NCBI RefSeq assembly: GCF_900116045.1
Contig: NZ_LT630450.1
Coordinates: 2,070,501-2,134,500, forward strand
DNA: 64,000 bases
Source: Desulfovibrio piger
Lineage (GTDB): Bacteria; Desulfobacterota; Desulfovibrionia; Desulfovibrionales; Desulfovibrionaceae
Direction of reading: 5' to 3'
Below, in pieces: positions 1 to 64,000 of the stretch (its first letter is position 1; each line of letters starts with the position of its first letter). The translations under genes and the position numbers were made by a program. The notes below the pieces were generated by a model. That model was given only the letters and a program-made list of their open reading frames with translations. It ran no database searches and was not told the DNA's origin.

Positions 1-1382
1 CTGGCCGCGGCCGCGTGCAGGACGCATTCCTGCAGTTCCCGGACATTGCCGGGCCAGGTGTAGGCCTGCAGGCGCCCCGGGGCATCGTCGGCAAAGGCCA
101 GTTCCGGCCGTTGCAGATGCGTGCGGCCATGCTCCAGAAAGGCCCGGGCCAGGGGCAGGATGTCCTCCGGGCGCTCACGCAGGGGGGGGATGCTGATGGG
201 GAAGGCATTGAGGCGGTAATAGAGGTCTTCGCGGAACCGGCCCGCACGGACCGCGTCGTGGAGGTCACGGCTGGTGGCGGCCACGAGGCGTACGCTGATC
301 CGGTGCCCGCTGTCCTTGCCGTCGCGCCGGAACTCCCTGTCCTGCAGGACGTGCAGGAGCCTGGCCTGCAGGGACGGGGGGAGCTCCTCCACGGCGTCCA
401 GGAAGAGCGTCCCGCCCGAGGCGGCCTCCAGAAAGCCCATGCGGGCGCCCGCGTGGCCGAAGAACTCCTCCTCGAGCCTGTCACGCGCGATGGCGGCGCA
501 GTTGACCCGCACCAGCGGCCCTCCGGCCACGAAACTTTGCCGGTGCAGCTCGGCGGCCACGGCTTCCTTGCCGCTGCCGGCTTCGCCGGTGATGAGGACG
601 GGCACGTCCGTGCAGGCCACCTGCCGGATCTTTTCCTTCAGCGCGCGCATGCCGGGGCTGTCCCCAGTCAGGGCCAGGGCCGCCGGGGGCAGGGTGTCGT
701 TCTTCAGGTAGGCGTTCTCGATCTCCAGCTGCCGCTTCAGGCGGTTCAGTTCCTCAAAGGCCTGGGCATTGGCGATGGAGACCGCCAGATAGTCCGCGAT
801 CATGCGCAGGCGGTCCATGGCCTGCGCGTCCTGCACCTCGCGGCTGAAGACCGCGAAGACCCCCAGCACGCGGCGCCGGTGCAGCAGCGGCTGGCCCAGG
901 AAGGTGCGGATGCCTTCCTGCCGGATCCAGCCGGGCGAGGTCACCCAGTCCATGTCCGGGCGGACATCGTCCACATGATAGGCGGTGCCTGACTGGGCGA
1001 TGAGCCCCACCTTGCCCAGACCCAGGGAAAAACGGCTGTGGTCGCCGTCCAGTCCGGTCCAGACATGTCCGTCCACGCGGGAGCGCCCGGTACTGGCCGC
1101 CAGCCGCAGGCACTGGCGATGGTCGCGGCAGTCGTAGAAATGGCGGCAGCTGGCGCAGAGGCTCGGCTCGGTCGGTTCCAGCAGCCAGATGCGGCACAGA
1201 GCCACGTCCTGCCGGGCGGCGAAGGTCGCCGCCACCAGGCGGAAGATCTGGTCCAGCGACTGGCAGCGGGCCATCTCCAGCAGCAGGGCCCGGGTCTGGA
1301 CCATATCCTGTTCAGGGACCGGGGGCCCGGCAGGAAGGTCCGGTATGGCGCTGGTGCGGGGGAAAGCTGGATGATCGTGCAT
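1..1382 (-). CDS. GAF/AAA+ regulator of the sigma54-activator family, degenerate, C-terminus outside the window
   Basis: The N-terminal part reads as a GAF-like sensor with a Cys-x2-Cys-x5-Cys-x5-Cys cluster (C76, C79, C85, C91), followed by an AAA+ domain. Walker A is GEAGSGKE at residues 266-273, and the arginine region FREDLYYRLN is intact. Two hallmarks of sigma54 activators are missing. The segment after FGH lacks the GAFTGA loop (it reads FFGHAGARMGFLEAA), and the Walker B motif is FLDA with Ala330 where the catalytic Glu is normal. The C-terminal DNA-binding domain would lie beyond base 1. ATG at 1382 is the first in-frame start; no strong Shine-Dalgarno is seen. It points away from dsrABD and is separated from it by a terminator. 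It could be a regulator that no longer works with sigma54, or a decaying gene. Confidence 0.5.
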   Translation of the reverse strand, partial: MHDHPAFPRTSAIPDLPAGPPVPEQDMVQTRALLLEMARCQSLDQIFRLVAATFAARQDVALCRIWLLEPTEPSLCASCRHFYDCRDHRQCLRLAASTGRSRVDGHVWTGLDGDHSRFSLGLGKVGLIAQSGTAYHVDDVRPDMDWVTSPGWIRQEGIRTFLGQPLLHRRRVLGVFAVFSREVQDAQAMDRLRMIADYLAVSIANAQAFEELNRLKRQLEIENAYLKNDTLPPAALALTGDSPGMRALKEKIRQVACTDVPVLITGEAGSGKEAVAAELHRQSFVAGGPLVRVNCAAIARDRLEEEFFGHAGARMGFLEAASGGTLFLDAVEELPPSLQARLLHVLQDREFRRDGKDSGHRISVRLVAATSRDLHDAVRAGRFREDLYYRLNAFPISIPPLRERPEDILPLARAFLEHGRTHLQRPELAFADDAPGRLQAYTWPGNVRELQECVLHAAAA

Positions 1383-1937
1383 GGTCTCTCCGTCTGGTGG
1401 CTGCCGTGCCCGGAACTCATGGGCCGCGGGGAGGCCGCTCCCTGCGGCGGCCCGCGCCCGTGTCCGGGCGGGCAAGGGCTGGCTGTTTTTCGGCATGTCG
1501 CAGCCACAGACTACTGATGACGGAAGGCTTTTTCAACGAAAAATAGTTGAAGTGGTGGCCAGGTGGCTCACGCATTGGCACGGGACATCCTTTTTCATGG
1601 GCAGACGTGCCGGTCGTTCCGCCATATGCGGGACGGAGCGGGCTGTCTGTCATGGGGCGTGCCGTGAAGTGCCATGAGCGTGGGGAAGGGCGCGGCTGGT
1701 GCCGGTGCCATGAGCGAGGAAGGATGAGCTGTGGCTGTGTGCCCTTGCCGGAAAGACCGGGAAAAAGGCCGGAGACGGCACGGCGCGGTGCGGGAGTGGC
1801 AAGGCTTCCACCACCGCCGGGGGGCCGCCGAGGCCGGTACGGCGGAGGACGGGAGGGATGCCGGGCCGACGGTCCTGGATGCGCGGAAGGCCACAGGGTC
1901 TCAGGGAGAGGATCTAGGAAAAGGATCTGCGGGCGGG
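1383..1937. other. Intergenic region between the dsr terminator and the GAF/AAA+ gene
   Basis: About 550 bases hold no convincing gene. The short open frames here lack ribosome sites and recognisable protein character. It presumably carries the promoter of the minus-strand regulator; an AT-rich patch around 1525-1555 is the best place for it. A short direct repeat (GTGCCATGAGCG) occurs near 1672 and 1707; I see no function for it. Confidence 0.4.
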
Positions 1938-1980
1938 CGAAAAAACAAGAAATGCCACAACAGGAGTTGCGGCATTTCTT
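1938..1980 (-). terminator. Rho-independent terminator of dsrABD
   Basis: The stem is formed by 1947-1961 and 1965-1980 (AAGAAATGCC paired with GGCATTTCTT, continued inward by CAAC/GTTG with one mismatch). Read on the minus strand it is followed by TTGTTTTTT. It lies about 80 bases after the dsrD stop codon. Confidence 0.85.
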
Positions 1981-2062
1981 GAGAAAGGAGTCGAAGCTCC
2001 AATGGCCTTTGCAAACGCACAGACGTCGCGGTCGGGGCGTTCAAAAGCCGAAGACGGGAAGA

Positions 2063-2299
2063 CTAGTCTTCGCCTTCGGTGTGGGCCTGCTTGCCAGCGC
2101 CCTTGAGGCCGTACATGGTGGTGGAGCCGGAAGACCAGAATTCCAGGACTTCTTCGTTCACCAGCTTGGTGAGGATCTTCTTCACTTCGCGGGGGCCCTT
2201 GTCGGGGAACAGGTCCGTGAAGTCCTTGAAGTAGAACTTGGACTTGGAAGCGGACTTGCTCTTCAGGAAGTCGACAACAACGTCTTTTTCGTCAGCCAT
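2063..2299 (-). CDS. dsrD: Dissimilatory sulfite reductase-associated protein DsrD
   Basis: This is a 78-residue protein matching the DsrD family in length and sequence (start MADEKDVVVDFL, with the central winged-helix-like KILTKLVNEEVLEFW segment). DsrD is cytoplasmic and is known to stimulate sulfite reduction by DsrAB. It is the last gene of the dsrABD operon, starting 60 bases after dsrB, with a terminator about 80 bases downstream. The Shine-Dalgarno is AGGAGAAAA just before the ATG. Nothing is unusual about it. Confidence 0.96.
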   Translation of the reverse strand: MADEKDVVVDFLKSKSASKSKFYFKDFTDLFPDKGPREVKKILTKLVNEEVLEFWSSGSTTMYGLKGAGKQAHTEGED

Positions 2300-2359
2300 G
2301 GTTTTTCTCCTGAACCCGGCGGCGCCGCAAAGCGCCGCCGGGGTATTTTCAAGCTCGGC

Positions 2360-3505
2360 TTAGAACTTGAACTGGGTGCTCTGACGCCAGGTGTAGTAAG
2401 CCGGATCGCGGAAGTCGTCGATCAGGTGATGGGTGAACTGCAGACCGGTCAGCTTGAAGAAGCTTTCCCAGCCGATGCGTTCGGCCCAGTCGCCCAGACG
2501 TTCGTACTTGTTGGCGTTGGCGGCGTAGACTTCGACGATGTGCTTCACCGTCTTGGTCAGGCTGGGCCAGCGGGGAGGTTCGTTGGGGATGTAGCCCACG
2601 ACCACCTTGGAGAACTTGGGCATGCTGATGCGGTTGGACACCTTGCCGCCCACCATGATGGCGATGCCGTCGCCTTCGTGGTCGGCGATGGGCAGGGCGG
2701 GGCACATGGTGTAGCAGTTGCCGCAGTACATGCAGCGGTCTTCCTTGATGGCGATGGAGTTCACCTTCTGGCCGTTGTGTTCCACCTTGGTGGGACGGAC
2801 GGCAGCGGTGGGGCAGGCGGCCACGGCCAGCGGGATTTCGCACAGCTGGTCGGCCCATTCGTGGTCGATCATGGGCGGTTTGCGGTGGATGCCCACCAGG
2901 CCGATGTCGGAGCAGTGCACGGCGCCGCACATGTTGATGCAGCAGGCCAGGGCGATGCGCACGGGAGCGGGCAGACGCATGTCCTTGAAGTCGTCAAAGA
3001 TGGCGTCCATCACGCATTTCACCGGGCCGGAGGCGTCGGTGGCGGGGGTGTGGCAGTGCACCCAGCCCTGGGTGTGCACCATGTTGCTGATGCCGGCGCC
3101 GGTGCCGCCCACGGGGAACTTGAAGGAACCGCCGTCGAACTTGCGGCTGTTCAGGTCGTCGCGCAGGGCCTTCATGGTGGCTTCGTCTTCCACCATGAAC
3201 TCGATGTTGTTACGGGTGGTCCAGCGCAGGTAGCCGCCGCAGTACTTGTCGGCGATGTCGCAGATCTCGCGGATGTGGGTGATGGACATGGTGCGGGTGC
3301 CGCCCACGCGGACGGTGTACACCTTGTCGCCGCCTTCGGCCACGTGCATCAGCACGCCGGGCTCAAGAATTTCGTGGTACAGCCACTTGCCGAAATTCTT
3401 TTTGATGACCGGCGGGAAGTATTCGTCGTACTTGTGGGGGCCGATGTCGGTAATGCGGCCTTCCATCGGTTTGGCGGGATTGTACCCGGAAGAAATAAAA
3501 GCCAT
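2360..3505 (-). CDS. dsrB: Dissimilatory sulfite reductase beta subunit
   Basis: DsrB forms the catalytic alpha2beta2 sulfite reductase with DsrA in the cytoplasm and reduces sulfite in the last step of sulfate respiration. The 381-residue length is normal for the family. The cysteines that hold the functional sirohaem-coupled [4Fe-4S] cluster are at C151, C188, C189 and C193 (WVHC and ACCINMC). A ferredoxin-like domain follows with [12 protein letters not shown]. It begins 18 bases after dsrA with a GGGGAGAAG ribosome site, so the two are clearly cotranscribed. Confidence 0.98.
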
Positions 3506-3523
3506 GTTCTTCTCCCCCTTAAA

Positions 3524-4837
3524 CTAGCGTTGATGGCGTTTGCGGAATTCAGCCAGGTCGCGGGTCCAGCCGCCGGGCACTTCTTCTTCCTTGAAGAAGA
3601 TGTACGGGTTGGAGCGGGGAGCCGTGACGTGGTACGGAGCGGCTTCGGTGTCGGTGACTTCGAGCAGCTTCTGGAAGGAAAGACGCTTCATGGTCTCGCC
3701 CACGCGTTCGCGGTTCTTGCCTTCTTCCATCCACCAGTCCCAAATCTTTTCGATGACTTCCTTGATTTCATCGTAGGGAGCTTCACAGGAGATGAAGGGC
3801 ACCAGCAGCGAACCCATCTGGGCGCCGTCCACCACGGGGGCCTTGGCGCCCACCAGGATGCTGGCGCCGCGTTCGTCACCGATGTGCAGGGCGCGGGGCA
3901 TGGTGTTGATGCAGTGCATGCAGCGCACGCAGTCGGCGGTCTTGATGGACAGCTTGCTGCCGTCCCAGCTCATGCACTTGGAGGGGCAGCGGTCCACCAC
4001 TTCGGCCTGGATGTCGAACTTGCCCCAGTCACGACCGGCATGGGCACCGGCGTTGGGTTTGAATTCGCCGCCCACGTAGGCTTTCACGGCGTCCTGGTCG
4101 ATCTTGATGTCGTCCTTCCAGGTACCCACCACAGCGAAGTCGGAACGGGCCATGGCGCACACGCAACCGTTGGGGCAGCCGTCGAACTTGAACTTGAACT
4201 TGTAGGGGAAGGCGGGACGGTGCAGTTCGTCCTGGTAGTCCTGGGTCAGCTGGTAGCACATGTCCTGGGTGTTGTAGCAGGCATATTCGCAGCGGGACTG
4301 GCCGAGGCAGGCTTCGGGGGTACGCAGGTTGGAGCCGGAACCACCGAGGTCGACATGCAGCTTGTGGGTCAGGTCGTGGAAGACTTCTTCCAGCTGCGGG
4401 GTCTGGGTGCCCAGGAGCACGATGTCACCGGTGGAGCCGTGCATGTTGGTCATGCCGGAACCGCGCAGGTCCCAGATGTCGCACAGGTCACGCAGGAATT
4501 TGGTGTGGTAGTATTTGGCAGCGGGCTGGGCCACACGCATGGTGTGGAAGTGGGCCACGCCGGGGAACTTTTCGGGCTGGTCGCAGTAACGGCCGATGAC
4601 GCCGCCGCCGTAACCGAACACGCCCACGATGCCGCCGTGCTTCCAGTGGGTTTCCTTTTCTTCGTAGGAAAGTTCCAGCACACCGAGCAGGTCTTCGGGG
4701 GCGTCAGCGGGGATCTGATAGTCCAGCCCGTCCGGATTGGCCGCGCGGTGAGCCGCTTCCTGTTTGATGTCGGACACGAAGCTCGGCCAGGGGCCGGTTT
4801 CAAGCTGGTCCAACAGGGGGGTTGCATGTTTCGCCAT
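3524..4837 (-). CDS. dsrA: Dissimilatory sulfite reductase alpha subunit
   Basis: The alpha subunit of sulfite reductase is 437 residues long when started at the second of two close ATGs (4837). The first ATG (4843) sits only one base after GGAGG, while 4837 has seven bases of spacing and gives the family start MAKHATPLLD. With this start the cluster-binding cysteines fall at C177, C183, C221 and C225, as in known DsrA proteins. A ferredoxin domain follows (CVRCMHCINTMP). It is the first gene of dsrABD. The leader contains an inverted repeat at 4866-4881 and a candidate promoter near 5090-5118. Confidence 0.98.
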   Translation of the reverse strand: MAKHATPLLDQLETGPWPSFVSDIKQEAAHRAANPDGLDYQIPADAPEDLLGVLELSYEEKETHWKHGGIVGVFGYGGGVIGRYCDQPEKFPGVAHFHTMRVAQPAAKYYHTKFLRDLCDIWDLRGSGMTNMHGSTGDIVLLGTQTPQLEEVFHDLTHKLHVDLGGSGSNLRTPEACLGQSRCEYACYNTQDMCYQLTQDYQDELHRPAFPYKFKFKFDGCPNGCVCAMARSDFAVVGTWKDDIKIDQDAVKAYVGGEFKPNAGAHAGRDWGKFDIQAEVVDRCPSKCMSWDGSKLSIKTADCVRCMHCINTMPRALHIGDERGASILVGAKAPVVDGAQMGSLLVPFISCEAPYDEIKEVIEKIWDWWMEEGKNRERVGETMKRLSFQKLLEVTDTEAAPYHVTAPRSNPYIFFKEEEVPGGWTRDLAEFRKRHQR

Positions 4838-4865
4838 TGCCATACCTCCACATGGTTTGTTGTAT

Positions 4866-4881
4866 CACATCGCGTGATGTG
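4866..4881. promoter_or_regulatory. Inverted repeat in the dsrA leader
   Basis: CACATC and GATGTG form a perfect 6-base inverted repeat around GCGT, about 16 bases upstream of the GGAGG of dsrA. It could be an operator or a small leader hairpin near the ribosome site; nothing in the sequence decides between these. Confidence 0.35.
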
Positions 4882-5089
4882 CCTTCGTCATGACGCTTGG
4901 GGCCGGAGTAGCCCGGAACCGCACACGACAAAACGCCGCCGGGGCGGCCTCGTCTTGCGGCCTGCACACGCGAGTGGTGTGCCGCCCCAGGTGCTGTTCC
5001 CTGTCCGGCGTAGTCAGACGGGGGATCGCAGGCGCAGCAGCAGACGCTGTTGGACGTCCGGCACTGCGGGCTGCAATGCAGTTCTGCTT

Positions 5090-5118
5090 CTTTTAGCGTA
5101 TTTCTTTGGCGATGACAA
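5090..5118 (-). promoter_or_regulatory. Candidate sigma70 promoter of dsrABD
   Basis: On the minus strand TTGTCA (5113-5118) is followed after 17 bases by TAAAAG (5090-5095). The start of transcription would then be about 245 bases before dsrA. Just upstream (5129-5163) lies an imperfect inverted repeat with arms TTGTGATTG and CAGTCACAA, which resembles half-sites of CRP/FNR-family regulators. The assignment rests on motif reading only. Confidence 0.4.
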
Positions 5119-5333
5119 CCGCTGTTTCTTGTGATTGACCGCTTTTTCACAGCACAGTCACAATACGGGCTTCGCAGGCGTGGTGTCCGTATGTTCCGGC
5201 CAATTATGTGAAAAAAATATCATATCAGGGGCCGGAAAACGCGCGTCATGCGGGCCCCGCGGTCACGCCGCATGCGGGGACCGTCCCCGGCAGGGCGCCG
5301 CCGCCCCGCCCGGGAGCGCGGGACGTGCCCGCC

Positions 5334-5362
5334 TTGGCAAAAAAGGCATTAGCGGCTATGGT
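5334..5362 (+). promoter_or_regulatory. Candidate promoter of the 5413-7249 operon
   Basis: TTGGCA (5334-5339) and TATGGT (5357-5362) are 17 bases apart and lie about 50 bases upstream of the first gene. Confidence 0.5.
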
Positions 5363-5412
5363 GCGGGCAGCGATCACCGGCCGCCCGGGAGCGGCCCACC
5401 AAGGAAAAAAGC

Positions 5413-5682
5413 ATGAAAGACGAGCGTGGTTTGTACTATTTCCCCAATGCCGCGGACCACAGGGCCCGCATGTATGTGCGGCGCGGCGAGGACGGCGGCG
5501 TGCAGTTCCGCCTCTGGCAGGCCGATCACCCCGATGTCTGGGACCGCCACCAGTGGCTGGACCTGCGGGTCATCGAGGATGCGGCGCGTCTGTACCGTGA
5601 GGAGCGCAACGCCGATGCCGATCCCCTCAAGCTCTATGACGCGGCCGTGGCCCGTGCCCTGCTGGAGGAGGCCGGCCTGTGA
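5413..5682 (+). CDS. Conserved hypothetical protein, 89 residues
   Basis: This is a small soluble protein I do not recognise. It is rich in charged and aromatic residues (start MKDERGLYYFPN) and has no signal peptide or membrane segment. AAGGAAAAA precedes the ATG, and a good promoter lies 50 bases upstream. The gene overlaps the next by four bases (GTGA), so both are probably translated together. Its neighbours suggest a Desulfovibrio-type house-keeping cluster ending in a cell-wall lipoprotein, but no function can be derived. Confidence 0.75.
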   Translation: MKDERGLYYFPNAADHRARMYVRRGEDGGVQFRLWQADHPDVWDRHQWLDLRVIEDAARLYREERNADADPLKLYDAAVARALLEEAGL

Positions 5683-6512
5683 ACGGGCGCTGGTCGCCGG
5701 AACGCAAGGCCTTTTTAGTGCGCGACCTGGTGCGCGACTACTGCCAGGTCTATGAGGGGCTGGAAGAGCAGCGCCGCCGCTTCGACCACGAGGGCGCCGT
5801 CTCGTATTCGTCCATCCGTGACCTTCTGGGCGAGGCCATGCGCAAGGGCGTGTTCTGGCGCCTCAAGGACACGGCGCACCATCTGTTCCGCAACAGCCAG
5901 TCCCAGACGCCGGACAAGGACGCCATCCTGCTCTGGCAGTATTCCGGCAGCCGCCATCCTGACGGCCTGGTCAGCCAGCAGCCGGTGGAGGCGCTCATCG
6001 ACTGGTGCGTGGGCTACGCCTTCCACGAATGCGCCAAGCTGCGCGAGGACGCCTTCCAGCGCCAGCACTATGCCAACCGTCTGGCCCAGCTGGGACGCCA
6101 CCAGGGCGTGACGGCCGAGCTTTACGATCCGTTGCGCCGGCTGGGCGAGCAGACCGCCGAGAGCTCCTCGCGCGAGCTGCAGCGCATCCTGCATGTGCTG
6201 CGCCACGGCCTGTTCCTGCTGCTGCGCTATCTGGAAGGGCAGGAGGACAACACCCATCTGGCCCGCTGGCTGGTCATGGAAGAGGCGCGGGCCCGGGCGG
6301 TCTTCGCCGATCTGTATGACGATCTGCTCTCCGCCCTGTACGGGAGCCGCCCCCAGCGTCTGTACATGCTGGCGGCCTGGGACCTGCTGGAGGCCGGCCG
6401 CAGCGAGGAGGCCCGCTGCATGCTGGAATGCGCCGCCCGGCTGGGACGCCTGGATGCCGAGAGCCTGACCCTGCTGCGGCAGCTGGAACAGCTGCAGGAA
6501 GAGGGACGGTGA
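5679..6512 (+). CDS. Conserved hypothetical protein, 277 residues
   Basis: It starts with GTG inside the stop of the previous gene, with GGAGGAGG about ten bases upstream. The protein appears mostly alpha-helical and soluble, with no signal peptide and no motif I can assign. Leucine- and arginine-rich helices fill the C-terminal half. It overlaps the next gene's ATG by one base (TGATG), which makes a tightly coupled three-gene operon with the RlpA-like lipoprotein. Confidence 0.75.
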   Translation: MNGRWSPERKAFLVRDLVRDYCQVYEGLEEQRRRFDHEGAVSYSSIRDLLGEAMRKGVFWRLKDTAHHLFRNSQSQTPDKDAILLWQYSGSRHPDGLVSQQPVEALIDWCVGYAFHECAKLREDAFQRQHYANRLAQLGRHQGVTAELYDPLRRLGEQTAESSSRELQRILHVLRHGLFLLLRYLEGQEDNTHLARWLVMEEARARAVFADLYDDLLSALYGSRPQRLYMLAAWDLLEAGRSEEARCMLECAARLGRLDAESLTLLRQLEQLQEEGR

Positions 6513-7249
6513 TGGCGGACGGCAAGCTCTCCTTTCCCCGTCTGCTGCTGAACCTGTCCTGCCTTGTGCTGGCGGCCGCGCTGCTGGCCGGCTGCGGCGG
6601 CAAGGACACGTCCTGGCGCAAGGGCGGCGTGCCGGGCTCCAGGCCCTATACCGTGCGCGGCAAGACCTATTATCCGCTCAAGTCGGCCCACGGCTTCGTG
6701 GAAGAGGGCGTGGCCTCCTGGTACGGTCCCGGCTTCCACGGCAAGAGGACGGCCAGCGGCGAGCGCTTCAACCAGTACAATATCAGCGCCGCGCACAAGA
6801 TCCTGCCCCTGGGCACGGAAGTGCGCGTGACCAACCTGGAGAACCACCGTTCCCTCATCCTGCGCATCAATGACCGCGGGCCCTTCGTGGACGACCGTGT
6901 CATCGACCTTTCGCGCGGGGCCGCCCAGCGGCTGGGCGTCATCGGCAAGGGCACGGCGCGGGTGCGCATCCAGAGCCTGGGCGACGTGCCCCAGGTGGAG
7001 GACGGCGATGTGGTGCGCGGCACCTTCTTCGTCCAGATCGGTGCCTTCTCCAAGAAGGAGAACGCCCGGGGCCTCATCGAGCGGCTTACCGGCAGCGGCC
7101 ACAAGGGCCGCATGATCTATGGCAGCAACAACCTCTGGAACGTGCAGGTGGGCCCGTGGGAAGATTCCCGCAAGGCCGACGAGATGATGCGCGTGCTGCG
7201 TGCCCTGTACCCCCACGCCTTCGTGGTGGGCGACGGCGGCGCGAGCTAG
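6512..7249 (+). CDS. rlpA: RlpA-like septal lipoprotein with SPOR domain
   Basis: This 245-residue protein has a lipoprotein signal ending in LLAGC (Cys28 would be lipidated). A double-psi beta-barrel RlpA domain follows (GVASWYGPGFHGKRTASGE, with NDRGPFVDDRVIDLS), and a C-terminal SPOR domain (residues about 170-240) is expected to bind denuded septal glycan. RlpA proteins are known in some bacteria as lytic transglycosylases acting at the septum. The start overlaps the upstream stop codon. A strong terminator follows at 7275-7310. Confidence 0.88.
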   Translation: MADGKLSFPRLLLNLSCLVLAAALLAGCGGKDTSWRKGGVPGSRPYTVRGKTYYPLKSAHGFVEEGVASWYGPGFHGKRTASGERFNQYNISAAHKILPLGTEVRVTNLENHRSLILRINDRGPFVDDRVIDLSRGAAQRLGVIGKGTARVRIQSLGDVPQVEDGDVVRGTFFVQIGAFSKKENARGLIERLTGSGHKGRMIYGSNNLWNVQVGPWEDSRKADEMMRVLRALYPHAFVVGDGGAS

Positions 7250-7274
7250 ACGGCTGCCAGCTTGCAACATGTCG

Positions 7275-7310
7275 AACGGGCCGTTCCCTGCGGGGAACGG
7301 CCCGTTTTTT
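7275..7310 (+). terminator. Rho-independent terminator after rlpA
   Basis: AACGGGCCGTTCCC and GGGAACGGCCCGTT form a near-perfect stem with a short loop, followed by TTTTTT, 25 bases after the rlpA stop. Confidence 0.92.
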
Positions 7311-7623
7311 ATGGGCATGGGGATGGCTTGTGAGGGGGAAAGGGCCTCCTTTTGGAAAAGGGGTCTCCCTTCCTCCCTCAAACTCCCCCCATCCTCCTTG
7401 AAACTTTTCTTTTGGGAGCATGGCCGGTCTCCATCGCTGTCCGGCAGGGACAGCACCGCGCAAGGTCCGGTGATTCGCTCCATAAGATTTTGCCGTTGGG
7501 CGACATGGCGGCTGTTTCCTGTCCGGTGAGGACAGGACGGGTACTGGTCATACGGGAACAGGATGCTGGACTGTTTCGCGGGAATGACTGGTCGCACGAA
7601 GCGCGCTGGGGAAGGAGGAGGGA
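7311..7623. other. Intergenic DNA between rlpA and the helicase gene
   Basis: Roughly 310 bases without a gene. It contains purine-rich/pyrimidine-rich stretches around 7330-7425 that resemble, in inverted form, the G-rich hairpin arms at 7624-7654. These may be remnants of the same intergenic element family. Confidence 0.4.
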
Positions 7624-7654
7624 GTTTGAGGGAGGGGTTCCCCCCTCCCTCAAC
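7624..7654 (-). terminator. G-rich hairpin after the helicase gene
   Basis: TTGAGGGAGGGG and CCCCTCCCTCAA pair around a very short loop, 14 bases after the stop of the minus-strand helicase gene. It has no clear T tract on either strand. Its arm resembles the closing stem of the element at 29970-30089 (which has TTTGAGGGGG), so it looks like the simple form of that element without the conserved core. Confidence 0.6.
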
Positions 7655-7667
7655 ACATCCTTTGGAT

Positions 7668-10600
7668 CTAAAACAGCGACAGGTGCTCCCGCACGGCCCT
7701 GGTGTGGCGGGCCAGGGTGCTCCGGCGGCAGAAGCCACGCACCAGCGGCAGGAAGCTGGAGGGCTCCAGGGCCAGTTCCCGGCCGAAGAGGCGGCGCCCG
7801 GCGCTGTGGCTCACATACAGGGCGCGGGCAGCGCGGGTCAGGCCCACGTAGAACAGACGGCGTTCTTCTTCCAGACGGGCGGCCTGCGCGGCGGGGGACA
7901 TGTCGTCGTCCGGGTTCTCCAGCAGCAGTTCCCGGCGCATGGGCAGCAGGCCCTCTTCCAGCCCGGGCAGGAACACGGCCTGGAATTCGAGGCCCTTGGA
8001 GGCGTGCAGGGTCAGGATCTGCACCTGTTCCGAGCGGGCGCGGATGAGTTCCGCCTCATGTTGCAGGCCCAGCTGCTGCACAAGGGCCTCCCACCGGCCG
8101 CAGTCCTGCCACGCACGGCAGAGCTGTTTCCAGGCCGTGCCCTGCCAGAGCGGGGCGGGCAGGCGGCTGTGCCCGGAAAGGCGGGCCTGCAGGGCCCGGG
8201 GATCGGGCAGGGGCGCGTCCGGGGCCAGATCCAGCGCCTGTTCCAGAATGGGCAGCAGATCGTCGTCCTCGGCCCCGTCACCGGCAGGGGCAGGTGCCTC
8301 GCCCTGGCCGCGGGCGATGGCCAGACGCAGCACGGCGGCGCAGAGCGGGTCCTGCCAGCAGTCTTCCTGCGCGGGCGCGGCGCAGGGGATGCCCTCCTGC
8401 TCCAGCGCGCGGCGGATGACCGGTATCTGGGCCTTGAGGCGCACCAGCACGGCCACGTCGCCCGGGGAAAGGGTCCCGGCCAGCTCGTCTTCCTGGGCGA
8501 TCTGGTCCATGAGCGTGTGCGCCGTGGCCCCCAGCAGCCGGCGGATGCGGCCCGCGATCCAGCGGGCCTCGGCCTGCTGGTCAGGGGCGGAGAAAAGATG
8601 CAGGCGGGCCTGCTCCCCGCGCATGGCCTGCAGGGCGCCGCAATGCCCGCGGCCCTGCAGCAGGCTCTGGGCCATGTCCAGCACGCCCTGGCTGGCGCGG
8701 TAGCTCTGGCCCAGACGGCAGACGCGCAGGGAGGGCCAGATGGCGCGCAGGCTGTCTTCGCTCTGGCCGCTGGCGCCACGGAAGCCGTAGATGGCCTGGT
8801 CAGGGTCGCCGATGCCGAAAAAGCCGCTGCCGTCCTCGGGCAGCAGGGCGCGGATCAGACGCAGCTGCACCGGGGAAAGGTCCTGCACCTCGTCCACCAG
8901 CACATGCCGCCAGGGCAGGGCCGAAGTTCGACGGCAAGGCGTCGGCAGGGGGGCGGGGGCTGCCGTGGCGGCCACCATGCCCAGCAGGGACATCTGGCGC
9001 GGTACGGCGCGGCCCGTGTGCGGGGCCTCGTGGTGGTCGGGCGTCGTGACCGGCCCGCCGGAAGTCGCGGCAGGGGAAGGGCCCGTCCGGGCCGGACGGC
9101 GCCGTTCCGTCACAGCGGCGGCCAGCAGGGCCCGGCAGGCGGGCGGCAGCAGGCTGTGCTCCAGATCGGGCCGGATGTCCTCGCCCTGGCGGGCGCGCAG
9201 ATGGAAAAGGAAGAATTCCAGCAGGTCGGCATAGTCCAGCAGCGGGCTCTGGCTGCGCACGGTACGGGCGGCCTGCCAGTCGGCCACGGCGGCGCGCAGG
9301 TCGCCGGGGAGCCCGCCGGCGGGCAGTCCCTGTTCACGGGCCCACTGCAGGCGCTCCCAAAGGCGGCGCAGGGCCTTGCGTTCCTCGCGGTTCTCCGGGT
9401 GTCCGGCATCCACGAACAGGGCCCTGGCCGCGTCTTCGGGCAGGAGCAGGGCCGAGGGCAGCTCGCGCTGCACCACGCTCCAGGCCAGGGCATGCAGGGT
9501 GTCGCAGCGGGGCAGGGCCGCGGGGGCCGCTCCATCCCCGGCCGGGGCCTGCAAACGCTGCCGCATCTCCTGCGCGGCGCGCCGGGTGAAGGTCACGGCC
9601 AGCAGCTGCGAGGCCGGCACGTCATGGGCCAGCAGATATTGCAGGCGGCCCACCAGCACGCGCGTCTTGCCCGCGCCGGGCCCGGCCAGCACCAGCACGG
9701 GCGTGCCCGTCTCCAGCCCGGCGGTCAGGGCCTCGGCCTGCGCCGGGGAAAAGCCGCCCAGCGTGCGCCCGTCGGGCGTGGCGGGCTCGGGCTCGCTTTC
9801 GGCAGGCGCGGCGCTGTCCTTTTTGCGGCGTACCCGGATGGCCGCCACGGTGGCGGCGGTCTCCTGCTCCGGGGCCTGCGGGGCGGGTTCCGCCACCTTT
9901 CTGGGCCGTCCGCGCTTGCGGGGCGCGGCACCGTCCAGCAGGCTGCGGCTGCGGGCCGGGCCCTGCCATTCCGCGGCTTCCTCGGGGCTGAAGACGCGCA
10001 CCACGCCGTATTCGCCGTCATAGCCGCCCTTGCGGATGACCTGGCCCCGGCGCATGCGGGCCACGGCCTCGCCCAGCGGCTCCCAGTGGCGGCGCACCTG
10101 CTCCTCGTCCATGCGGCAGAGGATGTCCAGATCGGGCCCCAGCTCGCGCAGCAGGGCCGCGTACCTGTCCTGCACCTTGCGCGAGCCGCTGCCCACGCCC
10201 AGGATCTCGCCCACCAGTTCGGGCAGGGGGATCAGGGGCCGGGCCTCCGGCTCATGGGGCAGGCTGGCGGGGGCTTCTCGGTCGGCCAGCTCGCAGACGC
10301 GGTGCAGCACGCCGATGGTCAGGGGCTTGCCGCAGACCGGGCAGATGTTGTCCAGGGCCAGGGCCTCGCGCGGTTCCAGCACCACGCCGCAGGCCCGGTG
10401 GCCGTCCAGGTGGTATTTGCCCTCTTCGGGATAGAATTCCATGGTGCCCAGGAAGCGGCAGTCCCCGGGCTGCTGCTCGGGCGGCAGGCGGCGGGCCGCG
10501 GCCCGCAGGGCGGCGAAGATGCCGTCATAGGAGGGCGCGCCCGCGAAGAAGTTGGCCTCGCGGCCCAGGTTGGCCCCGGAGTGGGCGTCGGAATTGGAGA

Positions 10601-11261
10601 TGAGCGCGTAACCGTCCAGCCGGCTGACCATGCGGTTCATGCCCGGGTCCGAGGAAAGGCCCGTCTCCAGCGCGAAGATGTGGGAGGAAAGATCGTCGAA
10701 GCAGTCCTCCAGCCGGTCGAAGCCGGACTTGGAGCCGAACAGGGCGAACCACGGCGTCCAGACATGGGCCGGGACGAGCACGGCCCCGGGGCAGACATCC
10801 AGCGTCATCTCCAGCAGGTCGCGGGAGTCCAGGCCCAGGATGGGACGGCCGTCGGAATGCAGGTTGCCCACCAGCTCCAGCCGCTGCGAGAGGCGGTCGG
10901 CATCGTCCAGCGTGGGCACGAAGATCAGGTTGTGGACTTTGCGCACCTTGCCCTGACGCTTGTAGATGGAGCTGATCTCGGTCTGGAGCAGGAAGAGCGG
11001 CCCGTCGGCGTCCGGCGGTGTCTTCCCCTGCAAGAAGTCCAGATCCTCGGCCGGGCCGGACAGGCGGTACAGGCCGCTGGCCTCGTCGCGCACCAGCTGC
11101 TGGCGCAGCTCGTCCCGCCATTGCGGGTGGGTGAAGTCGCCGGTGCCCAGCACGTTGATGCCCTTGCAGCGGGCCCAGGCCGCCAGATGCCGGGGCGAGA
11201 GCTGTTTGCTGGTGGCACGGGAAAAGCGGGAATGGATGTGCAGGTCGGCGATGAAAGTCAT
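7668..11261 (-). CDS. Fusion of an endonuclease Q-like PHP domain with a UvrD/Rep-type helicase
   Basis: The 1197-residue protein begins with a PHP metal-dependent domain (HIH at 8-10; residues 1 to about 300). A zinc-knuckle CPVCGKPL at about 307 and another Cys near 323 follow. This arrangement is that of endonuclease Q, which nicks DNA at deaminated bases. A linker with an AT-hook-like KRGRPRK (about 447) leads to a superfamily 1 helicase: Walker A GPGAGKT 527-533, DEVQD 790-794, GDPDQAIYGFRG, LTLHASKGLEF and the motif VI YVGLTRAAR. The ATG at 11261 gives the PHP start MTFIADLHIHS; an upstream in-frame extension has no family character. It suggests coupling of lesion nicking with strand unwinding in repair. 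Confidence 0.9.
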   Translation of the reverse strand: MTFIADLHIHSRFSRATSKQLSPRHLAAWARCKGINVLGTGDFTHPQWRDELRQQLVRDEASGLYRLSGPAEDLDFLQGKTPPDADGPLFLLQTEISSIYKRQGKVRKVHNLIFVPTLDDADRLSQRLELVGNLHSDGRPILGLDSRDLLEMTLDVCPGAVLVPAHVWTPWFALFGSKSGFDRLEDCFDDLSSHIFALETGLSSDPGMNRMVSRLDGYALISNSDAHSGANLGREANFFAGAPSYDGIFAALRAAARRLPPEQQPGDCRFLGTMEFYPEEGKYHLDGHRACGVVLEPREALALDNICPVCGKPLTIGVLHRVCELADREAPASLPHEPEARPLIPLPELVGEILGVGSGSRKVQDRYAALLRELGPDLDILCRMDEEQVRRHWEPLGEAVARMRRGQVIRKGGYDGEYGVVRVFSPEEAAEWQGPARSRSLLDGAAPRKRGRPRKVAEPAPQAPEQETAATVAAIRVRRKKDSAAPAESEPEPATPDGRTLGGFSPAQAEALTAGLETGTPVLVLAGPGAGKTRVLVGRLQYLLAHDVPASQLLAVTFTRRAAQEMRQRLQAPAGDGAAPAALPRCDTLHALAWSVVQRELPSALLLPEDAARALFVDAGHPENREERKALRRLWERLQWAREQGLPAGGLPGDLRAAVADWQAARTVRSQSPLLDYADLLEFFLFHLRARQGEDIRPDLEHSLLPPACRALLAAAVTERRRPARTGPSPAATSGGPVTTPDHHEAPHTGRAVPRQMSLLGMVAATAAPAPLPTPCRRTSALPWRHVLVDEVQDLSPVQLRLIRALLPEDGSGFFGIGDPDQAIYGFRGASGQSEDSLRAIWPSLRVCRLGQSYRASQGVLDMAQSLLQGRGHCGALQAMRGEQARLHLFSAPDQQAEARWIAGRIRRLLGATAHTLMDQIAQEDELAGTLSPGDVAVLVRLKAQIPVIRRALEQEGIPCAAPAQEDCWQDPLCAAVLRLAIARGQGEAPAPAGDGAEDDDLLPILEQALDLAPDAPLPDPRALQARLSGHSRLPAPLWQGTAWKQLCRAWQDCGRWEALVQQLGLQHEAELIRARSEQVQILTLHASKGLEFQAVFLPGLEEGLLPMRRELLLENPDDDMSPAAQAARLEEERRLFYVGLTRAARALYVSHSAGRRLFGRELALEPSSFLPLVRGFCRRSTLARHTRAVREHLSLF

Positions 11262-11476
11262 GGACAGGCTCCGCGATGTCAGGATGAGGAAACCGATATT
11301 GTTATGGAAAGCCGATCGCAAGGCAAGGGCGGCGCGCTCCTGCGGCCGGGCCTGTGTCCCGCAGGGGGGCTGCCTGCGGGCTGCCTTCAGGGGATAAGGA
11401 CACTTCGGGGCGGCTGCCAGCCGCCACACGGGCCGCTGTCCGTCGTGACGCTCTGCTTTCGGAGATATGCCGGGCG

Positions 11477-12457
11477 TCAGCTTTTTTCCTCATGGCCCGC
11501 GCCCAGCCAGGGGCAGAAGGTCAGGGCCTCGCGGCTCCAGCCCTGTCCGTGGTGCAGGGGCAGGGGAGCCTCCAGCCGGCATTGGGCGGCGGCGTCCTTG
11601 CGCGCCAGCACCAGAACCCGTTTGGCGGGCTCCCCGGCGCGGGGGCAGAGGGGCAGGATGCGGCGGCAGCCCAGGCGCTCCCGCTCCAGCGTGGCGAGCA
11701 GGCGGGGCAGGTCATCCGCCGGGAAGATGCAGCAGAACAGGCCGTGATGGCGCAGCAGGCGCCGGGCCGCATGGCAGAACACGGCCAGCGGATCAGGCCT
11801 TCCTGCCTGTTTCCCGGAGCGTTGCCGGGCAAGGGGCGTACCGTCGGGCAGGGGCCCGGGGCCGCGCAGGGCGGCATCACGCCGGGCACTGGCCGAGGGG
11901 CGGCCGCTGTCCGCCAGGGCATAGGGCGGGTTGGCCAGGACGAGATGGAAGGCATTTTCGCCGCAGTCCCGCAAAAAATGCGTGTCGGCAAGGTCGCCCT
12001 GCCGGAAACGGCATACATCTCCCAGCCCCAGAAGGCGGACGTTTGCTGTGGCCGCAGCGCACAGGGCCGCGTCCTGCTCCAGGCCCAGGGCGTGCAGGAG
12101 CGGTACGTTTTTTCCCTGAGGGGATTCCTCCGTCGGCTGCCTGCAAACAGTCGCGGACTGCGGCTCTGCAAGCCGCACACCGGGGCACGGACGGGGGAGC
12201 CGTGCCTCCTGATGGCTGTGCCCTGCCATCTTCGTCGTGCCGGACGGCAGACGCAGGCACAGGCCCAGCAGGGCCGCTCCGCAGCCGCTGCCCAGTTCCG
12301 CCACCTGCCGGGGCGCCGTTCCCGGCAGGGAGGCGAGGCTTTCCGCCGCGAAGGCCGCCAGCAGCAGGGCGTCCGCGCCGAAACGGTAGCTGTCCTGCGG
12401 CTGGTGCAGGCCCCGGGGAAAGCGGGCGCGGGCGGTGGTGACGGCGGTATCGTTCAT
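11477..12457 (-). CDS. TrmN6-like N6-adenine methyltransferase with an internal insertion
   Basis: The 326-residue protein has the Rossmann motif ELGSGCG, the catalytic NPPY (about 174) and a fold typical of enzymes that methylate the adenine next to the anticodon of tRNA-Val or similar substrates. Between motif I (ending CLRLP) and the acidic strand (LHALGLEQD) there is an extra segment of about 46 residues, poor in hydrophobic residues. The DNA of that segment contains two 7-base-pair hairpins. The reading frame stays open, so the product may still be functional. The ribosome site before ATG 12457 is weak, and the start is therefore uncertain. Confidence 0.75.
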   Translation of the reverse strand: MNDTAVTTARARFPRGLHQPQDSYRFGADALLLAAFAAESLASLPGTAPRQVAELGSGCGAALLGLCLRLPSGTTKMAGHSHQEARLPRPCPGVRLAEPQSATVCRQPTEESPQGKNVPLLHALGLEQDAALCAAATANVRLLGLGDVCRFRQGDLADTHFLRDCGENAFHLVLANPPYALADSGRPSASARRDAALRGPGPLPDGTPLARQRSGKQAGRPDPLAVFCHAARRLLRHHGLFCCIFPADDLPRLLATLERERLGCRRILPLCPRAGEPAKRVLVLARKDAAAQCRLEAPLPLHHGQGWSREALTFCPWLGAGHEEKS

Positions 12458-12611
12458 GGCGTGCGGCAGGAAAAAGCGGGTTATGTGTGGGGAGCGGAGA
12501 GCGCTGTGATGCCCGCAGGCTCCTCTCCGTAAGGGATGCGGCGCTTGCGGGCCGTCTTTTGATGACTTCCCGTGAATAATGAAAAAGCATCCCCACCTGA
12601 GGGGGCCATAT
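12458..12611. other. Intergenic DNA upstream of the methyltransferase
   Basis: No gene is seen in this part of the 481-base gap. It should contain the methyltransferase promoter on the minus strand. The rest of the gap holds a terminator (12612-12647) and a structured repeat (12799-12917). Confidence 0.4.
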
Positions 12612-12647
12612 GAAAAAAACAGGGCCATGCCTGCGGCATGGCCCTGT
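12612..12647 (-). terminator. Rho-independent terminator on the minus strand
   Basis: ACAGGGCCATGCC and GGCATGGCCCTGT form a 13-base-pair stem around TGC. On the minus strand it is followed by TTTTTTT. It lies about 290 bases after the U32 gene stop and probably ends that transcript. Confidence 0.85.
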
Positions 12648-12798
12648 GATGCTTTACGGTTGCGCGGGAGACAGTACCGGAAAACATGCCGGAGCCATTT
12701 CCTTTGGGCATTGTCGAATATCTTTGGGCACAGGCGGCATCCCCGTGGACAGTGCCGTCTGTCTTTCCTATGTGCGGGTTTTGGGGAAGAAGGGGGTA

Positions 12799-12917
12799 CG
12801 GGGGAGGGGACCTCTTTTTGCCGCTGGCAGCGACCGAAGGCGGCCGCAGGCCGTGCCCGTTGGCGCATAGGCGCCTTACGGGCATCGATAGCAAGGATAA
12901 AGGGGTTCCCTCCCCCG
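12799..12917 (+). repeat. Structured dispersed element, copy 1
   Basis: The outer arms CGGGGGAGGGGACCTCTTT (12799-12817) and 12899-12917 pair over 19 positions if two G-U pairs are allowed. Inside are three hairpins: CGCT-GGC-AGCG (12822-12832), CGGCC-GCA-GGCCG (12841-12853) and TGCCCGT/ACGGGCA (12854-12860 with 12878-12884). The last one's loop carries an additional small hairpin. The core matches copies at 29970-30089 and 53685-53807. It ends 22 bases from the stop codon of the U32 gene. Confidence 0.85.
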
Positions 12918-12938
12918 TTCTCCGTTTATTTTGCCATG

Positions 12939-15110
12939 TTACAGCAGGGCGCCGTCCCAGTTGAACAGGCCCTGGCGCCGCATCTCGGGCAGGCTGGAGG
13001 GCGGGTTCTCTTCCAGGCGGGCGAAGAAGCTGTAGCCTGCCTGCTGGAGCTCCTGCCGCTTGGCGGTGATGTCCAGGGGCCAGCCGGGATAGAGCCAGAC
13101 ATTGCCGCCGTACTGGCGGGCCCAGAAGACTTCGCCCTTGGGGCTCATGAACGGCTCGTTGGGCTTGATGCCCAGCAGGCCGAAGCGGCTGATGCCCACG
13201 GGCCAGAAGCCGCCCAGCACCATGCCCAGCGGCAGCGGGCTCTGGCGGGGCAGGGCCAGGATCTCGTCGGCGGGCAGCTCGGGGCTGATGAACGCGCCCT
13301 TGAAGCCCATGCCGGCCAGCACGCCCAGCGCGGCGGCATTGGCCACGTTGCAGAAGGGCCCGGCCAGCAGGTCCAGGGCATCGCCGTGCTTGGGATCGGC
13401 GGGTTCGTCAGCCATGCGGGCCAGCAGCTCGGCCGGGAACAGGTCGCGCTGCCAGGGAGCGTTGCAGACAAAATGGCGCGCGCCCTCGCGGGTCAGGTGG
13501 GCCAGACGGCGGCGGATAGCCTCTTCCTCTTCGGGCCAGATGACGGGCGGCAGCCACCAGCAGATACGCGGGGCGATGGTGCGCGAGATCTCGGCCGTGC
13601 GCGGCGAGAGCCACAGGCCGGTGTTCTGGCTGCGGCAGCCGCGGGTCTCGCGGCCCTGCGGCATGCTGGCGCGCACCACCATGTCGGGCCGGGGCGCGGG
13701 CCGGGCGGGCCGGGGCAGGCGGGGCTCGCTCTCCACGGCCTTGCTGGGGCGGGTGGGCATGCGGTCGAGCCGGGCCTGCCACTCCCTGAGGATCTGCATC
13801 AGCTCGGGCTCGCGGCGGTCGATGAGGAAGACCGGCGTGCCTGCCCTGGGCGTCTTGTGCTTGGGCAGGCGCAGCATCAGGGTGCCCGCCTTGGGCGTGC
13901 GGCGCGTCACGGGCAGGGTGGCGTGCCAGCGTTCGTCTTCCACGCCCACGCGCAGATAGTCCTGCGGCAGCAGCTCGAAATGGGGCTTGAGCAGCACCTG
14001 GCCCTCGGGCGTCACATTGATCTTGCCCGCCAGCAGGCCGGAGCTGGTCTGCCCCGAAGGATCGGTGGGGACGAGGTTGTCCTTGTGCGGCAGGAAGCGG
14101 GCCCGGCTGCCGGGACGGCCCAGGGCCATCCCGAGGATGGCCTCGGCGTCCTTGCGGGCCTGCGGGTCGCCGGGGTTGTCGCGCAGCATGCGGTAGGCCG
14201 TGACCACGTGATAGACGTAGTGCGGGCCCTTTTTGCGGCCTTCGATCTTCCACGAGACCAGATGCGGGATGTGCAGCAGGGTCTTGGCCAGCACGTCCAG
14301 CGAGAGGTCCAGACAGGAGAAGAAGCGGCCGTCGCGCCCCTTGCCGGGATTGCCGCGCTGGGGACGGGGACGGCGCGTGTCGCGGCCGCCGTCATGACCG
14401 TTGCGGCCCTGTTCGCGGGCCTGCTGTCCGGCCTGTTTGGCCAGGGCCGCGGCAGCGGCGCCGCCCTGGCGGTAGACGCGGCGGCAGGGCTGCACGCAGC
14501 GGCCGCGCAGGCCGCTCTTGCCGCCCATGTAACTGGACCAGTAGCAGCGGCCCGACACGCAGTAGCACAGCGCGCCGTGGACGAAGCATTCCAGATCCAG
14601 CCCTTCGGGGCAGGCCTCGCCCATGGCGCGGATCTCGTCGATGGAGAGCTCGCGCGGCAAGATGACGCGGCTGGCGCCCAGGTCCCTGGCGGTCTGCAGG
14701 CCCTGCGGATGCGTGATGTTGGCCAGGGTGGAGAGGTTGATCTCGCCCTCGAAACCGGCCTGCCGCGCCAGATCCAGCATGGCCAGATCCTGCACGATGA
14801 TGCCGTCGGGGCGCACCTGACGGGCCAGGCGATGGAGGAGACGGTAGGCCGCCGCGGTCTCCTGCGGCTTGACCAGCACGTTCATGGCCACATAGACGCG
14901 GGCCTGTTCCTCGTGGGCCAGGTCGGTGAGGCGCGAAAGGTCGGTAAGGCCGAAGTTCTCGGCCTGCATGCGGGCCGAAAAGTGCTTCAGGCCCAGGTAC
15001 ACGGCGTCGGCGCCGGCGGCCAGGGCCGCGGTGAAGCACTGGGCGTCACCGGCCGGGGCCAGGATCTCCGGGCGTTCCGGGGTAGGGGCGGGCAGGATGA
15101 TGTCACTCAT
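12939..15110 (-). CDS. U32 family peptidase-like protein (RlhA/YegQ type)
   Basis: This 723-residue protein starts with an ILAPAGD TIM-barrel region and carries the U32 signature, ECFVHGALCYC followed by SGRC, near residues 172-188. More conserved cysteines follow (GLRGRCVQPC). U32 proteins are annotated as peptidases, but several, such as RlhA and TrhP, are known to act in RNA hydroxylation; the cysteines fit an iron-sulfur protein. The exact substrate cannot be read here. The ATG at 15110 overlaps the stop of the epimerase gene (ATGA), so the two genes form an operon. A structured repeat and a terminator lie downstream. Confidence 0.85.
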   Translation of the reverse strand: MSDIILPAPTPERPEILAPAGDAQCFTAALAAGADAVYLGLKHFSARMQAENFGLTDLSRLTDLAHEEQARVYVAMNVLVKPQETAAAYRLLHRLARQVRPDGIIVQDLAMLDLARQAGFEGEINLSTLANITHPQGLQTARDLGASRVILPRELSIDEIRAMGEACPEGLDLECFVHGALCYCVSGRCYWSSYMGGKSGLRGRCVQPCRRVYRQGGAAAAALAKQAGQQAREQGRNGHDGGRDTRRPRPQRGNPGKGRDGRFFSCLDLSLDVLAKTLLHIPHLVSWKIEGRKKGPHYVYHVVTAYRMLRDNPGDPQARKDAEAILGMALGRPGSRARFLPHKDNLVPTDPSGQTSSGLLAGKINVTPEGQVLLKPHFELLPQDYLRVGVEDERWHATLPVTRRTPKAGTLMLRLPKHKTPRAGTPVFLIDRREPELMQILREWQARLDRMPTRPSKAVESEPRLPRPARPAPRPDMVVRASMPQGRETRGCRSQNTGLWLSPRTAEISRTIAPRICWWLPPVIWPEEEEAIRRRLAHLTREGARHFVCNAPWQRDLFPAELLARMADEPADPKHGDALDLLAGPFCNVANAAALGVLAGMGFKGAFISPELPADEILALPRQSPLPLGMVLGGFWPVGISRFGLLGIKPNEPFMSPKGEVFWARQYGGNVWLYPGWPLDITAKRQELQQAGYSFFARLEENPPSSLPEMRRQGLFNWDGALL

Positions 15111-16114
15111 GCGTAGTAATATTCCTTGAACCAGGCCACAAAGCGCTCGATGCCGGTCTTGAGGGGCGTCACGGGCGCGAAGCCCGTGGCCTGCGACAGG
15201 GCGTCGATGCTGGCCCAGGTGGCTTCCACATCGCCGGGCTGCATGGGCAGCAGGTCACGGATGGCCTTCTTGCCCAGCGCGTCTTCGAGGGCGGCGATGA
15301 AATCGTTGAGTTCCACGGTCTGGTTGTTGCCGATATTGTAGATGCGCCACGGCGCGGAACTGGTGGCCGGGTCGGGATCGGCGGCATCCCACTGCGGGTC
15401 GGGCCTGGGCGCCAGGGGCAGCAGGCGCACCACGCCTTCCACGATGTCGTCGATATAGGTGAAGTCGCGGCGCATGCGGCCGCCGTTGAACACCTTGATG
15501 GGCTCGTCCTTCATGATGGCGTGGGCGAAGAGCTGCAGGGCCATGTCCGGGCGGCCCCAGGGGCCGTAGACCGTGAAGAAGCGCAGGCCCGTGCAGGGCA
15601 GGCCGTACAGATGGCTGTAGGAATGGGCCATGAGCTCGTTGCTCTTCTTGGTGGCCGCGTACAGGCTCACGGGGTGGTCCACGTTGTTGTGCTCCGAGAA
15701 GGGCTGGCTGGTGTTGAGCCCGTAGACCGACGAGGAGGACGCGAAGACGAAGTGCTGCACGCCGTTGTGGCGGCAGCCTTCCAGCAGGTTGGCGAAGCCC
15801 ACCAGGTTGGAATCCACATAGGCCATGGGATTGATGAGGCTGTAGCGCACGCCGGCCTGGGCCGCCATGTTGATGACGTGGGTGAACTTTTCGGCCGCGA
15901 ACAGGGCGCTCATGGCCTCGCGTTCAGCCATGTCCTGCAGCACGAAACGGAAACCGGGGCGGCCTTCCAGCCGGGCCAGACGGTCTTTCTTGAGCTGGAC
16001 GTCGTAATAGTCGTTGAGGTTGTCCAGGCCCACCACGGTGTGGCCCTGGGCCAGCAGACGGTCACAGAGATGATAGCCGATGAAGCCCGCGGCTCCGGTA
16101 ACGAGAATATGCAT
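15107..16114 (-). CDS. NAD-dependent epimerase, UDP-glucuronate 4-epimerase-like
   Basis: This 335-residue short-chain dehydrogenase-type enzyme has the NAD-binding motif GAAGFIG (7-13), the catalytic SSSVYG and YAATK motifs, and family features of UDP-glucuronate epimerases that feed capsule or lipopolysaccharide synthesis. The ATG at 16114 has an AGGAGGACAGC ribosome site; longer upstream reading is without support. Its stop overlaps the start of the U32 gene by four bases. No other sugar genes are adjacent, so the final glycan is unknown. Confidence 0.9.
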   Translation of the reverse strand: MHILVTGAAGFIGYHLCDRLLAQGHTVVGLDNLNDYYDVQLKKDRLARLEGRPGFRFVLQDMAEREAMSALFAAEKFTHVINMAAQAGVRYSLINPMAYVDSNLVGFANLLEGCRHNGVQHFVFASSSSVYGLNTSQPFSEHNNVDHPVSLYAATKKSNELMAHSYSHLYGLPCTGLRFFTVYGPWGRPDMALQLFAHAIMKDEPIKVFNGGRMRRDFTYIDDIVEGVVRLLPLAPRPDPQWDAADPDPATSSAPWRIYNIGNNQTVELNDFIAALEDALGKKAIRDLLPMQPGDVEATWASIDALSQATGFAPVTPLKTGIERFVAWFKEYYYA

Positions 16115-16208
16115 GCTGTCCTCCTGTTGGCGCAGACTAAGCCAGAAGCGTTCCCGGGGCAAGGGTTTGCTCTTGCCTCCGCTGCCCCGCCCGGCTATGT
16201 TCGGGAAC

Positions 16209-17216
16209 ATGAAAAATAACGAATCCACCTTCGCGTCCAGCAACGCTTCCGAAATGCGCAACAGCGCCGCCGGGACCGGCAAGAAAGCCGCCGGTGCCTC
16301 CGCTGGCAAGACCGGAGCCGCTGCCGACGCCGGCAGGGACGAGGCCATCCGTCACTGGTACAAGGGCGAGAACCGCGACACCATCATCTATCTGCTCATC
16401 GCGATCTTCTTCCTTGAGCTGATCATCGGCGGCATCGCCTTCTTTTACGGCATCATGCACGCCAGGCCGTCGCTGGCGGGGGGCCCGCCCGAAGCACAGT
16501 TCCCCATCCTGGCCTGGGCCATCGGCGCCGTGGCCGCTCCGGTGGCATTGCTGCTCATCGTGCATCTTTCCGGCCTCTGGGTCTCCAACACCCTGGAGCG
16601 GGAGCGCCAGCCCGGCAAGCCCGGCTCGGAACACATGGTGCCCAAGCGGCTGCGCTATTTCTATGCCTGTGTGCAGCACGCGCCCACGGTGGTCATCCTG
16701 CTGGGCATCCTGCTGCTGGCCGCGGCCCTGGTCTTCGTGGACGGCATGTTCTCGGCCGTGGTGGCCTTCGGTGCCGCGCTCAGGCCCTACATCCCGTGGA
16801 TCGCGGGCAGCATCGCGGCCCTGCTGGCGGCCTGCTATCTGGGGCGCCTGCTGCTCATCTACCGCCACCGCCGCATGGAGCAGGAATACGCCTACCGGCG
16901 CGAGGTGCTGGAAAAGACCGGCATCGTGCTGGTGAGCAAGGGCAGCATCCCCCTCAACCGGGGCATCGAGCCCCTGCAGGCCGTGGAAGGCGGCGGTTAT
17001 GCCCTGCCGCCCGGCCCTGCCTACACGCCTGAGGAAGCCGCCGCCGATGCCGCGGCCCTGGAGGCCGGAGAAAAGAAGGGCGACGCGCCCGCCGAGGACA
17101 TCGTGGACGTGGACCCCGAAGACCTGGGCGAGACCCCCGGGGGCACGGCCGCGCCCCGCAAGGACGACGTGACCGGCGCCGATGTGGTCGTGGAGGATGG
17201 CAAGCCCAGGGCGTGA
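16209..17216 (+). CDS. Conserved membrane protein of unknown function
   Basis: The 335-residue protein has a lysine/alanine-rich N-terminus and four likely membrane helices (near 60-82, 97-122, 155-178 and 190-218). A charged C-terminal tail rich in Ala, Glu and Asp follows. I do not recognise the family. It is divergent from the epimerase gene, and its ATG at 16209 has only a weak ribosome site (CGGGAAC). A terminator follows at 17254-17282. Confidence 0.7.
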   Translation: MKNNESTFASSNASEMRNSAAGTGKKAAGASAGKTGAAADAGRDEAIRHWYKGENRDTIIYLLIAIFFLELIIGGIAFFYGIMHARPSLAGGPPEAQFPILAWAIGAVAAPVALLLIVHLSGLWVSNTLERERQPGKPGSEHMVPKRLRYFYACVQHAPTVVILLGILLLAAALVFVDGMFSAVVAFGAALRPYIPWIAGSIAALLAACYLGRLLLIYRHRRMEQEYAYRREVLEKTGIVLVSKGSIPLNRGIEPLQAVEGGGYALPPGPAYTPEEAAADAAALEAGEKKGDAPAEDIVDVDPEDLGETPGGTAAPRKDDVTGADVVVEDGKPRA

Positions 17217-17253
17217 CACCGCCTGCTGCCGGTTCGACCCGAGTCTTGATCGA

Positions 17254-17282
17254 GGCCTCCCGGAGATCCGGGGGGCCTTTTT
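17254..17282 (+). terminator. Rho-independent terminator
   Basis: GGCCTCCC pairs with GGGGGGCC (one G-U pair) and is followed by TTTTT, about 40 bases after the membrane-protein stop. Confidence 0.8.
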
Positions 17283-17380
17283 GATGCCCGGGAATGCCTT
17301 CCCGGAGCCGCTCTCCCGCCGGGTACAGGCCACTCGGGCGGTGGGCAGCGTCTTTCTTTCGTGGACCGGATGGCCGCGCC

Positions 17381-17770
17381 TTAGTCCGCCGCGCCTGCGG
17401 TGTAGTCGCAGGCCTTGCACCGGGCGCTGCTGAAGGCGCTGACGTTTTTGTGATAGGCTCCGGCCCAGCGGCAGATGGTCTGCAGGATGGGGACCACGGA
17501 CAGTCCTTTGTCCGTCAGCCTGTACTCGACGCGCGGCGGTATCTCGTCGAACTGTGTGCGGGACACCAGACCGTCCTGCATCAGTTCTTTCAGGTTCTGG
17601 GCCAGGACAGCATCGGTGATGTTCACCATTTCCCCGCGCAGCTGGCTGTAGCGCAGAGGGGTCCTGTGGGCCAGCACACAGATGATGCGGGATTTCCACC
17701 TTCCGCCAAAGACATCCAGCCCGTATTCCAGCGGGCAGCGGATGTCTTTTTCCAGTTTTGCTTGGTACAT
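17381..17770 (-). CDS. HxlR family transcriptional regulator
   Basis: The 129-residue protein shows the HxlR winged-helix pattern: CPLEYGLDVFGGRWK, then LRYSQLRGEM, LAQNLKELMQDGLV and RVEYRLTDKG. The ATG at 17770 follows AAAGGAGCGAC, a very good ribosome site; an earlier in-frame start at 17791 has none. It is divergent from a small protein at 17956-18246. A perfect 23-base palindrome (17843-17865) lies between them, the likely operator for both. The Cys near the N-terminus may be a redox sensor, as known for some HxlR/HypR members. Confidence 0.9.
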   Translation of the reverse strand: MYQAKLEKDIRCPLEYGLDVFGGRWKSRIICVLAHRTPLRYSQLRGEMVNITDAVLAQNLKELMQDGLVSRTQFDEIPPRVEYRLTDKGLSVVPILQTICRWAGAYHKNVSAFSSARCKACDYTAGAAD

Positions 17771-17842
17771 GTCGCTCCTTTGTCCGCGCATGCGGATACG
17801 GCCATCCTATGCAGGGGGGAAGGCTGCGGCAAGTTGCTATGG

Positions 17843-17865
17843 AATTTATGAGTGACTCATAAATT
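17843..17865. promoter_or_regulatory. Palindromic operator between the HxlR gene and its divergent neighbour
   Basis: AATTTATGAGT and ACTCATAAATT are perfect inverted arms around one G. The site is central in the 185-base divergent intergenic region, as expected for autoregulation by HxlR and control of the neighbour. Confidence 0.7.
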
Positions 17866-17955
17866 GGCAGACGTCTTTTTTTCCATCATCAGCGAGGTAT
17901 GCTCCATCTGTCGGTGCAGGATGCCGACAATGCCACATATCACAGGAGTATCATC

Positions 17956-18246
17956 ATGGAAGTCAAAGCCTATCTTGAGATCACCATGCAGATCGCTGCC
18001 GCTGACCGTCCCGCTGCTGCCGGTGTCTATGCCGCGTATCGTGAGCCTTTCCTGAAGACCATCGCGGGGGCCCTGACCAAGGAGCTGCTCGTCCGGGATG
18101 ACGACGTGCAGGTCCTGCACGGTTTCGACTCCGCGGCCCATGCTGCGGCCTATCTGGAAAGCGCGCTGTTCAAGGAGGACGTGTTCAAGGGCCTCCAGCC
18201 TCTGTGGAGCGCGGCCCCGGACGTGCGGATCTACACCGTGGCCTGA
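17956..18246 (+). CDS. Small ABM-like (dimeric alpha-beta barrel) protein
   Basis: This 96-residue protein begins MEVKAYLEITM and has the length and strand-helix pattern of antibiotic-biosynthesis-monooxygenase-like proteins. It lacks a confident catalytic motif. CACAGGAG lies 8 bases before the ATG at 17956. It is transcribed away from the HxlR gene, with a shared palindromic operator, so it is probably the regulated target, perhaps in quinone or electrophile response. The family assignment is tentative. Confidence 0.6.
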   Translation: MEVKAYLEITMQIAAADRPAAAGVYAAYREPFLKTIAGALTKELLVRDDDVQVLHGFDSAAHAAAYLESALFKEDVFKGLQPLWSAAPDVRIYTVA

Positions 18247-18272
18247 TCCGCGGCCACGTCAGGATCGGCGGG

Positions 18273-18306
18273 AAAAAAGAGGGCCTCCCCCAGGGGAGGC
18301 CCTCTT
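18273..18306 (-). terminator. Terminator after ahcY
   Basis: AGAGGGCCTCCCC and GGGGAGGCCCTCT pair around two bases. On the minus strand it is followed by TTTTTT, 23 bases after the ahcY stop. The stem could also stop the convergent small gene. Confidence 0.88.
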
Positions 18307-18328
18307 CATGTCTGCAGGGATGTGCGGC

Positions 18329-19750
18329 CTAGTAGCGGTAGTGGTCGGGCTTGTAGGGGCCTTCGATCTTCACGCCGATATAGTCGGCCTGTTCCTGGGT
18401 CAGGGTGGTCAGCTTGACGCCCAGACGGGCCAGGTGCAGGCGGGCCACTTCTTCGTCCAGTTCCTTGGGCAGGGTGTAGACCTTCTTTTCCAGGTCGCCC
18501 TTGGCCAGCTTGATCTGGGCCAGGGTCTGGTTGGTGAAGCTGTTGGACATGACGAAGCTGGCGTGGCCGGTGGCGCAGCCCAGGTTCACCAGGCGGCCTT
18601 CGGCCAGCACGATGATGCTGCGGCCGGACTTGAGGGTCCACTTGTCCACCTGGGGCTTGATGTTCAGCTTGGTGATGCCGGGGGTGGACTCCAGGTAGTG
18701 CATGTCGATCTCGTTGTCGAAGTGACCGATGTTGCAGACGATGGCCTCGTCCTTCATGCCTTCCATGTGTTCGCCGGTGATGACGCGCAGGTTGCCGGTG
18801 CAGGTGACGTAGATGTCGCCTTCGGCCAGGGCGTCTTCCATGGTGGTGACTTCAAAGCCTTCCATGGCGGCCTGCAGGGCGCAGATGGGGTCGATCTCGG
18901 TCACCAGCACGCGGGCGCCGAAGCCGCGCATGGACTGGGCGCAGCCCTTGCCCACGTCGCCGTAGCCCACCACCACCACGACCTTGCCGGCCACCATGAC
19001 GTCGGTGGCGCGCTTGATGCCGTCGGCCAGGGATTCGCGGCAGCCGTAGAGGTTGTCGAACTTGGACTTGGTCACGGAGTCGTTGACGTTGATGGCCGGG
19101 AAGAGCAGCTTGCCTTCGGCTTCCAGCTGGTAGAGGCGGTGCACGCCGGTGGTGGTCTCTTCGGAAACACCCTTCACCCTGGCGGCCACTTCATGCCAGT
19201 GGTTGGGATCTTCCTTGTGGCGCAGGGCCAGGCGATCCATGATGATCTGGAATTCCTTGTTGTCGTAGGTCTTTTCCAGCAGGGAAGGATCGTTTTCCAC
19301 TTCCACGCCCTTGTGGATCATCAGGGTGGCGTCGCCGCCGTCGTCCACGATGAGGTCGGGGCCCTTGCCGTCAGGCCAGGTCAGGGCCATCTCGGTGCAC
19401 CACCAGTAGTCTTCCAGGCTCTCGCCCTTCCAGGCGAAGACCTTGGCCATGCCCTGCTCGGCGATGGCGGCAGCGGCGTGGTCCTGGGTGGAGAAGATGT
19501 TGCACGAGGCCCAGCGGATGTCCGCGCCCAGGGCGTGCAGGGTCTTGATGAGCATGGCGGTCTGGATGGTCATGTGCAGGGAGCCGGTCACGCGCAGGCC
19601 CTTGAGGGGCTTCCGGTCGCCGTACTTGCGGATGCACTCCATGAGGCCGGGCATCTCGCGCTCGGAGAGCTGCATTTCCTTCTTGCCGAAATCGGCCAGG
19701 GCCATGTCGGCCACTTTATAGGCCAGGGAAAGGTCCAGGGCTTTGGTCAT
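18329..19750 (-). CDS. ahcY: Adenosylhomocysteinase
   Basis: AhcY splits S-adenosylhomocysteine into adenosine and homocysteine, which removes the inhibitor of methyltransferases. The 473-residue length, the NAD-binding [10 protein letters not shown] and the C-terminal PDHYRY all fit the family. The ATG at 19750 has AAGGAG nine bases upstream; a longer in-frame reading has no family similarity. The gene for SahR lies 250 bases upstream on the same strand, an arrangement known in Desulfovibrio. A candidate SahR site lies before sahR. Confidence 0.97.
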
Positions 19751-20002
19751 CGTTCCATTCTCCTTAAAAAGTATGTTGGGCCGCTCCACAAAAAAGGGCG
19801 GTCTGCGGCATGGTCGTCCGTCCCCTGTGCGGGGAGGGGCGCGGCCTTCAGTGGGGCCGCGCGGGAAATCTTGTGTGCCTTTGCCGGGGCGTGCTCCCCG
19901 CCATGCTCCCCCGGCACAGGCGCACCGCACCGGCGGGCCAGCCTTTCCCGGACAGGGCGGCTTTTGGGGAGGAGGGGGCGGGGCTCCCCCGGAAAAATAT
20001 CC

Positions 20003-20929
20003 CTAACAGGCGCGTGCCCGCACCAGCAGCAGGAACAGGCCGCGGCCCACGGCCTGCCGCGTACAGGACAGGACCTCGAAACCGGCCTGGCGCAGGCGTT
20101 CCTGCAGGCGTTCCTCGTCGAAGCCCAGCCAGCGGTCGCCGTAGCGGCTGCGCATGGTCTCGTCATGATGCTGGAGGAAATCGGCCACGAACAGGTGCCC
20201 GCCCGTGGTCAGGCTGCGGCGTATCTCGCGCAGGCCTTCGCCGGGATCGGACAGATGGTGCAGGACGAGGTTGATGCAGGCGAAGTCCGCTTCCTGGTCG
20301 CGCAGGGGCAGGTGGTCCAGCTCGCCGATGCGCAGGGAGATGCGGTTCTCGTTGGCCAGGTCCACAGGGCTGAAACGGCGGCGGCACATCTCCAGCATGC
20401 GGGCCGAGCCGTCCACGCCGATGAGGCTTTGGCTGGCGGGCAGCAGGCGTTCCAGCACCGCGCCGGTGCCGCAGCCCAGGTCCACGGCCACGCGGCAGCC
20501 CGCGGGCACGGCGGCCAGCACGGCGGCGGGCAGGTCGAAATCTTCCAGCACTTCGCGGTTGAGCTCGTCCCAGTCCTCGGCGATGGCGTTGAAGAACTGG
20601 CGCGTCTTGAGGGCGCGTTCCTCCAGGATCTGGGCCGCCATGGCCAGATCCTCGCGCATGGCCGTGTCCGTATGCAAAAAAGGCCCCATGGCCTGCAAAA
20701 AGTCGCTGGCCTCGCCGCAGCGCGTGGCGGCATAAAAGACCCACAGGCCGTCCCGGCGCGAGGTCAGCAGGCCCGCTTCGGTCAGGATCTTGAGGTGGCG
20801 CGAGACGCGGGACTGCCCCATGCCGAGGATGCGCACCAGCTCGTTGACCGAGAGTTCGTAATGCAGCAAGATATGCACCAGTCGCAGACGGGTCTCGTCT
20901 GAAAGTGCCTTGAAATATACCAGTGCCAT
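20003..20929 (-). CDS. sahR: SahR-type regulator: ArsR winged helix fused to a SAM-dependent methyltransferase domain
   Basis: The 308-residue protein has an N-terminal ArsR-like winged helix (residues 1-80: LSVNELVRILGMGQSRVSRH) and a C-terminal methyltransferase fold (VDLGCGTG, then VLHHL). SahR regulators of this architecture are known in Proteobacteria to sense S-adenosylhomocysteine and control its recycling genes. The gene lies upstream of ahcY, which supports the assignment. The start is ATG 20929 (MALVYFKALSDETR), with CAGGGG 7 bases before. The inverted repeat at 20973-20988 is the candidate operator. Confidence 0.9.
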   Translation of the reverse strand: MALVYFKALSDETRLRLVHILLHYELSVNELVRILGMGQSRVSRHLKILTEAGLLTSRRDGLWVFYAATRCGEASDFLQAMGPFLHTDTAMREDLAMAAQILEERALKTRQFFNAIAEDWDELNREVLEDFDLPAAVLAAVPAGCRVAVDLGCGTGAVLERLLPASQSLIGVDGSARMLEMCRRRFSPVDLANENRISLRIGELDHLPLRDQEADFACINLVLHHLSDPGEGLREIRRSLTTGGHLFVADFLQHHDETMRSRYGDRWLGFDEERLQERLRQAGFEVLSCTRQAVGRGLFLLLVRARAC

Positions 20930-20972
20930 GCGTGCCCCTGTACGGCGCGCCGGGCGCGCCTGCGATCTGTGT

Positions 20973-20988
20973 ATCAATTTTGCTTGAT
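20973..20988. promoter_or_regulatory. Candidate SahR operator
   Basis: ATCAA and TTGAT form a perfect inverted repeat with a 6-base spacer, 44 bases upstream of sahR and between it and the divergent dciA-like gene. A second imperfect repeat (ATATCAG / CTGGATAT) lies at about 20992-21011. ArsR-type regulators bind such symmetric sites. The assignment is by position. Confidence 0.5.
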
Positions 20989-21026
20989 GCAAATATCAGC
21001 CTATCTGGATATAGTCAAGGAGTTCC

Positions 21027-22778
21027 ATGACCTCGCCTTCCCACGCTGCTCCTGACCGGTCCCCCGCCGCCGGGGAGGAGACCGCAGGACGGTCGCCGCG
21101 CAAGCGGGTGACCGTCATCACGGCCACGGCCCTTTCGCTGCTGGAGGCCTGCGGTCTTGGGCCGTCTCCGTCGCGACCGGACAAGATGGCCGGGAAGGAG
21201 GGCCGCGCGCCGCAGGGCGATGCCCCTGCCGGGAAGGTCCCGGCGGACCATCCCCAGGCACGGCAGGCGGAAGAGCCGGCATCTTCCCGGAGGCGGAGCG
21301 GCGGGCGGAAAACGGCGTCCGCGCCGGACAGGGCCCCCCGGACAGTGGCGGGCAGGCCGCCGGAGGAAGAGGCGCCGCTGACCGTTGCCGCCGGCAGCGT
21401 CGCGGTCCCGGAGGACCTTCCGGTGATCCCGTCCGAACCGGCCACGCCGCCCGAACCTGCCGCCTTCCCGAAAAAAAACGCTGCCCGTCGTCGCCGTGCG
21501 GGCAGCCCGGCGGCTGCGCCTGTGACCGGCGCCCCGACAGTTCCCCCGCCCGAAGCCGGAGGGCAGGCCGCCACACCGGGAGCGGGCCCTGCGGATGGCC
21601 AGCCTTCCGTGGATGCGGCGGCTCCCGTTCCGGGTGTGGAACAGACGGGGGCTGCCTGCCGTGCGCGCCGTTCATCCGCATCCGGCGGACGCGGCCGCAA
21701 GAAGGCTGCCGGGATGCCCCCCGCATCTGCCGGGGAAACAGCGTCGGCAGTGGCGCCGGCGGAGGAGCAGGCCCCCGGGCGTCCCCCGGATGCGGCGGCA
21801 CGGGCTGCCGAGGCGGACCGTCTGGCGGCGGAATACGGTCTGTCGTCATCGGGCGGCGGGCTGGTGGTGCTGCCCGGGGATGAGGACGGGGACGATTTTC
21901 CCGCCCCAAGGGATGACGGGGCGCCTGACGCCCGGGCCGCGGCCCGCTCCGTCATGACGGCTCCCGCCGCTCCCGGCTCCGGGCCCGTTTGCCCCTTGCC
22001 TGATGGACACGATGGAGCGGGGAAGGCGACGCCGCCCGCCGGGGCAGGCATGGGGCGGCGCGAGGCCGCCTTCCGGCAGTGGGCCGCGGCCATGCAGGCC
22101 CGTTTCGATGCCGGGCTGGAAGCGGAGGAAGACTGCGCGGCGCGGCGGCAAGAGGCGCTGGTCGTGCTGCCGCCGCCGTCAGGCGCGGGCGGGCGGGAGC
22201 GCCGGACCGCAAAAAAGCCGCAGGCAGCCACGGCGGAGGCCCCGCGCCCGCGGGCCTGGGTCACGCGGCGGCGCAGTACCGAGCCCGGGCATGAGGCCCG
22301 CTTCGGGGAGTGGCCCGGCCCGGCCCGGACAGGGAGCGTGCTGGAGAAGGTCTTCATCTCGCTGGGCGCGTCCCCAGAGCAGGCGAAACTGAGCCGTTTG
22401 TGGCGCAGCTGGGATGCCGTGCTGGGGCCGGATCTGGCGCCACTGGCCCGCCCGCTGGGCCATCATGACGACAAATTGCTCATCGGCGCCGAAGATGCCG
22501 TGCTGCTGCAGGAACTCTATTACATGGGGCCGGAGATAGTGCGCCGGGCCAATGACTTTTTGCAGGAGGACTTCTTCACGGCGGTGAAAGTCTCCCTGAT
22601 GCTGGACCATCAGGATCTGGATGCGCCCAGTCCGGTGCTGGAGCGCTCCGCCGGGCGCCCGCAGGAGGAGATCCCCGCGCCTTCCGGGGCCAGCCTGGGG
22701 CTCATGGATCCCGAATCGGCCGTGGCCCGCTGCTATGCCCGCTTCCTGGGCATGGAGCTGCCCGACCCCCGCAAGTGA
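21027..22778 (+). CDS. DciA-like (DUF721) protein with a very long disordered N-terminal region
   Basis: The 583-residue protein has a DUF721/DciA-type domain only near residues 436-530 (LEKVFISLGASPEQ, LSRLWRSWDAVLGPDLA, and LLIGAEDAVLLQELYYM). DciA is known as the ancestral loader of the replicative DnaB helicase. The preceding 430 residues are Ala, Pro, Gly and Arg-rich, with many charged stretches and no fold I can see. The ATG at 21027 follows AAGGAG with five bases of spacing, which supports this long form. Most DciA proteins are 100-200 residues. The composition of the N-terminus may reflect GC-rich sequence expansion. Confidence 0.75.
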   Translation: MTSPSHAAPDRSPAAGEETAGRSPRKRVTVITATALSLLEACGLGPSPSRPDKMAGKEGRAPQGDAPAGKVPADHPQARQAEEPASSRRRSGGRKTASAPDRAPRTVAGRPPEEEAPLTVAAGSVAVPEDLPVIPSEPATPPEPAAFPKKNAARRRRAGSPAAAPVTGAPTVPPPEAGGQAATPGAGPADGQPSVDAAAPVPGVEQTGAACRARRSSASGGRGRKKAAGMPPASAGETASAVAPAEEQAPGRPPDAAARAAEADRLAAEYGLSSSGGGLVVLPGDEDGDDFPAPRDDGAPDARAAARSVMTAPAAPGSGPVCPLPDGHDGAGKATPPAGAGMGRREAAFRQWAAAMQARFDAGLEAEEDCAARRQEALVVLPPPSGAGGRERRTAKKPQAATAEAPRPRAWVTRRRSTEPGHEARFGEWPGPARTGSVLEKVFISLGASPEQAKLSRLWRSWDAVLGPDLAPLARPLGHHDDKLLIGAEDAVLLQELYYMGPEIVRRANDFLQEDFFTAVKVSLMLDHQDLDAPSPVLERSAGRPQEEIPAPSGASLGLMDPESAVARCYARFLGMELPDPRK

Positions 22779-22804
22779 GACGTCGCGGCCGCCGAAAGGC
22801 GGGA

Positions 22805-22834
22805 TTGACAAAGCTTTTCTCCCGATGCTAGGGT
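22805..22834 (+). promoter_or_regulatory. Sigma70 promoter of the 22908-23279 gene
   Basis: A consensus TTGACA (22805-22810) is followed after 18 bases by TAGGGT (22829-22834). It lies 74 bases before the start codon. Confidence 0.7.
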
Positions 22835-22907
22835 CAGCGGGTGTCGTGCTGGCCTTGCCGCCCTGTGCTGTGGCTGCCGTCACGCTGCAGCTCAAGGGGA
22901 GGATGCC

Positions 22908-23279
22908 ATGCAGGATACGCTGGAAGATATCAGCCTCACACACGATAATGGCGAGGACATGCACTTTCGCGGGAGCCTTTCCTCCGAGTGTTCCTGGTAC
23001 GACGAGGAACACGGCCTGCTGTGCCGCCAGAAGCTGTATGCGACGGAGAACAAGGACCAGATCTACTACATCATGCGCACCGGGCCGGAAGAACACAGCC
23101 GCCGGGCTTATCGCCTGAAGGTGCAGGACGAGACCTGCATCATCCATAACGGCAAAGCTGAAGTGCGCATGCCCATTGCCCTGTTGATGCTGGCTGTGCG
23201 CGGTCTGTGCGGCATGGATGCCCGGAGCGCGACCAGCCTTGCCATGGTGGAAGAAATGCTCAAGGCTGCCAACGCCTAG
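22908..23279 (+). CDS. Conserved hypothetical protein, 123 residues
   Basis: I do not recognise this soluble acidic protein (start MQDTLEDISLTHDNGE). It has no signal or membrane segment. Translation begins at ATG 22908 with GGGGAGG six bases before. A strong promoter upstream and a terminator downstream make it a single-gene unit. Its Cys residues (CSWYDEEHGLLC, CIIH) do not form a known metal motif. Confidence 0.8.
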   Translation: MQDTLEDISLTHDNGEDMHFRGSLSSECSWYDEEHGLLCRQKLYATENKDQIYYIMRTGPEEHSRRAYRLKVQDETCIIHNGKAEVRMPIALLMLAVRGLCGMDARSATSLAMVEEMLKAANA

Positions 23280-23310
23280 CCGCCGTCCGTTTTTTCCCCG
23301 AAAAGAGAGG

Positions 23311-23349
23311 AAAGGGATGCTTCTTCGGAAGCATCCCTTTTCGTTTTTG
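23311..23349 (+). terminator. Rho-independent terminator
   Basis: AAAGGGATGCTTC pairs with GAAGCATCCCTTT around TTCG, followed by TCGTTTTT, 32 bases after the stop codon. Confidence 0.92.
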
Positions 23350-23593
23350 CGGCATCCGTTCGTGTACCGGCCAGGCAGCCCCCAAAGCCGCCCGTACGGG
23401 GGCTTTTGTCTCTCGTCGCGAATCCCGGCAGGGCCCACAGGACCGCCGGGCGAATGTCCCGGCCACAGGGGGCAGGACGTCTGTCCTTCCCGGGGCCCCC
23501 GACGGCAGGGCGTTCCCAGGCGCGGGGACGCCCTGCCGGAAGCGTATGGTGCGGGACGTCCCGGTGGAGCGGCGTCAGGCGCTGTTCCCGGCC
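23350..23593. other. GC-rich intergenic DNA
   Basis: Together with the terminator this forms a 314-base gap. I see no gene or RNA. No T-rich terminator was found for the converging minus-strand gene. Confidence 0.4.
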
Positions 23594-24214
23594 TCAGCGG
23601 CGGGCGCTGAAATGTTTTTCCGCGCTCTCAATGTCCCCGAAACCGTACTGCCGTACCTGATGGAGCAGGTTCTGTTCGGCTTCGCTCTCGCCCTTGCGCA
23701 GACGTTCCATGGTGGCCCGGTGGTAAAGGGCGATGGTCCTGGGCGAATAGGTGCGCAGCTCCGCGCGCAGATAGCTCTCCATGGAGACCCGGCCCGGGCG
23801 GTCGTCACGGCTGCGCAGGGGGCGGCCCCTGTCGGCCAGCGAGGGGAAGCGGCTGTCGAGGTCTTCCTTCCAGGCCACATGGGCGGCCACGATGTCGTCC
23901 ACCCGGGCCGCGGCTTCAGGGTCCAGCGGCGGCAGGCTGCCGGCCAGCCGGGCATATTCTTCGGGGAAGGTGGATTCCATCATGCGGGCGTATTTTTCCG
24001 TCACCAGGTTGCGCCCTTCTAGGCGGGCGTTCAGCAGGTCTTCCAGATAGCTGCCCAGCAGTTCGTCGTCCCAGTTGTCCATCTGGCTGGAACGCATGAT
24101 GCGGAAAGTCCCGGGATCCATCTGGCAGGAGGCCTTGCCGCCCACGTTCCGCACGTTGCTGAACATCTCCCATTCCGCTGTGACCACGGCGTCCACGAGG
24201 GTTGTGTGCTCCAT
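23594..24214 (-). CDS. DUF4125 family protein
   Basis: The 206-residue soluble protein begins MEHTTLVDAVVTAEWEMF and contains NVGGKASCQMDP, features of the DUF4125 family of unknown function found in anaerobes. The ATG at 24214 has GGGAG six bases upstream. A longer reading would run into the tRNA terminator and is rejected. It stands alone downstream of tRNA-Ser. The conserved Trp, Asn and Cys positions may form an active site, but no activity is known to me. Confidence 0.85.
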   Translation of the reverse strand: MEHTTLVDAVVTAEWEMFSNVRNVGGKASCQMDPGTFRIMRSSQMDNWDDELLGSYLEDLLNARLEGRNLVTEKYARMMESTFPEEYARLAGSLPPLDPEAAARVDDIVAAHVAWKEDLDSRFPSLADRGRPLRSRDDRPGRVSMESYLRAELRTYSPRTIALYHRATMERLRKGESEAEQNLLHQVRQYGFGDIESAEKHFSARR

Positions 24215-24302
24215 AGCGTCTCCCTGGCCGGGAAGGCCGCGGGGCCTGCGGCGTCCCGGCCATATCCGGCAAAAATCTTTCCCGGCGGTGCCGGGCGGCA
24301 TG

Positions 24303-24334
24303 AAAAAAAGACGTCCTGCCGGAAGCAGGACGTC
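24303..24334 (-). terminator. Terminator of tRNA-Ser
   Basis: GACGTCCTGC and GCAGGACGTC pair around CGGAA, and on the minus strand TTTTTTT follows, 14 bases after the tRNA 3' end. Confidence 0.9.
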
Positions 24335-24348
24335 CTTGTGGCAATGCA

Positions 24349-24438
24349 TGGCGGAGGGGGAGGGATTTGAACCCCCGGAAGGCGTGAACCTTCAGCGGTT
24401 TTCAAGACCGCCGCAATCAACCGCTCTGCCACCCCTCC
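24349..24438 (-). tRNA. tRNA-Ser (anticodon TGA)
   Basis: The acceptor stem is GGAGGGG/CCCCTCC. The anticodon loop reads CTTGAAA with anticodon TGA, there is a long variable arm typical of tRNA-Ser, and the T arm has GGGTTCAAATCCC. The 3' CCA is encoded (positions 24351-24349). Confidence 0.97.
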
Positions 24439-24561
24439 GTGCGGAGCAGACCGCGCCGCCTGTCGCGTGCGTGCGCGTGCGGGCCTTTGGCCCGGGACGG
24501 TGCTCCGTCTGCGGGCTGCCGGGCCAGGGGGCACAGGGCCCGCCGGCCCGACAGCCGGGAA

Positions 24562-24590
24562 CATATAGCACTTTTGGTCCCGGAGCGCAA
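24562..24590 (-). promoter_or_regulatory. Candidate promoter of tRNA-Ser
   Basis: TTGCGC (24585-24590) and TATATG (24562-24567) on the minus strand are 17 bases apart. They lie about 125 bases before the tRNA, so the leader would be rather long. Confidence 0.45.
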
Positions 24591-24622
24591 AGGCCAAACG
24601 GCCGAAGGGCCCGCCGGGACAT

Positions 24623-24655
24623 AAAAAAAACGGCGTCCCCCGGAAGAGGACGCCG
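24623..24655 (-). terminator. Terminator of the HU gene
   Basis: CGGCGTCC and GGACGCCG form a stem, and on the minus strand TTTTTTTT follows. It lies 22 bases after the HU stop codon. Confidence 0.9.
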
Positions 24656-24676
24656 CCGGATCCGCTGAGCGAAATA

Positions 24677-24952
24677 TTACTTGATGGCGTCCTTCAGGCC
24701 CTTGCCGGGGGTGAACTTGGCAACCTTGCTGGCGGGGATGGTGATCTCCTTGCCGGTGCGGGGATTGCGACCCTTGCGGGCGGCGCGTTCCACCACCTTG
24801 AAGCTGCCGAACCCGGTGAAGGTCACGGATTCGCCGGAGGCGAGGGCTTCGCGCAGGGCGGCCACGACAGCGTCGAGGGCTTCTTCGGCCTTGGCCTTGG
24901 TGGGCAGGCCGGCCTTGGCATGGATCTTTTCAACAAGCTCAGCTTTGGTCAT
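24677..24952 (-). CDS. HU family DNA-binding protein
   Basis: This 91-residue protein is a typical HU: MTKAELVEKIHAKAGL, the core FTGFGSFKVVERAARKGRNP, and the C-terminal VAKFTPGKGLKDAI. HU bends and compacts DNA as a dimer. The ribosome site is GGAG, eight bases before the ATG. It has its own promoter (25007-25036) and terminator. Whether it corresponds to hupA or hupB cannot be said. Confidence 0.97.
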   Translation of the reverse strand: MTKAELVEKIHAKAGLPTKAKAEEALDAVVAALREALASGESVTFTGFGSFKVVERAARKGRNPRTGKEITIPASKVAKFTPGKGLKDAIK

Positions 24953-25006
24953 AGTTATACTCCAAAAAAAGAGTTTCGGGTTTCAATATGCAGGCCAGAC
25001 AGGGCA

Positions 25007-25036
25007 TCCATACGTTATGGGCTTGGCCCGTGTCAA
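25007..25036 (-). promoter_or_regulatory. Promoter of the HU gene
   Basis: Consensus TTGACA (25031-25036) and TATGGA (25007-25012) are 18 bases apart on the minus strand, about 55 bases before the ATG. Confidence 0.65.
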
Positions 25037-25143
25037 TGGAAAATGCCCAGATATCAAAGTTTTCCGGGCATCGGACCATTTCCCGGCACCGTGTCCCGTT
25101 CCCTGCCGGGCGGGGCGGCGGCCATGTCGCGTGCCGTGCCCGC

Positions 25144-25974
25144 TCAGGAAAGATCCACCAGGCTGACCTCGGCGCTCTTGAGCGGGTGCCCCAGGAAGAT
25201 GCTGCCGGTGCGGATGAAGCGCAGCACGTTGTCCGTGGTCAGGAAGCGGCGGGAACCGGGGCCGTCTTCCCGGCGCAGCAGGCCCAGCTCGCGCAGGCGG
25301 TTTTCCACGGCCGCGGCGGCCGTCTCGGCCGAATCCACGATGCGCACGTCATCGCCCACCACATGGCGCAGGGCCCCCCGGAACAGGGGGAAATGCGTGC
25401 AGCCCAGCACCAGGGTATCGGGCCTGTCGGGCTTGCCCGGGGCGAACAGGTCGCCCAGATAGCGGCTGGCGATGCCTTCGACGATGGGGCCGTCCATCCA
25501 GCCTTCCTCGGCCAGGGGCACGAAGAGGGTGCAGGCCCGGCCCTGGACGCGGGCCTCGGGGCACAGGGAGGCGATGGCCTGCTGATAGGCGCCGCCGGCG
25601 ATGGTGGCCTCGGTGGCGATGACCACGATGCGCTTGTTGCGGCTGGCGGCCACGGCCGCCTCGGCACCGGGGCGCACGACACCGAGGACGGGCAGGGGCG
25701 CGAAGTGTTCGCGCAGTTCCGGCAGGGCGGCGGAAGTGGCAGTGTTGCAGGCCACCACCAGCATCTTGACGCCCTCGTCCACCAGACGGCCCGCGGCCTT
25801 GAGGGTGTAGCGGATGATGGTGTCACGGCTTTTGGTGCCGTAGGGCAGGCGGGCCGTATCTCCAAGATAGAGCAGGTTCTCGCCGGGCAGGCGGCTGGAA
25901 ATGGCTTTGAGCACGGTCAGGCCGCCCATGCCGGAATCAAAGATGCCGATGGGCAGGGAAGCTGGGGGATTCAT
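25144..25974 (-). CDS. murI: Glutamate racemase
   Basis: MurI makes D-glutamate for peptidoglycan. The 276-residue protein contains FDSGMGGLTV, GDTARLPYG, the first catalytic cysteine in VVACNTA (C76) and the second in LGCTHFP (C192). The start is ATG 25974, preceded by GGAACGTC, a moderate ribosome site. It is transcribed away from HU in the same direction, without an obvious operon partner. Confidence 0.96.
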   Translation of the reverse strand: MNPPASLPIGIFDSGMGGLTVLKAISSRLPGENLLYLGDTARLPYGTKSRDTIIRYTLKAAGRLVDEGVKMLVVACNTATSAALPELREHFAPLPVLGVVRPGAEAAVAASRNKRIVVIATEATIAGGAYQQAIASLCPEARVQGRACTLFVPLAEEGWMDGPIVEGIASRYLGDLFAPGKPDRPDTLVLGCTHFPLFRGALRHVVGDDVRIVDSAETAAAAVENRLRELGLLRREDGPGSRRFLTTDNVLRFIRTGSIFLGHPLKSAEVSLVDLS

Positions 25975-26240
25975 GACGTTCCTTCGATGGGGACGGGCGC
26001 CGGCGGGCCTCCCCGGGCCGGCGCGTTGTTGGGACAGAAGGGCGCGGGGCGCCCCTGCCTGCCGGAAGGACGGGCGCCGTTGCCTCTGGACGTGCCGTCC
26101 CCGCCGTAGAGTACGGCCAAGAGGGGCGCGGCGGCCAGTCGCTCCCCCGGGCGCGCCGTCCCCGCAGGGGGCGTCCAGGGCAGGGGCATCGGAGTCCCGA
26201 CTGCGGAAGGATGGCTTTTTTCGCGCGGCAGGGCAAGGGA
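25975..26240. other. GC-rich intergenic DNA
   Basis: This is part of a 350-base gap between murI and the TauE-type gene. I see no gene; it should carry the murI promoter, which I cannot locate. Confidence 0.4.
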
Positions 26241-26267
26241 AAACGGGCCCCGGAGGACCGAGGCCCG
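26241..26267 (-). terminator. Putative terminator of the TauE-type gene
   Basis: CGGGCC and GGCCCG form a stem with an internal GC-rich region, and on the minus strand TTTTCC follows, about 58 bases after the stop. Confidence 0.5.
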
Positions 26268-26324
26268 CGTCTTTCCCCGCGGCGCGCCGTCAGGGCGGCA
26301 CGGACGGTGCGGGAACGCCGCGCC

Positions 26325-27203
26325 CTAGAGGCCCTGCCAGAGATAGCGCAGGGACGTGAAGAGCAGGATCAGGGCCAGCCCCCACTTGATGCGGCGCGCG
26401 GGCACGAAGCGCTGGCAGCGGGCCCCCAGATAGCTGCCCATGAGCCCGCCCAGGCCCAGCAGCAGGCCCAGCAGGGGGTCGGCGCCGATGCCGTCCAGCG
26501 AGGAGAACAGGCCCAGGAAGCCATAGCCCAGCACCCCGGCCAGGGAGGCCAGGAAGGTGCCCAGCAGCAGGGCCCCGGCGATGGCATGGACGGGCAGGCC
26601 GAAGATGCTGACCAGGAAGGGGGAAAGGATGGCGCCGCCGCCGATGCCGTAGATGCCGCCCGCCAGGCCGATGCCCAGACTGAGGGCGGCCAGGCGCGGG
26701 CAGCTGACGGAATGGCGCGTCTCGCCGAACGTGAAGACCAGACGGGAACGGTCCCAGCGTTCCACGTGGATCCGGGCCATGCCGCCCCCCTTGCGGGCGG
26801 GCGCGGCGGGCCTGCGCAGGTCGCGGAACATGCGCCAGAAGATCCAGAGCAGCAGCAGGCCGGCAAAGACCTTGAAGCGGCTCTCGTCCGGCAGCCAGTA
26901 GACGCGTATGAGCGAGCCCAGCACGATGCCGGGCAGGGTGCCCACGGCCACGGTCAGGGCCAGGGGCCAGAGCAGGCGGCCTTCGCGGGCGTAGCGCACG
27001 ATGCCGCCGGGACAGGCCAGCACGTTGAAAAGATGGTTGGTGGCGCTGACGCCGGGGCTGGTGTAGCCCAGGAAGCTCATCTGGAAAGGCAGGAGCAGGA
27101 AGGCTCCCGACAGGCCGCCCATGGACGTGACGAACGAGATGCCCATGGCCGCCAGGACGGGCACCAGGGGGTGACAGTCGATACCGGAAACGGGAAAGTA
27201 CAT
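26325..27203 (-). CDS. TauE/SafE family membrane transporter
   Basis: The 292-residue protein has about eight membrane helices and the internal repeat typical of TauE/SafE sulfite or sulfonate exporters (GLSGAFLLLPFQM and GIYGIGGGAILSPF are the related glycine-rich motifs). The ATG at 27203 follows GGAGGTGGTCC. A longer start at 27269 is possible but lacks a ribosome site. In a sulfate reducer it may move sulfite, sulfonates or another organic anion. It is preceded by an AT-rich region with a hairpin (27322-27356). Confidence 0.85.
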   Translation of the reverse strand: MYFPVSGIDCHPLVPVLAAMGISFVTSMGGLSGAFLLLPFQMSFLGYTSPGVSATNHLFNVLACPGGIVRYAREGRLLWPLALTVAVGTLPGIVLGSLIRVYWLPDESRFKVFAGLLLLWIFWRMFRDLRRPAAPARKGGGMARIHVERWDRSRLVFTFGETRHSVSCPRLAALSLGIGLAGGIYGIGGGAILSPFLVSIFGLPVHAIAGALLLGTFLASLAGVLGYGFLGLFSSLDGIGADPLLGLLLGLGGLMGSYLGARCQRFVPARRIKWGLALILLFTSLRYLWQGL

Positions 27204-27321
27204 GGACCACCTCCACAGGTTATGCGACGGGATAAAGTCAGAGTAAACTGATATGGATATTTTTGTCACGTTTTATTTTTTTACTAACCTATGGAAAATA
27301 AAGGAATAAAAATAAAACAAG
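27204..27321. other. AT-rich leader of the TauE-type gene
   Basis: The 27240-27370 segment is strikingly AT-rich compared with the surroundings. It should hold the promoter of the transporter gene. No gene is seen between it and hisH. Confidence 0.5.
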
Positions 27322-27356
27322 CGTGATTTTTCAAGGTATTTCAATCACGTTTTTTT
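27322..27356. promoter_or_regulatory. Hairpin in the AT-rich intergenic region
   Basis: CGTGATT (27322-27328) and AATCACG (27343-27349) form an inverted repeat with a 14-base spacer. On the plus strand TTTTTTT follows. No upstream gene on the plus strand needs a terminator, so it may be an operator or attenuator. Confidence 0.4.
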
Positions 27357-27517
27357 AAAAAATAGTGATTAAATGGGATCTGCGGAGGCCCGCTGTCCTT
27401 GGCGGGCCGGGCCTGCGGCCCGGTCACGCAGCGCGGCCCCCCGGGGCACGTTGCCTGTGCCGGGCGAAACGCGTATATTTCAGGCTTTCCCATCACCGTG
27501 CAGCAAAGGATTTCTTC

Positions 27518-28156
27518 ATGCTCGCCATTCTCGAATACAAGGCAGGCAACCAGACCAGCGTGCGCCGTGCGCTGGAGCATCTGGGCATCCCCTGCCGCAT
27601 CACCGCCGACCCCGCGGAACTGGAGCAGGCCCAGGGCATCATCTTTCCCGGTGTGGGCGCCGCCGGGCAGGCCATGGAGGCCCTGACCTCCGCCGGCCTG
27701 GACAGCGTACTGCGCCGTGCCGTGGCCGAAGGCCAGCCTCTGCTGGGCATCTGCCTGGGCTGCCAGATCCTGCTGGAACACAGCGAGGAGAACGATATGC
27801 GCACCCTGGGCATCGTGCCCGGCCGCTGCGTGCGTTTTCCCGACCATATGAAGGAAGAGGACGGCAGCCCCGCCCCTGTGCCGCACATGGGCTGGAACAG
27901 CCTTGAGGTGGTGCGCCCGGGCCGTCTGCTGCGGGGCATCGAACCCGGTGCGGAATTCTATTTCGTCCACAGCTACTATGTGGAGCCCGCGCCCGAGCTG
28001 GTCATGGCCACCACGGTCTACGGGAAGGAGTTCTGCTCGGTCTACGGCCGCGACGGCCTCTGGGCCGTGCAGTGCCATCTGGAAAAGAGCGGCCGCCCCG
28101 GCCTGGCCGTGCTGCGCAATTTCTATGACTACTGTGACGAGGTGCGCCATGCTTAG
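27518..28156 (+). CDS. hisH: Imidazole glycerol phosphate synthase glutaminase subunit
   Basis: HisH takes ammonia from glutamine and passes it to HisF in histidine and purine-linked synthesis. The 212-residue protein contains the class I amidotransferase triad: nucleophile C79 in GICLGC, and H187 and E189 in QCHLEKSG. The usual FHPEKS is changed to CHLEKS, but the catalytic residues remain. ATG 27518 follows AAAGGA. It overlaps hisF by eight bases. No other his genes are nearby. Confidence 0.92.
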
Positions 28157-28928
28157 CAAACGAGTCATCCCCTGCCTGGACGTGCGCGCCGGCCGCCTGA
28201 CCAAGGGCATCAAGTTCCAGGGCAACGTGGACATCGGCGACCCCGTGGAGAGCGCCCGCCGCTATTATGAGGAAGGCGCGGACGAGATCGTCTTTTACGA
28301 CATCACGGCCTCGGCCGAGGAACGCGGCATCTTCCTGGACGTGGTGGAGCGCGTGGCCTCGCAGATCTTCATCCCCTTCAGCGTGGGCGGCGGCATCTCG
28401 TCCGTGGCCGACATGCGCGCCGTGCTCAATGCCGGGGCCGAAAAGGTCTCCATCAATTCCGCGGCCGTGCGTGATCCCGGTCTGGTGGCCGACGGCGCGG
28501 CGGCCTTCGGCTCGCAGGCCATCGTGGTGGGCATGGACGTGCTGCGCGTGCCCGTGAGCGAGAGCATCCCCTCCGGTTACGAGATCGTCATCCAGGGCGG
28601 CCGCCGTCGCATGGGCATCGACGCCATCGAATGGGCGCGCCAATGCCAGGAGCTGGGCGCGGGCGAGCTCTGCGTCAACTCCATCGACGCCGACGGCACC
28701 CGTGACGGCTACGAGCTGACCCTGACCCGGGCCATCGTGGACGCCGTGTCCATCCCGGTCATCGCTTCCGGCGGCGCGGGCGCGCCCGAGCATATGTATG
28801 ATGCCGTGAGCAAGGGCGGTGCCTCGGCGGCGCTCATCGCTTCCATCGTGCACTACGGGCAGTACACCATCCGCCAGTGCAAGGAAGTCATGGCCGGAAA
28901 GGGTGCCAAGGTCCGCCTGACGTGGTAG
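28149..28928 (+). CDS. hisF: Imidazole glycerol phosphate synthase cyclase subunit
   Basis: HisF is the TIM-barrel partner of HisH. The 259-residue protein starts [12 protein letters not shown] with the catalytic Asp11-type residue, and has VVGMDVLRV with the second catalytic Asp. It also has the phosphate-binding SVGGGIS and [10 protein letters not shown] 28149 overlaps hisH. The last bases overlap the GTG start of larE, so all three are probably translationally coupled. Some substitutions (SIDADGT for SMDRDGT) are unusual but do not remove known catalytic residues. Confidence 0.92.
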
Positions 28929-29698
28929 CTCCCGAAGCCCGCTGGCAGGCCCTGCTGCCCGTGCTGCGGCCCTGGCCGCTGGCCGTGGCCTTTTCCGGCG
29001 GGCTGGACAGCCGTTTCCTCTGTTTCGCCCTGCGGCGTGCGGGCTGCGACGTGCTGGCCCTGCACGCTACGGGGCCGCATGTGCCGCAGGCCGAGAGCGC
29101 GGCGGCGCGGCGCTGGGCCCGGGCGCAGGGGCTGCCCCTGCGGGAAGTGCGGCACGATCCCCTTTCCCTTCCCGACGTGGCGGTGAACAGCCGGGAGCGC
29201 TGCTATGCCTGCAAGCGGGCCCTCATGCGCCGTCTGCGTGAGGCCCTGGCCGCCGCGGGCGGCTGCCGCATCCTCTGTGACGGCAGCAATGCCGACGACC
29301 TGACCACCTTCCGGCCCGGACAGCGGGCCGTGCGCGAGGCGGGCGTGCTCTCGCCCCTGGCCCTGGCCGGGCTCCGCAAACAGGAATTGCGCGATCTGGG
29401 CGCGGCCTGGGGCCTGGACGATCCGCAGCAGGCCGCCCGGCCCTGTCTGCTGACCCGGCTGGCCTACGGCATGCATCCCGGACCGGCCCTGCTGTCCCGT
29501 CTGGCCGCTGCCGAGGCGGATCTGGCCGCATTGCCCGGTCTGGGGGATTTTCGCCTGCGCCTGACGCCGGAGCCCGTCCTGCAGGTGGCTGCCCTGCCTG
29601 ACGGCCTGCGGCCGCGGGTGATGCGGGTGCTGGACACCCACGGCTTCGGTGGCGCCGAAATCGTGGAAGGGACGGTCAGCGGCTTTTTTGACCGCTGA
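28922..29698 (+). CDS. larE: LarE-like ATP-dependent sulfur transferase
   Basis: The 258-residue protein is of the PP-loop ATPase type (SGGLDS at 25-30) and has a Cys-x2-Cys in [10 protein letters not shown] (C94, C97) plus C175 in PCLLTR. This three-cysteine set matches LarE proteins that bind an iron-sulfur cluster and use it to donate sulfur to the nickel-pincer cofactor of lactate racemase-like enzymes. The GTG at 28922 overlaps hisF; an upstream ATG at 28877 is possible. larA, larB and larC are not present here. A terminator follows at 29862-29901. Confidence 0.85.
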
Positions 29699-29730
29699 GG
29701 TGATGTTTTTTGAGGAACCCCTCGTCCCTC

Positions 29731-29793
29731 CTGCCGATGCCCGCAGCTTTTGGTCATGTAACGAGCTCGGCCTTTGGGCCCCCGGTCGCTGCC
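29731..29793 (-). repeat. Degenerate, inverted copy of the structured element
   Basis: On the minus strand this segment has GGCAGCGACC, a GGCC-CAAA-GGCC hairpin and GCTGCGGGCATCGGCAG, all features of the element's core. The long outer arms and the TGCCCGT half are missing. It is inverted relative to the good copy at 29970-30089. Confidence 0.55.
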
Positions 29794-29861
29794 GGTACAC
29801 GAAGGCCTTCCCCGGCGCCCTGATAAAGGGGGGAGGATATTTCCTTCGGAAAAGATAAAAC

Positions 29862-29901
29862 GCGCCTGCGAGACAGAGTTCTCGCGGGCGCATTTGTTTT
29901 T
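29862..29901 (+). terminator. Terminator of the hisH-hisF-larE operon
   Basis: GCGCCTGCGAGA and TCTCGCGGGCGC pair (one G-U) around a short loop and are followed by ATTTGTTTTT. Confidence 0.85.
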
Positions 29902-29969
29902 GACAGGGATATGCCCTCCCATGAGCTGGAGGGATGTCCTGTTATGAAAGCGTGCTGGGGAAGGGGGAG

Positions 29970-30089
29970 TTTGAGGGGGAAACCCCTCTCGCGCCAGCAG
30001 CGACCGGATGGCGGCCCGCAGGGCCGTGCCCGTTGCGACGCAGGCAGCTGCGGGCATCGGCAGCAGAGATGAGGGGATCCCCCCTCAAA
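29970..30089 (+). repeat. Structured dispersed element, copy 2
   Basis: The arms TTTGAGGGGGAAACCCCTC (29970-29988) and 30071-30089 pair at 17 of 19 positions. The core has CGGCCC-GCA-GGGCCG (30012-30026) and TGCCCGT/GCGGGCA (30027-30033 with 30050-30056). The first small hairpin is weak in this copy. The right end is 31 bases from the stop of the minus-strand gene at 30120. Confidence 0.85.
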
Positions 30090-30119
30090 GATTCCTCCCC
30101 GTCCTTCGCAGACAGGGCC

Positions 30120-30356
30120 TTACCGGACGCGCAGGGCCTCGGTGATGATGGCCGCGTCTTCCTCCGGCCGGGCCTTGACATTGAGTTCGGCGTTGCCGCC
30201 GTGGCAGACGAAGCCCTCGGGGCCGTGTTCCACCACACCGGCGGAGATGACCTGCCCGTAGGGGAGCTGGTCGCGCATGTCGGCGTGGTCCACGCGGCGG
30301 GGAAAGATGAAGGGCACGGGCTGGCCGGAAAAATCTTCCATGATCAAATACTTCAT
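30120..30356 (-). CDS. Conserved hypothetical protein, 78 residues
   Basis: This small soluble protein starts MKYLIMEDFSGQPVPFIFP and has no motif I recognise. ATG 30356 is preceded by AGGAAGG. It begins 14 bases after mltG and is the last gene of the five-gene M50-trpS-ruvX-mltG operon. The sequence has two conserved His and one Cys that might bind metal, but this is only a guess. Confidence 0.75.
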   Translation of the reverse strand: MKYLIMEDFSGQPVPFIFPRRVDHADMRDQLPYGQVISAGVVEHGPEGFVCHGGNAELNVKARPEEDAAIITEALRVR

Positions 30357-30370
30357 GACCTGCCTTCCTG

Positions 30371-31417
30371 TTATTGCTGGCGCTGGGCGCGACGGTTCCT
30401 GAGGTACTGGCGCACGGCGCGGTTATGATCGTCGAGGTTGGTGGAAAAAGCGTGGCGGCCGCCATCGGTGATGGCCACGAAATAGAGGTACTTGTGCTCC
30501 TCTGGCGTGATGGCCGCGGCCAGGGCGCTGGCGCCGAACGAGCAGATGGGGCCGGGCGGCAGGCCGGGACGCTGGTAGGTGTTGTAGATGTTGTTGGCGT
30601 CGTCCAGGTGGCGGCGGCGCAGGTTGCCGTCAAAGTTGGGCCCCAGCCCGTAGATGACCGTGGGGTCGGCCTGGAGCGCCATGTTGATGCGCAAACGGTT
30701 GGCATAGACGCCGGCCACGCGCGGCCGCTCGTCGGCAAAGGCGGTCTCCTTCTCCACCACGGAGGCCAGGATTACCAGGCGGCGCAGCTCGTCGCGGGAG
30801 GGGCGTTTGCCGCCGGGCCAGAGGGCATCGCCCTTGCGCCAGAAGTTGTCCACCATGCGCCCGGCCACGGCGCGGGCCTGGGCCCTGTCGGGCACGTCGG
30901 CCTTCTTGAGCAGATAGGTGTCCGGCATGAGGAAGCCCTCGGCCGAATCGAAGGGGATGCCGTAGTGGCGCAAAAAGGCCGGGTCCGTGATGACGGCGCG
31001 GAAATCCTCGAAGCGCACCAGCCCGGCGTCCTCCAGCACCCTGGCGGTCTGCCACCAGGTCAGGCCCTCGGGCACGGTGACGCGGAACAGCACCGGCCGG
31101 CCGTTGACCAGGGTATCCAGCACCTGTTCCGGCAGCCAGCCCGTGTTGAGGGCGAAGCGCCCGGCCTGCAGGCGGCTGTCCCACTTTTTGTAGCGGGCCA
31201 GCAGCAGGAACTTGCGCGCATCGGTGATGAGCCCGCGTTCTTCCAGCCTGTCGGCCACACGGCGCACGCTGGCGCCGGGCTCCACGTCGAAGAAGGCCTC
31301 CTGCCCCGGTGTGGCCGGGGGCGTCTTGAGGAAGGTCCAGGCCTCGTATCCCGCCCAGCCGGCAGCGGCTGCCGCCAGCAGGACAAGGACAGCCACGATG
31401 CGCAGTACGGTCTTCAT
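30371..31417 (-). CDS. mltG: Endolytic murein transglycosylase MltG
   Basis: MltG cuts nascent glycan strands and sets their length. The 348-residue protein has one N-terminal membrane helix (5-27), a LysM-like region, and the catalytic Glu222 in ASVVEKET, followed by QADPTVIYGLG and the conserved NTYQRPGLPPGPI. Its ATG overlaps the stop of ruvX (ATGA). It should act at the outer face of the inner membrane. Confidence 0.95.
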   Translation of the reverse strand: MKTVLRIVAVLVLLAAAAAGWAGYEAWTFLKTPPATPGQEAFFDVEPGASVRRVADRLEERGLITDARKFLLLARYKKWDSRLQAGRFALNTGWLPEQVLDTLVNGRPVLFRVTVPEGLTWWQTARVLEDAGLVRFEDFRAVITDPAFLRHYGIPFDSAEGFLMPDTYLLKKADVPDRAQARAVAGRMVDNFWRKGDALWPGGKRPSRDELRRLVILASVVEKETAFADERPRVAGVYANRLRINMALQADPTVIYGLGPNFDGNLRRRHLDDANNIYNTYQRPGLPPGPICSFGASALAAAITPEEHKYLYFVAITDGGRHAFSTNLDDHNRAVRQYLRNRRAQRQQ

Positions 31418-31851
31418 GCCGGTCTCCGCTGGTCAGGGCTGAGGGAAAGGAAGGACTCCAGGATGCGCACGGCGGCCTGCTGGTCCAGCACGGCCTTGCA
31501 GCGGCGGCCCGTGCGGCCCGCCTCGCGCAGTTCGCGCTCGGCGGCCTCGGAGCTGAGCAGCTCGGACATGAAATAGAAGGGCAGGGGCACGCGGCGCTTG
31601 AGGCGCTCGGTGACGTTGCGTACCTGCCGGGTGGTCATGCTCTCGGTGCCGTCGGTGAGCAGGGGCAGGCCCATGACCACGGCGTCGGGGCGCTCCCCGA
31701 GGATCCGCCCGGCCAGCGCCGCCAGGAATTCCTTGCGGTTGGCGTAGTCGGCCAGGCGGATGGTGGTCAGCGGATAGGCCATGATGCCTTCCGGGTCGGT
31801 GGCGGCCAGGCCCGTGCGGGCCAGGCCGTAATCAATACCTACCCATTTCAA
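31414..31851 (-). CDS. ruvX: Holliday junction resolvase-like protein RuvX (YqgF)
   Basis: This 145-residue protein is of the YqgF family, known to act in 16S rRNA 5' processing and with RNase-H-like fold: GIDYGLARTGLA, VVMGLPLLTDG and DQQAAVRIL. No ATG or GTG exists in frame near the start, so TTG at 31851, five bases after the trpS stop, is the most likely start; this is weakly supported by an upstream GGGG. Its stop overlaps mltG. Confidence 0.85.
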   Translation of the reverse strand: MKWVGIDYGLARTGLAATDPEGIMAYPLTTIRLADYANRKEFLAALAGRILGERPDAVVMGLPLLTDGTESMTTRQVRNVTERLKRRVPLPFYFMSELLSSEAAERELREAGRTGRRCKAVLDQQAAVRILESFLSLSPDQRRPA

Positions 31852-31856
31852 GGCGC

Positions 31857-32849
31857 TTACAGCCCCATCTTGGCGCGTACTTCGGCCAGCGTGGCGGAGG
31901 CGAAGGCGCGGGCGCGTTCGTTGCCGGCGTCCAGGATCTCGGCCACGGCGCCGGGACGGGCGGCCAGGGCGGCGCGGCGTTCCTGCAGGGGCGCCAGGAA
32001 GGCTTCCAGGTTCTTCAGGAAGCGCTTCTTGCACTCCACACAGCCGAAGCTGGCGGCGGTACAGCCGGTGCGGATCTCGGCCTGTTCTTCGGGGCTGGCC
32101 AGCAGCACATGGTAGGGGAAGAGGTTGCAGGCGTCCGGGTTGCCGGGATCGCTCTTGCGCAGGCGGGCCGGGTCGGTGAACATGCCGCGCACCTTGGGCT
32201 CGATGTCGGCCATGGTGTCACGCAGGAAGATGCCGTTGTTGTAGCTCTTGGACATCTTGCGGCCGTCCAGGCCGGGGCACTTGGCCGCGGGGGTGAGCAT
32301 GGCCTGCGGCTCGGGGAAGAAGCTGCCGCCGTAGAGGTAGTTGAAGCGGCGGGCGATCTCGCGGGTCAGCTCCATGTGGGGCAGCTGGTCCTCGCCCACG
32401 GGCACGCCGTGGGGACGGTACATGAGGATGTCCGCGGCCATGAGCACGGGGTAGCAGAGGAAGCCCGCGTTGCCCAGGTCCTTGTTGGTGATCTGCTGCT
32501 GCTGTTCCTTGTAGGTGGGGTTGCGTTCCAGCCAGGAGACGGGGGTGATCATGGAGAGCAGCAGGCTCAGCTCGGCGTGTTCCTTGACCGCGCTCTGGCG
32601 GAAGATGACGCACTTTTCGGGATCCAGCCCGGCGGCCACCCAGTCCTTGACCATCTCTTCCACGTTGGTGGCGATGTTGGAGGGGTCGGCATAATCGCTG
32701 GTCAGGGCGTGCCAGTCGGCCACGAAGAAATAGGCTTCCTCGGTGTGCTGGAGTTCCACCCAGTTCTTGAGGACGCCGAAATAGTGACCCAGATGGAGCG
32801 GCCCGGTGGGCCGCATGCCCGAAACCGTACGCGGACGAACAGTACTCAT
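31857..32849 (-). CDS. trpS: Tryptophanyl-tRNA synthetase
   Basis: TrpRS charges tRNA-Trp. The 330-residue class I synthetase has the HIGH-like motif HLGHYFG (about 18-24), the KMSKS motif RKMSKS (about 197) and a Trp-recognition core of normal length. AAGGAATCTTGAA precedes the ATG. The gene sits 28 bases after the M50 gene and five bases before ruvX. Confidence 0.97.
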   Translation of the reverse strand: MSTVRPRTVSGMRPTGPLHLGHYFGVLKNWVELQHTEEAYFFVADWHALTSDYADPSNIATNVEEMVKDWVAAGLDPEKCVIFRQSAVKEHAELSLLLSMITPVSWLERNPTYKEQQQQITNKDLGNAGFLCYPVLMAADILMYRPHGVPVGEDQLPHMELTREIARRFNYLYGGSFFPEPQAMLTPAAKCPGLDGRKMSKSYNNGIFLRDTMADIEPKVRGMFTDPARLRKSDPGNPDACNLFPYHVLLASPEEQAEIRTGCTAASFGCVECKKRFLKNLEAFLAPLQERRAALAARPGAVAEILDAGNERARAFASATLAEVRAKMGL

Positions 32850-32877
32850 TTCAAGATTCCTTTGGAAGTTCCGTTAC

Positions 32878-33540
32878 TTACTTGATACCGACAAGCGAAA
32901 GCAGCAAATCGCTGCCTCCGCCGATGAGGGGCCCGAGGATGCGCCCCAGCAGGCCCGTGGCCAGCAGGAGCACCAGGATGATGAAGCCGTAGCGCCCGGC
33001 GCTCATATAGGCCCAGGCGGCGCGCGGCGGCAGGAAATAGGCCACGATCTTGCTGCCGTCCAGCGGCGGGATGGGCAGCAGGTTGATCCAGGCGAGGCAG
33101 AGGTTGATGTTCACCCCGGCCACCAGCATGAGCAGGAAGTAGCGCGTGGTGTCCGAGATGTCGGGGCTGGGCAGCATGGCCACCACGGCGCCCAGGACCA
33201 GGGCAAAGCCGATGGCCAGCAGGAAGTTGGTCACGGGCCCGGCCAGGGCCACCCACATCATGTCGCGGGCGGGGTCGCGCAGGTTGCGCACATTGACCGG
33301 CACCGGTTTGGCCCAGCCGAAGATGAAGCCCGTGCCCAGGCTGGTGAGCAGGAACACGGCCGCGCCCAGGGCATCGAAATGCGAGACGGGATTGAGGGTC
33401 AGGCGGCCCATGAAGCGGGCGGTCTGGTCGCCCTTGCGGGAGGCCATCCAGCCGTGGGCCACTTCATGCATGATGATGCCGAGCAGGGTGGGGATCAGGT
33501 AGACAGCGAAACGCTGCGCGTTGAATGCAAAATCGAACAT
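32878..33540 (-). CDS. Site-2 protease-like M50 membrane metallopeptidase
   Basis: The 220-residue membrane protein has the zinc motif HEVAH (H25, E26, H29) and the second ligand in NLLPIPPLDG, with about five membrane helices. It is a minimal rhomboid-sized M50 protease without PDZ or CBS domains. Start ATG 33540 is preferred over TTG 33549, although the ribosome site is weak. It is the first gene of a five-gene operon that continues with trpS. Its substrate is not known. Confidence 0.9.
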   Translation of the reverse strand: MFDFAFNAQRFAVYLIPTLLGIIMHEVAHGWMASRKGDQTARFMGRLTLNPVSHFDALGAAVFLLTSLGTGFIFGWAKPVPVNVRNLRDPARDMMWVALAGPVTNFLLAIGFALVLGAVVAMLPSPDISDTTRYFLLMLVAGVNINLCLAWINLLPIPPLDGSKIVAYFLPPRAAWAYMSAGRYGFIILVLLLATGLLGRILGPLIGGGSDLLLSLVGIK

Positions 33541-33863
33541 CTGCCGCAAGTACCATGCAACGGGTCAAATGTCGATATGAGGGGCGGGGCGGGGTGCGCG
33601 GAGGCTCCGGGAAAGGCTGTCCCGGCCCTGCTGCCGGTGCCCTTCATGCCGGCGGCCGGCGGGCACGGCCCCTGCGGTTCCCGTCCGCGGGCTGCGCGCG
33701 AAGGGCCTTTTCCGTCCCCGGATGCTCCGTGCCGCCATGCCCGCGGGGCACCCAGGAAGACGCGGGGAACGGGACCGGCCCCGCCTGCCCGTGCGGCTGC
33801 ACGTCCCCGGCGTTTCGGGGGGCTTCCATGCCGTGAAGACCGTCCCGCCTCGGCAGGGGCCCC
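33541..33863. other. GC-rich intergenic DNA
   Basis: In about 320 bases I see no gene, RNA or clear terminator. It must contain the promoter of the M50-trpS operon. Confidence 0.4.
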
Positions 33864-34226
33864 TTACCTGCCGCCGGTCAGGGCGTGGCTCTCGTCGATG
33901 AGCGCGAACAGTTCCCGGGACGTGATGCCCCCGTCCAGGAGAACGGAGACCCAGTTCCTTTTGTCCATATGGTAGGCGGGCAGGATGCCCGGTGTCCCGC
34001 CGATGAGCAGGTCCAGCGCGCAGCCGGATTTCAGGTTGATGATCTCCACCTGCCCGTCCCCGCACAGTCCCAGCCTGTTCGCGGGCACGTCCATGATCAG
34101 GCCGTACCACTTCCGTCCCTGCCGGTGCCGCAGGACCGCATACCGGGGATACCGGGCCCAGGGGTATTCCGGTTCCGTACCGAATTTCTTCCTGACGTAG
34201 GCGAAGACGCTTTCACGCGAGGACAT
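33864..34226 (-). CDS. MmcQ/YjbR family protein
   Basis: The 120-residue protein fits the MmcQ/YjbR family of small DNA-binding-like proteins: YPWARYPRYAVLRH, KWYGLIMDVP, and HMDKRNWVSVLLDGGI. The ATG at 34226 follows GGAGAACGGCC. It is 17 bases after the MoaD/ThiS-like gene and likely cotranscribed with it. No function can be derived. Confidence 0.85.
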   Translation of the reverse strand: MSSRESVFAYVRKKFGTEPEYPWARYPRYAVLRHRQGRKWYGLIMDVPANRLGLCGDGQVEIINLKSGCALDLLIGGTPGILPAYHMDKRNWVSVLLDGGITSRELFALIDESHALTGGR

Positions 34227-34243
34227 GGCCGTTCTCCGGCGGC

Positions 34244-34495
34244 CTAGCCCACGCTGGCCACTTTGCGGACCAGCAGCTCGTCGTTGGGCCAGATCTGGCG
34301 GTCTGGGGTGAGCAGTTCGCCGTTGCGGGCCACCAGGGCGCATTCCTCGGCCAGGCCCAGGGCCGTCAGCAGCTGGCGGGAGGTCTTGGGGCGGGGGATG
34401 GAGAGCCAGAGGTCCTCGGGCTGGAGACGCACGGTGACGCGCGCGCCGGTGTGTTCGGGCTTGACGCAATGGAGGTGGCGGGGGGTCTCGCTCAT
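34244..34495 (-). CDS. ThiS/MoaD-like small protein
   Basis: The C-terminal half of this 83-residue protein (VARNGELLTPDRQIWPNDELLVRKVASVG) has the beta-grasp pattern of sulfur carriers ThiS or MoaD. It ends in SVG rather than the canonical Gly-Gly that receives sulfur, which makes a sulfur-carrier role questionable. AAGGAAACGAT precedes the ATG. It is the first gene of a two-gene unit. Confidence 0.7.
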   Translation of the reverse strand: MSETPRHLHCVKPEHTGARVTVRLQPEDLWLSIPRPKTSRQLLTALGLAEECALVARNGELLTPDRQIWPNDELLVRKVASVG

Positions 34496-34677
34496 ATCGT
34501 TTCCTTGTGGTTGGAGTCAGGCAGCGCGGCTGCCGGGGATTCCGGGAAGGGACGCCGGGGAGTTTTTACCGGGCCTGTCCTTTGGAAAAGTAGGGCAACA
34601 GAAGGGGACTGGCTACACGAGCCCCATCCCTGCGCTGTCCCCCTGCTGAAAGTTTTGGGAAGGGAACGGGGGAGCGC

Positions 34678-34726
34678 GAGGGGGAGAGGGAGAACCGTTT
34701 TTCAAAACGGTTTCCTTCTCCCCCTC
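34678..34726 (-). terminator. Long hairpin terminator after the 34739 gene
   Basis: GAGGGGGAGAGGGAGAACCG pairs with a matching pyrimidine arm over more than 20 positions around TTTTTCAAAA. It lies 13 bases from the stop codon of the minus-strand gene. The G-rich arm resembles those at 7624-7654 and of the three structured elements. Confidence 0.8.
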
Positions 34727-34738
34727 GCCTGTTCCTTA

Positions 34739-35725
34739 CTAAAACACGATCCACCAGTACAGCAGGGTGACCACGGCCATGCTGGCGGCGCGCAGGCCCT
34801 GGTTGGCCAGGATCAGGCGCAGGGCCAGGGCCGGACGGTAGAAGCCCGCATAGGCGGGCAGCTGGTGGCGGATGGCCCGCATGGGCGTGGACAGGATGTT
34901 GCCCACCATCAGGGCCAGCACCACGTCGCGGGCCTCAAGGCCGCCGGTCTGCAGCACGCTGCCCGCGGCACCCAGGGCCGCGCCCAGCTCGGCGGCCAGG
35001 TGCAGCACGATGATGCCCACGGCCTGCGGCTTGAGGAAGGCCAGCCAGTCCATGTGGGTGGCCAGCCAGTCCTCGGCGGCGGTGAACAGGCCGTAGCGCT
35101 GCAGCAGATACATGATGATGTAGACGGGCACCGTGAAGCAGACCAGCTTGGGCACGCGGCGGCGGAAGCGCTTCCAGGCCTTGCGGATCGCGGCGCGCCA
35201 GCCTGTCTCGCCGTCCGCGGCGGCCGTGCGGGCCGTGCGCTCCTGCGGCGGTACGGGCAGCAGGCGGCGGGAAAGGACGATGGTCAGGCCGGTGCGGCCC
35301 ACGGCGGCCAGCAGGGTCAGGCCCACATAGACCACGGCGGGCCAGCCCAGCACGGGCCAGGTGAGCAGGAAGATGGTGGGCGTGTGGACCAGGTAGGCCG
35401 GGAAGCTGTTGAACAGGTTGGCCAGCATGAGTTCCCGTCCGCCGATCTCGCCTTTCCGGTGGCTCCCGGACAGCAGGCCGTTGGCCGCGGCCGGGGAGAC
35501 GAAGGCCAGGGAGAAGGCAGCGCCCGCCACATCGCGCAGATGGGCGGCCCGGGCCAGCGGGGTGGCCAGGCGGGACAGATGGCGCGTCCAGCGCAGGGCC
35601 TCCAGCAGGTTGGCCAGCAGCAGGCCCGCGCACAGGCCCAGCAGCAGGCGCAGCAGGGGCCAGAGCAGGCCTTGCCAGAGCAGGGCCAGGGAGTGCAGGC
35701 TTTCAGGGGAGAGGATGTCGTTCAT
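34739..35725 (-). CDS. Multi-pass membrane protein, possibly with a nucleoside-recognition (Gate) domain
   Basis: The 328-residue protein has about eight membrane helices. The segment SPAAANGLLSGSHRKGEIGGRELMLANLFNSFP and the C-terminal VGNILSTPMRAIRHQLP resemble Gate/nucleoside-recognition-type domains, seen in spore-maturation and nucleoside transport proteins. Substrate unknown. The start ATG 35725 is 15 bases after the rnhA stop, so it is likely an operon with rnhA. Confidence 0.7.
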   Translation of the reverse strand: MNDILSPESLHSLALLWQGLLWPLLRLLLGLCAGLLLANLLEALRWTRHLSRLATPLARAAHLRDVAGAAFSLAFVSPAAANGLLSGSHRKGEIGGRELMLANLFNSFPAYLVHTPTIFLLTWPVLGWPAVVYVGLTLLAAVGRTGLTIVLSRRLLPVPPQERTARTAAADGETGWRAAIRKAWKRFRRRVPKLVCFTVPVYIIMYLLQRYGLFTAAEDWLATHMDWLAFLKPQAVGIIVLHLAAELGAALGAAGSVLQTGGLEARDVVLALMVGNILSTPMRAIRHQLPAYAGFYRPALALRLILANQGLRAASMAVVTLLYWWIVF

Positions 35726-35740
35726 GGGCAGGGCGCGGGA

Positions 35741-36220
35741 TCAGGCCTGGGCGGCCGTGAAGCCCGTGTCCTCGGGCAGGTCGGGACCGGCGGCGAAGGC
35801 GCGGGCCAGTTCGTCGCAGCGTTCGTTCTCGCGGTGCCCGGCATGGCCGCGCAGCCAGTGGAAGGTCACGTTATGGGTGCGCAGCAGGGGCAGGAGCTGT
35901 TTCCAGAGGTCCACGTTGAGCACGGGCTTCTTGTCGCTCTTGACCCAGTGGCGCTTCTGCCAGCCGGCCAGCCAGCCTTTTTCCACAGCGTCGCAGACGT
36001 ATCTGGAATCGGTGTAGAGGTCCACCTCGCAGGCCTCGCGCAGGGCGGAAAGGGCCGCGATGACGCCGCCCAGCTCCATGCGGTTGTTGGTGGTCAGGCG
36101 GGCGCCGCCCACCAGCTCGCGGCGGGCCGTGCTGCCCACCAGGCAGAGGATGGCGGCCCAGCCGCCCCGGCCGGGATTGCCCAGGCAGGAACCGTCCGTA
36201 TAGATGATGACTTTCTTCAT
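35741..36220 (-). CDS. rnhA: Ribonuclease HI
   Basis: RNase HI degrades RNA in RNA-DNA hybrids. The 159-residue protein has the four catalytic acids D9 (TDGS), E49 (NRMEL), D71 (YTDSRYV) and D136 (CDELAR), with H126 nearby. The start ATG 36220 has no strong ribosome site, but the sequence fits the family from MKKVIIYTDGS. It is divergent from the 36420 gene. Confidence 0.96.
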   Translation of the reverse strand: MKKVIIYTDGSCLGNPGRGGWAAILCLVGSTARRELVGGARLTTNNRMELGGVIAALSALREACEVDLYTDSRYVCDAVEKGWLAGWQKRHWVKSDKKPVLNVDLWKQLLPLLRTHNVTFHWLRGHAGHRENERCDELARAFAAGPDLPEDTGFTAAQA

Positions 36221-36419
36221 GACCGCGCAGTGTAGGCAAGAAGCGGGATGCTGGCAACGGGCCTTTCGCCGGTGTGCCCGCGCGCACGTCCGGGGCCGCA
36301 CGGCGGGGGATGTGCGGGCAGGGCCGTGGTCCGCGTTAAGCACGCTGGACTTTGCAAAACCTTTGGGATATGCTTTCCTACCAAAAATTAATGGGGGTCA
36401 TCCCCCCGTGGAGGACATC

Positions 36420-36527
36420 ATGGCTCACAAGAAAATTGAGCGCAAAAAGGAACTGGATCGCCGTCGTCATCGTCGCGCTGAACGTCTGAAGCAGCGCGTG
36501 CGTGAAGCCAAGGCCGCCAAGGCCTAG
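36420..36527 (+). CDS. Small basic protein, 35 residues
   Basis: This tiny protein begins MAHKKIERKKELDRRRHRR and is almost entirely Lys, Arg, Glu and Ala. It has a strong ribosome site (GGAGGACATC) and a clean start. The charge pattern suggests a helix that binds RNA or ribosomes. It sits at the start of a small operon with the FmdB-type zinc ribbon, purB and pyrE. Its function is unknown to me. Confidence 0.8.
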   Translation: MAHKKIERKKELDRRRHRRAERLKQRVREAKAAKA

Positions 36528-36640
36528 TTTCCGCGGACAGTTCATTGCCGGTTCCCTGCGGGGAGCCGCGAATTTCAGCACAACGGCCGATGGCCCCGGA
36601 TACCGAAGGGGCTGTCGTGGCCGTTCTTGGCGTTACAGCT

Positions 36641-36970
36641 ATGCCCATCTACGAATATCAGTGTCCCAACTGTCAGAAAGTCTTTGAAGAATGGACCCAT
36701 GTGACCGACATGCAGGCCCAGGAGCCCTGTCCTGATTGCGGCACCCCCTCGCCGCGGGTCATGTCGCACACCTCTTTCGTGCTCAAGGGCGGCGGCTGGT
36801 ATGTCAGTGATTACGGCTACCGCAAGGGCATCAAGGACGAGAACAGCACGTCCGCCCCTTCTTCTGCCGCTTCCCCGTCGACGAGTCCCGCTTCTTCCGC
36901 CAGCACTGCCAGCAGCACTTCGGGAGGCACGGCTCCTTCCGCCTCCTCTTCGTCGACCCCTTCCGCGTGA
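36641..36970 (+). CDS. FmdB family zinc-ribbon protein
   Basis: The 109-residue protein has the typical MPIYEYQCPNCQKVFEEW start and a second CPDC, so it should bind one zinc through CxxC pairs. It is followed by a low-complexity Ser/Ala/Thr tail (about residues 70-109). Function in this family is not settled. There is no strong ribosome site before ATG 36641. It lies seven bases before purB. Confidence 0.9.
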   Translation: MPIYEYQCPNCQKVFEEWTHVTDMQAQEPCPDCGTPSPRVMSHTSFVLKGGGWYVSDYGYRKGIKDENSTSAPSSAASPSTSPASSASTASSTSGGTAPSASSSSTPSA

Positions 36971-36977
36971 GGTATCT

Positions 36978-38273
36978 ATGATTGAGCGCTACACCCGGCC
37001 CGACATGGGCCGCATCTGGACCCTGGAGAACCGTTACCGCGCCTGGCTGGCCGTGGAAGTGGCCGTATGCGAAGCCTGGGCCGAACTGGGGCGCGTGCCC
37101 GCCGAGGCCGTGAAGACCATCCGGGAAAAGGCCGATATCGATGTGGACCGCATCCTCGAGATCGAGCAGACCACCCGGCATGACGTCATCGCCTTCCTCA
37201 CCTCGCTGGAAGAGAAGGTGGGCCCCGACGCCCGTTACATCCATCTGGGCTGCACGTCTTCCGACATCGTGGACACCGCCAACGGCTATCTGCTCATGCA
37301 GGCCGGCAAGCTCATCGTGGAAGACATCGAAAAGGTGCTGGCTTCCCTCGAAGCCCTGGCCCGCAAGCACAAGGGCGTGCTCTGCATGGGCCGCACCCAC
37401 GGCATCCACGCCGAACCCACCAGTTTCGGCCTCAAGATGACCGGCTTCCATGCCGAGTTCCAGCGCCATCTGGAGCGCGTCAAGGCCGGTATCGAGAGCG
37501 TGCGCGTGGGCAAGATCTCCGGCGCCGTGGGCACCTACGCCTTCCTTTCCCCCGAACTGGAAGAAAAGGCCCTGACCCGTCTGGGCCTGGCCGTGGATCC
37601 GCACTCCACCCAGATCGTGCAGCGCGACCGCTACGCCCATTTCTTCACCTCCCTGGCCATCATGGCCGGCGGCATCGAACGCCTGTGCGTGGAGCTGCGC
37701 CATCTGCAGCGCACCGAGGTGCTGGAAGTGGAAGAAGGCTTCGCCAAGGGCCAGAAGGGCTCCTCGGCCATGCCCCACAAGAAGAACCCCATCTCCGCCG
37801 AGAACATGGCCGGCCTTTCCCGCCTGATCCGCAGCAATGCCCTGGCCGCCATGGAGAACCAGGCCCTGTGGCACGAGCGCGACATCAGCCATTCCTCCGT
37901 GGAACGCGTCATCATGCCCGATTCCACCATCCTGGCCGACTATGTGCTCAACCGCCTGTGCCGTCTGCTGGACGGCCTGGTGGTCAAGCCCGAGCGCATG
38001 AAGGAGAACATGGAACGTTCCTACGGCCTGTACTTCTCCCAGCGCGTGCTCACCGCCCTCATCGCCACCGGCCTGCCGCGCCAGAAAGCCTATGAGGCCG
38101 TGCAGCGCCTGGCCATGCAGAGCTGGGAGACCCGCAAGTCCTTCCCCGAACTGGTGAAAGCCGATCCCGACATGCATGAACGCCTGGGCGATGCCCGGCT
38201 GGCCGAACTTTTCGACCCCACCTACTACCTTAAATACGAAGACGTCATCTACAAGCGCGTCTTCGGCAACTAG
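36978..38273 (+). CDS. purB: Adenylosuccinate lyase
   Basis: PurB cleaves adenylosuccinate and SAICAR in purine synthesis. The 431-residue protein has the fumarase-superfamily signature GSSAMPHKKNP and HLGCTSSDIVDTA. ATG 36978 follows GAGG. The upstream gene ends seven bases before, and pyrE starts nine bases after, so all four genes are likely cotranscribed. Confidence 0.97.
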   Translation: MIERYTRPDMGRIWTLENRYRAWLAVEVAVCEAWAELGRVPAEAVKTIREKADIDVDRILEIEQTTRHDVIAFLTSLEEKVGPDARYIHLGCTSSDIVDTANGYLLMQAGKLIVEDIEKVLASLEALARKHKGVLCMGRTHGIHAEPTSFGLKMTGFHAEFQRHLERVKAGIESVRVGKISGAVGTYAFLSPELEEKALTRLGLAVDPHSTQIVQRDRYAHFFTSLAIMAGGIERLCVELRHLQRTEVLEVEEGFAKGQKGSSAMPHKKNPISAENMAGLSRLIRSNALAAMENQALWHERDISHSSVERVIMPDSTILADYVLNRLCRLLDGLVVKPERMKENMERSYGLYFSQRVLTALIATGLPRQKAYEAVQRLAMQSWETRKSFPELVKADPDMHERLGDARLAELFDPTYYLKYEDVIYKRVFGN

Positions 38274-38282
38274 GAGGCCCCC

Positions 38283-38855
38283 GTGCAGCAGTCCATCCTG
38301 GAGATCAAGCGTCGTCTGGCCCGTCTGCTGGTGGAAAAGTCCTACCGCGAAGGCGACTTCGTCCTGGCTTCCGGCCGCCGCAGCGACTATTACTTCGATT
38401 GCCGCGTGACCGCCCTGCATGCCGAAGGCTCCTGGCTCATCGGTACGCTGTTCAACGACCTGCTCAAGGACGTGCCCGTGGTGGGCGTGGGCGGCATGAC
38501 CATGGGCGCCGACCCGCTGGTCTCCGCCACCACCGCCATCTCGCACGAGCTGGGTCGCCCCCTCAACGGCCTGCTGGTGCGCAAGGAAGCCAAGGATCAC
38601 GGCACCGGCCAGTTCGTGGAAGGCCTGGGCAACTTCAAGCCCGGCGACAAGGTGGCCATGCTGGAAGACGTGGTGACCACCGGCGGCTCCCTGCTCAAGG
38701 CCTGCGACCGCGTGCGCGCCGCCGGTCTGGACATCGTGGCCGTGTGCTGCATCCTGGACCGCGAGGAAGGCGGCCGCGAAAAGCTGAAGGAAGCCGGCTA
38801 CGAACTGCACTCCCTCTTCACCCGCAAGGAACTGGTGGAGATGGCCCGCGCCTAG
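38283..38855 (+). CDS. pyrE: Orotate phosphoribosyltransferase
   Basis: PyrE makes orotidine monophosphate from orotate and PRPP. The 190-residue protein has the PRPP loop in MLEDVVTTGGS and a normal PyrE N-terminus. The start is GTG 38283 with GGAGG five bases before. It is followed by a strong terminator. Confidence 0.95.
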   Translation: MQQSILEIKRRLARLLVEKSYREGDFVLASGRRSDYYFDCRVTALHAEGSWLIGTLFNDLLKDVPVVGVGGMTMGADPLVSATTAISHELGRPLNGLLVRKEAKDHGTGQFVEGLGNFKPGDKVAMLEDVVTTGGSLLKACDRVRAAGLDIVAVCCILDREEGGREKLKEAGYELHSLFTRKELVEMARA

Positions 38856-38910
38856 GGCCGTCACCGCTCCCGCGCCGGGGCCTGTCCCGGACAGGCATAC
38901 ACTGATCGGT

Positions 38911-38938
38911 AAAGGGCAGCCTTCGGGCTGCCCTTTTT
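38911..38938 (+). terminator. Terminator of the purB-pyrE operon
   Basis: AAAGGGCAGCC and GGCTGCCCTTT pair around TTCG, followed by TT, 56 bases after the pyrE stop. Confidence 0.92.
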
Positions 38939-39068
38939 GCTTGCCGTGCTTCCCGGCGGGAAGCACGGCCCCCGGCGTCGGGCCGCTCTCCAGGGCGGCC
39001 CCGCCGCGGGCTGCGGCAGGGGGGCCGTCCGTGAAGGGCCGCGCCCATCATACCCTGACGGCACGGGA

Positions 39069-40244
39069 TCAGAACGACAGGGAGATGATGCGGGGCTCCA
39101 TGCTCAGCGGGACATAATGGTAGAGCTTCCAGCAGAGCAGGTAATACAGGCTGCCGATGAGGACAGGCGTATTGGCGAAATGCAGCTTCGTGAAGCAGGG
39201 GCGGACAGGCAGGTCGCCGTTGGCATCGCGGTAGATGCGCAGGATGTGCAGGACAAAGAAGAGGAACATCAGACAGCTGTAGGAGATCATCCGGCCGAAA
39301 TCGTTGATCGTGAAGGTCAGGGCCACGGCGGGGAAAAGCGCGCATCCGTAGGCCAGCCAGGTCATGCTGCGGCCCAGGACGGCCGAGCAGACCCTGTGGA
39401 AGCGGTAAACATACAGGAGCAGCCCCAGGGGGAGCAGGGCCAGCAGCCAGGCGGCGATGTAGGAAAGGCGCAGGCTGTAGTTCCGGAGCCAGGGGAAGGG
39501 CGTGGCATGGGAAGAAAGGTCCTTGCCGATGAAGCGCATGCCCCCCTGTGTGGTGAAATCCGGGATGAGGGCCTGCCAGTCGCGGAACATGGCCTCACGC
39601 ATGGTTTCCGTCCCCTGGAAATGGACGGCAAAAAGGACGCTCAGCAGAAAAACGCTGCCGATGGCGGCAAGCACGGGCAGCCTGTGGCGCCCGCCGGCCC
39701 GCAGGACGAGCAGGGCCGGCAGCAGGGAAAAGAACAGTGTGATCTCGTGGACGAGGAACGCCACAAGATAGCACAGCGCGATGGTCAGCCAGGCCTTTCC
39801 CTGTTTTTCCGGTGCGATGATGATGGCGCCGGCCTTTGCCATGATGATGGTCAGCAGGCCCAGGAACAGGATGTCCTTGCGGCCGTAAAGATCGGGATCC
39901 TTGACCAGGAAGGCCAGCAGGGCCGGGGAAAAGAACAGGATGATGGTGAAGAAATAGCTTACGGATGAGCGGATGAACGTATATGCTCTTATGAAGAAGA
40001 GCATGTAGACCGTTGAGACAAAAAGCGTCCAGAAAACATGGATGTTCAAAAAAGCTGCGCTCTTGTACAGCAGATACCCGGTCAGTCCCCGGCGCACGGG
40101 GCCGTCAGTGTACTTGATGAAAAGCTCTCCCCAGACGTAGCCGTTGGGGAACGCGTTGTAAAAGCAGATCGCTGAATGGACAAAGTCTGCAAAAAAGAGA
40201 AAAAACAGGCTCAGGGCAAGAACATTGTCGGCGGACTGACGCAT
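39069..40244 (-). CDS. Multi-pass membrane protein, possible glycosyltransferase or polymerase
   Basis: The 391-residue protein has ten or more membrane helices and no clear catalytic motif; it resembles polytopic glucosyltransferases or EpsG-like proteins. It is divergent from a GtrB-like glycosyltransferase, which suggests that the pair modifies a surface glycan. ATG 40244 is chosen, but ATG 40262 (MGDLPAM) is also possible because neither has a good ribosome site. AT content is higher than that of its neighbours. Confidence 0.6.
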   Translation of the reverse strand: MRQSADNVLALSLFFLFFADFVHSAICFYNAFPNGYVWGELFIKYTDGPVRRGLTGYLLYKSAAFLNIHVFWTLFVSTVYMLFFIRAYTFIRSSVSYFFTIILFFSPALLAFLVKDPDLYGRKDILFLGLLTIIMAKAGAIIIAPEKQGKAWLTIALCYLVAFLVHEITLFFSLLPALLVLRAGGRHRLPVLAAIGSVFLLSVLFAVHFQGTETMREAMFRDWQALIPDFTTQGGMRFIGKDLSSHATPFPWLRNYSLRLSYIAAWLLALLPLGLLLYVYRFHRVCSAVLGRSMTWLAYGCALFPAVALTFTINDFGRMISYSCLMFLFFVLHILRIYRDANGDLPVRPCFTKLHFANTPVLIGSLYYLLCWKLYHYVPLSMEPRIISLSF

Positions 40245-40334
40245 GGCAGGCAGGTCCCCCATCCAGGCTTGGTATCGTGTATCCCTCTGTCCGTATAACC
40301 CATGACTATACGCAGAGACATATGAGGAGACAAG

Positions 40335-41297
40335 ATGAAACTGATTTCCCTGATCGTCCCGGTCCTCAATGAGGAAGAGGCCATCCCGCTGTTCTACGAT
40401 GCCGTGCAGGACGTCTTGCATGATGAGCCGTATGATGTGGAGATCCTGTTCATTGATGACGGCAGTACGGACAGGACGCTGGAGATCATCGAGGGCCTCC
40501 ATGCCAGGGACCCCCGGGTCAGGGGCATCTCCTTTTCCCGGAATTTCGGCAAGGAACTGGCCCTGGCGGCCGGTCTGCAGGCCGCTCGGGGGGATGCCGT
40601 CGTGCCCATGGACGTGGACCTGCAGGACCCGCCGGCCCTGCTCAAACAATTCTTGCGCCGGTGGGAACAAGGGTATGAGATGGTCATCGGCGTGCGTTCC
40701 CGCCGGGATGCGGACAGCTGGGCAAAGCGCGTGAGCGCCGGGCTGTTCTACCGCCTGTTCAGCCGCCTGACCCGGGGACGGGTCGTGGCCAATGCCGGGG
40801 ATTACCGCCTTATGGACCGCGTGGTGGTGGATGCCCTGAACGCCTTGCCGGAACGTGTGCGTTTCACCAAGGGCCTGTACGGCTGGGTCGGCTTCCGCAG
40901 CGCCATCGTGGCGTATGAGCGTCCGGCCCGTGTGGCCGGCAGCAGCAAATGGCCGGGCTGGAAGCTGTGGAACTTCGCCCTGGACGGCATCACTTCCTTC
41001 AGCACGCTGCCCCTGCGCCTGTGGAGCTATCTGGGGATCGTGGTGGCCCTGGCGGGCTTTGCCTATGCGGGATTCCTGGTCTTCAGGACGCTGGTCCGGG
41101 GCGTGGAGGTCCCGGGCTATGCCTCGCTGATGGTGGTGACGCTGTGCCTTGGCGGCCTGATATTGTGCTCTCTGGGCATCGTGGGCGAATACCTCGGGCG
41201 GGTGTTCCAGGAGGTCAAGGGGCGGCCCCAGTATGTGGTCCGGCGCCGTATCGGCATGGATGACAGGGGGAAAAGGCAGCAGGGAAAAAATTTTTAA
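40335..41297 (+). CDS. Family 2 glycosyltransferase, GtrB/DPM1 type
   Basis: The 320-residue protein has a GT-A domain with DDGSTDRT and DVDLQDPP (metal-binding acids) and SFSRNFGKE, then two C-terminal membrane helices (about 230-255 and 265-290). Such enzymes transfer glucose to undecaprenyl phosphate. TGAGGAG precedes ATG 40335 with good spacing. The neighbouring membrane protein probably uses the lipid-linked sugar. No flippase (GtrA) is seen. Confidence 0.92.
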   Translation: MKLISLIVPVLNEEEAIPLFYDAVQDVLHDEPYDVEILFIDDGSTDRTLEIIEGLHARDPRVRGISFSRNFGKELALAAGLQAARGDAVVPMDVDLQDPPALLKQFLRRWEQGYEMVIGVRSRRDADSWAKRVSAGLFYRLFSRLTRGRVVANAGDYRLMDRVVVDALNALPERVRFTKGLYGWVGFRSAIVAYERPARVAGSSKWPGWKLWNFALDGITSFSTLPLRLWSYLGIVVALAGFAYAGFLVFRTLVRGVEVPGYASLMVVTLCLGGLILCSLGIVGEYLGRVFQEVKGRPQYVVRRRIGMDDRGKRQQGKNF

Positions 41298-41316
41298 AAA
41301 TTTTTTACGGAAAATT

Positions 41317-41337
41317 TTTCCCGGGAGTCCCGGGAAA
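41317..41337. repeat. Perfect palindrome after the glycosyltransferase gene
   Basis: TTTCCCGGGA and TCCCGGGAAA surround a single G, 20 bases after the stop. There is no T tract on the plus strand, so a role as terminator is uncertain. Confidence 0.55.
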
Positions 41338-41548
41338 TGTGATGGCGCCAAGCTGCCGGAAATGTGCAGACTGAAAAAGTTTGTCACATTGATGGAGAAG
41401 ATGGCTGGACGCATGTCTGTTTCAATTTTCGATGTACTTTTGACGCAGTAACAAAAAAAATTAAAGTATATTTTGTGTTATATACAGTTTGATGATGTTT
41501 ATTTGTTTGGCTTGTTCGTTATTTCTTAAAATATGCGGAAAGAGTTTT

Positions 41549-41568
41549 GACTGTTTGTGTAAACAGTC
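41549..41568. promoter_or_regulatory. Inverted repeat, possible operator
   Basis: GACTGTTT and AAACAGTC flank GTGT. The site is about 78 bases upstream of the candidate symporter promoter. Confidence 0.4.
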
Positions 41569-41645
41569 ATGGCGTGAGCATGTGCATTGCGTAACAAGGT
41601 ACGCGTTTTTTCCTGCAAAATCGGCATGAAGCAGAGAGCGGCCCT

Positions 41646-41674
41646 TTGCAGCGATGCTGAAAGCGTGCTAGCGT
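41646..41674 (+). promoter_or_regulatory. Candidate promoter of the symporter gene
   Basis: TTGCAG (41646-41651) and TAGCGT (41669-41674) are 17 bases apart, about 110 bases before the GTG start. Confidence 0.45.
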
Positions 41675-41782
41675 GTCTTTGTGCCATCCGCTGTGGCACG
41701 GACATTCCGTCAGGATGCAGAGGGCTGTCCGGGCGGAAGATATCAACGAGAGGACAGGGGCGAGCCCCGGGAGGATGGAAAA

Positions 41783-43138
41783 GTGGAGCTGTACAAGCTT
41801 TTGGAAACCTTTAACGGCTTTTTGTGGTGCCCGGTCATGCTGGTGCTGCTGGTAGGCACGGGCATCTATCTGAACATAGCGCTGCGCTTTTTCTCCTTTC
41901 GCAATTGGGTACGAGCTTACAAGTGCCTGTGGCAGGGGCGGTCCCATCAGTCCGAACACGGCGAGATCTCGCCGTGGAATGCCCTCATGACTGCTCTGGC
42001 CGCCGATATCGGTACCGGTAACGTGGTGGGCGTGGCCCTGGCCATCGCCGTGGGCGGCCCCGGCGCCCTGTTCTGGATGTGGGTCACGGCCCTGGTGGGC
42101 ATGATGACCAAATTCAGCGAAGTCCTGCTTTCCGTGCATTTCCGTGAAAAGACCCCCGCCGGCAACTGGGTGGGCGGCGCCATGTATTTCATCAAGAACG
42201 GCCTGGGCCCCAAGTGGGTCTGGCTGGGCACCTGCTTTGCCGTGTTCGGCATCTGCGCCTGTATCGGCACGGGCGGCATGGTGCAGGCCAAGGCCATCAC
42301 TGACAACATCTCCGGCACCTTCGGCCTGCCCGCGTGGCTGTGCGGCCTGGTCCTGGTGGCCCTGTGCGTGGCCGTGCTGCTGGGCGGCGTGCGCCGCATC
42401 GGCGCCGTGGCGGGCAAGATCGTGCCCTTCATGGCCATCATGTATGTCTTCATGTGCCTGCTCATCATCGGCATGAACATCGAAAAGGTCCCCTCCGTGT
42501 TCTGGTGGGTGATCTCCGATGCTTTCCAGCCCACGGCGGCCACCGGCGGCTTTGTGGGCGCCACGGTGATGATGGCCATCCGCCAGGGCATGGCCCGCGG
42601 CATCTTCTCCAACGAAGCCGGCTTGGGCACCGCGCCCATGGCCCATGCGGCTTCCACGGCCGAGACCCCGCTGGTGCAGGCCTCCATCGGCATGCTCGAC
42701 GTCTTCATCGACACCATCATCGTCTGCAGCATGACGGGCTTCGTCATCCTGGTGACGGGCACCTGGACCGCCGGCTCCTCCGCGGCCAGCATGATGACCT
42801 CCATGGCCTTTGAACAGGCCCTGCCCGGTGTGGGCCAGTTCGCGGTCACCATCTGCCTGACCTTCTTCGCCTTCACCACCATCCTCGGCTGGTGCGTGTA
42901 CGGCGAACGCTGCGCCATCTATCTGTTCGGCGACCGGGCCCAGATGGTCTTCCGCCTGTTCTACTGCCTGGCGGTGGGCGTGGGTTCCGTCCTGGCCCTG
43001 GATGCCGTGTGGCTCCTGGCCGATACCTGCAACGCCCTGATGGCGCTGCCCAACCTGACCGGCGTCCTGCTGCTGAGTCCCGTGCTGTTCAAGATCGTGC
43101 GGGATGAAGTGGCCCGGGACAGACGTTTCGTCGTATAG
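41783..43138 (+). CDS. Alanine or glycine:cation symporter (AGCS family)
   Basis: The 451-residue protein has about ten membrane helices and AGCS hallmarks: ALAADIGTGNVVGVALAI, GGAMYFIKNGL and GIFSNEAGLGTAPMAHA. It imports alanine or glycine with sodium. GTG 41783 follows GGAGGATGGAAAA; a longer ATG start at 41681 lacks a ribosome site and family support. A terminator follows 7 bases after the stop. Confidence 0.93.
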   Translation: MELYKLLETFNGFLWCPVMLVLLVGTGIYLNIALRFFSFRNWVRAYKCLWQGRSHQSEHGEISPWNALMTALAADIGTGNVVGVALAIAVGGPGALFWMWVTALVGMMTKFSEVLLSVHFREKTPAGNWVGGAMYFIKNGLGPKWVWLGTCFAVFGICACIGTGGMVQAKAITDNISGTFGLPAWLCGLVLVALCVAVLLGGVRRIGAVAGKIVPFMAIMYVFMCLLIIGMNIEKVPSVFWWVISDAFQPTAATGGFVGATVMMAIRQGMARGIFSNEAGLGTAPMAHAASTAETPLVQASIGMLDVFIDTIIVCSMTGFVILVTGTWTAGSSAASMMTSMAFEQALPGVGQFAVTICLTFFAFTTILGWCVYGERCAIYLFGDRAQMVFRLFYCLAVGVGSVLALDAVWLLADTCNALMALPNLTGVLLLSPVLFKIVRDEVARDRRFVV

Positions 43139-43145
43139 GCATGGG

Positions 43146-43170
43146 GGGCGGGCCCCCGGGCCCGCCCTTT
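43146..43170 (+). terminator. GC-rich terminator of the symporter gene
   Basis: GGGCGGGCCC pairs with GGGCCCGCCC around CC and is followed by TTT. Confidence 0.65.
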
Positions 43171-43413
43171 GCACATATTCCATGACATCGCCTGAGGAAG
43201 GCAGCCTTCGTTCGGGCCGGGGCTCCCTGCCAGCAGGGAGCTGGTCTTGGCGCTCACCCTGGAAACGGCCTTTCCGCCGGAAGGGCCGCCGGAAAGAAGG
43301 CTGCGGAGCTGGCAAGGGCGCAGCGGCGCTTCCGCGGCAGTACTGGCATGACGGACTGCCGCCCGGTGCCGGAGGCTCCCATCCCGTTCACCTTTTGGAA
43401 GAGGGGCAAGGCA

Positions 43414-44226
43414 TTGCAAAAACGTTACCTTTCCATCGCCATCCTGACGGCCGTCCTGGCTGTGACGGGGATCGCCGGCTATCTGCTGCCGGCAGGCCCG
43501 GTCGCGGGGGACAAGGAACCTGCCACGCGTCGCATCCTGTTCGACAACGCAGGCGGGCCCGTGGTCTTCGACCACCAGAAGCACAGCCGTCTGCTCAAGG
43601 AAGATTGCGCCACCTGCCATCACGAGAGCCTGGAGAAGACGCCCGAAAAGGCCATGGCCTGTGCCAGCTGCCACGGCGTGGCCCTGGACGATGCCTTCAA
43701 GGCGGGACATGCCAAGAGCTATCCGGCGGAAAGCTGCGTGACCTGCCACCATTACGAGCTGGCGGCCAGGGACTGGGGGCACCGGCAGCACAGCGAGGAC
43801 TTCGGCGTGGACTGCACCTCGTGCCACCATGCCGATACGGACATCGAGCCCGAACCGCAGAACTGCGCCAACTGCCATGACGCCGGGGCCCGGCCGACGG
43901 GCAAGGCCGCCGAGCCCGGCACGCCGCCCGTGCTGGCCGATGCCGTGCACGCGCGCTGCGTGACCTGCCATCAGGACCTGTTCGGCAAGGCCAGGGACTG
44001 CGCCTCCTGCCATGCGCTGAAGCCCACGCGCAAGGATGCGGCGGCCGTGAAGGGCAAGGTGAGCTCCCTGTATGCCGACTGTACGGTCTGCCATACGAAG
44101 AAAACGCCGGACAAGCTGATCCCCGGCCGCATGGATGCCTTCCACGGCCAGTGCATGGGCTGTCATGAAAAGCTCGGCAAGGGCCCCTTCGGCAAGGACA
44201 AGTGTGCCCAGTGCCATACCAAGTAG
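43414..44226 (+). CDS. Decahaem cytochrome c linked to the Rnf complex
   Basis: Ten CxxCH haem-binding motifs are present, among them CATCH, CASCH, CVTCH, CTSCH, CANCH, CTVCH, CMGCH and CAQCH. The N-terminus (LSIAILTAVLAVTGIAGYLLP) is a signal peptide or anchor, so the protein acts in the periplasm. The gene lies 10 bases before rnfC, as in other Desulfovibrio rnf operons, where a multihaem cytochrome is believed to pass electrons to or from Rnf. The TTG at 43414 is chosen because CAAGG precedes it; the ATG at 43348 has no ribosome site. Confidence 0.9.
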   Translation: MQKRYLSIAILTAVLAVTGIAGYLLPAGPVAGDKEPATRRILFDNAGGPVVFDHQKHSRLLKEDCATCHHESLEKTPEKAMACASCHGVALDDAFKAGHAKSYPAESCVTCHHYELAARDWGHRQHSEDFGVDCTSCHHADTDIEPEPQNCANCHDAGARPTGKAAEPGTPPVLADAVHARCVTCHQDLFGKARDCASCHALKPTRKDAAAVKGKVSSLYADCTVCHTKKTPDKLIPGRMDAFHGQCMGCHEKLGKGPFGKDKCAQCHTK

Positions 44227-44236
44227 CGAGGCGGGT

Positions 44237-45508
44237 ATGAAAGAAGTATTCCAGATGTTGAAGGACCCGCGTTTCCACCTGGTGTACGGGGTGACGCAAC
44301 GCTACAGCGACGGCCCGGAACCGCGCCGTGTGCGCCTCAACCGCGAGGGCTACAAGCTCGTGGAGGGCGTGACCAAGAAGGCGCTCGTGTATCCGCGCAT
44401 GCGCCTGGCGGTGCACCCTTCACCGCTCAAGGGGGACGCGTTCTCGCCCATCTTCGGACGCATCACCGACGTGACCGAACGCAGCCTCTTCGTGGAGGCC
44501 ATCGAGCCTGACGAGGACCTGCGCGCCCTGGCCGCCGGCGTGGAGAAGGTGGACCTGCTCAACGACGAACGGACGGGCCAGGACCTGGCCGTGCTGCTCA
44601 AGAGCCTGGGCCTGAACACCAAGAGCCTGGGGCAGCAGTGCGAGACCCTGATCATCAACGGCCTCAACCCCGATCCCGGCGTCACCTGGGCCGAGCCCAT
44701 GCTGCTGACCCATCAGAGCACGCTGCGGGCCGGTCTGGCCGTGCTGCGCCGCCTGTCCCCGGCCAGACGCATCCTGCTGGCCGTGCCCAGCGAGCTGCAC
44801 CTGCATTTCGACGATGTGGAGGTGGTGCGCGTGACGGCGCGCTATCCCGCCAGCGTCAATGCCCTGCTGGTCAAGAGCATCACCGGCAAGGAGCATCCCG
44901 AGGGCGTGGGCGTGGTGGGGCTCCACAATGTCTGGAGCCTGGGGCGCGTGGCCCGCACGGGCCTGCCGCTCATCGAGTCGGTCATCACCCTGGGCAGCTA
45001 TACCCACTCCGGCAACTATATCGTCAAGGAAGGCAGCATGCTGGGCGAGCTGCTGGAATTCGCCCACATCACGCTCAACAGCGGCGATACCCTGGTGCGC
45101 GGCGGCCCGCTGCGCGGCGAGAGCATCGACCGCCTGGACCGCAGCATCACCAAGGGGTCCACGGGCGTCTTCGTGGTGGAGGCCGGCACCGTGCCGCCCA
45201 TGGAAGGCCACAGCCCCTGCATCAACTGCGGCGCCTGCGTGCTGATCTGTCCCGCGCGCCTGAGCCCCAGCATGCTGAGCCGCAACGCGGAATTCGCCCT
45301 GCACGAGCGCTGCCGCGAGGAACATGTGGACTGCTGTCTGGAATGCGGCCTGTGCGGCTATGTCTGCATCGCCCGCCGTCCGGTGCTGCAATATATCCGC
45401 CTGGCCAAGCACAAGCTGGCCCAGGCCGATGAGGCCCGCCGTCTGAAAGAACGGGAGCTGCGTCCCGCGGCGCAGCCTGCCGCCGAAGTCAAGGAAGGAG
45501 AAAACTGA
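44237..45508 (+). CDS. rnfC: Rnf complex subunit C
   Basis: RnfC is the peripheral NADH-binding subunit of the ion-pumping ferredoxin:NAD oxidoreductase. The 423-residue protein has two [4Fe-4S] motifs near the C-terminus (CINCGACVLICP and CLECGLCGYVCIARRP) and a glycine-rich N-terminal nucleotide region. ATG 44237 is close after the cytochrome gene. The end overlaps rnfD by one base (TGATG). Confidence 0.95.
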   Translation: MKEVFQMLKDPRFHLVYGVTQRYSDGPEPRRVRLNREGYKLVEGVTKKALVYPRMRLAVHPSPLKGDAFSPIFGRITDVTERSLFVEAIEPDEDLRALAAGVEKVDLLNDERTGQDLAVLLKSLGLNTKSLGQQCETLIINGLNPDPGVTWAEPMLLTHQSTLRAGLAVLRRLSPARRILLAVPSELHLHFDDVEVVRVTARYPASVNALLVKSITGKEHPEGVGVVGLHNVWSLGRVARTGLPLIESVITLGSYTHSGNYIVKEGSMLGELLEFAHITLNSGDTLVRGGPLRGESIDRLDRSITKGSTGVFVVEAGTVPPMEGHSPCINCGACVLICPARLSPSMLSRNAEFALHERCREEHVDCCLECGLCGYVCIARRPVLQYIRLAKHKLAQADEARRLKERELRPAAQPAAEVKEGEN

Positions 45509-46467
45509 TGCCCGCTGCCGCTCAATCTTCCGTTTTGCTGGCCATGAGCGCCCCGCCGTACTGGCATTGCGGGCGCACCGTGCGCCGCCAGAGCCTGATG
45601 ACCCTTGCGGCCCTGCTGCCTGCCGTCATCGGGGCCGTCTGGACCTGGGGGCTGCCCGCCGTGCGCGTCATGTCCCTGTGCGTGGCCGTGGCCGTGCTCA
45701 CCGAGGCCGCCTGTCAGAAACTCATGGGCCGCGAGCTGGCCATCGACGATTACACGGCCGTCTGTTCCGGCCTGCTGCTGGCCTTCATGCTGCCGGCCGA
45801 CGCCCCCTGGTGGATCGCGGTCATGGCGCCGCTCATCGCCATCAGCCTGGGCAAGATGGCCTTCGGCGGCCTGGGCGCCAACCCGGTCAACACCTCCGTG
45901 GTGGGCTGGGCCGTGCTCTTCGTCTCCTTCCCCCTGTTCATGGAGCCCAATGCCGTGCAGCTCAATGCCGCGTCCATGGTGGACCCGCTGGTGCGGCTCA
46001 AGTTCTTCGGCTGGGCCGATGCCGGCCGCATCCCCCTGCAGGACCTGCTGCTGGGCCAGCAGATCAGCGGCCTGGGCGCCGGGCAGGTGGGGGCGCTCTT
46101 CCTGGGCGGCTCCCTGCTGGCGGCCCGCGGCATCATCCGCTGGCAGATCGCCCTGGGCTTCTTTGCCGGGGTGGCCGGTCTGGCCGCGCTCTTCTGCATG
46201 AATAGTCCCGCCACCGATGCCTCGCCCCTGTTCCACCTGTGCACGGGCTCGGTCATGCTGGGCGGCTTTTTCCTCATCACCGATCCGGCCAACGCGCCGT
46301 CGCGTCCCCTGTCCATGTTCCTCTACGGCCTGCTGGGCGGCGCGCTGGTGATGACCATCCGCAAGTACGGCATCTACCTTGACGGTGTGCCCTTTGCCAT
46401 CCTGCTGGCCAATCTGGTGGCCCCGCTGCTGGATTCCATCCGGCCCAAACCTTTTGGAGTGCGCTAG
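45508..46467 (+). CDS. rnfD: Rnf complex subunit D
   Basis: RnfD is a membrane subunit with covalently bound flavin. The 319-residue protein has eight to ten membrane helices and family motifs MGRELAIDDYTAVCSGLLLAF and GLGANPVNTSVVGWAVL. I cannot assign the flavinylated threonine with certainty. Start overlaps the stop of rnfC. rnfG follows two bases after. Confidence 0.94.
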   Translation: MPAAAQSSVLLAMSAPPYWHCGRTVRRQSLMTLAALLPAVIGAVWTWGLPAVRVMSLCVAVAVLTEAACQKLMGRELAIDDYTAVCSGLLLAFMLPADAPWWIAVMAPLIAISLGKMAFGGLGANPVNTSVVGWAVLFVSFPLFMEPNAVQLNAASMVDPLVRLKFFGWADAGRIPLQDLLLGQQISGLGAGQVGALFLGGSLLAARGIIRWQIALGFFAGVAGLAALFCMNSPATDASPLFHLCTGSVMLGGFFLITDPANAPSRPLSMFLYGLLGGALVMTIRKYGIYLDGVPFAILLANLVAPLLDSIRPKPFGVR

Positions 46468-46469
46468 CC

Positions 46470-47048
46470 ATGGCCGATATCCTGCGAATGATCGTCGTCC
46501 TGTCAGCCCTGTGCGGCCTTTCGGGCTTTGCCCTGTCCTACCTCAAGATGGTTACTGCGCCCGTCATCGAGGAACAGGTGCTGACCTATGTGCAGGGACC
46601 GGCCATTGCCGGGGTGTTCACCAATATCGACAACCAGCCCATCGCCGACCGCAAGGCCTTCGAGACCGGGAAGGGCCGGGTGCTGGTCTTCCCCGCCATG
46701 CGTGACGGGAAGCTGGTGGGCGTGGCCCTGGAAGCCAAGGGCAAGGGCTACGGCGGTGACGTGGGCGTGATGGTGGGCTTCAATGTGGCCAACGACACGC
46801 TGGCGGGCATCGGCACCACCACCCTCAAGGAGACGCCCGGCCTGGGCATGCGCATCGCGGAGCCCGGCTTCACCGGGCAGTTCAGGGGCATCGCCGCGCC
46901 GGTGGGCCTCAAGAGCCAGGGGGGCAGCATCGACGGCGTCTCCGGCGCCACCATCTCCTCTTCGGGAGCGGTGACGGCCGTGAACCTGGCCGCCGAGGCC
47001 TACAAGGCCCTCAAGCCTGAAATCCTCAAGACCTGGGGCAACAAATAA
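46470..47048 (+). CDS. rnfG: Rnf complex subunit G
   Basis: RnfG carries covalent FMN on the periplasmic side. The 192-residue protein has one N-terminal membrane helix and the FMN attachment motif SGAT at 158-161 (Thr161). ApbE, which attaches the flavin, is encoded at the end of the same operon. Confidence 0.95.
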   Translation: MADILRMIVVLSALCGLSGFALSYLKMVTAPVIEEQVLTYVQGPAIAGVFTNIDNQPIADRKAFETGKGRVLVFPAMRDGKLVGVALEAKGKGYGGDVGVMVGFNVANDTLAGIGTTTLKETPGLGMRIAEPGFTGQFRGIAAPVGLKSQGGSIDGVSGATISSSGAVTAVNLAAEAYKALKPEILKTWGNK

Positions 47049-47058
47049 GGAGCCAGCC

Positions 47059-47739
47059 ATGAGCAGCGTCATGCAAGAATTCACCAAGGGGCTGTGGAAG
47101 GACCTGCCGCCCTTCCGGCTGGTGCTTGGTCTGTGTCCCACGCTGGCGGTCACCAACTCCGCCAACAACGGCCTGGGCATGGGTGCGGCGGTCATCTTCG
47201 TGCTCGTGCTCTCCAACATGATCATCTCCATGGTGCGCGGCATCATCCCCAAGAAGGTGCGCATCGCCTGCTTCATCGTCATCGCGGCCTCGCTGGTGGT
47301 GGCGGTGGAACTGCTCATGCAGGCCTATGCCTACCCGCTCTACCAGCAGCTGGGCATCTTCGTGCCGCTCATCGTGGTCAACTGCATCATCCTGGCCCGC
47401 GCCGAGGCCTTCGCCGCCAAGAACGGCGTGGCCGCCTCGGTGGCCGACGGCCTGGGCATCGGCCTGGGCTACACCATCTCGCTGACCTTCCTGGGCTCCC
47501 TGCGCGAGATCCTGGGCAACGGCACCTGGTTCGGGAACCCGGTCATGTGGGACGGCTTCCAGCCGTTCACCATCATGGTCCAGGCCCCCGGCGCGTTCAT
47601 CTGCCTGGGCCTCATCCTGGCGGGCATGAACGTCATCAATGTCTGGCAGTCCCGTCGCAAGGGCGGCCAGATGGTGGAAACCTCCAGCTGCGGCGGCTGC
47701 AAGGCGTGCAGCATGATCCAGCAGCGTCAGGAACAGTAG
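47059..47739 (+). CDS. rnfE: Rnf complex subunit E
   Basis: RnfE is an integral membrane subunit. The 226-residue protein has the family pattern FRLVLGLCPTLAVTNSANNGLGMG and EAFAAKNGVAASVADGLGIGLGY. It ends in an unusual cysteine-rich tail CGGCKAC near residues 211-217. AAGGAGCCAGCC precedes the ATG. Confidence 0.94.
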   Translation: MSSVMQEFTKGLWKDLPPFRLVLGLCPTLAVTNSANNGLGMGAAVIFVLVLSNMIISMVRGIIPKKVRIACFIVIAASLVVAVELLMQAYAYPLYQQLGIFVPLIVVNCIILARAEAFAAKNGVAASVADGLGIGLGYTISLTFLGSLREILGNGTWFGNPVMWDGFQPFTIMVQAPGAFICLGLILAGMNVINVWQSRRKGGQMVETSSCGGCKACSMIQQRQEQ

Positions 47740-47766
47740 CCCGCGGGCTTTCGCAAGGATGCGCGT

Positions 47767-48342
47767 ATGGATATCTTCCAGCTTTTCATCTCGGCCATCT
47801 TCGTCAACAACATCGTGCTGGCCCAGTACCTGGGCAACTGCCCCTACCTTGGCTGCTCCAAGGAAAAGGGCGTGGCCCTGGGCATGGGCGGCGCGGTGAT
47901 CTTCGTCATCATCGTGGCCACGGCCTGCACCTGGCTCATGCAGCGGTACGTGCTGGAGCCCTTCGGCCTGGGCTATCTGCAGACCATCGTCTTCATCGTG
48001 GTCATCGCCTCGCTGGTGCAGTTCGTGGAGATGTTCCTCAAGAAGATGGTGCCGCCCCTGTATGCGGCCCTGGGCATCTTCCTGCCGCTGATCACCACCA
48101 ACTGCGCCGTCATGGGCGTGGCCATCCTGGTGCAGCGCGAGGAATACGACCTGCTCACCTCCGTACTGTACGGCGCGGCCTCGGCCGTGGGCTTCACCCT
48201 GGCCCTCCTGCTCATGGCGGGCATCCGCGAGCGGCTGGACACCTGCCGCCTGCCCAAGGCCATGGCCGGGACGCCCATCGCCCTCATCATGGCCGGCCTG
48301 ATGTCGCTGGCTTTCATGGGCTTCAAGGGCATGGCGCAATAA
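47767..48342 (+). CDS. rnfA: Rnf complex subunit A
   Basis: RnfA pairs with RnfE to form the membrane core and a cysteine-held iron centre. The 191-residue protein has six membrane helices and the family motifs NNIVLAQYLGNCPYLG and TTNCAVMGVAIL. The start ATG 47767 follows a short gap of 27 bases. Confidence 0.95.
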   Translation: MDIFQLFISAIFVNNIVLAQYLGNCPYLGCSKEKGVALGMGGAVIFVIIVATACTWLMQRYVLEPFGLGYLQTIVFIVVIASLVQFVEMFLKKMVPPLYAALGIFLPLITTNCAVMGVAILVQREEYDLLTSVLYGAASAVGFTLALLLMAGIRERLDTCRLPKAMAGTPIALIMAGLMSLAFMGFKGMAQ

Positions 48343-48391
48343 CGCGGACTACGGGCTTTTGACTGCCGCTGGGCGGCAAGGAGAGGCATAT

Positions 48392-49324
48392 ATGGTTTTC
48401 GTTTCCATCATCACCCTGTTCGGATTGGGGCTCGTGGCCGCCATCCTGCTGTCCATCGCCTCGCGCGTCTTCTACGTCAAGGAAGACCCGCGGGTGGAGG
48501 CCGTGCTGGAGGTCCTGCCCGGCGCCAACTGCGGTGGTTGCGGCTTTGCCGGCTGCGAGGGCTACGCCGCGGCCGTGGTCTCCGATCCCGACATCCCGGC
48601 CAACAAATGCTGCGCGGGCGGTGCCGACACGGCCATCGCCGTGGGCGAGCTGACCGGCAAGACCGTGGCCGAGGCGGAGCCCCTGTTCTCGCTGCGGCGC
48701 TGTGACAAGCTGGCCGGCAACGTGGCCCTGCGCTACCAGTACCAGGGGATGCCCTCCTGCGCGGCGGCGGCCATGCTGCGCGGCGGCACCGATACCTGCC
48801 ACTGGTCCTGCATGGGCTTTGGTGACTGCGTGCAGGTCTGTCCCTTCGGCGCCATGCAGGTCAAGGACAGTGTGGTGCGCGTGGACGTTTCCCGCTGCAC
48901 GGGCTGCGGCATGTGCGTGTCGGCCTGCCCGCGCGGGGTGCTGGAGCTGGTGCCGCGCCGTCACCGCGTGGCCGTGTTCTGCAACACGCGCGACAAGCTG
49001 CGTGCCGTGACCGAAGTCTGTGACGCGGGCTGCATCAATTGCGGCCGCTGCGCCAAGGCCTGCCCGGCCAAGGCCGTGAGCAACGTGGACGGCCGCATGG
49101 TGGTGGACCAGATCAAGTGTGTCTCTTACGGGCCCGATTGCGGTGAGGCCTGCGTGGAGGCCTGTGCCCGCCACATCCTGCGCCGTACCTGCCCCACGGG
49201 CATCGAGGCCGCCAACGTGGCCAGGATGAAGGATGACAGCGATGGCGACGGCGCCGCTGGGGGCGGCACCGTGCCTGTGACCGGAAAGAACGACCGCCCC
49301 GCACAGGAGAACTGCAATGCCTAA
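48392..49324 (+). CDS. rnfB: Rnf complex subunit B
   Basis: RnfB is the entry point for ferredoxin electrons. The 310-residue protein has an N-terminal membrane helix, the four-cysteine motif LPGANCGGCGFAGCEGY, and several [4Fe-4S] motifs (CHWSCMGFGDCVQVCP, CTGCGMCVSACP, CINCGRCAKACP). AAGGAGAGGCATAT precedes ATG 48392. It overlaps apbE by eight bases. Confidence 0.95.
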   Translation: MVFVSIITLFGLGLVAAILLSIASRVFYVKEDPRVEAVLEVLPGANCGGCGFAGCEGYAAAVVSDPDIPANKCCAGGADTAIAVGELTGKTVAEAEPLFSLRRCDKLAGNVALRYQYQGMPSCAAAAMLRGGTDTCHWSCMGFGDCVQVCPFGAMQVKDSVVRVDVSRCTGCGMCVSACPRGVLELVPRRHRVAVFCNTRDKLRAVTEVCDAGCINCGRCAKACPAKAVSNVDGRMVVDQIKCVSYGPDCGEACVEACARHILRRTCPTGIEAANVARMKDDSDGDGAAGGGTVPVTGKNDRPAQENCNA

Positions 49325-50345
49325 GACCTCTCGCCGAGATTTTTTGCGCTGGACGCTGGCCGGCAGCGGCCTGCTGCTGGCCGGAGCGGCCTCCGTCCTG
49401 GAGCCCGTCCCCGCCCGGGCCGTGGCGCGCTTTGCCGCGCCCGTGCAGCAGACGGCCCTGTTCATGGGCACCATGGTGAGCATCACCGTGGCCTGCTCCT
49501 CGTCCACCCAGGCCCATGATGCCATGGACCTGGCCTTTGCCGAGGGGCGCCGTCTGGAGGCCCTGCTCACCCGGCATGACGCGGCGGCCCCCCTGGGCGT
49601 GCTCAACAGCCAGGGCAGCCTGCGGGACGTGCCGCCCGAGCTGCTCAACGTCTGGCAGCGGGCCCACGGCATCTGCCACCTGACCGGGGGCGCCTTCGAT
49701 GCCACGGTCCTGCCCCTGGTGCGCCTGCTGGAGAGCCGCAGCAATCCCGAAGGCGAGCTGGAGCTGGCCGAGAGCGACCTGCGCGAGGCCCTGGCCCTGG
49801 TGGATACCGATGCCGTCTATGCCGGCCGCGACGGGATGCGCCTGGGGCGGCAGGGCATGGGCCTGACCCTGGACGGCATCGCCAAGGGGCATATCGTGGA
49901 TGCCATGTCCGCCGTGCTGCTGCGCGCCGGTTGCGAGAACCATCTCATCAATGCCGGTGGCGACATCCTGGCGCGCGGCCACAAGTCCCAGGGCGTGTCC
50001 TGGCGCGTGGCCGTGGAAGACCCGGAAAAGCGCGGCCACTATCCGCAGGTGCTGGAGCTGTACAACCAGGCCATCGCCACCTCCGGCGGCTACGAGGTGA
50101 CCTATGACGCCGGGGGACGCCATCACCACCTGCTGGATCCGTCCACCGGGCGCAGCCCCGTGCTGGGCAGCATGAGCGTGCTGGCCGCCACCTGCATGCA
50201 GGCCGATGCGCTGGCCACGGGCCTGTCCGTCCTGCCCGCCGGGGAAGCCCTGGCCCTGGCCGACAGCCTTTCGGGCTGCGCCTGCGGCCTCTTGCGCCGG
50301 GACGGCCGTTTGCAGGTCTCGCGCCGCTGGCCTGCGGAAGCCTGA
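49317..50345 (+). CDS. apbE: FAD:protein FMN transferase ApbE
   Basis: ApbE attaches FMN to Thr of RnfG and RnfD from FAD. The 342-residue protein has a Tat-type signal (SRRDFLRW then hydrophobic stretch) and family motifs DGIAKGHIVDAM and NAGGDILARG. It is the last gene of the cytochrome-rnf operon and is sometimes called rnfF there. A terminator follows. Confidence 0.95.
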   Translation: MPKTSRRDFLRWTLAGSGLLLAGAASVLEPVPARAVARFAAPVQQTALFMGTMVSITVACSSSTQAHDAMDLAFAEGRRLEALLTRHDAAAPLGVLNSQGSLRDVPPELLNVWQRAHGICHLTGGAFDATVLPLVRLLESRSNPEGELELAESDLREALALVDTDAVYAGRDGMRLGRQGMGLTLDGIAKGHIVDAMSAVLLRAGCENHLINAGGDILARGHKSQGVSWRVAVEDPEKRGHYPQVLELYNQAIATSGGYEVTYDAGGRHHHLLDPSTGRSPVLGSMSVLAATCMQADALATGLSVLPAGEALALADSLSGCACGLLRRDGRLQVSRRWPAEA

Positions 50346-50365
50346 GCATGATCGTTCATGGATGC

Positions 50366-50400
50366 CGAAAGCCCGTCCTCCGCAAGGGGGACGGGCTTTC
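50366..50400 (+). terminator. Terminator of the rnf operon
   Basis: GAAAGCCCGTCC and GGACGGGCTTTC pair around a short loop, 21 bases after the apbE stop. Confidence 0.85.
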
Positions 50401-50662
50401 GCATGGAATGGGGGATGGGGCAGCGGGCCGTCACGCCGGTGGCGTTACGGAAACGCCGCCGGCGCCTGTGCGTCCCCGTCCGCTCCCGGTATCCGGGCCG
50501 CGGCCTCCCGGCGGAGCTGTCGCGGCCTCCAGCCGCACGGCCACGGAGGGGAGGCAAAGGGAGGCACGAGGACACGGCAAGGCCGGCGACATCTGGCGGC
50601 CGCCGGGCCATCCGGGGGGAGGGCGGCCTGATCCGCCACCTCCGGGGGCTTCGCACGGCACG
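50401..50662. other. GC-rich intergenic DNA
   Basis: Within a 370-base gap bounded by two terminators. I see no gene or RNA. Confidence 0.4.
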
Positions 50663-50693
50663 AACAAAGGGAGGACGTCGTCCTCCCTTTGTT
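50663..50693 (-). terminator. Terminator of the OsmC gene
   Basis: AACAAAGGGAGGA and TCCTCCCTTTGTT form a perfect 13-base-pair stem around CGTCG, 23 bases after the OsmC stop. The T tract is short. Confidence 0.8.
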
Positions 50694-50715
50694 GTCATGT
50701 CGTGAGCCGTGTCCC

Positions 50716-51126
50716 CTAGCGGCTCCACTTGAAGGTGAAGACCTGCTCGGTATCGGGGTGCAGGCTCAGATGCACGGGGCAGGTGTGGGCGGCCCGTTCG
50801 ATCATGGCCTTCTCCTTTTCGGAGAAATCACGGTCGGGCATGTTGAAGATGACCTCGATCCTGCCGATGCGGCGCGGGTTGGCGCTCATGGTCTTGCTGA
50901 TCTCGATGGTGGTGCCGGTCACGTCCACGCCGTGGTTCCGGCCGTAGATGCCGATGATGGTCATGGCGCAGGCGGCCAGGGCCGTGGCGCAGAGGTCGGT
51001 GGGGCAGAAGGCCTCGCCCTTGCCGTTGTTGTCCTTGGGGGCGTCGGTGACGAGCACGGTACCGCTCTGCTGGTGCACGCATTCCACGCGCAGGTCGCCG
51101 AGATATCTGGCGGTGATGTCTGCCAT
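50716..51126 (-). CDS. OsmC family peroxiredoxin-like protein
   Basis: The 136-residue protein is of the OsmC/Ohr fold with the two cysteine sites CPTDLCATALAACAM and TCPVHLSL. Such proteins reduce organic peroxides or act on sulfur compounds. The ATG at 51126 follows AAGGAGTTCCCTC. It is a single-gene unit. Confidence 0.9.
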   Translation of the reverse strand: MADITARYLGDLRVECVHQQSGTVLVTDAPKDNNGKGEAFCPTDLCATALAACAMTIIGIYGRNHGVDVTGTTIEISKTMSANPRRIGRIEVIFNMPDRDFSEKEKAMIERAAHTCPVHLSLHPDTEQVFTFKWSR

Positions 51127-51272
51127 GAGGGAACTCCTTTTGTTTGCCCCAGCATGCCCTGTCCGCCTCCCGGACGCAAGGGGGATGACGGTCCCGGGGG
51201 ATGCGCGTTCCTTCCGGGGGCGCCGCGGGCCCGCATGCGGGCCGGGGAGGCCGCAGGACGGCAGCGGGACGC

Positions 51273-51304
51273 AAAAAAAGGGGAGGCAGCCGGGCTGCCT
51301 CCCC
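51273..51304 (-). terminator. Terminator of the malic enzyme gene
   Basis: GGGGAGGCAGC and GCTGCCTCCCC pair around CGG. On the minus strand TTTTTTT follows. Confidence 0.92.
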
Positions 51305-51345
51305 GTGCGGGCCCCGGAAGAGCGGGGCCGTCAGTCCTGTCAGTC

Positions 51346-52656
51346 CTAGCCGTTGGCCAGGCGCGCGGCGTCGGCGCGGCGGTGCATGCGGGCCACGCGC
51401 TCACGCAGACCGGCGCGGTAGGCGTCCAGATCCTCGATGCGGGCGCGGGCCACGCCGCTTTCCATGGCGGCGCGGGCCACGGCGGGCGTCACCCATTCGA
51501 TGATGCGCGGATCCAGCGGGCTGGGGATGATGTAGTCGGGGCCGAAGCTGAATTTCTTGCCGCCATAGGCCCGGCTCACTTCTTCGGGCACGTCTTCGCG
51601 GGCCAGCATGGCCAGGGCCTCGGCAGCGGCCAGCTTCATGGCTTCGTTGATCTCCGTGGCCTGCACGTCCAGGGCGCCGCGGAAGATGAAGGGGAAGCCG
51701 GAGACGTTGTTGATCTGGTTGGGGCAGTCGGAGCGGCCGGTGCCCATGAGCAGGTCGTCACGGACGGCCTTGGCCTCGGCGTAGGTGATCTCGGGCACGG
51801 GGTTGGCACAGGCAAAGATCACCGGATGCGGGGCCATGCTGCGCACCATGTCCTGCGTGACCAGTCCGGGCTTGGACAGGCCCAGGAACACATGGGCGCC
51901 CTGCATGGCTTCGGCCAGGGTGGCGTCCTTTTCCTGCGCGAAGGCGACCTTGGTGGGGTGCAGCCTGTCCTGGCGGCCCTTGTGGATCAGGCCCTTGCTG
52001 TCGAACATCCAGATGTTCCCGCGCTTGACGCCCAGGCTGACATAGAAATTGGCGCAGGCGATGCCGGCGGCTCCGGCGCCCACCACCACGACCTTCATGT
52101 CCTCCATCGTGCGGCCGGCGATGTGGGCCGCGTTGATGAGGCCCGCGCCGGAGATGACGGCGGTGCCGTGCTGGTCGTCATGGAAGACGGGGATGTTCAT
52201 GATCTCCTTGAGCTTCTGTTCGATGTAGAAGCACTCGGGGGCCTTGATGTCTTCCAGGTTGATGCCGCCGAAGGTGGGCTCCAGGGTCTTGACCACGTTG
52301 ATGAGCTCATCGGGGTCGGTGGTGGCCAGCTCCAGATCGAAGACGTCCACATCGGCGAACATCTTGAAGAGCATGCCCTTGCCTTCCATGACGGGCTTGC
52401 CCGCCAGGGGGCCGATGTTGCCCAGGCCCAGCACGGCGGTGCCGTTGCTGACCACGGCCACCAGGTTGCTGCGGGCGGTAAGGCGGGCCGCGGCGGCGGG
52501 GTCGGCCTCGATGGCGCGGCAGGCGTCGGCCACGCCGGGCGAATAGGCCAGGGTCAGGTCGTCCTGGGTCTCGCCCCGCTTGGAGGGCAGCACTTCCACC
52601 TTACCGGGGCGGGGCTCCGCATGATATTTCCAGACATCTTCCTTGGTATAGCTCAT
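51346..52656 (-). CDS. NAD(P)-dependent malic enzyme
   Basis: Malic enzyme converts malate to pyruvate and CO2, linking C4 acids to fermentation or supplying NAD(P)H. The 436-residue short form has [24 protein letters not shown] and the dinucleotide motif [12 protein letters not shown] 52656 follows AGAGGATATTT; a longer in-frame N-terminus is not supported. Confidence 0.94.
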
Positions 52657-53076
52657 AAATATCCTCTGCTGCTCGGCTGGAGCGGTGAGATTGTGAAAAA
52701 CGGGCCCTGACAGCCGCGTGGACAGCGTTTTTCCGTTCGCACGGCCCCGATTGCGGGACAGGGAGAAACGCGCGCTCCCGCGCCATGACGGGCGTTTTCG
52801 GCCCCGGGCCGCGGGGCATGGCTGTCTGCCATGCGGCCGCCCGGCCGGCGCATGAGTATAAAAATCCGTTGCTTCTTTCGCAAGTGCGGGCAAGGGGCAG
52901 GGGGAGATTTTCGGGCAGGGGAAGCAGGCCGGTTTTCCTGCCGTCATGGCCGCCCTGAGGGCAGGTGCTTTCCGCGGTCCCCCGCCGGCGCCAAGGGCCT
53001 CTTGTCCCTCACCGTGCCCCCATCCTCCCCCAATGCGCTTTCGTCAGGGGGCCGGGCAGGCGGCGCGGCGGCATGT
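52657..53076. other. Intergenic DNA between malic enzyme and panD
   Basis: This 420-base gap should carry the malic enzyme promoter on the minus strand. I find no gene and no clear terminator for panD. Confidence 0.4.
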
Positions 53077-53580
53077 CTAGCCGATCCATTCCCGGCCGGT
53101 GGCCATGTCCATGATGACGAATTCCGTGCCGTCGTCCCTGGCGGCCACGCGGTATTCCAGCTTTTCGGCCACGCGGTTGGGCAGTTCGCCGCTCTGGTCG
53201 AAGGTCAGCACGCGGCAGGAAAAGCCGTCGTGATAGTCGCTGACGGGGATCTCGCGGGAAGAGGCCACGATGATCTCGTCGCCCACCTGGCAGGTACGGG
53301 CCGCGGCGCCGTTGAGGCAGACCACGCCGCTGCCGCGCGGGCCGGGCAGCACATAGGTCTCGATGCGGGAACCGCTGTGCTTGTTCCAGATATAGACGTA
53401 TTCCAGCGGCAGCAGCCGGGCCGCCTCGAGGATGTCGGTATCGATGGTGATGGAGCCGTGGTAGTTGAGCTTGGATTCCGTGACCACGATGCCGTGCAGC
53501 TTGGCGCCTACGACGCGGATGGTGCCCTGCCCCTGGGGCTGGACACCCACCAGCATGCGGGTGACTTCCTTTCTTTCCAT
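53077..53580 (-). CDS. panD: Aspartate 1-decarboxylase-like protein
   Basis: PanD makes beta-alanine for pantothenate and cleaves itself to form a pyruvoyl group. The cleavage site Gly42-Ser43 (NYHGSITID) and the motifs SRIETYVLPGPRGSGVVCLNGAAAR are conserved. Compared with typical 126-residue PanD, the 167-residue protein has an extra 18 residues at the N-terminus and a C-terminal extension of about 35 residues. The start at ATG 53580 has AGGGGAACGAC upstream; MLVG at 53553 is an alternative. Confidence 0.88.
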   Translation of the reverse strand: MERKEVTRMLVGVQPQGQGTIRVVGAKLHGIVVTESKLNYHGSITIDTDILEAARLLPLEYVYIWNKHSGSRIETYVLPGPRGSGVVCLNGAAARTCQVGDEIIVASSREIPVSDYHDGFSCRVLTFDQSGELPNRVAEKLEYRVAARDDGTEFVIMDMATGREWIG

Positions 53581-53684
53581 GTCGTTCCCCTTGGGGCCTG
53601 CCCGCCATGCGGCAGCGCGTACCGGCGGGCAGGGTCTGGAGGAGCCGTCGGGCTCCCTGTGGGCGGTTTTGCAGGATGGGGAGC

Positions 53685-53807
53685 ATGAAGGGGGAAGGGG
53701 ACGTTTTCCGCTGGAAGCGGCCGAAGGCGGCCCGCAGGGCCGTGCCCGTTGCGACGGAGAAAGCTACGGGCATCGACAGCAGAGATAACGTCCCCTTCCC
53801 CCCTCAT
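53685..53807 (+). repeat. Structured dispersed element, copy 3
   Basis: The arms GGGGGAAGGGGACGTT (53690-53705) and 53787-53802 pair perfectly over 16 positions, and further out ATGA pairs with TCAT. Inside are CCGCT-GGA-AGCGG (53708-53720), CGGCCC-GCA-GGGCCG (53728-53742) and TGCCCGT/ACGGGCA (53743-53749 with 53766-53772). The stop codon of the large FAD gene is 26 bases from its right end. Confidence 0.88.
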
Positions 53808-53832
53808 ATCATTTCATCGTCGTCATTCCCGC

Positions 53833-56800
53833 CTAGCACTGGACGATGCGCACGTCGCCGCGGGTCTCGTTGGCGCGGCGGCGGAAGCGCTGGCGGCGGT
53901 CCTCACCGTCCACCTGGTTGGCCAGCCATTCCAGCACATGCAGCACGGGGTGCTTTTCCTTGAGCTGGATGAGGCAGCGGGCGATGCCGATCTTGCAGGA
54001 CGGGCAGCCCACCAGGATGGGCCCGGCGTAGCAGGCGCCTGTCTGGGGCTGGGGCTCGAAGGCCCTGGCCAGGCGTTCCTTTTTGCGGGCGCGCAGCAGG
54101 TTGTAGATGGTGGGGGAGGTCACGGCGCCCATGCCGGACTCGCCGCAGCAGCCGGGGATGGTGGTGACCTTGACCTTGCAGAGCTGTTCCAGGGCGCCGG
54201 TAAGCTGGGACTGCCCCTTGAGGGTGGGCACGCCCGCCCATTCGCAGTGGCAGGCCGCGTGGTAGAGCACGCTGGTGCCGGGGGCCACCGGGGCTTCCAT
54301 GCTCTCGTGCTGGAGCAGGGGCAGGACGATCTGGCTCACGTCCTTCTGTTCCAGCTGCGGGAACTGCTCATTGAGCTTCATGCGGGCCAGGCTGTCGCGG
54401 CAGGAGCCGCAGGCCGTGGCCAGGTAGCGCACGTCGAAGCCCTGCTTGGCGAGGTTGCGCAGCATGGAGGCCAGATACTGGCGGTTCTGGGCCATGTTGT
54501 CTTCGTATTCGGTATCCATGCCCGCGGCCAGCAGGGGATAGCCGCAGCACAGGTGGCGCGGCGGCACGGCCACGGCGTGGCCGGTGTGCAGCAGCAGCAT
54601 GATGGCGGCCAGGCCGATGCGGTCATAGAAGAGCGAACCGCCGCAGCCGGGGAAGTAGAGCACGCAGGGCATGCCCGGCGTCACTTCCCTGGGCGCGAAC
54701 ACGGAGCCGCGGTGCAGGCGCAGGGATTCATAGAGGTTGGTATAGCCCATCTTGGGGCCGCTGCCCGCGAAGAGGGGGCTCTGCATGCGCTTTTTCCACA
54801 CCGCAGGCACCACGCCCAGCAGCTTGTTCTGCACCTTCTGGCCCAGCGAGGCCATCTTGGCCGCCTTGGGCACGCGGGACGACACGTCATGCACCAGCCA
54901 TTCCAGGGCGCGCTTCTTGATGGGATGGCCGCCGGCGTTCTCGTGCTCCAGCAGGGAGCGCAGGGTCAGGGCCACCTCGCCGGACGGGATCTTGACCGGG
55001 CAGTTGGCCAGGCAGCGGCCGCAGGCCGTGCAGTGTTCCACCAGGTCGCGCAGCCAGCGCAGCAGGTTGTCGTCGATGGCGCCCTTGTTGACCTGCGAGT
55101 AGTAGACGGCCTCCAGCAGCATGCCCAGCACCATGTTCTTGTTGCGGGGATGGTACTGCATGGAGCGCTCGGGATAGCACATGGAACAGACCTGCTTGCA
55201 CTTGCCGCAGCGGGTGCAGACCTGCACCGTGGACAGCAGGCTGATGAGCTTTTCCTTGTCCGGCAGGCCGCTGGCGTGGATGTCGTTGATGAGCCGGTTG
55301 AAGGAGAAGGTGAAGGGGCGCACGGGCAGCTCGCGATGCACCAGCTTGGCCGGGTTCATGACGTCGCGGGGGTCCACGCGTTCCTTGAAGGCGCGCAGGG
55401 CGTCCATCTTGCTCTTGCCGAGGAAGGAGATCTTGGTGATGCCGATGCCGTGTTCCCCGGAGACCTCGCCGCCCATCTCCTGGCACTCGGCCATGACGCG
55501 GGCCGCGGTCTCTTCGGCCTCTTCCAGCATGTGGGCGTCGTTGGAGTTGACCGGGATGTTCACATGGCAGTTGCCGTCACCGGCATGCATGTGGCTGGCC
55601 ACCACGATGCGGCTGGCTTCCATGTAATCACGGATCTTGCCGATCTTCTTGTCCAGATGGGCGTACTTCCGGCCCATGCCGGCCAGAAAGGCCTCGGCCC
55701 GCTTCCAGAGTTCGGTATCGGAAAGCTCGGCCTGCGGGTTGTCGCCGGACGCCACCTTGGAGGCAAAGGAGAATTCACGGTTGAACTCCTTGTCCTCCAT
55801 GGGGAAGCCGGGCAGGCGGCCCACTTCCTGCAGGGCGTAGCGGTAGGCCTGGGCCGTGCATTCCAGGTTGAGCTGCTCCAGGAAAAGGGCGAAGTCCGGG
55901 ATGCGGTCCATGGGGATGACCACGTCCTCGTTGAGCTTGAAGCCGGAGGTGCGCTTGGCGATGGCCGACAGGCGGTGCCGGTCTTCCCAGAATCGCTCGC
56001 CTTCCTTGTCGTCCTGGGCCACGATGATGTCCACGTTGTCCTGTTCTTCCACCACGCAGACGATGTCGTTGACGCACTTGTCCAGCAGGTAGGGGTCGTC
56101 GCCGTCCACCTGGAGGATGATGACCGAGATGGGCAGGCCCTCGTACTTCTGGGACTTGCGCTTGTACTCGATGGCCTGCACGTACTTGGCGTTGAACTCT
56201 TCCAGGGCGGACAGGTGGGCATAGTCGCCTTCCTGGCGGATGCGGTTACGCAGGCCCACCAGCTCGCGCACCACCACGGCGGCGGGGTGCATGGAGCGGC
56301 CGAAGAATTCCAGCACCATGACGCGCTTGAACCTGGGCTTGGGATGGATGATGAAGCAGGCCTCGGTGATGATGCCGTCCACGCCTTCCTTCTGCATGCC
56401 GGGCAGGCCGCCCAGGGCCTTGTTGGTCACGTCCTTGCCCAGGCCGGGCAGGCGGATCTCGTCGCCGCGCAGGTGGATGACGTTGCGCACGCCGCCGCTG
56501 ATGTCCTTGACCACGAACACGGCCGTTTCTTCGGGCAGGATCTTGTGGCGGGGATGGTTCTCGCGCTCCACACTGATGATCTCGCCCGTGGGCGTGACCA
56601 TGCGCCACCAGAGCAGGTTGTCCAGGGTTGTGCCGTATTCGAAGGCGCTGGGGCCGCCGGCGTTCTCGGAGACGTTGCCGCCGATGGACGAGGCCTGCTT
56701 GGAGGCCGGGTCCACGGAGAAGAGCGCCCCGGCCGCGTCCACGGCCTTGATGACGTTCTGGGTGATGGCGCCGGCTTCCACGGTGACGGTCATGTTCTCA

Positions 56801-57399
56801 AGGTCGATGGGGCCGATCTTGGTCAGGCGGGTGAGGCTGACGATGACCGTGCGCTTGCGGGCCGGCACGGCGCCGCCGGTCATGCCGGAGCCGCCGCCGC
56901 GCGGGATGAGGGCGAACTTCATGTCATTGGCCAGCTTCACCAGGGCGGCCACCTGTTCGGCGCTGTCGGGCTCCACCACCAGCAGGGGCAGTTCCATGCG
57001 CAGGTCCGTGGCGTCCGTGGCCGAGGCCACCAGGGCGGAGGGCGAGGAAAGGATGCACTCGCCGGGCAGGATGTTGCGCAGGGTGGAGATCAGCTCTTCG
57101 CGGAAGCTGCGTTCGGCCTCGTAGGCGGACCAGAACATGGTGATGCCCTCGCCGATGGCGTTGGCGAAATAATGGGCCAGGGCCATGGATTCCCGTTCGA
57201 AGCGGGCGTGCACGCTGTTGCGCACGGTCTCCACGTTGATGAAGGGATTGTAGGCCACCAGGAACAGTTCTTCGGCAATGGCAATGGCCAGATGCCGCAC
57301 AGACTCGGGCCACTCCGCGAAGTCGTCGATATTGATACGCAGGATGCGGTTGACCACATAGTCAGGTGAGATGGATATGTGCGGACCCTTGTGAGCCAT
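53833..57399 (-). CDS. Large FAD/iron-sulfur oxidoreductase, D-lactate or glycolate dehydrogenase type
   Basis: The 1188-residue protein has an FAD-binding PCMH domain (LIPRGGGSGMTGG), an FAD-linked oxidase C-terminal domain (HAGDGNCHVNIPVN), two [4Fe-4S] motifs (CTRCGKCKQVCSMC and CTACGRCLANCP) and a C-terminal CCG-type domain (HLCCGYPLLAAGMD and IPGCCGESGMG). Such fusions oxidise D-lactate or a similar 2-hydroxy acid and pass electrons to the respiratory chain. The start ATG 57399 (MAHKGPHISISPDY) follows GAGGTACCTACGCC. A structured repeat lies just after its stop. Confidence 0.92.
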   Translation of the reverse strand: MAHKGPHISISPDYVVNRILRINIDDFAEWPESVRHLAIAIAEELFLVAYNPFINVETVRNSVHARFERESMALAHYFANAIGEGITMFWSAYEAERSFREELISTLRNILPGECILSSPSALVASATDATDLRMELPLLVVEPDSAEQVAALVKLANDMKFALIPRGGGSGMTGGAVPARKRTVIVSLTRLTKIGPIDLENMTVTVEAGAITQNVIKAVDAAGALFSVDPASKQASSIGGNVSENAGGPSAFEYGTTLDNLLWWRMVTPTGEIISVERENHPRHKILPEETAVFVVKDISGGVRNVIHLRGDEIRLPGLGKDVTNKALGGLPGMQKEGVDGIITEACFIIHPKPRFKRVMVLEFFGRSMHPAAVVVRELVGLRNRIRQEGDYAHLSALEEFNAKYVQAIEYKRKSQKYEGLPISVIILQVDGDDPYLLDKCVNDIVCVVEEQDNVDIIVAQDDKEGERFWEDRHRLSAIAKRTSGFKLNEDVVIPMDRIPDFALFLEQLNLECTAQAYRYALQEVGRLPGFPMEDKEFNREFSFASKVASGDNPQAELSDTELWKRAEAFLAGMGRKYAHLDKKIGKIRDYMEASRIVVASHMHAGDGNCHVNIPVNSNDAHMLEEAEETAARVMAECQEMGGEVSGEHGIGITKISFLGKSKMDALRAFKERVDPRDVMNPAKLVHRELPVRPFTFSFNRLINDIHASGLPDKEKLISLLSTVQVCTRCGKCKQVCSMCYPERSMQYHPRNKNMVLGMLLEAVYYSQVNKGAIDDNLLRWLRDLVEHCTACGRCLANCPVKIPSGEVALTLRSLLEHENAGGHPIKKRALEWLVHDVSSRVPKAAKMASLGQKVQNKLLGVVPAVWKKRMQSPLFAGSGPKMGYTNLYESLRLHRGSVFAPREVTPGMPCVLYFPGCGGSLFYDRIGLAAIMLLLHTGHAVAVPPRHLCCGYPLLAAGMDTEYEDNMAQNRQYLASMLRNLAKQGFDVRYLATACGSCRDSLARMKLNEQFPQLEQKDVSQIVLPLLQHESMEAPVAPGTSVLYHAACHCEWAGVPTLKGQSQLTGALEQLCKVKVTTIPGCCGESGMGAVTSPTIYNLLRARKKERLARAFEPQPQTGACYAGPILVGCPSCKIGIARCLIQLKEKHPVLHVLEWLANQVDGEDRRQRFRRRANETRGDVRIVQC

Positions 57400-57662
57400 G
57401 GCGTAGGTACCTCGTTGTCTTCTGCATTTTCCTTGCGCACGGGCCCGGCGGGCCGGATGCACAAGTGGAGAAACCTTGTTTTTTACTGCTATTGGCCGCG
57501 CAAGGCAAGCACGCGCCCATGACGGGGCCGCTGTCTTCACCAGACAGGGAGCAGATTTCAGGAATGATTCCTGTCATGCCTGTCATCCCTTGTGCTCTTT
57601 ACATTTCCCCAAAGTTGAAAGATGCTGTGCGTCACATCTGATCCCTGGAAAGGAGATTCCAC

Positions 57663-58766
57663 ATGCTGCTCAAGCTGCAATGGCTCACAGATATTTTTGA
57701 CTGGCTGCACCACAATTGGGAGCGTGCCCACGTCCAGCGCAAGGTGGCGCTGGTCATTTTCTGGGTCTATGTGGCGGCCCTGTGCTGCGTGGAGCTCAAA
57801 CGGCAGGGCATGCTGCCGCCCGCCCTGGCCCAGCTGACGCCCCACAGCCATTTCAGCGCCATCCAGCTGGCCTTCACCCTGATCCTGGGGCTGGAGGTCA
57901 TGAGCCTGATCTTCATCATCTCCACATCCTTTTCGCGCTCCGTGGGCAAGCAGTTCGAGATCCTGGCCCTGATCCTGCTGCGCAACGCCTTCAAGGAGCT
58001 GGCGCATCTGCCCGAGCCGGTGAGCATCGCCGGCAACCTCGATCCCGTCATCCACATCGCGGTCACGGCGCTGGGGGCCCTGGGCATCTTCGTGGCCCTG
58101 GGCATCTACGGGAAGCTGGCCTCCAGCTACGCCTACATCCAGAGCCCGGAGATGCGCATGCGTTTCGTCATCAGCAAGAAGCTGCTCTCGCTGACGCTGT
58201 TCGTCATCTTTCTGGGCATCGGCATCCGGGATGCCTGGATCCACATCCACACCGGCGAGGACATGCGCTTTTTCGAGACCATCTACACGGTGCTGATCTT
58301 TGCGGACATCGCCCTGGTCCTCATCTCGCAGCGCTACATGCCGTCCTTCCATGCCGTGTTCCGCAATTCCGGCTTCGTCATCGGCACGCTGATGATGCGC
58401 CTGGCCCTTTCGGCCACCCCGCCGTGGGACACGGCCGCCAGCCTGTTCGCGGCCGCCTATGTGCTGGCCCTGACCTGGGCCACCCGGTATTTCCGGCCCG
58501 CGGCCCTGTGGGGCCCCCAGCTGCCCGCCTCTTCCCGCGAGACGGAGCATCTGCCCCCGTCCTACGGCAAGGTGCCGGAAGCTGCCGAGCCCCGGGAGGG
58601 CGTGCTTTACGGCAAGCCGCATCTGGATGCCTGGCGGCAGCGCCGCAAGATCCGCGAGGCCGCCCTGCCCGTGGCGCGGGAAGCCTGCGTGTTCGGCGCC
58701 GCGGAAGGCCGGGCCCGGCGCACGATGCCCCGTCCTCCGGCCGGGAAGAAAAAGACCGTCCGTTGA
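57663..58766 (+). CDS. Conserved membrane protein of unknown function
   Basis: The 367-residue protein has about seven membrane helices in its first 280 residues and a basic, disordered C-terminus. I do not recognise a family. AAAGGAGATTCCAC precedes ATG 57663, so the start is well supported. It is divergent from the large FAD/Fe-S gene, with a 263-base shared intergenic region. A strong hairpin lies downstream. Confidence 0.75.
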   Translation: MLLKLQWLTDIFDWLHHNWERAHVQRKVALVIFWVYVAALCCVELKRQGMLPPALAQLTPHSHFSAIQLAFTLILGLEVMSLIFIISTSFSRSVGKQFEILALILLRNAFKELAHLPEPVSIAGNLDPVIHIAVTALGALGIFVALGIYGKLASSYAYIQSPEMRMRFVISKKLLSLTLFVIFLGIGIRDAWIHIHTGEDMRFFETIYTVLIFADIALVLISQRYMPSFHAVFRNSGFVIGTLMMRLALSATPPWDTAASLFAAAYVLALTWATRYFRPAALWGPQLPASSRETEHLPPSYGKVPEAAEPREGVLYGKPHLDAWRQRRKIREAALPVAREACVFGAAEGRARRTMPRPPAGKKKTVR

Positions 58767-58834
58767 CCTCCGGCCGGGATGCGACAGGCCCTCGGGCCGT
58801 CTTTCCCGCCTTCCCGGTCCCCTTCGGTCACGAT

Positions 58835-58870
58835 ACGGAACAAGGCCACCCCTCGGGGTGGCCTTGTTCC
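58835..58870. terminator. Strong hairpin between convergent genes
   Basis: CGGAACAAGGCCACCCC and GGGGTGGCCTTGTTCCG form a perfect 17-base-pair stem around two bases. There is no T tract. It separates the membrane-protein gene from the convergent lepA gene. Confidence 0.7.
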
Positions 58871-58993
58871 GTGCGCGGCCTGCGGCCGGTGATGATGTGT
58901 CCATAACGCGCCCCGGAAAGGGGACCGGGGCAGGCATCCCCCGGGTCGCCCGCCGGCGGGGGCTTTTTCCCTTCCCTGCCCGGTACGCGGCGC

Positions 58994-60799
58994 CTAGTCG
59001 TCGCCCACCTTGAGGGCGGCCAGGAAGGCTTCCTGCGGCAGCTCCACGTTGCCCATGCGCTTCATGCGTTTTTTGCCTTCCTTCTGTTTTTCCAGTAGTT
59101 TGCGCTTGCGGGTGATGTCACCGCCGTAGCACTTGGCGGTCACGTCCTTGCGGAAGGCGGACACGGTCTCGCGGGCGATGATCTTCTGGCCGATGGCCGC
59201 CTGGATGGCCACCTGGAAGAGCTGGCGCGGGATGGTGCGCTTGAGCTTGAGGGCCAGCGAACGGCCGTAGGTATAGGCGCGGTCGCGGTGCACGATGACG
59301 GCCAGGGCGTCCACGGGCTCGCCGTTGAGCAGGATGTCCAGACGCACCAGGTCGGACTCGCGGTAGTCGATGGGCTGGTAGTCCATGCTGGCGTAGCCGC
59401 GCGTGCAGGACTTGAGCCGGTCGAAGAAATCATAGACGATCTCGGCGAAGGGCAGCTCGTAGGTCACCACCACGCGGTTGGCGGCCAGGTAGTGCAGGTT
59501 CTTCTGGGTGCCGCGCTTGTCCTCGCAGAGCTTCATGACGTTGCCCACATATTCGTTGGGCACATGGATGTCCATGCTCACATAGGGCTCGTAGAGGGCC
59601 CTGATCTTGGTGGAGTCGGGCAGATGGGCCGGGTTGTCGATCTCCAGGGTCTTGCCGTCGGTGGTATCCACCCGGTAGATGACCGAGGGCGCCGTGGCGA
59701 TGAGGTCCACCTCGAATTCGCGTTCCAGGCGCTCCTGGATGATCTCCATGTGCAAGAGGCCCAGGAAGCCGCAGCGGAAGCCGAAGCCCAGGGCCTGGGA
59801 GGTCTCGGGCTCGAAGCTGAAGGCGGCGTCGTTGAGCTGGAGCTTTTCCAGCGCGGCCTTGAGGTTCTCGTAATCATCGGATTCCGAGGGGTAGAGGCCG
59901 CAGAAGACCATGGGCTGCACTTCCTTGAAGCCGGGCACGGGCTCGGTGGCCGGATTGGCCGCCAGGGTGATGGTATCGCCCACGCGGGCATCGCCCAGGG
60001 ACTTGATGCTGCCGCAGAGGAAGCCCACCTCGCCGGCGTGCAGCTCCTTCACGTCCGTGGCCTCGGGCGAGAACACGCCCAGGCGCAGCACTTCATATTC
60101 CTTGCCGGTGCTCATGAGGCGCACCATGTCGCCCAGTTTCACCCGGCCGTCCACCACGCGGAAGAGCACCACCACCCCCTGGTAGCTGTCGTACCAGGAG
60201 TCGAAGATCAGGGCCTTGAGGGGACCGTCCGGGTCGCCGCCAGGCGCAGGCAGGCGGTGGACGATGGCTTCCAGCACGGCGTCCACGCCCTGGCCGGTCT
60301 TGGCCGACACGGGCAGGGCATCGGTGCAGTCCAGGCCGATGGCTTCTTCGATCTCTTCCTTGACGCGGTCCACCTCGGCGCTGGGCAGGTCGATCTTGTT
60401 CAGCACGGGCACGATCTCGTGGTCGTGGTCCAGGGCCAGATAGACGTTGGCCAGGGTCTGGGCCTCCACGCCCTGGGTGGCGTCCACCACCAGCAGCGCG
60501 CCTTCGCAGGCGGCCAGGGAGCGCGACACTTCGTAGTTGAAGTCCACGTGTCCGGGCGTGTCGATGAGGTTCAGCTCATATTCCTCTCCGTCGGCAGCCA
60601 CATAGGGGATGCGCACGGTCTGCGCCTTGATGGTGATGCCGCGCTCGCGTTCCAGGTCCATCTTGTCCAGGTACTGCTGGCGGGCCTCGCGCTGGCTGAC
60701 CACCTTGGTCAGCTCAAGGATGCGGTCGGCAAGGGTGGACTTGCCGTGGTCGATGTGGGCGATGATGCAGAAATTGCGAATATGATCCAGACTGGGCAT
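58994..60799 (-). CDS. lepA: Elongation factor 4 (LepA)
   Basis: LepA is a ribosome-associated GTPase. The 601-residue protein has the P-loop AHIDHGKST (14-22), the DTPGH and NKID GTPase motifs, and the LepA-specific C-terminal [20 protein letters not shown] 60799 is chosen from homology; the ribosome site is weak. It is 250 bases downstream of atpC on the same strand. Confidence 0.97.
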
Positions 60800-60995
60800 G
60801 GGACTCGTGACTGTGACCGCGCCGGAAGCCGCGGGAAGAGGTGCAGACAGGGCCGTGGCCCTGCCGGAAAAGTGCAACATCATACCGGCAACCGGCTGCA
60901 AAGTCCATGCCCCGGCAGCAGGCGCAGGGGGAGGGAGGGGAAGCAGAAGGATGGGGGGCGGCAGGGGGAGGAGCGGCCCTTTTCCACAAGACGCG

Positions 60996-61034
60996 AAAAG
61001 GGGCCGGAAGTTTCCTTCCGGCCCCTTTGTTTTA
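60996..61034 (-). terminator. Terminator after atpC
   Basis: AAAGGGGCCGGAAG and CTTCCGGCCCCTTT form a stem; a TTTT run follows on either strand. It lies 17 bases after the atpC stop. Confidence 0.85.
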
Positions 61035-61050
61035 TCGGATCAGGGAGGCG

Positions 61051-61452
61051 CTAGCGCAACTGGGCCACATGCAGGCGCTCGACGGCGCGCTGCAGAGCGG
61101 CTTCCGCTCTGGCATGGTCCACATCATCGGCCTGGCTGGCCAGGCGCTTTTCGGCGCGCTCCTTGGCGGCCTGGGCGCGGGCGGTATCGATATCTTCGGC
61201 CAGTTCGGCCGATTCCGCCAGCACGGTCAGGACCTTGTTGTTCACATCGGCAAAGCCGCCGGAGATGAACACGTTGTGCTGCTTGCCGCCTTCAGTATAG
61301 CGAAGGTTGCCGATCTTGAGGGCAGAGAGCAGGGAGACGTGATGCGGCAGCACGCCAAACTCACCCATGACGCCGGGGCACACGGCCATTTCCACCTGAG
61401 CGCTGACAACGGTCTTGTCAGGTGTCACCACTTCCAGTTGCAGCATGCTCAT
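61051..61452 (-). CDS. atpC: ATP synthase epsilon subunit
   Basis: The 133-residue epsilon subunit of F1 begins MSMLQLEVVTPDKTVVS and ends in a long helix pair (residues 85-130), as in the family. It regulates rotation in F1. It is the last gene of the atp operon, starting nine bases after atpD. Confidence 0.96.
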   Translation of the reverse strand: MSMLQLEVVTPDKTVVSAQVEMAVCPGVMGEFGVLPHHVSLLSALKIGNLRYTEGGKQHNVFISGGFADVNNKVLTVLAESAELAEDIDTARAQAAKERAEKRLASQADDVDHARAEAALQRAVERLHVAQLR

Positions 61453-61461
61453 GGGCGCTCC

Positions 61462-62895
<1,434 letters not shown>

Positions 62896-63777
62896 TTACC
62901 CGTTCAGCGCTTCTGCGCCGCCGACGATGTCGATGAGTTCGCTGGTGATGGAAGCCTGCCGCGTCTTGTTGTAGAGCAGGGTCAACGTATTGATCATCTC
63001 GTTACAGTTACGCGTCGCGTTGTCCATGGCGGCCATACGCGCAGCGTGTTCACTGGCAGACGTATCCAGCATTCCCCGGTAGACCTGAACCTTGACGTAG
63101 CGGGGGAGCAGCTCGGCCAGAAGGGCTTCTTCCTGCGGTTCGTAAACGTACTCGCAGTGGGCTTCTTCCTGGCCCTCTTCCGCCTCCGCCTCAGGGGCAG
63201 CCAGGGGCAGCAGGCTCAGTGTGCGCGGGGGCTGATGCCCCATGGACACAAACTCGCCGTACACCATCCAGACTTCATCAAAAGCAAAGGTTTCGTAGCC
63301 GTGAATGACTTCCTGCGCGATGGAGCTGGCCAGCGAAAAGTCCAGGCTGCCCATACGGTCGCCATAGGCGACCATGATGTCGTAGCCGGCCTTGCGCACA
63401 GCGTCGCGTCCCTTGCGGCCCATGCAGGCGAAGGAGACCTTCATGCCGGCAGTGGTTTTTTCAGCAGCGAGCTTCAGGGCCGTGGTGATGATGTTGCCGT
63501 TGAAGCTGCCGCACAGGCCGCGGTCGGACGTGACCAGCACGATGGCGCAGTTTTTCTTTTCCTCATGCTCGGCCAGCAGCGGATGGGCAGTGCCCTCCAC
63601 CTTGCGGGCAAGCTCGGCCAGGACCTGGCGGTACTTGCCGGCATACGGCCGGAAGCGTTCGATGCGGGCCTGCGCGCCGCGCAGTTTCGCCGAGGCCACC
63701 ATGTTCATGGCCTTGGTGATCTGCTTGGTCTTGCCGACCCCCACGATTTTCATTTTTACGTCTTTGAGTGAAGGCAT
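62896..63777 (-). CDS. atpG: ATP synthase gamma subunit
   Basis: The 293-residue gamma subunit is the central stalk of F1. The N-terminal MPSLKDVKMKIVGVGKTKQITKAM and the C-terminal RNCNEMINTLTLLYNKTRQASITSEL are family hallmarks. An acidic insertion (EAEAEEGQEEAH, about residues 198-209) is a variable segment in the family. It lies between atpA and atpD. Confidence 0.96.
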   Translation of the reverse strand: MPSLKDVKMKIVGVGKTKQITKAMNMVASAKLRGAQARIERFRPYAGKYRQVLAELARKVEGTAHPLLAEHEEKKNCAIVLVTSDRGLCGSFNGNIITTALKLAAEKTTAGMKVSFACMGRKGRDAVRKAGYDIMVAYGDRMGSLDFSLASSIAQEVIHGYETFAFDEVWMVYGEFVSMGHQPPRTLSLLPLAAPEAEAEEGQEEAHCEYVYEPQEEALLAELLPRYVKVQVYRGMLDTSASEHAARMAAMDNATRNCNEMINTLTLLYNKTRQASITSELIDIVGGAEALNG

Positions 63778-63794
63778 ATGGGTATCCCCCGGCG

Positions 63795-64000
63795 TTAAGC
63801 CTGGTAGCCCTGCTTGAAGGCGTCAATCGCCTCGTTCAGCGCCTTTTCCACAGCTTCATCAATGACTTTCTTATCCTTGATGGCGTCCAGCACGTCCTTG
63901 CGGGTATCGCGCATGAAGGCCAGCATTTCACTTTCAAAGCGACGGATCTGATCCACCGGCACATCGTCCATGAAGCCGCGGGTGGCGGCGTAGATGGAAG
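63795..64000 (-). CDS. atpA: ATP synthase alpha subunit, C-terminal end
   Basis: The last 67 residues are in the window (ATRGFMDDVPVDQIRRFE to FKQGYQA, stop TAA at 63795-63797). It lies 17 bases before atpG and is cut by the window end. The C-terminal helices match the alpha subunit family. Confidence 0.92.
   Translation of the reverse strand, partial: SIYAATRGFMDDVPVDQIRRFESEMLAFMRDTRKDVLDAIKDKKVIDEAVEKALNEAIDAFKQGYQA

Follow-up and report, generated by a model that had tools for sequence, protein, structure and literature searches.

The window, a stretch of 64,000 nucleotides belonging to a complete 2.81 Mb genome of Desulfovibrio piger (G000), contains three structured copies of a repeat at 12799-12917, 29970-30089 and 53685-53807, where the sequence-only reading had placed them. 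The third copy lies on the minus strand and follows, in the sense direction, a gene for a FAD-linked oxidase with 4Fe-4S and cysteine-rich domains (53833..57540, minus strand; PF01565, PF02913, PF02754). It is made up of a seamless cassette of 70 nt (53717..53786, minus) and a host hairpin, whose 5' arm is at 53787..53807 and whose apex and 3' arm are at 53685..53716 (both minus, in sense orientation). Both parts of this hairpin have a cassette-free counterpart in the genomes G081 and G074. Copy 1 has a cassette of 69 nt (12830..12898) between a 5' arm at 12899..12926 and an apex and 3' arm at 12790..12829, and copy 2 has a cassette of 71 nt (30000..30070) between the corresponding parts at 30071..30089 and 29970..29999, all on the minus strand; G081 and G074 also have a cassette at the site of copy 2. 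The neighbouring genes indicate that the RNA sense strand is minus, because the host hairpin follows a stop codon and is in sense with that gene. The earlier count of three good copies in 64 kb was correct as far as it went, but close to copy 2, on the other strand, there is a fourth, divergent cassette copy (29723..29804, plus; counterparts in G081 and G074), matched at E = 5.3e-4 by a covariance model, R1. A plain purine-rich hairpin without a cassette, an inverted repeat at 34676..34728 with no strand assigned, appears host-like by eye.

Compared in sense orientation, the copies have a conserved core of about 70 nt and variable arms. The three copies align at 75% mean column identity (189 columns, flanks included) and, on either strand, fold more stably than dinucleotide shuffles (z of -3.85 to -8.07), with none of 200 shuffles equally stable in each of the six folds. 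The family in G000 was found by BLAST with copy 3 and with R1, which was built from ten copies (10 of 17 aligned cores were used, and L018b was omitted beforehand). The expectation of further copies in the genome was borne out, R1 giving 47 matches in G000 at E ≤ 1 and 38 at E ≤ 0.001.

Each apparent cloverleaf is a host hairpin located just after a stop codon, with a seamless cassette of about 70 nt near the hairpin apex. The repeat had been described as one cloverleaf with a closing stem of 16-19 bp. Natural empty sites showed that this stem is a hairpin existing without the insert and that the insert is about 70 nt, and the cloverleaf as a single unit whose closing stem is under selection was thereby ruled out. 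The cassette length was 68-71 nt in 70 of 105 copies, within a range of 66-77 nt.

The empty sites of copy 3 were located with the C-terminal 300 aa of its neighbour gene, which G081 and G074 match at 98% identity. The locus is filled in G000, and these two D. piger genomes keep the hairpin after the corresponding gene without the cassette. The alignment contains one long gap (71 nt for G081, 70 nt for G074), and the remaining gaps are of at most 2 nt. Outside the gaps, 90 of 98 (G081) and 90 of 99 (G074) bases are identical, and no target duplication was found at either empty site. Both sites matched a prior prediction from removal of the core. Deletion of the core by eye gave back a plain hairpin in several copies, including copy 3, and 17 plain core-less hairpins of one arm pattern are present in G000, several with apex letters like the cassette-adjacent ones (by eye). 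The joined flanks of 24 copies gave a mean fold of -38.4 kcal/mol at the predicted cut. When the cut was scanned by folding, the left end was well placed and the best right cut fell 8 nt inside the unit. The consensus ends of the cassette are (ATCTC)TGCTG and GGTCGC. The base before the insert was preferentially C in 7 of 11 copies from other genomes, the sole preference in that small sample, and weak preferences were detected at +3 to +5 after the insert (0.56-0.68 bits).

A second clean case was found at about 1767 kb, where G000 has two units (C1:1767166-1767336) and G081 a plain hairpin. At a facing hairpin about 1.1 kb from this doublet the state is reversed, G081 being filled (C37:48928) and G000 plain, and the variant CCTTTGTCGC is common to the cores of this reciprocal pair. 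When 20 G000 groups were mapped to G081, 11 were filled, 8 were scored empty and 1 fell into N; the five-unit array of G000 was left out of the orthologue mapping. Clean empties accounted for only 2 of the 20 groups, copy 3 and the 1767 kb doublet. The other empties in G081 were a core-less hairpin with other arms (copy 1), a missing whole hairpin (L017), diverged sites (L051 and L058) and sites with degenerate cores (L144 and L145). Filled and empty sites, respectively, numbered 10 and 1 from G000 to G074, 11 and 1 from G081 to G000, 9 and 0 from G081 to G074, 9 and 2 from G074 to G000, and 9 and 2 from G074 to G081. The flanks of filled and empty sites are about 91-98% alike between relatives. 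The seamless presence or absence of the cassette is probably attributable mostly to insertion rather than to precise loss; precise loss may apply at single loci.

Units also occur head to tail. Five units with a period of 71 nt are located at C1:1777.8-1778.1 kb in G000, and four pairs with a period of 68, which falls within the length range of single cassettes, were detected in three named MAGs when 80 of at least 120 GTDB loci were scanned. The joints in G000, GGTCGC followed directly by ATCTCTGCTG, share their ends with the insertions; the initial three or four letters are different in other genomes. At one mapped site the number of units varies, with two in G074 (L230) and one each in G081 and G000.

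The cassette forms a closed three-helix fold consisting of a closing stem (GCUGUCGA/UCGGUCGC), hairpin A (TGCCCGT/ACGGGCA, with a conserved loop) and hairpin B (CGGCCC/GGGCCG). In an alignment of 83 rows from 70 hand-chosen sources (A4), 92.6% of cells were paired and a double change occurred in 12 of 19 pairs. The covariation exceeded that of the controls: 45 cells showed a double change, compared with 5.9 in shuffles, and none of the 500 shuffles reached this number. Double changes were found in 5 of 7 pairs of hairpin A and in all 6 pairs of hairpin B; the rows were aligned with a model containing these two hairpins, which biases the result towards them. The closing stem, which is outside the model, had 88.6% of cells paired and a double change in 1 of 6 pairs, indicating weak covariation. 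Slid controls gave 22-43% paired cells, 12-24 double-change cells and scores of 0.014-0.055, compared with 0.155 for the structure. The number of double-change pairs is weak by itself, because the slid controls still keep 7-11 such pairs against 12 in the structure; paired cells, double-change cells and score separate the two better. The earlier view of compensated change as a sign of selection for structure therefore stands for hairpins A and B of the insert, but it is not secure for the arms, where own pairing between orthologues was not significantly better (p = 0.27) and template switching offers an alternative.

The loop of hairpin A, CGTA(A/G)CTTCCT(T/G)CGTCG(C/T)AACG, is kept with other stems in relatives in other species (by eye). 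The loop pattern with at most 2 mismatches was present in 11 of 12 genomes and had no match in the reversed control. At one locus of G081 (L446, C37 at about 7.3 kb), the 3' end of a gene that we take to be translation-initiation-factor-2-like appears to be duplicated, and the 22-nt loop motif lies between the two copies.

The arms differ between copies and fit their own partners on average, as had been noted from the three copies. Among 24 copies of G000, the mean duplex energy was -33.3 kcal/mol with the own arm and -26.2 kcal/mol with swapped arms, and none of 20,000 permutations was as good. In 20 of the 24 copies the own arm outperformed the mean swap, but in only 4 was it the single best partner. 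The corresponding numbers were 10 and 5 of 17 copies in G021 and 10 and 5 of 18 in G019 (0 of 20,000 permutations in each). For 23 copies of other genomes, the own arms were marginally better paired (1,096 of 20,000 permutations), and insertion into hairpins is therefore not a demonstrated rule there. Between orthologues, the preference for the own partner was not significant (23 pairs, some sharing loci; own pairing stronger in 7, equal in 10 and weaker in 6), so recent concerted change of the arms is not claimed.

Placement after stop codons is a property of hosts of the D. piger type. Within 300 nt upstream, the neighbouring gene ran in the sense direction at 30 of the 33 G000 copies (2 opposite), at 16 of 19 copies of G021 (2 opposite), 14 of 20 of G019 (5 opposite), 3 of 8 of G028 (3 opposite) and 7 of 21 copies from other genomes (10 opposite). 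Genes were called with a simple GC3-based script, and the copies that were neither sense nor opposite had no neighbour called. The cassette starts at a median of 40-46 nt past the stop codons in G000, G021 and G019. The apparent orientation of the cassette results from the main host in the D. piger group being a hairpin just 3' of stop codons.

Unrelated hosts are occupied as well. In G028, the core is embedded in a repeat of about 600 bp that is MITE-like, with the terminal inverted repeats CAGGGCAGACGCATCT and apparent target duplications of 9-11 bp (by eye, three copies; loci L129-L136). The MITE hairpin was filled in all four loci fetched from G028, and plain copies were found in G079 (L410, L434) and G024 (L411). 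None of 26 loci fetched from other genomes, two of which reach the contig end and several of which cover part of the query, had the core at this hairpin. MITE-related sequence was present in 8 of 61 genomes searched (L410-L438). In G006, the core of L065 is located at a different point of a MITE-type sequence, and L424 (G061) and L431 (G006) are without it; the longest gap is 75 nt, the gaps are clean and no target duplication was found against either copy. These insert-free copies are other copies of the repeat and not orthologous sites. A second insert, of about 130 nt and resembling a REPIN-like inverted pair of hairpin-A-like units, was seen by eye in L414, L418, L423 and L428. It is present or absent among the MITE copies of G006, G079, G033 and G061, with L410, L424 and L431 empty.

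The cassette was confined to the genus Desulfovibrio in the genomes searched with the model: at E ≤ 0.001, 20 of the 37 Desulfovibrio genomes (G000 among them) had matches, and none of 24 genomes from other genera of the order did. G021 and G019 had 73 and 69 matches, respectively, many with near-equal scores, which suggests recent spread there. A 45-nt core pattern was found at no fewer than 120 GTDB loci, and 119 of the matches listed were titled Desulfovibrio. One exact core match among those listed (L379) was titled uncultured Firmicutes bacterium, possibly a mislabelled or mixed bin. Viral contigs gave no exact match to the pattern, and phages and plasmids gave no BLAST match at E ≤ 0.01. 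In the comparison with Rfam, no known family matched the element above the gathering score; the best sub-threshold hits at copy 3 were hairpin-shaped miRNA models at 24.5 bits (E of 0.008 and 0.02) against cut-offs of 73 and 168. No description of the cassette was found among the matches listed in the open-licence literature, and the word Desulfovibrio is absent from PMC3733652 and PMC6006769. The small mobile element family of Desulfovibrio is real and, as far as these searches show, undescribed.

Several known systems resemble the cassette in part. The SDR5 small dispersed repeats of Nostoc are likewise tiny mobile units that sit within other structured sequences; they are shorter than the cassette and consist of a single hairpin, and the likeness is one of description alone. 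Like REP and REPIN sequences, the cassette is a short hairpin repeat in many copies, mostly outside genes, with no target duplication seen. Related inverted pairs, which are relatives and not the cassette itself, also occur in this genus, present or absent in MITE copies (by eye). Unlike these elements, which are single palindromes of 20-40 bp, the cassette has 66-77 nt and three helices, sits inside other hairpins and forms head-to-tail units. It has no unpaired GTAG or CGTC tag at its foot, these letters occurring within hairpin A, and no RAYT flanked by it was found at 30 Y1_Tnp loci (18 in the genus). The cassette thus works like a REP-type element but is not a member, because its size, tag and RAYT association differ. 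CGTC REPs are likewise without a known transposase according to excerpts of PMC3733652. The small multi-hairpin units and tandem insertions of mitochondrial repetitive hairpin-forming and double-hairpin elements are similar, and target duplications are said to be lacking in those of the Allomyces type (PMC2800124, in excerpt); these elements, however, belong to eukaryotic organelle genomes, and no homology is implied. Like MITEs, the cassette is non-autonomous and dispersed, but it lacks both target duplication and terminal inverted repeats, the pairing near its ends being that of the internal closing stem; in G028 it lies within a MITE-like repeat. Its head-to-tail organisation, and nothing else, also brought integron attC cassettes into consideration. 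It shares the absence of target duplication with IS200/IS605-derived elements but has no conserved short 5' target, only C at -1 being favoured in the 11 copies from other genomes.

The best explanation, to which we give a probability of about 0.68, is a REP-like mobile cassette, non-autonomous and about 70 nt long, that moves as folded single-stranded DNA. The sequence-only reading had offered a structured RNA, a REP/MITE-like mobile palindrome or both; it came close in proposing something structured and mobile of REP/MITE-like kind, and was wrong in taking one stem-closed cloverleaf as the unit. The cassette would enter existing hairpins, or sites beside them, without duplicating the target; such hairpins may be hit through their exposed single strands. 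It would move as folded single-stranded DNA, perhaps via a circle, and an enzyme acting in trans may recognize the conserved loop of hairpin A. Movement of a folded single strand would fit the seamless insert, the lack of target duplication, the ends at or near the foot of the closing stem, the frequent use of hairpins as hosts and the head-to-tail units. Searches for Y1_Tnp in 37 genomes and RVT_1 in 10 carrier genomes identified no moving enzyme. A more specific and only tentative proposal is that of a minimal single-stranded DNA cassette of about 70 nt, without cargo or known recombinase, which might be excised and inserted by shape and not by sequence, use hairpins as landing sites and build head-to-tail arrays.

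The main rival to mobility as folded single-stranded DNA, rather unlikely in our judgement, is that the apex content is copied from one hairpin to a similar one without a dedicated enzyme, by template switching during replication or by ectopic gene conversion. One process would then also keep the arms matched and make the repeated units. Template switching is a published route that makes and mends hairpins with matched arms (PMC8794818, in excerpt), the host-hairpin arms are alike across sites, and the arms are more diverged than the cores (83% against 93% identity in the 23 orthologous pairs). The reciprocal filled and empty sites at 1767 kb are also close together and share CCTTTGTCGC. However, the cassette occurs in hosts with unrelated arms as well, and the own-partner preference expected of such mending was not significant between orthologues.

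It is unlikely that the cassette is a REP/REPIN-type element moved by a RAYT or an IS200-like Y1 transposase. By eye, relatives in the genus share the loop and take the form of single hairpins or inverted pairs, and target duplication is absent; a clover-shaped fold with an asymmetric excision product has been proposed for REPINs (PMC3116915, in excerpt). Y1_Tnp was searched for in 23 genomes of the genus and 14 of other genera, with G028, G074 and G081 outside this set, and 23 of these 37 genomes had matches. Six carriers, however, had no match at E ≤ 0.001 (G004, G005, G006, G016, G019 and G022), and of these G005 and G016 are near-complete (98% and 99%). No cassette-level score was obtained at the 30 Y1 loci, where the best score was 34 and copies were called at 40 or more, and IS200 ends, read at two loci of G000, look different. 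As the obvious mover, RAYT/Y1 was rejected, since the 37 genomes, 30 loci and two IS200 ends gave no link except one hairpin in G021. The sole Y1_Tnp match of G021 (L148, C197 at about 14.4 kb) is followed by this hairpin, GATGCCCG..CGGGCATC, which has stem letters of hairpin A; the likeness is a single case and may be due to chance.

A selected cis-acting 3'-UTR RNA, a terminator or stability element kept for gene expression, is in our view improbable. The sense placement at a median of 40-46 nt past stop codons, the stable folds and the covariation would agree with such a role, but orthologous genes keep the hairpin without the cassette, and the orientation bias is absent in other hosts. No intrinsic-terminator-like site was detected at copy 3 in a scan limited to loops of 3-8, which is blind to a cassette-filled hairpin. 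Least probable by a wide margin is a small RNA retrocopied and inserted by a reverse transcriptase: the structured nature of the unit and its lack of target duplication and terminal inverted repeats would suit it, but RVT_1 was found in 4 of 10 carrier genomes searched and gave no match in six (G081, G021, G019, G006, G004 and G025), and reverse transcriptase was rejected as the mover for this absence.

The cassette provides a clear filled-versus-empty case of a mobile unit of about 70 nt, which is very small for a transposable element. It also calls for caution, in that compensated stems need not indicate a functional RNA; the variable stem here is a landing site. With 73 and 69 matches, many of near-equal score, G021 and G019 are the genomes where the mover may be findable, and a search for it there would make the spread of REP-like repeats without a known transposase directly testable.

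Two minor features accompany the copies of G021 and G019. A shared TAGGGCCTGTTAACACTATTCGTAAGTTGTTTT-like stretch, which opens with TAG, precedes L090, L096, L105, L115 and others; this TAG is possibly the stop codon of the gene. A small extra hairpin, CCCAGCCTTTCC..GGAAAGGCG, was seen by eye in the 3' arm of several copies and is inverted in L093 and L120 relative to L091, L096, L099 and others.
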